Below are positions 1 to 32,196 of a stretch of 32,196 nucleotides of DNA, piece by piece. The notes beneath the pieces were generated by a model, which saw only the letters and a list, made by a program, of their open reading frames with translations, had not been told where the DNA came from and made no database searches. The DNA lies in contig LCOC01000003.1 of assembly GCA_001000545.1 (NCBI GenBank), positions 1-32,196 on the forward strand. The letters run 5' to 3'. The DNA is from Parcubacteria group bacterium GW2011_GWA2_47_21. GTDB lineage: Bacteria > Patescibacteriota > Minisyncoccia > Phycocordibacterales > DSPV01. A program made the position numbers and the translations under genes. How positions within the stretch are numbered: the first letter of the stretch is position 1; every line of letters begins with the position of its first letter.

Positions 1-42
1 CCTTTCGGACTCATCAGTCCCGACACACATCGGGAGAACAGC
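1..42 (-). ncRNA. Type III hammerhead ribozyme, truncated by the window edge
   Basis: Minus strand: GCTGT-T-C | TCCCGA TGTGTG TCGGGA CTGATGA GTCC GAAA GG. It has a UUC cleavage triplet, a 6-bp stem I, the core CUGAUGA, and stem II GUCC/GG(AC) cut by the edge. The GAAA core and second stem III strand would lie outside the window. Confidence 0.82.
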
Positions 43-103
43 GGGACGATTTTCATCATCCCAGTAGTTTCCGCTCACCAAGCGCCGAGGAGCTTCCCCT
101 CGG
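43..103 (-). ncRNA. 61-nt three-hairpin structured motif, copy A (3' of the 190-522 ORF)
   Basis: Minus: CCGAGG-GGAAGCT-CCTCGG / CGC-TTGGTGA-GCG / GAAACTACT / GGGATGAT-GAAA-ATCGTCCC. Aligns without gaps to copy B (1050-1110), with identical loop GGAAGCT and compensatory stem changes. Confidence 0.7.
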
Positions 104-189
104 AATTGCGCACCAGTCTCGTCGGTGATAACGCCGTGATAATCGCGGCCGATGGAAGTTTTCGAGGCCCGCTTTCAACCTAACCCATC

Positions 190-522
190 TCACTCGATTG
201 CCGGATAGGCCTTGGAAGAGATGAGCTCCACCGTCCTTATTGTGGGGTTCCACCGCACGACCATCTCCACTCTGGTCGGTTGCCCGTTGGTGAGATATCC
301 TACCGCAGTGGCCGCATGCACTCGAAAGTGCTCCAACAAGTTGGTGGACTTGGTCTCCACAATCACTTGCCCGTTCGTTCCCTGCCCAACTACCCTCCAG
401 TGGTTGGTGGGAAAAAATGTGCGGTTGTACTGACTTTTGTCAGTTTCCACGACGCACCCAACGGCAATGAGAGTTGCGACTGCCAAAATGGCAATCCCGA
501 TGTTATTGGTTTTCATGTTCAT
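190..522 (-). CDS. Small lipoprotein-like secreted protein (110 aa)
   Basis: ORF begins MNMKTNNIGIAILAVATLIAVGC, a signal peptide with a lipobox-like cysteine. It has an upstream promoter-like element and a structured leader. Confidence 0.6.
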   Translation of the reverse strand: MNMKTNNIGIAILAVATLIAVGCVVETDKSQYNRTFFPTNHWRVVGQGTNGQVIVETKSTNLLEHFRVHAATAVGYLTNGQPTRVEMVVRWNPTIRTVELISSKAYPAIE

Positions 523-568
523 AGTGCCCTAGATACTGTCTCACAGCATCCAAAACACTATGAACATG
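514..568 (-). promoter_or_regulatory. 5' leader hairpin sequestering the start codon of the 190-522 ORF
   Basis: Perfect 13-bp inverted repeat CATGTTCATAGTG (514-526) / CACTATGAACATG (556-568). The ATG (520-522) lies in the downstream arm. There is an inner GATGCTGT/ACAGTATC stem. Confidence 0.65.
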
Positions 569-955
569 TTTTACAAAGAACTATACTCTATGAATCCGCG
601 AAAATCTTTTGTTCGTGGACTCAAGAAAGTGGAGCAAAAGCCTGCTCCATATCCGATGGACACCTCGCCACCTTCCCGCTTCGCCACATATGCAACATGT
701 AGCATCTACAACCAGCGCCACCTCTTTTGGGCTTTGTTGGTTTCTTGAAAAAGAACACATGAACCAGTTTCGTAGCATTCTGACGCCATCTATCTATTTG
801 GTCCAAATGGTGACCTTCGCTCTCTCATTACGCACCCGGCTCCAAGCGATATGGCCGTCTTCGCCTCCGTACTCCAAACCACGGTAGCGGGTTGGCCGTT
901 TAATGAGAAGTCCCTCAATCTCTATGAATCCGCTTCATTTTTGACGAAACGAACT

Positions 956-1001
956 CAAAAAAGTGAGGAATGTCTGGTTTTTGAATTGACCAAGACATTC
1001 C
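956..1001 (-). terminator. Rho-independent-like terminator downstream of the DUF1874 unit
   Basis: Minus: GGAATGTCTTGGT...ACCAGACATTCC followed by TCACTTTTTTG. Confidence 0.65.
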
Positions 1002-1049
1002 TCTGCAAATACTCATCCGTTGATGAATCAACCTTTGGCGGATAGCAGA

Positions 1050-1110
1050 GGGATAGAATAATCTACCCCAACAGTTTCGGCTCGTCAGGCCCTTCGGAGC
1101 TTCCCCGAAG
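1050..1110 (-). ncRNA. 61-nt three-hairpin structured motif, copy B (3' of the DUF1874 ORF)
   Basis: Minus: CTTCGG-GGAAGCT-CCGAAG / GGC-CTGACGA-GCC / GAAACTGTT / GGGGTAGA-TTAT-TCTATCCC. Same length and layout as copy A. Confidence 0.7.
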
Positions 1111-1156
1111 TAAATTATGCGGCTGTTTAATGTCAGGCCGATATGACACGCGAGCA

Positions 1157-1504
1157 CTACTCGGAAACTGTAAACAAGGCGAAGCTGAACTTCGCGCCTG
1201 CCACTTCTTCCTGTGTGTACTCGTGCCGGTTCTCCAACCGGGGGAGTCCGCTGACCCCCATCACCAAGGCCCTTTCGCCGCTCTGCACAACCACGCTCGG
1301 CGCTTTCGGTGGGATTTCCACCGAGATACCGAAACGGGTCTGCATCACATCGATGCTCGCCTTATGGGATGGGTTGAGACAAGAAACCACACCGCCTGCA
1401 ATGACCTCCTTTGCCTGCTCCACCGTAAGCGTCTGCTTACGGATGGTGCAGTTGGAGGGGAACATGCTGGGGGCGATTCCGAATCCGAAGTATGTTTTTT
1501 GCAT
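1157..1504 (-). CDS. DUF1874 / STIV-B116-like protein (AcrIII-1/Crn2 viral ring nuclease family)
   Basis: NPSHKASIDVMQTRFG aligns with the family motif xxGH(x)(S/T)xxLxxxLG. GERALVMGVSGLPRLENRHEYTQEEVAGAKFSFALFTV matches the family C-terminus. Alignment is from memory. Confidence 0.75.
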   Translation of the reverse strand: MQKTYFGFGIAPSMFPSNCTIRKQTLTVEQAKEVIAGGVVSCLNPSHKASIDVMQTRFGISVEIPPKAPSVVVQSGERALVMGVSGLPRLENRHEYTQEEVAGAKFSFALFTVSE

Positions 1505-1547
1505 AGCGACCTAAAACCTAACAATAAGTTTCAGATCGCCATGCAAA
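1498..1547 (-). promoter_or_regulatory. 5' leader hairpin sequestering the DUF1874 start codon
   Basis: Minus arms TTTGCATGGCGATC (1547-1534) and GGTCGCTATGCAAA (1511-1498) pair over 14 bp with two G-U wobbles. The ATG (1504-1502) is in the 3' arm. Confidence 0.65.
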
Positions 1548-1582
1548 ATGATTGTTTCCAAAGAACTGTGCTATACTGAATT

Positions 1583-1605
1583 GCGACAATAACTTAAATT
1601 GTCAC
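1583..1605. promoter_or_regulatory. Candidate operator O1 (GCGACAAT-N7-ATTGTCAC)
   Basis: Near-perfect inverted repeat just upstream of the TATAGC -10-like box of the DUF1874 unit. Confidence 0.45.
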
Positions 1606-1678
1606 GCCAACAGTGTAGCAGATAGAAGATATTTGTCAAGTTTATGTTTTTGAAAAATCCTGATAAATAATACTATTG

Positions 1679-1712
1679 TGACAATTGTCAGTTTATCATT
1701 GTGCCATATAAT
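1679..1712 (+). promoter_or_regulatory. Promoter of the TrmB-like gene with overlapping palindromic operator O2
   Basis: TTGTCA (1685-1690) - 16 nt - TATAAT (1707-1712). The perfect palindrome TGACAATTGTCA (1679-1690) overlaps the -35 box. Confidence 0.6.
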
Positions 1713-1740
1713 TAATACTGTCATATAAATATAACAAAAT

Positions 1741-2428
1741 ATGGAAGAAAAAATTTTAATGGATTGTGGTTTATCGGCCGAGCAAGTAAAAGTGTATCTG
1801 TTCCTCCTGAAGAACGGCCAAGCACCGGCCAAACGCATCGCCACGGCCACCGGTGTTGGCCGAACTCTTACCTATAAAGTGCTGGAACAATTAATCGCCC
1901 TGGAGCTTGTAGAAAAGAAGGACAACATAACGAAAGTGACATTTTTCTTTCCAGCTCACCCGCAACGCTTAAAAGAACTTGCCGCTAAAAAACTTCAAAC
2001 CACGGAACAAGCTACCGCAAACTTAAACTCCATCTACGGAGCCCTAACCTCCGAACGACGATATTTTAAGTATTGGCCAGGAGATCAGAGTAATCAGCTC
2101 CCCCATTGAAGAAGGTCGCAAAGAAATTCTCCATTTAATTCGCGAACAAATACAAAAACAGGTAGCGCAAAACATCAAAACTAAAGCGATTACTCCGATT
2201 GGACATCAAGAAATCGCCACGCCAGTGGCGGAAGACGAAAAATATTTAATAACTCGCAAAATAGTGCCGAAAGACGAATTACATATACCGGCTCAAATAA
2301 TTATCTATGGCGAAAAAGTGGCTATCACCAACTTTAAAGAAGGTTTCATTAATGTTCTTATGGAAAGCAAATATATCGCCGACACATTTCGGATTATGTT
2401 TGAATATATGTGGAACAAAATTCCTTAG
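1741..2428 (+). pseudogene. TrmB-like transcriptional regulator, frameshifted
   Basis: ORF 1741-2109 carries an N-terminal winged-HTH of TrmB type. The continuation ILSIGQEIRVISSPIEEGRKEILHLIREQ...FEYMWNKIP is read in the +1 frame to 2428. Confidence 0.6.
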
Positions 2429-2585
2429 TTTTTGCGGGATGGGAGAAACGTTCCTTACAGGAACAGTACCCCGATTGGATTCGCCTGTGGCGAATGCTCA
2501 ATCGGGCTTCGATTCTCCCACGAAAGCGCCCCGCGCTTTCTATCCTCGCAAAATACAATCGTCCGCCAAGGCGGACTCATTATTT

Positions 2586-2655
2586 GCGGGATGGGAGAAT
2601 CGAACTCCCGACCTCGGTTTGGAAAACCGACGTTATCCCATTTAACTAATCCCGC
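2586..2655 (-). tRNA. tRNA-Gly (anticodon UCC)
   Basis: Cloverleaf GCGGGAT...TCGGT TTTCCAA ACCGA...GGGAGTTCGATTCTCCC ATCCCGC. Confidence 0.93.
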
Positions 2656-2708
2656 TTCAAAAAGCTTCCATCGAAGCATAAAAATCCTAACAGAAATTGG
2701 ATGTTAAC

Positions 2709-2748
2709 AAAAGCAAAACCCTTTCTTCAAAGAAAGGGTTTTGCTTTT
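2709..2748. terminator. Bidirectional hairpin terminator
   Basis: AAAAGCAAAACCCTTTCTT-CA-AAGAAAGGGTTTTGCTTTT, 19-bp arms with T/A tracts on both strands. Confidence 0.8.
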
Positions 2749-2756
2749 TACTCTTA

Positions 2757-2837
2757 TTACTTACCGCCACCCGTCCCGCCCTCGCCTTGCGGCTCTGCCG
2801 GAGGGGTCCCTGGGGCTTGAGGTTTATCTTTAGCCAT
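2757..2837 (-). CDS. Putative 26-aa Pro/Gly-rich small protein
   Basis: MAKDKPQAPGTPPAEPQGEGGTGGGK-stop, immediately upstream of the 2709-2748 terminator on the same strand. Confidence 0.4.
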   Translation of the reverse strand: MAKDKPQAPGTPPAEPQGEGGTGGGK

Positions 2838-3017
2838 ATTCAGTTAAGAATATTATCCTTACTAAATTGACCTGCGCGTTTGCCCAGCATCTTCCCTATC
2901 CCGGGAACGCAATGGAGAGTATACCTCCGCTGACAAGGGTTTTTGCAAAGAAAAATAGAAATTGCTTGCTTGTCAAAAAAATCGGCGTAATTTGAAAGGT
3001 ATAATACTTTAATCAAA

Positions 3018-4235
3018 ATGACAACCTTGCTAAACGTTATCGCCATATTCATTTTCACCTTGGTATTGGGGCTTTTATCTAGCTCTGGACTAGTTGACAA
3101 TATTGTTGTGCAAAACACAGAGGTCTTGCTGAAGAGCCACTTGACCGACTCCGAATCGGCGCAAAAAAATACAAAACAAGAATCGGAAAAAGTAAAAGAA
3201 AACGGGCTTAATTTACAAACACCCGCTCCAAAAATTAAAACCAACCCCGTTGAACAGCAAAAAAATGGGCTGAAAGCAGAAGAATCCGAAAATATCACTT
3301 CGGGTACAGGAGTTCAAGCCCTAAATGATACCCTCGCTCCAACCAACAAACCAAACACGCCAACATTCACCCAAATACCGTTTGATGGCTTGAACGAGAA
3401 AGTCAGAGCGGTAGTGGTAAACATCATTTGCACCAGTAAAACCGGCGGTTCCTTGGCGCCCGCCTCGGGCAGCGGCGTTATTATTGACCCACAAGGTGTT
3501 ATTTTAACTAACGCTCACTTGGCGGAATATTTTTTGCTTAAAGATTATCCCGCTCCAAATTCCATAGAATGCGTCATCAGAAACGGCTCTCCCGCCTACC
3601 CCAAATTCAAAGCCGAGCTCCTTTATACCCCGCCAAAATGGGTGACGGAAAACAAAAAAGGCCTTTTGGACGAGAAACCCGCAGGCACCGGCGAGTATGA
3701 TTACGCCCTCCTTAGAATCACTAAAAGCGTCAATGAAAATACGGCCTTACCGGAAAGTTTCCCCTACCTTGAAATAGAAACGGGTGATAATTATTTAATC
3801 CGAGGCAATGGGCTTATATTGGCCGCCTACCCCGCTGGCTTCCTTGGCGGCATAAATATCCAACGCGACCTTTATCTTTCTTCAGCCCCAACTGCCATCG
3901 GCCAACTCTATACTTTTGCCACAAGCACCATAGATATTATCTCTCTGGGCGGTACCATAGTGGCTCAACAGGGCTCTTCCGGCGGCGCAGTAGCTCTTCA
4001 GAACGGGAAACTCGTGGGCATTATCGTCAATACCACATTGGGCGACACCACTTCGGAAAGGGACTTGCGCGCTTTAACTCTGAATTACATAAACAGGTCT
4101 TTGAAGGAAAATTTGGAACTGTCTTTGCGGGAGTTTCTAATGGTAAATTTAACCAAGACGGCAAAAACATTCAATCAAACAATAGCGCCGATTTTATCCG
4201 CCGAACTCATAAGCGTCTTGGAGGGAAACAATTAA
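3018..4235 (+). CDS. Membrane-anchored trypsin-like (HtrA-type) serine protease
   Basis: N-terminal TM helix; SGSGVIIDPQGVILTNAHL (His region), DYALLRI (Asp), QQGSSGGAVALQNGKLVGIIV (Ser). Confidence 0.85.
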   Translation: MTTLLNVIAIFIFTLVLGLLSSSGLVDNIVVQNTEVLLKSHLTDSESAQKNTKQESEKVKENGLNLQTPAPKIKTNPVEQQKNGLKAEESENITSGTGVQALNDTLAPTNKPNTPTFTQIPFDGLNEKVRAVVVNIICTSKTGGSLAPASGSGVIIDPQGVILTNAHLAEYFLLKDYPAPNSIECVIRNGSPAYPKFKAELLYTPPKWVTENKKGLLDEKPAGTGEYDYALLRITKSVNENTALPESFPYLEIETGDNYLIRGNGLILAAYPAGFLGGINIQRDLYLSSAPTAIGQLYTFATSTIDIISLGGTIVAQQGSSGGAVALQNGKLVGIIVNTTLGDTTSERDLRALTLNYINRSLKENLELSLREFLMVNLTKTAKTFNQTIAPILSAELISVLEGNN

Positions 4236-4534
4236 GAGGTTTTTCCAGGTAATCCGATTAATACAGCCGAATTGTCGGCCGTACCAGCTTTTACTCTCCT
4301 CTTTATCCCACAACCAACGCACCGGTGAATAATTACTTGTTTCCCCGCTTTTAAAATACAACCAATGGGTTCCATCAATGACTGACAGATTTCTCCCCTA
4401 TCCCCCGGGTTAACATCAATATGTTTTGACCAGAGACATTTAGGACAATGATTAGTGTAGCCGTTACCCTCAACGAAAAAACCGCATTTGTCGCAGTTGA
4501 AATTCTCTTTTTTCCTTTGAAAAGACAAACCCAT
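4232..4534 (-). CDS. RNHCP domain protein
   Basis: FNCDKCGFFVEGNGYTNHCPKCLWSKHIDVNPGDRGEICQSLMEPIGC is the RNHCP signature. The longer ORF start overlaps tRNA-like sequence, so the internal Met at 4534 is preferred. Confidence 0.85.
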   Translation of the reverse strand: MGLSFQRKKENFNCDKCGFFVEGNGYTNHCPKCLWSKHIDVNPGDRGEICQSLMEPIGCILKAGKQVIIHRCVGCGIKRRVKAGTADNSAVLIGLPGKTS

Positions 4535-4684
4535 TAGGTCTGAATGTTGTGATTGGAAACCCACACCTACCTCCCACCTGTCTACACCTATTTTTTCGGG
4601 GTGCCGGGAATCGAACCCGGACCTTAGGAATTTCTTATGGAAATTCCCGCGGAAGTGCCCCGCGCTTCCGGTCGCACCCATCAT

Positions 4685-4754
4685 CGGGGAGCCGAGAATT
4701 GAACTCGGACCTCACGCTCCCAAAGCGTGTATACTGCCACTATACTACTCCCCG
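4685..4754 (-). tRNA. tRNA-Pro (anticodon UGG)
   Basis: CGGGGAG...CACGC TTTGGGA GCGTG...CCGAGTTCAATTCTCGG CTCCCCG. Confidence 0.92.
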
Positions 4755-4768
4755 ACGATGAGTACGAC

Positions 4769-4803
4769 CCCAAAGCGTTTATACTGCCACTATCCTACAC
4801 CCA
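4769..4803 (-). pseudogene. Partial tRNA-Pro duplicate (5' half)
   Basis: CCAAAGCGTTTATACTGCCACTATCCTACACCC closely matches 4720-4753 of tRNA-Pro but lacks a T arm. Confidence 0.7.
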
Positions 4804-4851
4804 GACACGAGAGATAATTCCAAAATATGTATACCAGCCCCCTAAATATCT

Positions 4852-4907
4852 ATAACGGACATTCTATCGGACATTTTGTCCTTTGTGTCCGATAGAATGT
4901 CCGTTAT
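4852..4907. repeat. Perfect 22-bp inverted repeat built of TAaCGGACAT/TAtCGGACA units
   Basis: ATAACGGACATTCTATCGGACA - 12 nt - TGTCCGATAGAATGTCCGTTAT. Confidence 0.9.
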
Positions 4908-4949
4908 GTTAGCTTGAGAAATGTCCGATAGAATCTCTAAAGGACATTT

Positions 4950-5387
4950 TTACAGGATAATGTCTTTTATATATTTTACCTTAGCGGACGGACTATTTCG
5001 GGATAAAACAACAGAAATTATACCAAATTCCCACTCTGTTTCCCGTGAAAACCCCGGTTTTGATAAATAAACCTGAATCACTCGTTTTAATCGTTTTATT
5101 TTATTAGGATGAACATTGTCTTCTGGGCGGTATTTATCGGATGTTTCACGATTAACATTATCAAGATTTTCACATGAAACGGTTTTTACCTCTATAAATG
5201 TCAAAATACCTCTTTTTTGCGCAATAATATCTAACTCCCCATATTTTCGTAAAAAATTTCTTTCAATAATTGAATAACCTTTACTTAACAAAAACTTACA
5301 GGCAATTTCTTCGCCTAATTTGCCGGTAGTAATATGTTTTGCCTCTTGTTTCACATGTAACTTTATAAAACTTACTCTAAAGGACAA
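4950..5387 (-). CDS. yraN: YraN/UPF0102 family endonuclease-like protein (start uncertain)
   Basis: GKLGEEIACKFLLSKGYSIIERNFLRKYGELDIIAQKRGILTFIEVKT is the UPF0102 signature. Confidence 0.85.
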   Translation of the reverse strand: MSFRVSFIKLHVKQEAKHITTGKLGEEIACKFLLSKGYSIIERNFLRKYGELDIIAQKRGILTFIEVKTVSCENLDNVNRETSDKYRPEDNVHPNKIKRLKRVIQVYLSKPGFSRETEWEFGIISVVLSRNSPSAKVKYIKDIIL

Positions 5388-5564
5388 ATTTTAGTTCTAA
5401 GGGTCTATAAAGGACATTTTTACACACTGCCAACATACTTATCCACAGTTTATACTAAAAATGCTTAAATTATGGCTTAACTGCGGCAAACTAAGAAACT
5501 CTATCGGACACACACTACCAATGTCTCTTACGTACTATTGTGTTATCTGCGTGTTAATTAATAT

Positions 5565-5634
5565 GCGGGTAGGGAGAATCGAACTCCCGTCTGAAACTTG
5601 GCAAGTTCCTGTTCTACCACTAAACCATACCCGC
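5565..5634 (-). tRNA. tRNA-Gly (anticodon GCC)
   Basis: GCGGGTA...GGAAC TTGCCAA GTTTC...GGGAGTTCGATTCTCCC TACCCGC. Confidence 0.93.
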
Positions 5635-5638
5635 GTTG

Positions 5639-6301
5639 CTAAAAATTCACAAATTCTTTCGCCAACAACTCAATCCACTTTTTCATTTTCTTTTTTAAGA
5701 AAGTGCTGGAATAACTCAATACGCAAATTCCAAATTTCACTTTTCTAGTTTTGTGCCGGCCTTTTATTAAGACCGATTTAGTGAAATTATCATATTTTAA
5801 GCCGGTTTTTTGGATCCAGAACTCCTTTGCTTGACTATCATCAATATCTGGATAAATGAGCAAGTTGGCCTTAATTCGACCATTCTCCGCATGACAAATC
5901 TTTCTCAGAAAATCTGCAAACAATCTTACCATGTCTGGGTCAGAATTTGAAATCCTAAAACCATTTTTTGAAACCTTGTCTCCCTCACCCCAATATATAA
6001 CAATTCCAGCAATAAAAAGAGGGTGAAATTTCAAAGCATCAAAATCTTCAATGGCTTCAGATTCTGCTTCTTCATATAAGCGCTTTAAATTATCACCCCT
6101 GATTCTTCCTAATTGTTGAAGACGAATTATTGACTTACTTTTTAGTCGTTCCAACAACTTTTGAGCTATCTCGTTCGACCATTTCTGATCTCTGAACCAA
6201 GCAGAAAGTGTACTTTTTGGAATCCCTAATTCTGCCTTAATTTCGTTATAGCTTTTCCCAAATTTTCTTAATTTAACCGCATTTTCCTTATCTTTTCTCA
6301 T
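5639..6301 (-). CDS. HTH protein with a possible LAGLIDADG-like domain
   Basis: N-terminal HTH (KSYNEIKAELGIPKSTLSAWFRDQKW), then FIAGIVIYWGEGDK, which resembles homing-endonuclease-like CPR/archaeal proteins. Confidence 0.55.
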   Translation of the reverse strand: MRKDKENAVKLRKFGKSYNEIKAELGIPKSTLSAWFRDQKWSNEIAQKLLERLKSKSIIRLQQLGRIRGDNLKRLYEEAESEAIEDFDALKFHPLFIAGIVIYWGEGDKVSKNGFRISNSDPDMVRLFADFLRKICHAENGRIKANLLIYPDIDDSQAKEFWIQKTGLKYDNFTKSVLIKGRHKTRKVKFGICVLSYSSTFLKKKMKKWIELLAKEFVNF

Positions 6302-6360
6302 TACTTAATCATACATTATATATGTATATGATACGAGTCCGATTGTAGATAAACTTTTTC

Positions 6361-6431
6361 GCCCCCGGCAGGATTCGAACCCACAACGACTGCTTCGAAG
6401 GCAGTTATGATTTCCATTTCACCACGGGGGC
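6361..6431 (-). tRNA. tRNA-Arg (anticodon UCG)
   Basis: GCCCCCG...ACTGC CTTCGAA GCAGT...GTGGGTTCGAATCCTGC CGGGGGC. Confidence 0.9.
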
Positions 6432-6482
6432 AACAAGAGAATCATACGCTAAAACTAGGAGAAATAGCAAAAAAGTAATAGA

Positions 6483-7997
6483 ATGTTTTGTATGAAATAT
6501 TCGCCAAAAAATGACACATTTAACATTCCTGAAAAAGTGGTGGATGTAGCAAAAACCTTGGAAAATAAGGGTTTTGAGGCCTATCTGATAGGCGGGTGCG
6601 TCCGCGATTTATTACTTGGAAGAAAACCAAAGGATTGGGACATTACCACCGACGCCGTCCCGGAAGAAATCATAAAACATTTCCCGGATACTTTTTACGA
6701 AAATGATTTTGGCACTGTCGGAGTGGTCAACAAAACAGAAGACGAGAGCGTGAGGGTGGTTGAAGTAACCCCTTATCGCCTTGAGGCCAAATATTCAAAT
6801 AGCCGCCATCCTGATTCGGTAACTTTCAGCAAAAATCTTGAAGATGACTTAAAGCGGAGAGATTTCACGATAAATGCCATTGCTCTTAAAATCATCGTAA
6901 AGGACAAAAATGGCTATAAAGGACAAATTGTTGACCTTTATAAAGGACAAGAGGACATTAAAGGACACATCGTAAGAACGGTGGGAAATCCTGAAGAAAG
7001 GTTCGCGGAAGACGCTTTGCGCCTCTTGAGAGCGGCAAGAATAGCTGTGGAATTAGGTTTCACGATTAACATTGATACTTCTAAGGCAATTGCAAAGTTG
7101 GCCGAAAACCTCGGTAAAATCGCCGGAGAACGTATTAGAGATGAATTTTCAAGAATTCTTATGTCAGATAGGCCGATGGTAGGTTTAGAGTTAATGCGAG
7201 ATTTGAATCTTTTGCCGGAAATCGTTCCATCACTTCAAAAGGCGATAGGGGTTACTCAAAATAAGGCCCATTCTTACGATGTTTGGGAACACAGCTTAAG
7301 AACGGTTCAGCACGCCGCCAAAAAAGGCTGGCCCTTAGAAATTCGCTTAGCGGCGCTGTTTCATGATATTGGAAAACCTATAGCCAGAAGATTTTCTCCT
7401 GAAAAAAATGATTGGACTTTTCACGGCCATGATGTTATTGGGGTAAAAATAGCAGAAAAATCAATGGGGGACCTGAAATACCCCAATAAAACCATTGATA
7501 AAGTGGCCAAATTGGTTAGATGGCATATGTTTTTCTCTGATACCGAGCAAATTACTCATTCCGCCGTCAGAAGATTGGTGGCCAATGTCGGCCAAGAAAA
7601 CGTTTGGGATTTAATGAATTTGCGAATTTGTGACCGAATCGGCACCGGTCGGCCAAAAGAAGACCCCTACCGCTTAAGGAAATACAGAGCGATGGTTGAG
7701 GAGGTTATGAGGGACCCGGTAACCGTAGCTATGCTTAAAATTGACGGCAACACAATAATGAAAACGGCTAGTTTGGAGCCGGGACCAAAAATAGGGTTTA
7801 TTCTCAATGCTTTGTTGGAAGAAGTGTTGGACAATCCTAAATTAAACACCTCTGAATACCTTGAAAAGCGCGCTACACAGATGGCAAGAATGAAAGATAG
7901 GGAATTGGCTGAATTGGGTAAAAAAGCTAAGGATAGGAGAAATTTGGAGGAAGAAACGGCTGTAAAAAAAATAAGAAGTAAATATTGGGTAAAATAA
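6483..7997 (+). CDS. cca: CCA tRNA nucleotidyltransferase with HD domain
   Basis: AYLIGGCVRDLLLGRKPKDWDITTDA; RRDFTINAIAL; HD motif LAALFHDIGKP. Confidence 0.92.
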   Translation: MFCMKYSPKNDTFNIPEKVVDVAKTLENKGFEAYLIGGCVRDLLLGRKPKDWDITTDAVPEEIIKHFPDTFYENDFGTVGVVNKTEDESVRVVEVTPYRLEAKYSNSRHPDSVTFSKNLEDDLKRRDFTINAIALKIIVKDKNGYKGQIVDLYKGQEDIKGHIVRTVGNPEERFAEDALRLLRAARIAVELGFTINIDTSKAIAKLAENLGKIAGERIRDEFSRILMSDRPMVGLELMRDLNLLPEIVPSLQKAIGVTQNKAHSYDVWEHSLRTVQHAAKKGWPLEIRLAALFHDIGKPIARRFSPEKNDWTFHGHDVIGVKIAEKSMGDLKYPNKTIDKVAKLVRWHMFFSDTEQITHSAVRRLVANVGQENVWDLMNLRICDRIGTGRPKEDPYRLRKYRAMVEEVMRDPVTVAMLKIDGNTIMKTASLEPGPKIGFILNALLEEVLDNPKLNTSEYLEKRATQMARMKDRELAELGKKAKDRRNLEEETAVKKIRSKYWVK

Positions 7998-8037
7998 TCC
8001 TGAGATGAAAATCCCCTTGTTTTAAAGCCGTAAAATC

Positions 8038-8060
8038 GTGTCAACCTGCCAGGTTGACAC
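8038..8060. repeat. REP-like palindrome GTGTCAACCTGCCAGGTTGACAC
   Basis: Perfect 11-bp arms; same core as four copies around the RAYT gene. Confidence 0.9.
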
Positions 8061-8364
8061 GGGGGACTGTCTATTTGCCCACCTGTCATCTACTACTTGT
8101 TTTACTGAATTTTTTGAAACAAAAAAGAAAGCAAAAACCGCTCTCGCGGCAACAGGTATCGCTTGAGCGGTTTTGGAAAGATTTACCTGAGTTTTAGTCC
8201 CGTGCTCGCGACATACCGAACATTAAAATACGGTGTGTGTATGTTGCCTTGAACACCAAACTAACCTTGGTTTATCTTTATGAGTGGGAGCGTGGCGACA
8301 CTCCCGTTTGAAAGAGCGAAATGTGTCCGAAAAAACATTAGATGAAATTTTCAGTAAGTTCGAA

Positions 8365-8455
8365 CTCTATCGGACATTCTATCGGACATCTATCGGACAT
8401 GTAAAGGACAAACTGTGGATAAATGTCCGATAGAATGTCCGTTATGATGTCCTAT
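8365..8455. repeat. Cluster of TAtCGGACAT/TAAAGGACA repeats in both orientations with a DnaA box
   Basis: CTATCGGACATTCTATCGGACATCTATCGGACATGTAAAGGACA, then TGTGGATAA, then ATGTCCGATAGAATGTCCGTTATGATGTCCTATAGA. Confidence 0.9.
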
Positions 8456-8509
8456 AGAAAACCCTTGACTATTATCGTATTAGGATTAACATCCTATACG
8501 GAGGTCTAA

Positions 8510-8968
8510 ATGACTACAACAAAACTCGTTATTTTGATAATCGCGCTTCTACTATTCTTAGATGCCGTTTTTTGTTTGTTTATCGCTCGCTTCTCTTCCA
8601 AAGCGAGAAGGATTATCCGTTTGGACAATCTCGAAAATCTGTTGTCTGAAGATGTATATCTGCAGGCTTCTGTGGCGAAGCCAGAGAACAGTGTTAAAGT
8701 TTTCCGCATCAACGATTTATTTGTCGCCGTCCGCTATGTTATCAAGATGGTTGGCGGGACAAAATATGAGTCCATAGAAATATCTGCCCTAGATGATGCG
8801 GGGGAAGGTTTTCAATCGGCGTTTGAAGATAGCGAATTGGCGATTCTTCGCTGGTTTGACAAAAAGGATAATGAGGTGCCTGTAATGTCCGCAACGAATT
8901 ACAACAGGGTCCTCGGTTTATTGGCGCGAGTCAGAGAAATCGCTTCCGGAGTAACACAAGCGGCGTAA
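8510..8968 (+). CDS. Hypothetical protein with N-terminal TM helix
   Basis: SD GGAGG 5 nt before the ATG; TM helix LVILIIALLLFLDAVFCLFIA; terminator downstream. Confidence 0.75.
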   Translation: MTTTKLVILIIALLLFLDAVFCLFIARFSSKARRIIRLDNLENLLSEDVYLQASVAKPENSVKVFRINDLFVAVRYVIKMVGGTKYESIEISALDDAGEGFQSAFEDSELAILRWFDKKDNEVPVMSATNYNRVLGLLARVREIASGVTQAA

Positions 8969-8988
8969 GGTACGCCGCTTTCTTTTTT
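8959..8988 (+). terminator. Rho-independent terminator
   Basis: AAGCGGCGTA AGG TACGCCGCTT TCTTTTTT. Confidence 0.85.
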
Positions 8989-9757
8989 AAATATCAACCT
9001 CCAAGGAAATAGGACAATGGTCGGAGCCCAAAATATCTTCAAAAATTTCCGCTTTTCTGAGCCGCGGTAAAAGCTCCAGAGAAACAAAAAAATAATCTAT
9101 CCGCCAACCGACATTTCGGTCTCGGGCAAAGGTCTTCATATCCCAATAAGTATATTTTCCAGTTGCGTTTGGATAAAAATACCTGAAGGCGTCAATAAAT
9201 CCTTTGGCTATCACTTTATCAATCCACGCCCGCTCTATTGGCAAAAAGCCGGTATTGTCTTTGTTCTCATTCGGCCTAGCGAGGTCTATTTCTTTGTGTG
9301 CCGTATTTACATCTCCGCAAAATACTATCGGTAAACCCGTCTTTCCAATTTTTTCAACAAATTTAAGGAAAGCGCTATAGTATTTGAGTTTGAATTCCAA
9401 TCGCTCCGGTCCGCCGCCGCCATTGGGGAAATAAACATTGAAAAGCCAGAAATTTTTGAAGCGGAGGCCTAAAAACCGCCCCTCTTGGTCCAATGCCTTT
9501 ACGCCAAGACCGCATAAAACTTCTTCGGCTTCAATTTTGGAAAAAACTGCGACCCCGCTATATCCTTTTTTAAATTTGGAATGGTCAAAATAAGAGAAAA
9601 AACCGCGCGGCTTTTGCGCTTCGGACGGTAATTGAGTTGGATGAGCTTTGGTTTCTTGAATACAGTAAACATCGGGATTAAATTTCATAAACCAATCAAA
9701 ACCGCCTTTTTTAATGTTGGCGCGAAGCCCGTTTACATTCCAAGATATAATTTTCAT
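8987..9757 (-). CDS. xthA: Exodeoxyribonuclease III
   Basis: MKIISWNVNGLRA...YCIQETKA...VFCGDVNTAHKEIDL...RIDYFFVS...GSDHCPISLEV. Confidence 0.93.
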   Translation of the reverse strand: MKIISWNVNGLRANIKKGGFDWFMKFNPDVYCIQETKAHPTQLPSEAQKPRGFFSYFDHSKFKKGYSGVAVFSKIEAEEVLCGLGVKALDQEGRFLGLRFKNFWLFNVYFPNGGGGPERLEFKLKYYSAFLKFVEKIGKTGLPIVFCGDVNTAHKEIDLARPNENKDNTGFLPIERAWIDKVIAKGFIDAFRYFYPNATGKYTYWDMKTFARDRNVGWRIDYFFVSLELLPRLRKAEIFEDILGSDHCPISLEVDI

Positions 9758-10234
9758 TTAAGCAAACTTGAAAAGTTGAGAAAATTGCCAAGAGGGATTA
9801 ATCATAATTTTGCGATAGAACCACGGGGCAAGGGCGACAGCAAAGAAGATATTACCTAACAAATGCCGGAGGGTGAAAGGGATTTGACCAAACAACGCTT
9901 CGCCCCACGGTTGACCGAACATTAAAGGCCCCATCAAAATACCGGTAACAAAATCAAAAAAGAGCGTGCCGATAATGCTGGCGACAACAAAATTCCCTGC
10001 GCCGGCGGTTTTATTTATCAAAAAATACGCGCCGAAAACACCGACCGCGCCGTGACCTATCATTCGGCGGTTCATTCCGCTGCGCCATGGTCCATAGGTC
10101 TTAGCGCCGGCCAGTTCCGTTGCCATCAGTGGCGAGATGTTCCAAAGTCCAAAAAGGGGAGAGAACAAACGAAAAATCAAGGTGCCGATAAATCCGGCAA
10201 AATATTTCGGTCCGCCATTCAATAAATTTTTCAC
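9758..10234 (-). CDS. Conserved multi-pass membrane protein
   Basis: 158-aa hydrophobic protein with several predicted TM segments. Confidence 0.65.
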   Translation of the reverse strand: MKNLLNGGPKYFAGFIGTLIFRLFSPLFGLWNISPLMATELAGAKTYGPWRSGMNRRMIGHGAVGVFGAYFLINKTAGAGNFVVASIIGTLFFDFVTGILMGPLMFGQPWGEALFGQIPFTLRHLLGNIFFAVALAPWFYRKIMINPSWQFSQLFKFA

Positions 10235-10254
10235 GTGGCCATTTTAGCATCTTT

Positions 10255-11193
10255 TCATTTTCTATTCTTGGCGTGAAAGGCGCGGTGGATTTCGCGGAGG
10301 TGCTTGTCGGTAACGTGAGTATAAACTTGGGTAGTTTGGATGTTGGAATGCCCCAAAAGCGCCTGAACGCTCCGCAAATCAGCGCCGTTTTCTAAAAGGT
10401 CGGTGGCGTAAGAATGCCGCAGAGTATGGGGAGTTACCTTCTTTGAAATACCCGCTTTAACGGCGTAGTAAGCGACGATTCTTTCTATGGAGCGGCTGGT
10501 AAGCCGAAGCGTTTCTGGTTCTTTCTTTTTTGGTTCATTTACCGCTTTAAGGCCGATTTGCGCAAACATGGCCTCGTCCATATCCGTTCTTTTCCCTAAA
10601 AATTTTTTGAGGGCGTTTTTGGCGGCGGGGGAGAGAAAAACCACCCGAACCTTGTCGCCCTTGCCGCGAATGGAGAATTCATCTTTCCGCAAGTCCAAAT
10701 CCCTATTCAAAGAACAAAGTTCCGACACCCGAAGGCCTGTGGAAAATAAAATCTCTAAAATGGCGCGGTCGCGGAGAGTTTTCAGGTCTTCGCCGGAAGG
10801 CGCTTCAATAAGCCGCTCCAGCTCTTCGCCGGAAATCAAATCAAGCTGGCGTTCCGGCACTTTGGCCAACTCTATCCTCTCGGCGGAAAGGGTTTTGACC
10901 TCTAGTTTTGCCAAATATTTAAGAAAAGCGCGAAGGGCTATGAGGTAATAATTTTGGGTTTTCTTTTTAAGCGTTTCAATCCTGCCGTCGGGATTTACGC
11001 CGGCACTCTGCCTGTTAAGCCAAAGCCGAAACTCCCTCACGGCGTTGTCGGTTATGCCTTTGGGCTCGCGGATTTTTGAAAATTCAATAAAACGGTTGAG
11101 GTAATGTTCATAATTCGTGACAGTTTTTAAACTGCGCCCCTTTTCAATTTCCAAGTGTTCCAAAAATTGCCGCTTAACATTATGTATATCCAT
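10255..11193 (-). CDS. Tyrosine recombinase, XerC/XerD family
   Basis: STGLRVSELCSLN...HTLRHSYATDLLENGADLRSVQALLGHSNIQTTQVYTHVT. Confidence 0.92.
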   Translation of the reverse strand: MDIHNVKRQFLEHLEIEKGRSLKTVTNYEHYLNRFIEFSKIREPKGITDNAVREFRLWLNRQSAGVNPDGRIETLKKKTQNYYLIALRAFLKYLAKLEVKTLSAERIELAKVPERQLDLISGEELERLIEAPSGEDLKTLRDRAILEILFSTGLRVSELCSLNRDLDLRKDEFSIRGKGDKVRVVFLSPAAKNALKKFLGKRTDMDEAMFAQIGLKAVNEPKKKEPETLRLTSRSIERIVAYYAVKAGISKKVTPHTLRHSYATDLLENGADLRSVQALLGHSNIQTTQVYTHVTDKHLREIHRAFHAKNRK

Positions 11194-11277
11194 GTCGCAC
11201 AATATTTTAACACATAAGGGGTTCAACCCGTGTAGTAAAAAACCTCGTCCGCTGGTTGTACTCTAAAAACATACACC

Positions 11278-11484
11278 GTGGACCAATCTGCCTATTATAA
11301 TATGTACAACGGCAAAGACAGAATATGTGAAATCTGCGGCAAGAAAATTAAACCGATGTCGCGTATCTTCTTTAAAGAAAGGTATTATTGCAACATTGGT
11401 TGTTTGGAGAAAAGGCCAAGAGATGCGGTTTCTCATGAAAAATTTGAGGGGCTATTGGGTTTCCAACTTCAAGAGCTGTCCTAA
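11278..11484 (+). CDS. Small zinc-ribbon-like protein (GTG start)
   Basis: CEICGKKIKPMSRIFFKERYYCNIGC: CxxC...CxxxC pattern. Confidence 0.5.
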   Translation: MDQSAYYNMYNGKDRICEICGKKIKPMSRIFFKERYYCNIGCLEKRPRDAVSHEKFEGLLGFQLQELS

Positions 11485-11564
11485 CGGCTCTTTTTAGTTA
11501 CTAACAGACGGCCCGCATACCGGCCATTGCCTACAAGCTTTGTTTATGCTATTCTTCTGGCATT

Positions 11565-11834
11565 ATGTTGACCAAAACAAAAAAACAAAAAATCATCAAA
11601 ACGGCGGCCATCCACGACAAAGATACCGGCAGTCCGGAAGTTCAAGTCGGTATTCTAACCAAGCGGATTGAAGAATTGGCCTCGCATCTTAAAAAGCATA
11701 AGAAGGACTTCCATTCCAGACGCGGCCTTCTTTCCATGGTCGCCGACAGGCAGTCCCATTTGAATTACTTGAAAAAGAAACTGCCGCGCCGATATAACGC
11801 GATTGTGAAAAAGTTGGAGCTTAAAAAAAAGTAG
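11565..11834 (+). CDS. rpsO: 30S ribosomal protein S15
   Basis: DTGSPEVQVGILTKRIEELASHLKKHKKDFHSRRGLLSMVADRQSHLNYLKKK. Confidence 0.97.
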   Translation: MLTKTKKQKIIKTAAIHDKDTGSPEVQVGILTKRIEELASHLKKHKKDFHSRRGLLSMVADRQSHLNYLKKKLPRRYNAIVKKLELKKK

Positions 11835-11937
11835 TATGCGAAAAGCGCCCCACGAATGCGCACACACGAATAAGTCAATTATTTAAATTAGTGGCATTAG
11901 CATTGTATTTTATTCGCGGCATTCGTGTTATCAATCT

Positions 11938-12465
11938 ATGTCTGTAATTAAACACAAGGAACAGCGGGTTGGAATTTTCATTGACACCCAGAATTTGTAT
12001 CATTGCGCGAAAAATCTTTATCGCGCCAGAGTTAATTTCGGCCAAGTGGTTAAAGACGCTTTAGCGGGGAGAGCCCTTATTCGAGCTGTTGCTTACGTCG
12101 TAACAACCGAGTCCGGCGAAGAGAAAGCGTTTTTTGAAGCCTTGGAAAAGGCCGGCATTGAAACAAAAACCAAGGACTTGCAGATTTTTGCCGGTGGGGC
12201 GAAAAAAGCCGATTGGGATGTGGGACTCGCCGTAGATGCCATTAAAATGGCGCCGAAAGTGGACACGGTCATCATCGCTTCCGGCGACGGCGACTTCGTT
12301 CCGCTTGTTCAATACCTCAAAGAAAATCAGGGCTGCCAAGTGGAGGTGGTTTCGTTTGGTAAATCAACTTCAGCGAAACTAATTGAGGCCGCGGACTCAT
12401 TTACCGACTTGGATACTAATCCGAGGAAATATCTTTTGGGAAGAGGCGGGGACAGAGCTTCATAG
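11938..12465 (+). CDS. NYN domain (LabA/DUF88-like) protein
   Basis: VGIFIDTQNLYH...KADWDVGLAVDAIKMAPKVDTVIIASGDGDFVPLVQYLK. Confidence 0.9.
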   Translation: MSVIKHKEQRVGIFIDTQNLYHCAKNLYRARVNFGQVVKDALAGRALIRAVAYVVTTESGEEKAFFEALEKAGIETKTKDLQIFAGGAKKADWDVGLAVDAIKMAPKVDTVIIASGDGDFVPLVQYLKENQGCQVEVVSFGKSTSAKLIEAADSFTDLDTNPRKYLLGRGGDRAS

Positions 12466-12538
12466 CCCGCCTCGTCGGACTTGCCTGACGGTAGTCAGGC
12501 AGACAGGATTCTTTAGCTTCAGAGCTTCATAGAAATCG

Positions 12539-12642
12539 TGAATTACGAAATGTGAAATTTTAGGTCCTCGGGTCGCAAAATCCCTAATTTTTTTAGGAGA
12601 TTTTGCTCAACCAGACCATAAAATTTCGCGTTTCGTAATTCA
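12539..12642 (+). repeat. Long stem-loop
   Basis: TGAATTACGAAATGTGAAATTTTAGGTC pairs with GACCATAAAATTTCGCGTTTCGTAATTCA. Inner stem GCAAAATCcCTAA/TTAGGaGATTTTGC. Confidence 0.8.
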
Positions 12643-12652
12643 AAGTAGAAAA

Positions 12653-12684
12653 ACAAAAAAGCGGGGGAGAGGTTCTCCGCCCGC
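12653..12684 (-). terminator. Terminator of the pilin-like gene
   Basis: Minus GCGGGCGGAGAACCTCTCCCCCGC followed by TTTTTT. Shares its core with 13851-13872. Confidence 0.75.
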
Positions 12685-12711
12685 TGTTGGCAATTATGCG
12701 ACTGGTCTCGG

Positions 12712-13080
12712 CTACTTGGCGACCTCGGCCGCTAGCTTTGATTCCTTGAAGACAATTTTCTTCTCCGCTCCGTCGTGTGCACCTCCATGTCCGATAAAAA
12801 GATTCGTTTCTGCAGTATCCCCGGTTCCCATTGATCGAACAAGATACCATAGACGCTGATTCTCCCAAGTGGCGGTAACGAGTTTATGGTTAGGGGGTAA
12901 CTCCACCACCATCCCGTCGCTCAAAGCGCGCGCCCTACTTTGCGCCCCACCTACAAGGCCACTTTGCGCTCCACCAAGGCTGAAAACTACAAGGCTGAAA
13001 ATTATCGCTCCCAGTATTGCCGCGATTGTTATTAGAATGAGTACCTCAATAAAGGTCAGGCCGTTTTGGTTTTTCTTCAT
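12712..13080 (-). CDS. Type IV pilin/pseudopilin-like protein
   Basis: MKKNQNGLTFIEVLILITIAAILGAIIFSLVVF: prepilin cleavage motif and hydrophobic helix. Confidence 0.8.
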   Translation of the reverse strand: MKKNQNGLTFIEVLILITIAAILGAIIFSLVVFSLGGAQSGLVGGAQSRARALSDGMVVELPPNHKLVTATWENQRLWYLVRSMGTGDTAETNLFIGHGGAHDGAEKKIVFKESKLAAEVAK

Positions 13081-13206
13081 AAGGGCTTATCTTTCTTACC
13101 AGCTCCCGCTTCGGCGCGGGTTTGTCCAGCATCAAGTTTTGATTATCCACAAAACCAGAAGTTTGTCAAATTGATTTTGAAGCTAATCTTACGATAAACT
13201 TTAAGT

Positions 13207-13464
13207 GTGAAAACATCAGAAAAAATTATTGGACTCAAAACCTTACGAGAAAATATGGAGAAATACATCCGCGAAGTCAATCGTGGTAAATCTTTTACAG
13301 TTGTCCGCCGATCAAGGCCGGCCTTCAAGATTGTGCCGGTGAATGAATGGGGTGATGAAGGGGTGTGGGAAACCATTGCTGATTTCTCTAAAGATAAACG
13401 GGGAGGTATTCCGATAGATGAGTTTCTGAAAGAGCTCCGCAAAGCAAACAAAAAAAATGGATAA
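13207..13464 (+). CDS. Phd/YefM-type antitoxin (GTG start)
   Basis: IIGLKTLRENMEKYIREVNRGKSFTVVRRSRPAFKIVPVNE; overlaps the downstream toxin start. Confidence 0.8.
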   Translation: MKTSEKIIGLKTLRENMEKYIREVNRGKSFTVVRRSRPAFKIVPVNEWGDEGVWETIADFSKDKRGGIPIDEFLKELRKANKKNG

Positions 13465-13699
13465 TGTTTCCAAATTCGTCGCTTCACTGCCAGAGAAAGA
13501 TCGACTACGGATTATTGAGACGCTAGCGTTCATACGCGGTGGTCAGACTAGCGGCTTGGATATCAAAAAGTTAAAGGGTTACGCCGATATCTTTAGAGTG
13601 AGAGTCGGGAAATATAGGATCATTTGCCGAAAACAAGAACCGTACAGATTTATAATAATCAAAGTTACCCACCGAAACGACACAACCTATAATTTTTAA
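13457..13699 (+). CDS. RelE/ParE-type toxin
   Basis: IKKLKGYADIFRVRVGKYRIICRKQEPYRFIIIKVTHRNDTTY. Confidence 0.85.
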   Translation: MDNVSKFVASLPEKDRLRIIETLAFIRGGQTSGLDIKKLKGYADIFRVRVGKYRIICRKQEPYRFIIIKVTHRNDTTYNF

Positions 13700-13716
13700 A
13701 TTCAATTTTGTCTCTA

Positions 13717-13777
13717 AATTCTATTCTCAAATTCCCTGCCTCGCCGGCAGGCAGGTTGAGAATTTGAGAATAGAATT
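13717..13777. terminator. Large stem-loop after the TA operon
   Basis: AATTCTATTCTCAAATTC / GAATTTGAGAATAGAATT perfect 18-bp arms; inner CCTGCC...GGCAGG. Confidence 0.6.
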
Positions 13778-13850
13778 GGGACGACAGTACGCGAAATAAA
13801 AATGGAAAAGATGACTTTTTCATTACTCTCGCTCGTTAGGAAATAAAAAA

Positions 13851-13872
13851 CGGGGGAGAGGTTCTCCGCCCG
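13851..13872 (-). terminator. Terminator of the 13900-14259 gene
   Basis: Minus CGGGCGGAGAACCTCTCCCCCG then TTTTTTA. Confidence 0.7.
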
Positions 13873-13899
13873 TTTGAAACTTAAGAAAAGGTTTTGTCG

Positions 13900-14259
13900 T
13901 CAAGCAACGCTCTTGAGAGGCACGCTTATACACCCATCCACCTTGACGAACTCCACATCAAATCTCGCGTCAAAGAAAAATTTCACGGAGTCCGGCACCT
14001 GGTAGAGAATGTCACTGCACTGCCCTTTTTCCCTCAAACTCTCGTAAAAGACCCTCACAAAGGGTGACGGTTCTTTCTGCAAATTCCTGGCCTCGGACGG
14101 AAAAGTGGTCACTACCAATTTGTTCCAGAAATTCGTCCCTGGGGACTCAAAACCAGCTGGAGGAACACGATTCCAAATTGCCTTCTCCACAACCAATGTC
14201 CAATCACCGAAACCGTGTAATTCAATGTTCGTTATTGTATCCAATTCACTCTTGCCCAC
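13900..14259 (-). CDS. Hypothetical protein
   Basis: 119-aa ORF with its own terminator; no family recognised. Confidence 0.5.
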   Translation of the reverse strand: MGKSELDTITNIELHGFGDWTLVVEKAIWNRVPPAGFESPGTNFWNKLVVTTFPSEARNLQKEPSPFVRVFYESLREKGQCSDILYQVPDSVKFFFDARFDVEFVKVDGCISVPLKSVA

Positions 14260-14450
14260 TTGATTGCGGGATTTTCAAGAGTTCTTTAGTTCATTTTCCA
14301 CAAAACCAGAAGTTTGTCAAACTGGCGGGCGGGTGATATGATGTGTGCGTTATTAATAATCGCCGGCCTGCGAATAAGTAGTTTTCGAAACTCCGTCAAA
14401 CGATTTCGAAATCTAAAATTCGGAGGTCAGCTGCGGCTAATGTAATTCGT

Positions 14451-14483
14451 CCCATAGTAGAAAATTGGAATTCTCACTATGGG
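14451..14483 (+). promoter_or_regulatory. 5' leader hairpin of pnp
   Basis: CCCATAGTAGAA - AATTGGAA - TTCTCACTATGGG; 12 bp with one bulge, just upstream of the pnp start. Confidence 0.55.
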
Positions 14484-14492
14484 GTAAGTATA

Positions 14493-16679
14493 TTGGCATC
14501 GCAATTTATGAAGAAAAAAGAATATTCTCTTGATGTGGGTGGAAAAAAACTCATTGCCGAATTTACAGACTTAGCTGAGCAGGCGAACGGTTCGGTTATC
14601 GTTCGCTACGGCAACACGGCCGTTTTGGTGACGGCGGTCATTGCCAAGGGAGAACGAGACGGTGATTTCTTCCCGCTCACCGTTGATTACGAAGAACGAT
14701 TTTACGCCGCCGGCCGAATCTTGGGCTCGCGGTTTATTAGGCGCGAGGGCCGACCGACCGAAGAGGCGATTCTCTCGGGACGGATTGTGGACCGAACCAT
14801 TCGGCCGCTTTTTCCTCAATACATAAGGAACGAGGTACAGGTGGTGGTGACGGTTCTCTCCATCGCCGAAGACGACCCGGATGTGCCTGCTGTAATTGGC
14901 GCCTCGCTCGCTTTGGCGACCTCGGAAATTCCTTGGAACGGACCCGTCTGCGCCGTCCGCGTCGGAATGAAAACCGGGGAAAACGCTTTTGTGGTCAACC
15001 CAAATTACGAATTCCGAAACGCGCCGGAAAATGCGCTCGACCTTTTGGCCTGCGGCAAGGACGGACTCATTAACATGATAGAGGTCGGTTCTAAAGAAGT
15101 TGGCGAAACAATGGTTGTGGAGGCGCTTCAAACCGCGTCGGCAGAAATTGAAAAAATCCAGAAATGGCAGAAGAAAATTATCGCGGAAATCGGTAAGAAG
15201 AAAAAAATCATTGAAAAACCGGCATCGCCCGAAGGCATGGAGGGACTTTTTGCCCAAGCGGTGGAAAAGAAAATGCCAAAATATGTTTTCCGAAACGAAG
15301 CCGGCAAAGAAGGAATACACGAAATCAAAGAAGAGTGGCTGAACATCTTTGGAGAGAAATTTCCTGAAGCAAAAAAATCTTTCGCCGAGGCTCATTTTGA
15401 CGAAAAACTGGACGAGCTCGTCCACAACAAAGCGATTGACGAGAATTTGCGGCCTGACGGACGGGGCATGGATGAAATTCGTCCGCTGTTCGCCAAGGCC
15501 GGCGGGGTCTCAAGCGTGCTCCACGGCTCTGGCCTCTTTTACCGAGGCGGCACGCACATTCTTTCGGTCCTGACTTTGGGCGGTCCCGGCGATACTCAAA
15601 TAATGGATGGTATGGAAATTCAGGGGAAAAAGCGTTTCATCCATCATTACAATTTCCCGCCATTTTCGGTGGGTGAAACGGGGCGGCTCGGCGGCATGAA
15701 CCGCCGAATGATAGGTCACGGCGCACTGGCGGAAAAGGCCCTGGCGCCGATAATTCCCGATAAAGAAAAATTTCCTTACACTATAAGGATTGTCTCCGAG
15801 GCCTTCGCCTCAAACGGCTCAACCTCAATGGGGAGCGTTTGCGGCAGCACTTTGGCTTTAATGGACGCCGGTGTCCCCATAAAAGCGCCCGTGGCCGGCA
15901 TCGCTTCCGGTTTGATGCTGCGAAACGAAAAAGAATACAAGGTGCTGACCGACATCCAAGGTCCGGAAGACCATCACGGCGATATGGACTTCAAAGTCGC
16001 CGGCACCAAAGCAGGCATCACGGCGGCGCAGATGGATGTTAAAGTGAACGGCATCCCTCTCAAAATTTTATCGGAGGCGTTTGAGAAAGCGAAGCAAGCG
16101 CGGTTAAAAATTATCGATGTCATTCAAAAAGAAATTTCCGCTCCGCGTTCCGATATTTCGCCTAACGCTCCGAAAATAATTGCCATTAAAATTCTGCCAA
16201 GCCAAATCGGACTGGTTATCGGCACCGGCGGAAAAACCATCAATGGGATAATGGAAGAAACCGGCGCAGAAATTGACATTGAAGACGACGGTACGGTCTT
16301 CTTCACCGGGAAAAACGGCGCGGCGGAGGCGGCCCAGAAAATCGTGGAAGAAATGACCCACGAATACAAGCCGGGCGAGCAATTTGACGGAGTGGTAACC
16401 CGCCTTATGGATTTCGGCGCTTTCGTCAAAATCGGCCAAAATGCCGAGGGTCTGGTCCATATTTCGGAACTGGCGCCGTGGCGAGTCAACCTGGTGACTG
16501 ATTTAGTCAAAGAAGGAGACGGCGTGCCCGTGGTAGTCAAAGAAATTGATGAAAAGGGCAGAATAAATCTCTCGGTCAAGCAGGCCAATCCTAGCTTCTT
16601 TGAAGGGAAAAAGCCGGCCGGCGGGGGAGGCGATTTCCACGGCCCAAGCCGGGGCGAATACAAAAAGAAGAGGTTCTAG
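14493..16679 (+). CDS. pnp: Polyribonucleotide nucleotidyltransferase
   Basis: RNase PH domains (LRPDGRGMDEIRPL, GRLGGMNRRMIGHGALAEKAL, HHGDMDFKVAGT), KH (IGLVIGTGGKTI) and S1 domains. Start TTG 14493 or ATG 14508. Confidence 0.96.
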   Translation: MASQFMKKKEYSLDVGGKKLIAEFTDLAEQANGSVIVRYGNTAVLVTAVIAKGERDGDFFPLTVDYEERFYAAGRILGSRFIRREGRPTEEAILSGRIVDRTIRPLFPQYIRNEVQVVVTVLSIAEDDPDVPAVIGASLALATSEIPWNGPVCAVRVGMKTGENAFVVNPNYEFRNAPENALDLLACGKDGLINMIEVGSKEVGETMVVEALQTASAEIEKIQKWQKKIIAEIGKKKKIIEKPASPEGMEGLFAQAVEKKMPKYVFRNEAGKEGIHEIKEEWLNIFGEKFPEAKKSFAEAHFDEKLDELVHNKAIDENLRPDGRGMDEIRPLFAKAGGVSSVLHGSGLFYRGGTHILSVLTLGGPGDTQIMDGMEIQGKKRFIHHYNFPPFSVGETGRLGGMNRRMIGHGALAEKALAPIIPDKEKFPYTIRIVSEAFASNGSTSMGSVCGSTLALMDAGVPIKAPVAGIASGLMLRNEKEYKVLTDIQGPEDHHGDMDFKVAGTKAGITAAQMDVKVNGIPLKILSEAFEKAKQARLKIIDVIQKEISAPRSDISPNAPKIIAIKILPSQIGLVIGTGGKTINGIMEETGAEIDIEDDGTVFFTGKNGAAEAAQKIVEEMTHEYKPGEQFDGVVTRLMDFGAFVKIGQNAEGLVHISELAPWRVNLVTDLVKEGDGVPVVVKEIDEKGRINLSVKQANPSFFEGKKPAGGGGDFHGPSRGEYKKKRF

Positions 16680-16713
16680 AAGACCTGAAAATCCTTGTTG
16701 TATAATATAGGGC

Positions 16714-17706
16714 ATGCCACCAAAAGAAAAAAACGACGGCTTGCCGGAAGAACTTCAACCGCTTCGCACCTACAAAAGCGATATTGAAGATATTTTTAAG
16801 CGCGGCAAAACCAGTACCGCCGATGTCGTCTTGGCCGAGAAAAAGCGGCGCGAAAAACGCTTGGAGAAAATGGGCGCGGCCGAGCCGGCGCTTTCACCCC
16901 GCCCCAAAGCTCGCCTAAGCAAACCAACGATAATAATGAGCGCGGCGCTAATTATTGCCGGCTCGGCCGCGCTTCTCTTCGCCGTTTTTTTCAAACCGAA
17001 ACCCCAGACGGAAATTCCCATTATTCATCCAAGTTTTATAAATGTTGAATCCAAGAAGGGGCTTGAATCTGAAAACTTGAACAGAAGCCAGTTGATAAGC
17101 GCCGTGAATACTTTAAGAAATGGCCCGCCTTTGCCTATCGGTTCCATCATTCAACTTATCATCACCAAAACATTGGCCGCTCCGCCTTCAGAAGACAGCC
17201 CGAAACCAAAGCCCGTGAGAGCGGCTATCGCCGTTGATGAATTCTTGAAAATAATTGAAGCCGCTCCGCCGTCATTTCTCACCCGCGCCCTAGACGACGA
17301 ATTTGTTTTTGGCTTGCACGGTTCGGCCGGCAATCAACCATTTTTAGTGTTCAAGGTAAACTCTTTTGAAAACACTTACGCCGGAATGCTTGCGTGGGAA
17401 GATGAAATCCTTACCGCTCTCGGGCCAATCATCAAAAGAAAAACCGACCCGCTTACGGGTAATTTAAGCAATGCGTCCAGCACCAGCCAAGGCGCCACAA
17501 GCACGCCAAGCAAAGAACTAATAACCGCGGAGTCAGCGTTTAAAGATGAGATTGTCAGAAATTTGGATGTGCGGGCCATCCGCGAAAACAATGTTTTGAC
17601 TTTTCTTTACAGTTTCCCGGACAAGGAAACCTTGGTCATCACCAACAATGACAAGACCTTCCGAGATGTTGTGGCCCGACTGCAAGCGGCGAAGCTGGTC
17701 AGATAA
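16714..17706 (+). CDS. Conserved CPR-type membrane-anchored hypothetical protein
   Basis: 330-aa ORF with one TM helix (PTIIMSAALIIAGSAALLFAVFF) and a long extracytoplasmic region. Confidence 0.7.
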   Translation: MPPKEKNDGLPEELQPLRTYKSDIEDIFKRGKTSTADVVLAEKKRREKRLEKMGAAEPALSPRPKARLSKPTIIMSAALIIAGSAALLFAVFFKPKPQTEIPIIHPSFINVESKKGLESENLNRSQLISAVNTLRNGPPLPIGSIIQLIITKTLAAPPSEDSPKPKPVRAAIAVDEFLKIIEAAPPSFLTRALDDEFVFGLHGSAGNQPFLVFKVNSFENTYAGMLAWEDEILTALGPIIKRKTDPLTGNLSNASSTSQGATSTPSKELITAESAFKDEIVRNLDVRAIRENNVLTFLYSFPDKETLVITNNDKTFRDVVARLQAAKLVR

Positions 17707-17849
17707 AGTCAAAACTTAAAGCGAAAAGCTGAAAACTACAACACCAAACGGGAAACACGGAGCAAGAGAAAGTCGTCTTTGTTGTTTTGGATTTGAAATT
17801 TTAGTTTTTCGTTTTGCGCTTTTAATTTTTAATTTGGTATAATTCCCCC

Positions 17850-18212
17850 ATGACCATAAACACATCACAACTTAAACAAAAATTGGAAGAGGAGTTGTCC
17901 GTTTTGGAAAAGGATTTAAAAAGCGTCGGCCGAATTAACCCCGCCAATCCCAAGGATTGGGAAGCGGTGCCGCCGACAAAAACACTTGATGAAAGCGACC
18001 CTGTAGACGTAGCGGATGATATTGAAGAGTATGAGGAAAACACCGCGGTTTTAAAACAGCTGGAAATTCGCTACAACGAGGTACAAAGGGCGTTGGAAAA
18101 AATAAAAAAAGGGGCTTACGGCAAGTGCGAGGTCTGCGATAAAGAGATAGAGTCGGAACGGCTTCTCGCCAACCCAGCCGCATCGGTGTGCAAAACGCAC
18201 ATAAATAGGTAG
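17850..18212 (+). CDS. DksA/TraR C4 zinc-finger family protein
   Basis: RALEKIKKGAYGKCEVCDKEIESERLLANPAASVCKTH. Confidence 0.88.
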   Translation: MTINTSQLKQKLEEELSVLEKDLKSVGRINPANPKDWEAVPPTKTLDESDPVDVADDIEEYEENTAVLKQLEIRYNEVQRALEKIKKGAYGKCEVCDKEIESERLLANPAASVCKTHINR

Positions 18213-18325
18213 AAAAAGCCGAAAACTCAAAACGAAAAGCGTGAAATTAAAACTTAAAACAATAAATATTTTATCTTTTGCGTTTTGATTTTGAGTTTTT
18301 CACTTTTCGCTTTAAATTTCATATT

Positions 18326-19870
18326 ATGTCCTTCGCTAAAGTCCACTCCGCCCAAACCGCCCTCCTGGACGCTCAAATTGTAACCATAGAAGTTGACCTC
18401 TCCCGCGGACTTTACGCTTTCTCCGTCGTCGGCCTGCCCGACAAAGCGGTGGAAGAGGCAAGGGATAGAATAAGCGCCGCCATAAAAAATTCCGGCTTTG
18501 AATCGCCCAAACAAAAAAATCAAAAAGTCGTGGTATCGCTCGCTCCCGCGGACATTCGCAAAGAAGGTCCGCATTTTGATTTGGGAATGGCGATTGCGTA
18601 CCTTTTGGCCGCCGAGGACCTAAAAATCCAACCGGAAGAAAAAACCGGCAAGAGAATTTTCATCGGAGAACTGGCTTTGGACGGGACGCTCCGGCCGGTC
18701 AGCGGCGTCCTGCCGCTCGCCGAAGAAGCCAAGAGAAGAAATTTCGCCGAGGTCTTTGTGCCGAAAGAGAACGCTCGGGAAGCGGCGCTGATTCGGGGCG
18801 TAAAAATTTTCTCCGTCGGGTCACTTAAAGAAACAGTCAGTCATCTACGCGGAGAAAAAATGCTAAAACCGGAGCCGGAAACCGATTTGGACGAGGCCGA
18901 ATTTGAAACCGCTATTGATGTCTCAGACATTTACGGCCAAGAAAATGCCAAGAGGGCTTTGATTCTCTCGGCCGCCGGCGGCCACAATTTGGCAATGTGG
19001 GGACCGCCGGGAACAGGAAAAACGATGCTCGCGAGGGCCCTCGCCGGAATTCTCCCGCCACTGGCTTTTGATGAAGTTATTGAAGTAACGGGCATTCATT
19101 CGGTGGCGGGCACTCTAAAAGGCAAGCTGGTGACGGCACCGCCTTTCCGTTCGCCTCATCACACTTCCTCGTACGTCGCTTTGGTAGGCGGCGGCAATGT
19201 GCCGAAACCCGGTGAGGTGACCTTGGCCCACCGCGGCGTGCTTTTTCTAGACGAATTTCCAGAATTTGACCGGCGAGTGATTGAGGCGCTCCGCCAACCG
19301 TTGGAAGACCGAATTGTTTCGGTGTCCCGCGCCCGCGGCTCGGCTCGTTTTCCGGCCAGTTTTATTCTGGTGGCGGCTATGAACCCTTGCCCTTGCGGCA
19401 AATGGGGTTCTAAAGGCGAGACCTGTATTTGCCTCCCGGGAAATTTAATCAGGTATCGGCGAAAAATTTCCGGACCGGTAGCTGATAGAATTGACCTTTG
19501 GATTGAAGTGCCGAGATTCTCCCTAAAATCGCTCGGTAAGGGCGGGAGCGGGGAAAAGAGCGTGGAAATTAGAAAGAGGGTGGCCGCGGCGCGCCAAAAA
19601 CAGGCGGCGCGCTTCAAAAAACTCGGCATTAAAGCGCGAATCAATGCGGAAATTGGCGCGCGCGATTTGGAAAAAGCCGCGCCCTTGGAAGATAAAACGC
19701 GGCGCGCTTTCACCGCTTCGGCCGAGAAACTCGGACTCTCGGCTAGGAGTTACCATCGGCTTATCAAGCTCGCCAGAACCATTGCCGATTTGGAAGGCGA
19801 CGAAAACGTCGCTTCCAAACACCTGATGGAAGCGCTTCAGTATCGCCCGAAGCGGGAGGAAATCGTATAA
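18326..19870 (+). CDS. comM: YifB/ComM family Mg-chelatase-like ATPase
   Basis: VEVDLSRGLYAFSVVGLPDKAVEEARDRISAAIKNSGF; GPPGTGKTMLARALAGILPPL; MNPCPCGKWG. Confidence 0.95.
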   Translation: MSFAKVHSAQTALLDAQIVTIEVDLSRGLYAFSVVGLPDKAVEEARDRISAAIKNSGFESPKQKNQKVVVSLAPADIRKEGPHFDLGMAIAYLLAAEDLKIQPEEKTGKRIFIGELALDGTLRPVSGVLPLAEEAKRRNFAEVFVPKENAREAALIRGVKIFSVGSLKETVSHLRGEKMLKPEPETDLDEAEFETAIDVSDIYGQENAKRALILSAAGGHNLAMWGPPGTGKTMLARALAGILPPLAFDEVIEVTGIHSVAGTLKGKLVTAPPFRSPHHTSSYVALVGGGNVPKPGEVTLAHRGVLFLDEFPEFDRRVIEALRQPLEDRIVSVSRARGSARFPASFILVAAMNPCPCGKWGSKGETCICLPGNLIRYRRKISGPVADRIDLWIEVPRFSLKSLGKGGSGEKSVEIRKRVAAARQKQAARFKKLGIKARINAEIGARDLEKAAPLEDKTRRAFTASAEKLGLSARSYHRLIKLARTIADLEGDENVASKHLMEALQYRPKREEIV

Positions 19871-19886
19871 AGAACCCAGCTCCAAA

Positions 19887-19930
19887 ACGAAGGCTAAACC
19901 TTCCCAAATGAAGGTTTAGCCTTCGTTTTT
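19887..19930. terminator. Convergent bidirectional terminator
   Basis: AACGAAGGCTAAACCTTC-CCAAAT-GAAGGTTTAGCCTTCGTTTTT. Confidence 0.85.
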
Positions 19931-19936
19931 AAATCC

Positions 19937-20932
19937 CTAAAATGGGTTGACCGCTCCGCGAACTTCAAAGTGAAGGTGGGGTCCGGTGGACTTGCCGGAT
20001 GAACCGACATAACCGATAAGTTGCCCTTTATAGACTCTTGCTCCCTGAAAAACGATGGCATCAGAAAGATGGGAATACAGCGTTTGCGTGCCGTTGCTGT
20101 GTGAAATCACAATATAAATGCCGTAACCGCCGTTCCAACCGAAATTTCGGCTGATGATGGCGTCGCCCGCCGCCGCGGCGTAAACCGGTGTGCCGTAAGG
20201 AGCGCCGAGGTCAACGCCGTTGTAGCCGTGAATACCTTGGGTCTTTTTACCGCCAAGAAGCGGCCGTCCGTAGTAGCCCTCGTAAAGAGGCCCGCCCCCT
20301 TGTCTAACCCCGCTTATGCCGGGGCTGGAAATGATTTCGCCGTCTGGCACAATGACAACATCACCAACCGCCAATTTGGCGTCGGCTGGCAAGTCGTTAA
20401 ACTGCATTATTTCTCTTAAGTCGCCTTTGTAGAGTTTGGCGATGCTTGGAAGCGTGTCACTGGTTTTAACGATGTGGCGCACTCCAGAAACCGGTAAAAT
20501 AATAAGCGTCTGGCCTTCCCTAATTATTGAGGAGCGCAAGTCGTTTCCCCAAATGACGGTGTTAACTGAAACGCCAAACATTTTGGCAATATCGGTAAGA
20601 GTATCCCCTTTATGAACGACATATATGCTTATTTGGCCGTTATTTTGGGAGGCCTCAACGTCGGCCAAAGTGCCGGTCGGACCGCTTTCCGGGAGAAGCG
20701 CGGTACCGCCAACCACCATAATTTCCCCGCCGCCTTTGGAAGGGTTTGGGTTAGGATTTAAGGCCGCCTGAAGCAAAACCATGTTTTGGGAGTTGGTTGA
20801 TGGTGTGGTCTCCCCAACTGCTTCAACTTTTGGGCCAAACAAATCAGAAAAAATAGAGAGAAAACCGGCATAAGCAAAAAAAGGCGAGAAGATTCCTAAA
20901 CTCACCGACAACAAAAGAACAAGCTTTCTCAT
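19937..20932 (-). CDS. LysM-domain M23 metallopeptidase
   Basis: Two LysM-like segments (YVVHKGDTLTDIAKMFGVSVNTVIWGN); GYNGVDLGAPYGTPVYAAAAGDAI...TLYSHLSD...GPHLHFEVR. Start set at MRKLVLLLSV. Confidence 0.92.
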   Translation of the reverse strand: MRKLVLLLSVSLGIFSPFFAYAGFLSIFSDLFGPKVEAVGETTPSTNSQNMVLLQAALNPNPNPSKGGGEIMVVGGTALLPESGPTGTLADVEASQNNGQISIYVVHKGDTLTDIAKMFGVSVNTVIWGNDLRSSIIREGQTLIILPVSGVRHIVKTSDTLPSIAKLYKGDLREIMQFNDLPADAKLAVGDVVIVPDGEIISSPGISGVRQGGGPLYEGYYGRPLLGGKKTQGIHGYNGVDLGAPYGTPVYAAAAGDAIISRNFGWNGGYGIYIVISHSNGTQTLYSHLSDAIVFQGARVYKGQLIGYVGSSGKSTGPHLHFEVRGAVNPF

Positions 20933-21263
20933 CAAAAGCCCTGAAATAAACGATATTTCCACCAAATCTGCTTTCTCCGATGATTTCTGCAGATTCGGCT
21001 CTTGTGAAGTGTTCAAAATAAGCCTATGTTTTAACGATTAAATCGGTCTTTCAGTAAAATATGGCTTTACTAAGCTATATATTCAACCTTTCTAGATTGC
21101 GACACACAATTACTATATTCGGATGTCTTGTCAAAGTCAATCAACTAAAAATTAGTATGTGGATACTGAAATGATGTCAAATTTTAGCAAAAATCTCCTT
21201 ATTTTAAGCCGTTTTATTAAATTACAAGCCACGGGTTATATGTTGTGATATATTTGTGGGGTT

Positions 21264-23195
21264 GTGGACTATTTAAGCAACCTAAATCACCCCCAGAGGG
21301 AGGCGGCACTTCATACCGACGGAGCGCTTCTTATTGTCGCCGGTGCCGGTGCCGGTAAAACCAAAACCTTAACCTCGCGCATTTTCCACTTGATTAAAAA
21401 AGGCGTTCCGCCTGAACAGGTCCTCGCCATAACCTTCACCAATAAAGCGGCGGGGGAATTGAAGCAAAGAATTGGCAAATTGATTGCCGCCGACAGGGAT
21501 TTGAATCTGCCTGTTTCCGCTGAAAAACGGCCATTTGCCGGCACATTCCATTCCCTAGGCGTCCACATCCTTCGGTCTATGGGAAAAAGCGTCGGCGTAT
21601 CGCCGCGTTTTACGATTTTTGACCGCGCCGATTCCAAAAGCGCCATGAAAGAGGCGGTAGAAAGCGCTGGGCTAAATCCCAAACAATTCTCTCCGGAACT
21701 TTTCCTTTCAATAATTTCCAAAGCCAAGGGAAAATCGCTCGGCGTTAGCCGTTATCGGGAACTAGCATCGGAGCGAATGGAAGAAATGACGGCCGAGGTC
21801 TGGGAACGCTATGAAAAAATTCTCAATGAAGAAAAGGCCTTGGATTTTGACGACCTGCTCTTAAAATCGGTGGAGCTTTTGAAGCAAGATGCCGGCGCAA
21901 GAAACCGTTTTCAAGAAACTTGGCGTTACATTCACGTTGACGAGTATCAGGACACCAACTTCGTCCAATACGAACTGACAAAAATTTTGTCGGAAAAACA
22001 CAAAAATATCTGCGCGGTGGGCGACGCCGACCAAACAATCTACAGCTGGCGCGGAGCGAGTATTAGAAATATTCTAAACTTTAAGAAAGATTTTCCGGGC
22101 GCACGGGTCATTTTATTAGAAGAAAATTACCGCTCAACAAAAAATATCTTAGGCATTGCGAACGATATAATCAGAAAAAATAATGTCCGCGTCCCTAAGA
22201 ACCTTTTCACGGCGAACGCCGAGGGTGAAAAAATCGGTCTCTTTAGCGCCTGCGACGAGGAAGATGAAGCGGCTTTCATTGCCGCCAAAGCGGGGAAATT
22301 AATAAGAAATGGCGCCAAACCAGAAGAAATCGCCGTCTTATATCGGGCAAACTTCCAATCACGGGCGATTGAATCGGCTTTTTTAGACGCGGGACTCCCA
22401 TATCAGCTTATCGGCACTAGATTTTTTGAAAGGAAAGAGGTTAAAGACGTGCTGTCCTATCTTCGGCTGGCCAGAAATTTTGACAGCCGCTCCGATTTGA
22501 AGCGGGTAATGAATATTCCGCCACGCGGCATCGGTAAAATAACATTGCTTAAAATTTTTGCGGGAAAAGGGGGCGAGTTGCCCGCGGCTATGAAAATTAA
22601 ATTTGATAATTTTAAAGGTTTACTCAAAAGGATTAGCCGAGCGTCGGAAACACTGCGCCCGGGAGAATTGGTAAAATTTGCTATCGCGGAATCGGGAATA
22701 GGGGACTGGCTTAAGTCGGGCGATGAAGAAGATTTGGAACGTTTGGAGAATGTCAAAGAACTCGCAACTTTGGCTCTAAAATACAGCGCTCTGCCGTTGC
22801 CCGATGGAATTGATAAATTGCTTAATGACGCGGCGCTTCAAAGCGACCAGGACGAACTCTCGGATGAGAGAGGGGGAGTGCGGCTTATGACCATTCATGC
22901 CTCCAAGGGTTTGGAATTTGACACGGTTTTTATTGTCGGGCTGGAAGACGGCCTTTTCCCGCACGAAAAAATGGAGAGCGAATTGGGGCCAGAGGAGGAG
23001 GAAGAGGAACGCCGGCTTTTTTACGTGGCCTTAACCCGCGCCAAGAAAAAAGTTATTCTTTCTTACGCCAATATCAGAACTATTTTCGGCTCAAAAAAAT
23101 TCACCGTGCCATCGGAATTTTTGACCGACATTGATGGAAATTTCCTTGAGCTGGAAAATCATCCCGAAAAATCGCTGAAAAGCATCTACTTTTGA
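21264..23195 (+). CDS. UvrD/PcrA-family helicase (GTG start)
   Basis: LNHPQREAALHTDGALLIVAGAGAGKTKTLTSRI; VDEYQDTN; GDADQTIYSWRGA; MTIHASKGLEFDTVF; FYVALTRAKK. Confidence 0.95.
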   Translation: MDYLSNLNHPQREAALHTDGALLIVAGAGAGKTKTLTSRIFHLIKKGVPPEQVLAITFTNKAAGELKQRIGKLIAADRDLNLPVSAEKRPFAGTFHSLGVHILRSMGKSVGVSPRFTIFDRADSKSAMKEAVESAGLNPKQFSPELFLSIISKAKGKSLGVSRYRELASERMEEMTAEVWERYEKILNEEKALDFDDLLLKSVELLKQDAGARNRFQETWRYIHVDEYQDTNFVQYELTKILSEKHKNICAVGDADQTIYSWRGASIRNILNFKKDFPGARVILLEENYRSTKNILGIANDIIRKNNVRVPKNLFTANAEGEKIGLFSACDEEDEAAFIAAKAGKLIRNGAKPEEIAVLYRANFQSRAIESAFLDAGLPYQLIGTRFFERKEVKDVLSYLRLARNFDSRSDLKRVMNIPPRGIGKITLLKIFAGKGGELPAAMKIKFDNFKGLLKRISRASETLRPGELVKFAIAESGIGDWLKSGDEEDLERLENVKELATLALKYSALPLPDGIDKLLNDAALQSDQDELSDERGGVRLMTIHASKGLEFDTVFIVGLEDGLFPHEKMESELGPEEEEEERRLFYVALTRAKKKVILSYANIRTIFGSKKFTVPSEFLTDIDGNFLELENHPEKSLKSIYF

Positions 23196-23265
23196 GACCG
23201 AAGATTTCTAAAACTAACTCTAAAAACTAAAAATTTCTGAAAAATAGAAAAACCCTTTATTAAGG

Positions 23266-23308
23266 CCATTCCCCCGTGTCAACCTGGCAGGTTGACACGG
23301 GGGAATGG
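23266..23308. repeat. 43-bp perfect REP-like palindrome upstream of the RAYT gene
   Basis: CCATTCCCCCGTGTCAACCTG-G-CAGGTTGACACGGGGGAATGG. Confidence 0.95.
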
Positions 23309-23326
23309 GTAAAATACAATGGCTAA

Positions 23327-23995
23327 ATGGTTGGCAACATCGCCCACATTTGTAATAGAGGGGTAAACAAACAAATAATTTTCTCTAATGAGAAAGAATA
23401 TTTAAGATTTCTGGAAACAATTTATAAAAGCAATAACAAAAATGGGGGCGTTAGGACAAGAGTGAAAAATTTTCTTGATGACCCGCCGCCGCAAGATAGA
23501 ATTGTTGAAATACTGAAGTGGTCACTTTTGCCGAATCACTATCATTTGCTGGTTTATGAAAAAGTTGAGGGAGGTATTGTTGAATTCACAAAAAGAATAG
23601 GCAACAGTTACACCAAATATTTTAATATCAAAAACGACAGAAGCGGTTACCTGTTTCAAAACACCGCGAAAATGATTCGGATTGAAAGAGAACCGCACTT
23701 CAATTACATACCATTTTATGTAGAATTAAACCCCTTGGACCTTTTTGACGAGGGTTGGCGAACGGGTAGGATTAAAAATCCGTCGGGAGCAATAAAATTT
23801 TTAACAGATTATCCGTGGTCAAGTTACACTGACTATAGCGGTAAAAATAATTTCCCAATGTTAATCAACAAAGAAATATTTTTTGGTGAATTCGAAACAA
23901 ACCAAAAAAGATACGAAAAAGAAACTTTGGCTCTAATTAAGGATAAAAACGCGTCAACCTGGCAGGTTGACGCGTTTGATGTGTTAGGAAAATGA
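23327..23995 (+). mobile_element. REP-associated tyrosine transposase (RAYT; IS200-like Y1 HUH transposase)
   Basis: HICNRGVNKQIIFSNEKEYLRFLE; HUH motif LLPNHYHLLVYEK; candidate catalytic Tyr in RIGNSYTKYFN; PWSSYTDY. Confidence 0.88.
23947..23977. repeat. 31-bp perfect REP-like palindrome at the 3' end of the RAYT gene
   Basis: AAACGCGTCAACCTG-G-CAGGTTGACGCGTTT. Confidence 0.95.
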
Positions 23996-24933
23996 GAAGT
24001 TTCTCAGCGAAAAAATCGCTCGGACAGAACTTCCTTACTGAGAGCGGTGTGGCCGAGAGAATCGTTGAAGCGGGCGAGGTCGGCTCGGCGGATATTGTTG
24101 TTGAAATCGGGCCGGGGAAGGGAATACTCACCGAGAAACTTATTGCTCTATCAAGAGAAGTGATTGCGGTAGAAAAAGACGAGCGGTTGGTAATGTATCT
24201 TTCGTTTAAGTTTAGAGAAGCGATTGAAGACGGAAAACTAAAAATAATCGCCGGCGATGTTTTGGAATTTAATCCGGAACAAGAATTGCTTCAAGCCGTC
24301 GGTTATAAATTAATCGCCAACATTCCTTACTACATCACCGGCAAAATTCTCCGGCGTTTTTTTTCGGAAGTGGCAAATCCATCGCTTGCCGTTTTAATGC
24401 TTCAAAAAGAAGTGGCGGAGAGAATTGTCGCAAAAAACGGCAAAGAGAGTATTTTATCTCTCTCCATCAAGGCCTATGGGAAACCGGTTTACATAGAAAC
24501 AGTGGGGCGCGATTCTTTCTCGCCGACGCCCAAGGTTGATTCGGCCGTGCTTCTCATCAAAGAAATTTCCAAGAAAAATTTTGAAAATCCGGCGTCGGAG
24601 GAAAAATTTTTCACGCTAATCAAGACCGGCTTCGCCAGCAAAAGAAAAACAATTTTAAATAACTTAAAAAAACTAGATTGTTATATTGATAACAATAAGT
24701 GGCTCAACAGAGCCATATTAGCGCGTCAACCTGCCAGGTTGACACGGGTGGGTGGAAAATTGGCGCGAGTGAGCGGAGAAAGGGGAACGGGGGTGGGAGT
24801 AGGCAAAACAGAAACAATGGCTGAAATAGAAAATCAGCTGCGAGCGCTAAAAATTGACCCTGGAGCAAGGGCCGAAGATATCACTCTCCAAAAGTGGTTA
24901 AATTTGGCAAAGGGCTTAACAAGGCCGTATTAG
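23992..24933 (+). CDS. rsmA: 16S rRNA (adenine(1518)-N6/adenine(1519)-N6)-dimethyltransferase with internal REP-derived segment
   Basis: KKSLGQNFLTESGVAERIVEA; VEIGPGKGILTEKL; LIANIPYYITGKILRRFF; PTPKVDSAVLLI. Confidence 0.93.
   Translation: MRSFSAKKSLGQNFLTESGVAERIVEAGEVGSADIVVEIGPGKGILTEKLIALSREVIAVEKDERLVMYLSFKFREAIEDGKLKIIAGDVLEFNPEQELLQAVGYKLIANIPYYITGKILRRFFSEVANPSLAVLMLQKEVAERIVAKNGKESILSLSIKAYGKPVYIETVGRDSFSPTPKVDSAVLLIKEISKKNFENPASEEKFFTLIKTGFASKRKTILNNLKKLDCYIDNNKWLNRAILARQPARLTRVGGKLARVSGERGTGVGVGKTETMAEIENQLRALKIDPGARAEDITLQKWLNLAKGLTRPY
24725..24743. repeat. REP-like palindrome core inside the ksgA/rsmA CDS
   Basis: GTCAACCTGCCAGGTTGAC, in frame within ksgA. Confidence 0.92.
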
Positions 24934-24960
24934 CGCGTCAACCTGGCAGGTTGACGCGCT
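24932..24960. repeat. 29-bp REP-like palindrome overlapping the ksgA/rsmA stop codon
   Basis: AGCGCGTCAACCTG-G-CAGGTTGACGCGCT. Confidence 0.93.
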
Positions 24961-25093
24961 GGGGTTGACGCGGGTGACAGGTGGCAGGTGGTTTGAGGCG
25001 TGGGGCGGCTTAAAAAATTGAGCTGTGAAATACAGCAACCCGAAAGGTTCTTTAACTTAACTTTGTCCTTTACACCCAAAGTATACTTAGAAT

Positions 25094-26218
25094 TTAGAAA
25101 AGAGAGGAACCTAAAATTGGTGTGGTGCGTCCTTGCGAAGGAATGGTGATGCAACCAAACACCACATAAAATTGGCAACCGCCGTCACCGGGTTGATATT
25201 TTCCTATTAAATATAAGGTGAAAGGGGTGTTGTAATTTAAGAAGGCCTGCGCGCCGAGATAGTGAGTAAGTAAAACCACATAAGAGGGCGCGTATGGCCG
25301 CATTGCCATAAGCCAGTTACCGCTACAGGTGCAAAGAAACGGAAACAGCACCATACCGCCAAACGGCTGATTGCTGCCTTGGGCATTGGCTTTCGGTAAA
25401 ATTAAATCGGCCAAAAAACGGTCAATTCTCTCGATGTGACTACTCAAAAGACCGGAATTCTCAATAACGCTCTTTGGTATGACTGATTGTTTCGCTTGGC
25501 CGGCCGCCGTCATATCGTCTATAAATTTCTTCCGCAAATTGGTCGTGGTCGCTAGTGAAATTCTGATGCTATTTTTCAAATCATAAATTTCTTTGTCTCC
25601 ATAACCTCTCTCCCGACTAAGATTTTCAACCTCGTTCAAGAAATAATCCAAATTATAAAAGTTATCGGCAGGCACTTCGTCAGACGGCACTTTGGCTTCC
25701 ACTCTATTTGATGGCAAATTGGTGGAAATTATTTGACTGCTATTAGAGGGGGGGAAGTTGGACGGCGCGGGTGAGGAAATTTGGGGAGAATTTAGAGAAT
25801 TTGCCATTCGCATTCGGTCCCTAGAAAAACTCAAAGAAGAAACGGCGTTGAGCTTTTTGCGAGTAAACTCGCCCACGAAACCAGTGCCGTTATAAAGTCC
25901 AGCGGGAGTTAAAACATCAATTCTGTATTTTTCCTGAAAATGGACAACGGCTTTTTCTGTCAGACGACCGAAATACTCAGTTTCTTGCCCAGGGGAACCA
26001 TGGCCCGTATCGGCAAGGGTGGTGCGTGAATCGGAATTTAAAAGTATTTGAAGTTCCCGCACATCCGGATTTTTATCACCTAACCCTAAATTAACCCTAA
26101 ATTGATGGGCATTGTCAGCCGCTTCCGCAATAACCACGCCCAAAACCAAAAACGAAACAGTAATGCTTAAAAACGCTAAAAATTTTTCAGCTTTTGAGAT
26201 AATTTTCATCGTCCTCAT
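25094..26218 (-). CDS. Secreted protein with peptidoglycan-binding (PGBD)-like domain
   Basis: Signal-like N-terminus; [20 protein letters not shown]...[18 protein letters not shown]. Confidence 0.75.
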
Positions 26219-26270
26219 TCTATCAACACCAAGAGAAAACAAAAAGCCAAAGGGTTGATATAATAAGAGA

Positions 26271-27254
26271 GTGAAATTTCCTTTCTCCAGAAAAACAATT
26301 TTCATCGCTTTAGCCGCAATTGTCGTTGTCGGAGGCGCGGTGGCTTATATTGAATTTAAAAACAATGCCGATGTTTACGAAAGCCAATCGCCAAGCGGAT
26401 TAACGGCGGTTGAAAGGCAAATAATTACGCGAGACGCCGACGAGGACGGGTTGGCCGATTGGGAAGAGGTGCTTTGGAAAACCAACATTAAAAACGCCGA
26501 CACGGACGGCGACGGCGCGAACGACGCCGAAGAAATCAAAGCCAACAGAAACCCGCTGGTGAAAGGACCCGATGACAAACTTGATTCGGCTACCATAAAA
26601 GAAATTTCCGGTTCAACTGACAGCAAAAATCTGACGGAAACCGATAAATTCGCCCGCGACTTTCTCGTCCGCTATATAGCGAGCCAAGATGAAAGCGGCA
26701 TCTCCGACCCGGAGGTCTTCAACGGCCTGATTGAGGACTACCTTTCTAGCGGCAATCCCGACCTCTCGCCAAGGGCGTACGGATTAAGAGACATTAAAGT
26801 TACCGCCGAAGAAACCGCCGAGGCCATTAGAGCATACGGTAACGGCGTCGCCGGCGGACTCATGAGGAAAGCCGACGAGAAAGAGTTGCCGAGCGAATTG
26901 ATAGCGTTTGACCAATATTCAAGAACCGGCGACCTTCAGGCGTTAGAGACCTTAAATGAATTGGTTGCCCGCTACAAAAGAATGGAAAATGATTTGGTCG
27001 CCATAACCGTGCCCAATACCGCCGTCGTCAGCCATCTGGGATTATTAAACGTTTTAAGCGGCACTCGTTTCAGCATAGAAGCGATGGCGTCCACCAAAAA
27101 CGACCCGATGAAAGCGCTGGTCGGCCTCCGATATTATTCCGACGCGTCACTTATCTTCTTGCCGGCGATAAGGGAAATAAAAGCATACCTTTCAGCCAAA
27201 GGCGTAGTTTTTGCACAGGGCGAGGATGGTTACAAACTTTTTAATGCTCTATAA
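26271..27254 (+). CDS. Membrane-anchored protein with calcium-binding (thrombospondin type 3-like) repeats (GTG start)
   Basis: TM helix, then [43 protein letters not shown]. Confidence 0.8.
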
Positions 27255-27320
27255 TTAAAGGAACATTCCCGCCGCAAACCAAAGCGGCCTTCTGGCGTGA
27301 GTTTAATTTGGCTCTCTTGA

Positions 27321-29351
27321 TTGGAAATATTTGAAATGCAACAGACGCTCAAAAAAATTCTTATTCTGGCGCTCATTGTAAGCGTGCTCGCCCCCGGTTT
27401 TTATTTTGCCTTGGATGAAGTGATAGCGCCAAAGAGGGCGGAAGCTCAAGGGACATCGTGTATGGGCATCGTCGTGGGCGCGATTTTAGGCATTCTCGGT
27501 TTTGTCGGCGGGCTTTTAGCGGTGCCGGCGAACGACGCCGGCAACTTGGCGCAAAACACGCTAACCAGCGGGGCAACAGCTGGCTCTTTCATGAAGGACT
27601 GTATTTTGAAACCGTTGCTAGACCGCCTGATAAGAAAACTCATTCAAGAATTCACCGTGAGCGTGATTGATTGGATAAACGGCGGTTTTGACGGCAGTCC
27701 GAAATTCGTTTCCGACCCAGCGGGATTCTTTAGAAATGTCGGCGACAGCGTGGCGGGCGCAACCATCCAGCAATTCGCCCCTTGGCTTTGCGGCCCCATC
27801 GCCCCCTTCGTCCTGCCTGCGCTGGCTTTCAGATATTCCAACCATTATTTTTACAAACAGGAAATCGGCTGTCGGTTATCCGACATAGAAGCCAACATTG
27901 ACCGATTTATCCGCGGTAGCAACCCGAGGGATTTCTCTTGGAGCCGGTGGGCGCAGGTTACGACCATTCCCCAAAACAACGCTTTCGGCTCCTATCTTTC
28001 CGCTTCGCTTATTATTGACGAGCGAATCGCCAAACAATTAAAAATTAAACAAGATGATTTAAGTTTCGGCAGAGGATATCTTTCTTACCAAAAATGCACC
28101 GAGTCCAATTATGAACTGGAATCAGAGGAACAATTTTACGCCAAATTGGAAAAGACGGAGGTTCTCAAAGACGTGGACCCGGATTCCGAGGAGGGCTACT
28201 ACGCGAGAATTGAAAATCGGCTCAAGTGCAAAACGGTTACGCCAGGCTCAACCATTCAGGACTCTTTAAGCAAGGCGCTCGGCAGCGACTTGGACCGCTA
28301 TGGGGTCGCGGACAGCATTGACGCAATTTTGGGCGCCCTGATGGACCAAGCCATCGGTTTTGTGTTTAAAGGGCTCTTCAGCGCCGGCGACAATTACGAA
28401 AGCAGCTCTAACCAGTGGAAAAATAATTTGCTCGCTTACAGAAATAAAACGGATTACGAAGCGGGCCGAGGCGCGCAAAACACCTTGACTAATTTTCGCC
28501 AAGGCGGCCAAACGGGCGCCAGTGAATTTGACGCTAACAACAACCAAAACGCGCAAATCATCGGCAATTACTACCAAAACCAGCAAGACCAGGCCATGCA
28601 ACCGTCTAAAACCATCCAGCTTTTTGGGGGTCTCGCGTCACAGAACGGCACACTAAACCAATACACCCCGGCAGGTAATGCCATTGACGGCTCTGATGTC
28701 ACTCTTGCCGCGTCAACTGGGCCGTGGCAGGTTATATTCCCCGAAAATAAATCAGAGTATGTGGCTTCAGTGTTTGTTAAACAATACACGGGGAACATAA
28801 GCGACGGTAATTGTAGCGACAGCAGCATTAAAAGAGTTGAGCTCCTAAAAGACAATACAGTAGTTGACTTCTACAGCCCGCCCAGTATGAACGCCGAAAA
28901 TATTAGTACCAGTTGGACCCCGCCAAAATTGGGTGACGGTTTGAGGGTAATAGCGGATGGTCCTAAACTTTGTATCGCCGATGTAAAAATATATCGTTAC
29001 CTCAAACCTGTCGTAAAAGTTGACCCGTTTTTCATCACAATTAAATCAGGTGACGGATTTTCCCCTCTGCAGGGTATTACGGTGCAAAATGTTAACGGCG
29101 ATGAGCCGGTGACAACTTGCTCAAACCAGGGATGTGCCGGGAGCATCACTTACGAAATAAAAGACAATACTGGTGTTACAATGCCAAACGATTTTGATTT
29201 CGCGATGCCCGGAACTTACATAATTACCTATAGCACAACTGATAATACTGTTAATCCGGTGCTAAAGAGCAATGAAGTTAAAAGAACGGTAACGGTCCAA
29301 ACCGCCGCCCCGCTTCCCGACCCGGAAGGACCTGGCGGAGCGCCATTCTAA
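27321..29351 (+). CDS. Large membrane/secreted protein, putative T4SS/pilus-associated CPR protein
   Basis: Signal peptide, hydrophobic N-terminal region, C-terminal Ig-like region; adjacent to a VirB6/TrbL-like gene. Confidence 0.6.
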   Translation: MEIFEMQQTLKKILILALIVSVLAPGFYFALDEVIAPKRAEAQGTSCMGIVVGAILGILGFVGGLLAVPANDAGNLAQNTLTSGATAGSFMKDCILKPLLDRLIRKLIQEFTVSVIDWINGGFDGSPKFVSDPAGFFRNVGDSVAGATIQQFAPWLCGPIAPFVLPALAFRYSNHYFYKQEIGCRLSDIEANIDRFIRGSNPRDFSWSRWAQVTTIPQNNAFGSYLSASLIIDERIAKQLKIKQDDLSFGRGYLSYQKCTESNYELESEEQFYAKLEKTEVLKDVDPDSEEGYYARIENRLKCKTVTPGSTIQDSLSKALGSDLDRYGVADSIDAILGALMDQAIGFVFKGLFSAGDNYESSSNQWKNNLLAYRNKTDYEAGRGAQNTLTNFRQGGQTGASEFDANNNQNAQIIGNYYQNQQDQAMQPSKTIQLFGGLASQNGTLNQYTPAGNAIDGSDVTLAASTGPWQVIFPENKSEYVASVFVKQYTGNISDGNCSDSSIKRVELLKDNTVVDFYSPPSMNAENISTSWTPPKLGDGLRVIADGPKLCIADVKIYRYLKPVVKVDPFFITIKSGDGFSPLQGITVQNVNGDEPVTTCSNQGCAGSITYEIKDNTGVTMPNDFDFAMPGTYIITYSTTDNTVNPVLKSNEVKRTVTVQTAAPLPDPEGPGGAPF

Positions 29352-29369
29352 AATCTAAAAAATTATTCA

Positions 29370-30671
29370 ATGGGCAATAGGAGCAAAAAAATAATGAGGA
29401 TGGCGATGATTGCAACCGTGATTTTGCTGGCGGTTGTAACGCCATTTTCTGCGTCTGCCGCAGAATCAAACTGCACCCTTTGGTCTTTCAACGGCTTTTT
29501 CCAATGTTTGCTTGGCGGCGTAGGATTGATTTTTGAGTGGATTATAATCCCTTTTCTTACTTTATTCGTCCAAATTACCGGCTCACTCTTTGACTTCAGC
29601 GTTAAAACGGCTCTAGACACCAGTTTCATCCGGGGGCTAGCCGCAATAAAAGACGGCTGGGTTATCATCCGCGATGTCATAAATATGGCGTTTATTTTCA
29701 TCATTCTCTTCATCGCTATCGCCACCATCCTGAACATTTCCAAATACCATATGAAGCAGACGCTGGCTCGGCTGATTATCGCCGCCGTTTTAATTAATTT
29801 CAGCTTTTTTGTAACCGGCGTGATTATAGACGCCGGCAATGTGGTGGCTCAAGGATTCTACACGCCATTGGTAACCCAGGTGAAAGACGCCGAGGGCAAT
29901 ACGCGCCTACCTTCGGAAACTTTGATGGGACTCCTCCGAGTTCATACTTTCTGGGATACCGATAGCGCCATGAAAAATATGCAAGGTCTCGGGCTGGACG
30001 CCGAAACGCCACCGGATAAGAAACTTTCCGGCACACCTTACTTTATGAACGCTTTAATGAGGATGATACTCCTCGCCATCATCGCTTATGTGTTTTTGGT
30101 GGCGGCCGTGCTTTTCATCGGTCGAACCATCGCCTTTCTTTTCCTTTTAATGCTTTCGCCCATCGGCTTTATAGGAGATGTCATTCCGGGAGCGGGCGCC
30201 GCCGCGAGCAAGTGGTGGAAGACCCTTATTGGGCAAACTTTGGTGGCGCCGATCTTTTTGATGTTCCTTTACATAATTTTTCTAATAGCCGGCGCATTAT
30301 ATCCAGAGATACAGAAATTAAGTGTAGGCGGTGTAGACGCCAACAGTCCAAACATTACCATTTTCTTCAACTACGCTCTGCTTATCGGCCTCATTCTTAT
30401 GGCTCTTAAAATTACCAAGAATGTGTCCGGGGAAGTCGGCGCGATGACCATAAAGTGGGCTAAAATCGCGGGCACGGTGGTGGCGGGGGCGGGGTTGGCG
30501 GCGGGTGTTGGTGTAACAGCTGTGGCGGGCCGGGCGGTGGTTGGCGCTGCGGCCTCGCGGGCCGCGGCAAGTGGAGGTTTAAGAACCCTCGCTACCACTC
30601 AATGGCTGATGCTGGATACGATGTTAGAACATCGGGTCTTTTCCAGCGCGGAGCCCGAATGCTCGGTCTAA
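29370..30671 (+). CDS. VirB6/TrbL-like multi-pass membrane protein
   Basis: Multiple TM helices (ARLIIAAVLINFSFFVTGVIIDAGN; FLFLLMLSPIGFIGDVIPGAGAAASKWWKTLIGQTLVAPIFLMFLYIIFLIAGALYP). The C-terminal approx. 20 aa look out of frame. Confidence 0.65.
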   Translation: MGNRSKKIMRMAMIATVILLAVVTPFSASAAESNCTLWSFNGFFQCLLGGVGLIFEWIIIPFLTLFVQITGSLFDFSVKTALDTSFIRGLAAIKDGWVIIRDVINMAFIFIILFIAIATILNISKYHMKQTLARLIIAAVLINFSFFVTGVIIDAGNVVAQGFYTPLVTQVKDAEGNTRLPSETLMGLLRVHTFWDTDSAMKNMQGLGLDAETPPDKKLSGTPYFMNALMRMILLAIIAYVFLVAAVLFIGRTIAFLFLLMLSPIGFIGDVIPGAGAAASKWWKTLIGQTLVAPIFLMFLYIIFLIAGALYPEIQKLSVGGVDANSPNITIFFNYALLIGLILMALKITKNVSGEVGAMTIKWAKIAGTVVAGAGLAAGVGVTAVAGRAVVGAAASRAAASGGLRTLATTQWLMLDTMLEHRVFSSAEPECSV

Positions 30672-31699
30672 CTAGGGGAGCGGAAACAGTAGGACTGTCA
30701 TTAAGAAGGAGGCGAGAAGATGCGCCGGGATATCGACAAAGACAACGAGAAGCAGTAGAGGTACAGACACACCACGAGCGTCAATTCGCTGCATCCATTG
30801 GTCTAACCCCAAGAGAGCAAGCGCGCGAACGCGAGCTTCTTGAACAAAGAAATCGTATCAGAACTCAAGCGGAAACTAGAACTGCAACAAGCACCGGCGA
30901 AGACAGAGGAAGAATGGCGCAAGAAAGACAAAATATTGAAAGTTACAGACAAAATATTGAGAGAACAACAGGGGAATTACATCGGGCGGAAGCAGATTTA
31001 CAAGCAGGGACAAATCTTAGAAGGGAGGCACGGACAGCGGCGGATCAGACCACCGCGCAGGAAATGATTGACAGGGCAACCAGAGAAAGAGACGCGGCTA
31101 GAAGTACCCTCGCTTCCGAAAATGCCAGGATTCAGAACTCAGAACAAAACATCGGACGGTATGAAACCAACATAAGCTCTAGCGTTGAGCGGGCAATGGG
31201 ACAAGTCGCGGAGGAAATGGGTGTATCAATGGTGGAGATAGAACAGGGATTACAAAATTTGACACAGGCCAGACAAAGAGCGGAGCGATACGCCGGGCAA
31301 GTTGAGCAAAGAGGCCTTGGCCGAGAGTTCGCCAGAAGAACCCCGAGTATAGCCGCCGCGACTGTTGGTGGAACAGTAGCGGGCGGTGCTGTGGCTGGTC
31401 CAATTGGCGCGGCGGTGGGAGCAGCTATAGCAGGAGGATTAAGAGCGGCACAGGTTTGGTCCACTGGGTTGAACAGAGAACAAAATCAAAATTTAGCAAG
31501 ACTGATAAGAGAGGACATGACCCGTCCGGGAGGGTATCAGCCGCCAGCACAAAGAAGAAGACGCCGGGGGGGAGATGTAAGAAGTATGCTTGATGTTCTT
31601 AGCGAGGATGCTAGAGAGGAATTATTGGCGGCTGCCCGTGAAGAAGGTGGAACCCCACCACCCCCCACGCCCCCTCCACCGCCACCACAACCAAGCTAA
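30602..31699 (+). CDS. Coiled-coil / glycine-zipper protein, possible frameshifted continuation of the upstream gene
   Basis: Overlaps the previous ORF by 70 nt in another frame; long Arg/Glu/Gln-rich coil, Gly/Ala-rich TM-like segment, poly-Pro tail. Confidence 0.6.
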   Translation: MADAGYDVRTSGLFQRGARMLGLTRGAETVGLSLRRRREDAPGYRQRQREAVEVQTHHERQFAASIGLTPREQARERELLEQRNRIRTQAETRTATSTGEDRGRMAQERQNIESYRQNIERTTGELHRAEADLQAGTNLRREARTAADQTTAQEMIDRATRERDAARSTLASENARIQNSEQNIGRYETNISSSVERAMGQVAEEMGVSMVEIEQGLQNLTQARQRAERYAGQVEQRGLGREFARRTPSIAAATVGGTVAGGAVAGPIGAAVGAAIAGGLRAAQVWSTGLNREQNQNLARLIREDMTRPGGYQPPAQRRRRRGGDVRSMLDVLSEDAREELLAAAREEGGTPPPPTPPPPPPQPS

Positions 31700-31714
31700 A
31701 AGATAATTAAAAAA

Positions 31715-32196
31715 ATGATTTCAACTATCAATACAAGGAAAACATTAGAAGAACGACTGACAATAATGCCAAGGGAAATTAAAAAATTTCTCCAGTCGCA
31801 AGAAATCGTTGATAAATTCGGCGTTATTGAAGAAAAGTTTTCTTTAAACACTCGACAAGCTGAGGCGTTGGAAAATGAGGTAATCTTCGTAATGCTCGGG
31901 TTTGAACACCCAACCATTCTCGTTAGGAACATCCAACCATCATTAAAAATTTCTGAGGAGAGGGCGAAAACAATAGGCCAAGAGATCAACACTCAAATCT
32001 TCCGCCCTATTAGGGAATCGCTTAAGAAGATACACGGTATTACTGACCAGCAACCGACGACTGACGACTTACAACAAACCGAGAGTGACCAACGACTGAC
32101 GACTAACGACTTACAACAAAAATCAGAAGTGGAAATTAGGAATTATGAATTAGGAAATGTACAGAAAACTACCGCTTCATCTACCAACTACAAACT
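31715..32196 (+). CDS. Hypothetical protein, 3' truncated by the window edge
   Basis: Open frame MISTINTRKTLEERLTIMPREIKKFLQSQEIVDKFGVIEEKFSLNTRQAEALENEV... with no stop before the window end. Confidence 0.6.
   Translation, partial: MISTINTRKTLEERLTIMPREIKKFLQSQEIVDKFGVIEEKFSLNTRQAEALENEVIFVMLGFEHPTILVRNIQPSLKISEERAKTIGQEINTQIFRPIRESLKKIHGITDQQPTTDDLQQTESDQRLTTNDLQQKSEVEIRNYELGNVQKTTASSTNYK

Follow-up and report, generated by a model that had tools for sequence, protein, structure and literature searches.

Hammerhead ribozymes in TrmB-linked small-gene arrays of Patescibacteria: a possible relay of self-cleavage and antitermination yielding end-protected single-gene mRNAs

The DNA analyzed here, referred to below as the window, is a stretch of 32,196 nt at the start of a contig of Parcubacteria group bacterium GW2011_GWA2_47_21. 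Its left end carries small genes and structured elements on the minus strand and a divergent gene for a TrmB-family regulator (Table 1). The regulator gene runs from frame 3 into frame 1, and its intact homologue in G001, a genome of the same family, encodes 265 aa; the frameshift is either the mark of a pseudogene or an assembly error. The first array gene encodes a STIV_B116-like protein that is 65-87% identical to the first array gene product in G001, G068, and G390. A PDB search with this protein gave no match, and a role as a ring nuclease is possible, the activity being inferred. The 110-aa ORF had been called lipoprotein-like in an earlier inspection of the letters alone (the sequence-only reading); a hydrophobic N terminus followed by Cys makes this plausible, and no family match supports it. 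Both start-codon hairpins of the window are long and lie directly after a boxA-like site, as do similar ones in loci L040 and L041, and an element similar to the inverted repeat is present in G001. The unit holding the second D1 copy has an 89% identical counterpart in G065.

Table 1. Features at the left end of the window (positions in the window)
Feature	Position	Strand	Basis or comment
Truncated type III hammerhead ribozyme	1-42	-	Sequence read; covariance model E 1.7e-7
Hairpin GGGATGAT-GAAA-ATCGTCCC abutting hammerhead stem III	43-62	-	Relatives have hairpins or pseudoknots there
D1 element, copy 1: two adjacent hairpins, then GAAA	63-103	-	
3'-UTR pseudoknot or hairpin (GGTT..GGCC / GAAAG..CTTCC) after the stop codon	154-180	-	Probable; imperfect consensus match
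Small ORF, 110 aa, lipoprotein-like	190-522	-	No known family
Inverted repeat, 3' arm holding the start codon of ORF 190-522	514-568	-	
BoxA-like AGTTCTTTGTAAAAC before ORF 190-522, no hammerhead here	568-582	-	Consensus from relatives
TTGAGTYC...GGATTCATAGAG hairpin element just 5' of the boxA-like site, in the hammerhead's place	586-624	-	
Second copy, TTGAGTTC...GGATTCATAGAG element	920-958	-	
D1 element, copy 2 (1070-1110), and following hairpin (1050-1069), 3' of the STIV_B116-like gene	1050-1110	-	
First array gene, STIV_B116-like	1157-1504	-	PF08960 below cut-off; weak Csx16 match
Hairpin, 3' arm holding the start codon of ORF 1157-1504	1500-1545	-	
BoxA-like AGTTCTTTGGAAAC in the array leader	1554-1567	-	
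Divergent TrmB-family regulator gene, frameshift-split in the assembly	1741-2428	+	Comparison with the G001 homologue

At the very edge of the window, the minus strand reads GCTGTTC^TCCCGA-TGTGTG-TCGGGA-CTGATGA-GTCC-GAAA-GG, after which the contig ends, window base 1 being base 1 of contig C3 in the source assembly. The elements follow in the order stem III 5' strand, UUC triplet, 6-bp stem I, CUGAUGA, and start of stem II; this is a type III hammerhead of which the contig end has left the 5' three quarters, and the sequence-only reading had recognized these elements correctly. The GAAA that is visible belongs to the stem II loop and is not the catalytic one. Past base 1, where the assembly has no sequence, would lie the end of stem II, the catalytic GAAA, and the 3' strand of stem III. 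A CUGANGA core stands between stems I and II, and a NUH cleavage triplet precedes stem I as UUC at positions 38-36, GUC being the commoner form. Cleavage is predicted between 36 and 35, the same site as proposed before, self-cleavage itself being inferred. With our own covariance model, built from 36 complete relatives, the fragment scored 30.8 bits (E 1.7e-7 in the 32-kb window, runner-up E 0.43), and it reached E 2.6e-6 in a class-wide search. The Rfam models, to which the sequence-only reading had looked for a check, returned no hammerhead on the window, whether at the cut-off or with E<10 allowed, owing to the truncation of the motif; RF00008 had no match across the whole source genome. 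At the level of its letters, the fragment is thus confirmed as a real hammerhead beyond chance.

Four relatives with a U-U-C triplet (L096, L097, L115) carry GAAAA, not GAAA, before the stem III strand, so that the bases lost to the left of the window are more likely GCTGTTTTCGT than GCTGTTTCGT; the latter, predicted earlier, is probably one base off. The lost sequence would more likely read GAAAACAGC than GAAACAGC. Two other interpretations of the contig end were rejected. A second hammerhead in the D1 element (GCCTGACGAGCC..GAAAC) was discarded because a covarying hairpin has the CUGACGA as its loop and the element reached only E 5.2 with the model. A chimeric or contaminating contig end, considered for the higher GC content of bases 1-1500, was dismissed since G001 has the same first gene and likewise a divergent TrmB gene. 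The ribozyme lies 3' of a small ORF (190-522), as had been stated. It is, however, no isolated 3' element: it is one of the separators in a multi-gene array, a context invisible to the sequence-only reading.

This context emerged from the relatives. A DNA search with bases 1-1750 against 99 related genomes found pieces in other families, several ribozyme matches among them. RF00008 detected hammerheads in 18 of 294 genomes across the phylum and in 66 of 399 across the order, often with several per locus, and our own model detected them in 32 of 392 genomes of the class. It is important to consider that the RF00008 scores of the relatives are mostly 25-48 bits against a gathering score of 48.5, which is a curator's cut-off and not a structural feature, and that the window has no such score. 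Only 4 of the 399 genomes of the order pass this threshold, and consequently public annotation would not show these hammerheads. A whole-GTDB scan for the ribozyme followed by the boxA-like motif named Zambryskibacteria, Wolfebacteria, Paceibacterota, and unnamed or uncultured bacteria, which agrees with the earlier placement of the element in a CPR-type genome. One Phycisphaerales record (L131, JAESRA010000017) was excluded as misbinned because its hammerhead and ORF are identical to those of a Wolfebacteria contig (NVTD01000062, L100/L133). No match to the combined pattern was found in 2.9 million viral contigs.

A strict search pattern requiring the core, GAAA, three stems, and U16.1-A15.1 recovered 87 complete type III hammerheads from the fetched loci and none from three shuffled copies; the catalytic GAAA is present in 87 of 87, and L041 3055-3118 is a complete example. 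Among 36 equal-length members, 98.3% of stem cells are paired (95% in stem III), 13 of 15 base pairs show double changes, and covariation is strong in all three stems. The double changes numbered 167, against 46.5 in shuffles; the covariation score was reached by 0 of 500 shuffles and collapsed when partners were slid by 1-3 columns. Judged by this covariation, the hammerhead of the relatives is a genuine, maintained RNA structure.

At most order-level loci, the ribozymes sit between small ORFs, several per locus (three in L041, four each in L082, L083, and L088, and six in L085). Of the ORFs that are 90 aa or longer and lie no more than 500 nt from a ribozyme, 101 are on the ribozyme strand and 27 on the opposite strand. 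A TrmB-family gene, divergent or co-directional, is found upstream at most order-level loci with enough flank, and such genes are rare, with 21 in 16 genomes. Among held-out loci, most of which belong to other orders of the class, a TrmB gene was present in 10 of 30 fetched stretches; this association is weaker but still far above the roughly 2% expected, as estimated from TrmB density.

Most of the 61 array proteins scanned matched no family. The families matched were GNAT, receiver, methyltransferase, histidine phosphatase, helix-turn-helix, RNA polymerase alpha C-terminal domain, cold-shock domain, Csx3, and STIV_B116-like; no integrase, reverse transcriptase, capsid, or other structural phage family appeared among them. 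Additionally, the first genes of arrays include two kinds of putative cyclic-oligoadenylate ring nuclease, STIV_B116-like and probably Csx3 (L096 3449-3817, minus strand), and their place beside TrmB regulators makes a signaling or anti-defense theme possible. A phage or plasmid origin was rejected: the DNA matched no phage or plasmid, no viral contig carries the combined ribozyme and boxA-like pattern, and relatives of both window proteins, sought in viral contigs, were not found there.

The same array gene families recur across genomes beside different neighbors. In G475, gatC and ligA are parted by a region with a TrmB gene and an array; in G620 the two genes are direct neighbors, and in G533 only a small ORF comes between them. 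From such comparisons, the arrays look like shuffling accessory-gene islands. The hammerheads could then be mainly DNA-level repeats, serving as separators for integron-like cassette recombination with self-cleavage incidental, and the shared genes in differing orders, the interrupted gatC-ligA pair, and one ORF-plus-3'-UTR unit that is 89% identical between families in different surroundings would all suit this. We nevertheless hold it quite improbable, as no site-specific recombinase was seen and the helices stay paired while their sequences diverge, a pattern accounted for by selection for RNA structure but not by DNA homology. Integron attC sites were also rejected as an identity for the hairpins, no attC core pairs or integrase having been recognized, without a formal scan. 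G475 does contain repeats of about 45-60 bp scattered through its genome in dozens of copies (L087 3030-3100 and 5206-5273), outside the hammerhead array.

The units between the genes have a recurring order: a 3' pseudoknot or hairpin, the hammerhead, a boxA-like GTTCTTTGAAA, a 5' hairpin, and the ORF. An H-type pseudoknot was found in the 60 nt upstream of 21 of 86 ribozymes, against 1.8 in shuffled sequences, and in 5 of 25 held-out cases against 0.45; its last strand usually abuts stem III. The pseudoknot sequences vary while the pairing is kept (for example, GGTT/AACC with GAGTT/AACTC; GGAG/CTCC with GGGGT; CGTT/AACG with ACCAG). Other hammerheads have plain hairpins in this position, as in the window at 43-62, and at some loci the D1 element comes before such a hairpin. 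The 120 nt upstream and downstream are also more strongly folded (mean z of about -2.4 and -2.7) than random stretches (-0.57). Furthermore, recurring 3'-UTR motifs upstream of hammerheads, such as stem-AGAAAA-stem-TTTGAACAGAA and stem-GAGTAAAC-stem-CTGAAACTGAAACAAA, were noted in L082, L083, L085, L088, L106, L108, L109, and L114, and they look like further structured RNA families. The TTGAGTTC-stem-loop-GRATTCAYAGAG element of the window occurs again at L040 4469 and 5893 and at L043 311, often just before a boxA-like site, and apparently stands in for the hammerhead as a separator.

The D1 element, of about 41 nt, has a constant loop GGAAGC and changing stems followed by GAAA. Besides its two window copies (63-103 and 1070-1110, minus strand), it lies at L040 6494, L041 2996 and 3673, and L043 377. 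It matched no Rfam family and may be an undescribed structured RNA. Its place directly 5' of the hammerhead in L041, as in the window, together with start codons held within hairpins, raises the alternative that the ribozymes are off-switches: cleavage would trigger decay, and a signal (a protein, a ligand, or ribosome passage) would block cleavage and turn the gene on, with D1 and the start-codon hairpins as sensors. This is unlikely in our judgment, since D1 turned up in only four genomes and also without a hammerhead, and many hammerheads have a sequence-variable pseudoknot or hairpin instead. Such variable structures fit end protection better than ligand sensing.

On the other side of the ribozyme, the boxA-like motif (scanned as [ACT]TC[TA]TT) occurs within 28 nt downstream of 57 of 87 hammerheads, against a background of 8.6% and 1 of 87 upstream, mostly 5-10 nt after the catalytic GAAA. 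A G directly precedes it in 56 of the 57, giving the consensus G[T/A]TCTTTGAAA, which agrees with the published GYTCTTTAANA-type boxA consensus (PMC5725501). In held-out genomes, it follows 9 of 25 ribozymes (p = 1.5e-4 versus background). About a third of the hammerheads, and nearly two thirds in the held-out class-level set, have no recognizable boxA. Both boxA-like sites of the window have no hammerhead in front, and the pairing of its own ribozyme with such a site is beyond view because of the contig end. The strict motif was also found in three of nine 16S leaders of the lineage (GTTCTTTGAAA in G071, GCTCTTTAAAA in G001, and GCTCTTTGACA in G039); G025 and G006 have no motif, and the remaining leaders with one have only looser forms that chance alone could explain. 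NusB is encoded in 14 of the 16 array genomes, the search finding none in G000 (73% complete) or G001.

That the TTCTTTGAA motif is boxA, the site of NusB-S10, is inferred from these comparisons of sequence without binding or termination data. It remains an appreciable, if minor, possibility that GTTCTTTGAAA is some other signal, such as a promoter piece, an RNase site, or a translation element: the motif is short, its loose forms arise by chance in 16S leaders, and functional data are absent. A boxA identity is favored over this by the agreement with the published consensus, the strict form found in some 16S leaders of the lineage (G001 and G071 included), and the narrow spacing 3' of the ribozyme.

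Cleavage by a type III hammerhead leaves a 2',3'-cyclic phosphate on the upstream product and a 5'-OH on the downstream one. Structured ends, with a pseudoknot or hairpin at the 3' side and a hairpin at the 5' side, are presumably handled poorly by end-dependent nucleases. In antitermination, boxA RNA is tethered to the polymerase via NusB/S10. On this background, and from the observed ribozyme architecture with its covariation, the array context, the enrichment of boxA-like motifs and pseudoknots, and the TrmB neighborhood, we propose with moderate confidence that the ribozymes cut a long transcript into end-protected single-gene mRNAs and that a fresh boxA reloads antitermination after each cut. 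The fragment at 1-42 would be an intercistronic hammerhead of a TrmB-controlled small-gene array, transcribed as a single long RNA away from the regulator. Each hammerhead would cleave the nascent RNA between two genes; such cleavage in cells is inferred, in the absence of expression or cleavage data. The upstream mRNA would then end in a pseudoknot or hairpin directly before the cyclic phosphate (in the window, the hairpin at 43-62 would be this released 3' end), and the downstream mRNA would begin with a 5'-OH directly on the stem I hairpin. The two ends would, by inference, be protected from the usual end-dependent decay. The cut would also part the polymerase from any boxA bound upstream, and as it should release the tethered boxA, each cut would need a new one 3' of it, in a relay. 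NusB-S10 may reload on the boxA just 3' of the ribozyme and so sustain transcription through a long, structured, and poorly translated array; this reload logic is, like the function of boxA here, an inference. The wider reading, that mobile TrmB-controlled arrays with possible ring nucleases are expressed in Patescibacteria as end-protected single-gene mRNAs through such a relay, is put forward only tentatively, its chances falling a little short of even.

The released units might instead close into circular mRNAs like those of retrozymes and satellite RNAs, which might enable genes to move. Units between two type III hammerheads all have the right ends for this, array genes are common to distant genomes in differing combinations, and the closest relative of the fold is presumably a satellite RNA ribozyme. 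We give this very little credence: the RtcB ligase is absent from 16 of 16 array genomes, with positive search controls, no reverse transcriptase or integrase family occurs among the 61 array proteins, and circles were sought for bacterial arrays and not detected (PMC3088659). The missing ligase and this earlier failure to detect circles disfavor circularization.

The ribozymes share with RF00008 the CUGANGA...GAAA core, the NUH triplet, and three stems in type III order, and with its satellite-RNA type a TGTG-type loop I and a short purine loop II; we take the fold to be like that of the satellite-RNA-type hammerhead sTRSV. They differ in forming multi-gene arrays on a bacterial chromosome and in lying nearly all below the gathering score. 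Clustered hammerheads flanking single genes have been reported in prophages of Agrobacterium tumefaciens (ardA, marR), Azorhizobium caulinodans, and Clostridium scindens; the genes flanked include the anti-restriction gene ardA, near which a marR gene lies (PMC3088659). These clusters cleaved natural polycistronic fragments of about 2 kb in vitro, and one trio cleaved in E. coli (PMC3088659). The parallels are several hammerheads flanking single genes, a variable gene content, an anti-defense-type gene with a winged-helix-type regulator nearby, and the cutting of polycistronic RNA into gene-sized pieces in vitro, demonstrated for the prophage arrays. However, those clusters were assigned to prophages with integrases, whereas the present arrays lie on Patescibacteria chromosomes with a TrmB regulator, showed no structural phage proteins among those scanned, and have a boxA-like site directly 3' and a pseudoknot directly 5' of the ribozyme.

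In rrn operons, boxA stands at the start and again before 23S, with RNA processing between units (PMC10250234). The arrays resemble this antitermination system (boxA, NusB/S10) in repeating a boxA-like site before the next unit, with inferred processing in between; their units are, in contrast, small protein genes, and a ribozyme, not RNase III, would cut in cis. With integron cassette arrays, they share a single control gene followed by small genes that are co-directional and mostly unknown, as well as common cassettes in differing orders, but no integrase was seen here, and the separators are hammerheads, pseudoknots, and boxA-like sites instead of attC.

The hammerhead ribozyme and its clustered use flanking genes are thus already known. 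What was not found in the searched literature is the Patescibacteria lineage, the chromosomal TrmB-linked setting, the boxA-like coupling, and the 3' pseudoknots; searches for hammerheads together with Patescibacteria/Parcubacteria or antitermination found nothing, most subscription papers and preprints lying outside their reach, and this absence is not proof. The purpose of clustered bacterial hammerheads has been an open question since the 2011 report, and a large, sequence-diverse set with a recurrent context (pseudoknot, ribozyme, boxA-like site, 5' hairpin, gene, and TrmB) makes it testable. If true, the proposed relay would tie self-cleaving RNA to processive antitermination. The arrays also reveal small-gene islands in Patescibacteria that standard annotation has overlooked, because the ribozymes fall below the Rfam threshold and the genes, mostly unknown, are small. 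Hammerhead arrays occur elsewhere in the phylum as well (L047, L048, and L049 in G276; L050 in G229); their loops differ and no clear boxA follows them, and those of G229 again adjoin TrmB genes.

Follow-up and report, generated by a model that had tools for sequence, protein, structure and literature searches.

Two small-gene cassettes in a Parcubacteria genome probably belong to a chromosomal array with predicted hammerhead ribozymes, boxA sequences, and an adjacent TrmB-family regulator gene

Patescibacteria are very small, symbiont-like bacteria. The stretch of DNA analyzed here (the window, 32,196 nucleotides) opens contig C3 of a MAG of 490 kb that is 73% complete. The initial annotation had described two minus-strand units with a common layout, and both are present where it put them, with ORFs of the lengths it stated: 115 aa (ORF B) and 110 aa (ORF A). 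The likeness of the units extends to their flanks. The two leader regions aligned at a score of 48 and the two 3′ motifs at a score of 44; the best scores among 500 shuffles were 34 and 35, respectively. Several features had been overlooked: a hammerhead ribozyme at the contig end, the identity of the shared upstream box as boxA, X hairpins, a pseudoknot-like element, and a divergent gene for a TrmB-family regulator (Table 1). No further units were found in this genome outside the window, and the contig ends there. Because the window shows only two units, their resemblance might be a chance likeness between two short genes of a CPR genome that share no common system. This idea can practically be dismissed, as it is already refuted by related loci that contain whole arrays, covarying hammerheads, additional copies of the 3′ motif, and a recurrent cassette.

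Table 1. Positions of the array features and the TrmB-family gene in the window
Feature	Position	Strand	Basis
Type III hammerhead ribozyme, 3′ end lost at contig end, CTGTTCTCCCGATGTGTGTCGGGACTGATGAGTCCGAAAGG	1..41	-	R1 covariance model, 40.2 bits, E 3.9e-9
Hairpin between 61-nt motif and hammerhead, GGGATGATGAAAATCGTCCC	43..62	-	Read from sequence
61-nt structured 3′ motif, copy A	56..114	-	R2 covariance model, 76.7 bits; covariation
Pseudoknot-like element after ORF A stop codon, GGTTGAAAGCGGGCCTCGAAAACTTCC	154..180	-	Inspection only
ORF A, putative lipoprotein, cargo of cassette A (cassette 2)	190..522	-	G703 homologue
Leader hairpin A, 26 pairs, start codon in 3′ arm	514..568	-	Fold; G-U included
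boxA of cassette A, GTTCTTTGTAAAAC	568..581	-	Shared box; matches 16S-leader boxA
X element 2, TGAGTCC...GCGGATTCATAGAG, hairpin just before boxA	about 586..623	-	By reading
X element 1, TGAGTTC...GCGGATTCATAGAG, after cassette B	about 920..957	-	Related elements search
Hairpin after 61-nt motif of cassette B	about 1050..1069	-	Fold
61-nt structured 3′ motif, copy B	1063..1123	-	R2 covariance model, 79.4 bits
ORF B, DUF1874/Csx16-type ring nuclease (AcrIII-1/Crn2 fold)	1157..1504	-	Profiles, AlphaFold, Foldseek
Leader hairpin B, 24 pairs, start codon in 3′ arm	1497..1548	-	Fold; G-U included
boxA of cassette B, GTTCTTTGGAAACA	1553..1566	-	Shared box; matches 16S-leader boxA
Array promoter TTGACA-N16-TACACT, extended -10	1612..1639	-	Best promoter-like site on array strand
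TrmB-family regulator gene, divergent from array, frame broken at 2109-2225	1741..2428	+	PF01978, E 3.7e-12

Ring nucleases inactivate the alarm molecules of type III CRISPR systems. On the evidence of profile matches and a predicted structure, ORF B is a member of the DUF1874/Csx16-type ring nuclease family. The profile matches were weak, both to PF08960 (E 3.7e-4 and 21.0 bits, below the Pfam cutoff of 26) and to the PADLOC Csx16 profile (E 2.2e-5). A sequence search of the PDB with ORF B gave no match, and the likeness was seen only via structure: the confident AlphaFold model (pLDDT of 87.7) had AcrIII-1 as its best Foldseek match (6SCF; TM 0.78; E 8e-7; only 16% sequence identity), with Crn2 also among the best matches. 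In addition, His47 is invariant in eight homologues. ORF B shares the fold and His47 with the AcrIII-1/Crn2/Csx16 ring nucleases and has weak matches to the DUF1874/Csx16 profiles, but it differs in its low sequence identity and in its setting: a search for Cas10 in 20 array genomes found none above a marginal partial match. The Csx16 and Csx20 families cleave cA4 (PMC12409355); cA4 cleavage by ORF B, and its use against type III CRISPR or against other cyclic-oligoadenylate signaling, is inferred. Other arrays encode Csx20 (genome G193) or Csx3 together with a separate AAA partner (genome G051). In the latter array (locus L117, 8317-9512), Csx3 and the Csx3-AAA-type AAA protein are separate genes in adjacent cassettes. 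A homologous cargo of unknown family with the pattern SRHDLS-AQV-ALR-LHGEDAE, found in two genomes (L176, 2004-2375; L192, 7718-8164), appears ring-nuclease-like by eye and had no profile match. A Pfam search found no family for ORF A, and only about 10 of 69 cargo proteins scanned had a Pfam family match.

The initial annotation had interpreted the element upstream of each ORF as a promoter. The element is indeed present in both units, but the promoter assignment does not hold. In related genomes of the same order, the 16S leaders have the same box immediately after the rrn promoter (examples are GGCTCTTTGACAAG, GTACTTTGAAAAC, and GTTCTTTGAAATG), and the box matches the boxA antitermination signal. 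Binding of NusB/S10 and transcriptional read-through are inferred from this match. Like the boxA sites of rRNA operons, which bind NusB/S10, the array sites have a GTTCTTTGAAA-type box; they differ in being repeated with each small-gene cassette, directly behind a predicted self-cleaving ribozyme. We rejected the box as a promoter because the only promoter-like site for the array, TTGACA-N16-TACACT, precedes cassette B, and no other site of this kind lies just upstream of a cassette in the window. Across loci, a promoter score of at least 10/12 was reached in 9 of 15 array heads, compared with 2 of 55 hammerhead surroundings and a rate of 3.7% among random stretches. Promoter-like sites are no more frequent around inner hammerheads than in random DNA.

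The window copy of the hammerhead, which was detected again in whole-genome scans, contains CUGAUGA and the stem I hairpin, and its GAAA side is lost at the contig end. It cannot be shown to be intact because its 3′ part is missing, and stem III cannot be checked there. Complete copies are present in relatives, including G001, the closest relative found with the same array (CTGTTTCCCGATGTGGGTTGGGACTGATGAGTCCAAAAGGACGAAACAG). An ungapped alignment of 20 copies shows only standard pairing at each of the 13 pairs; 10 of the 13 show a compensatory (two-sided) change, and the columns of the core, CUGANGA...GAAA with UH before stem I, are invariant. Three covarying stems with stem III open are found in these relatives. 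The proportion of standard pairs is biased in favor of structure, because most of the 20 copies were first picked by a finder that demanded some pairing. Judged from the sequences, the wide variety of stem I is still hard to explain otherwise. That finder returned 34 matches, compared with 3 on a reversed-sequence control. When 39 sources were first scanned with the covariance model, 57 of 59 matches had E values below 1e-4, one of them the window edge. Self-cleavage of these elements is inferred.

Hammerheads are spread across the phylum. The covariance model identified them in 34 of 392 genomes of the class and 38 of 341 genomes of the phylum (9 to 11% of the genomes sampled), often several per locus and separating short ORFs. 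An exact search for a 28-base core in 85,488 species genomes returned 19 stretches; the records comprise ten from Patescibacteria or their lineages, one from Caldiserica, and the rest from uncultured bins. A consensus-like hammerhead-boxA query also had three partial matches to Bacillus/Cytobacillus plasmids. The array copies share with the Rfam type III hammerhead (RF00008) the catalytic core, three stems, an open stem III, and loops on stems I and II, but they score under the gathering cutoff and have a linked boxA. The best relative scored 42.8 bits, short of the Hammerhead_3 cutoff of 48.5, and the Rfam search did not report the truncated window copy.

The link to boxA is positional. TCTTT, representing boxA, lies within 30 nt downstream of 37 of 56 hammerheads and upstream of 3 of 56, against a background of 8%. 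In further hammerhead loci from new genomes, it was found downstream in 12 of 35. No boxA follows about one-third of the hammerheads in the first set or about two-thirds in the second. At other joints, the place of the hammerhead is taken by an X hairpin (TGAGTTC...GATTCATAGAG), often followed by boxA. Related X elements were found in other array loci, with none in a reversed control. In the window alone, only X elements, and no hammerhead, lie between cassettes B and A. The approximately 300 bases between the two X elements (window 624-919(-)) contain no convincing ORF and are possibly a decayed cassette.

The 3′ flanks also contain structured elements. The 61-nt motif folds into two hairpins supported by four covarying pairs in seven copies. 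The scores of the two window copies are partly circular because the R2 model was built from both of them and five related copies. Searching genomes yielded five further strong copies, three in G703 and one each in G105 and G188 (54 to 67 bits), all of which are on array-bearing contigs, for a total of 12 strong copies in eight genomes. We considered whether the motif could be a degenerate hammerhead and rejected this possibility: the CUGACGA of the motif is located in a hairpin loop closed by covarying pairs (GGC/GCC to CGC/GCG), and in L055 and L223 a true hammerhead comes immediately after the motif. A hairpin follows the motif in the corresponding place in L055. The pseudoknot-like pattern was also seen, by inspection only, in L054, L057, L223, and L225. 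By inference, the 61-nt motif, pseudoknot-like element, and terminal hairpin may together shield the 3′ end that hammerhead cleavage would produce.

The leader hairpins containing the ATG are also present as annotated, but they are larger than the 13 to 15 bp reported, with 24 and 26 consecutive pairs when G-U pairs are counted. A hairpin like that of cassette A, with compensating changes, occurs in L054 (5942-5995), and leader hairpin sequences vary between cassettes. In our first test, with a loose helix definition, start-codon hairpins were not enriched. Under a strict definition, they were found in 6 of 66 hammerhead-led cassettes and 8 of 634 controls, so enrichment under that definition is confined to a minority of hammerhead-led cassettes. 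Where the start codon is buried in this way, the hairpin may restrain translation until some condition is met.

Both halves of the divergent TrmB gene in the window match the array-TrmB profile. The gene has an apparent frameshift and deletion, and the frame is open over approximately 278 aa in relatives; the break is either a mutation or an assembly error. Of 64 hammerhead loci, 18 have a divergent TrmB gene on the upstream side and 7 more have one in another orientation, and many of the remaining loci are cut by contig ends; genomes contain only about 2.7 TrmB genes each. A TrmB gene also adjoins seven of the eight close relatives of ORF B. Hammerheads without a nearby TrmB gene exist, and control of the array by TrmB is inferred. 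About 14 arrays share the housekeeping genes cca, yraN, xth, xerC, rpsO, pnp, and comM in their neighborhoods and therefore appear to occupy a recurrent chromosomal spot. Elsewhere in the window, inverted repeats that are perfect or nearly so (ATAACGGACATTCTATCGGACA and variants) cluster at 4842-4937 and 5404-5521 and are repeated at approximately 5494-5521. A 222-aa protein encoded at 23327-23995(+) resembles, by eye, a REP-associated (Y1-type) transposase and had no Pfam match at 1e-5.

This chromosomal setting bears on a possible phage origin, which had been raised with the initial annotation. Hammerheads are known to cluster around single prophage genes, including the anti-restriction gene ardA, and their cleavage has been shown (Perreault et al. 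2011, PMC3088659). Among phage genomes, the most frequent ring nuclease is AcrIII-1 (PMC12409355). The array could be what is left of a prophage or another mobile element in which clustered hammerheads process the phage transcripts. As in the prophage clusters, several hammerheads on the same strand separate single genes of one transcript, and anti-defense cargo is possible. In contrast to them, the present arrays are chromosomal in Patescibacteria and headed by a TrmB-family regulator and a single promoter, boxA directly follows the hammerhead, and the cassettes recur complete with flanking RNAs and carry ring-nuclease cargo. The flanks inspected lend no support to a phage derivation: those of the window consist of housekeeping genes in a neighborhood common to other arrays, though not every locus was inspected. 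Moreover, the window units had no DNA match in 50,697 phage records, ORF B had no phage protein match, and PHROGs matches were few among the cargo proteins. We consider a phage remnant unlikely.

The initial annotation had also suggested a cassette-like system in which structured RNA surrounds the cargo, and had recommended a search of other CPR genomes for such units with different ORFs. The search succeeded, and whole arrays in many Patescibacteria bear the suggestion out. A homologue of ORF A with 64% identity is encoded late in a long G703 array, in a cassette with the same flanks. DNA identity between the two cassettes is 79% in the 5′ flank, 75% in the ORF, and 80% in the 3′ flank, and they occur in different families and different contexts. 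A complete window cassette, including its flanks, is thus found again in a genome of another family. About 10 other cargo families are common to several arrays with different neighbors, and L060 and L055 have nearly identical flanks around different ORFs.

How such cassettes move is a matter of inference. Tandem type III hammerheads on the same strand bracket the cassettes, and whole cassettes recur elsewhere, as might be expected if released cassette RNAs circularized and were copied back into the chromosome in the manner of retrozymes; plant retrozymes, however, are noncoding, and we find this route very improbable. Another parallel is an integron, in which the folded elements would be recombination sites for a tyrosine recombinase, perhaps XerC, and any RNA role would be secondary. 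Single-ORF cassettes with structured ends, an order mixed between genomes, one promoter-bearing head, and a recurrent chromosomal place all fit, and xerC is in the neighborhood of the window array and eight other array loci. However, xerC is part of a conserved block of housekeeping genes (cca, xth, rpsO, and pnp) and is 9 kb away in the window. The gene at the head is TrmB, with no adjoining dedicated integrase such as IntI. The elements are conserved RNAs with a strictly conserved ribozyme catalytic core that a DNA recombination site would not need, and the leader hairpins differ in sequence between cassettes. No attC core was identified in a reading by eye. We regard an integron-like array as quite unlikely to be the main explanation; integron-like movement of cassettes is neither shown nor excluded.

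Taken as a whole, the observations (anatomy, covariation, box identity, a single promoter-like site, TrmB association, whole-cassette recurrence, and the ring nuclease family of ORF B) are best explained by a chromosomal array of small accessory genes that starts with the two window units as its leading cassettes and has a single promoter next to a TrmB-family regulator, an interpretation that we consider probable. Each cassette would comprise an inter-cassette element (type III hammerhead or X hairpin), boxA, in many cases a strong leader hairpin, a single ORF, and a structured 3′ RNA. From the TrmB-linked promoter, RNA polymerase would transcribe the entire array into a long RNA, which the hammerheads would cut between genes. 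The resulting single-gene mRNAs would have a ribozyme-capped 5′-OH end and a structured 3′ end. Since every cut would free the upstream RNA, along with the previous boxA, from the polymerase, a fresh boxA directly behind each hammerhead would reload NusB/S10 and allow the polymerase to resist termination across many hairpins. This model would account for both the hammerhead-boxA-hairpin-ORF order and the missing inner promoters. We have no RNA data with which to support cleavage or antitermination.

The purpose of bacterial hammerhead ribozymes is an open question (PMC6155905, PMC3088659). Clustered, cleaving hammerheads around single prophage genes were already known (PMC3088659). Our literature searches found nothing linking hammerhead ribozymes with Patescibacteria, CPR, or Parcubacteria or linking ring nucleases with Patescibacteria; the boxA coupling, TrmB-headed spot, and whole-cassette exchange were likewise not found in the literature searched. 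A broader proposal, which we advance only tentatively, is that Patescibacteria maintain a chromosomal cassette platform in which the hammerhead and boxA form a reusable joint, each cut being paired with fresh antitermination. Any small gene with these ends could be added, and the chain would be a library of anti-defense (ring nuclease) and other accessory genes. The recurrent, phylum-wide association of gene, hammerhead, and boxA suggests a direct, testable role for the ribozyme, namely, to cut a long transcript while transcription is kept going. The accessory genes of Patescibacteria are mostly unknown, and the arrays offer a recognizable site in which to seek new small proteins, among them several ring nuclease types in genomes without a detected type III CRISPR cyclase.
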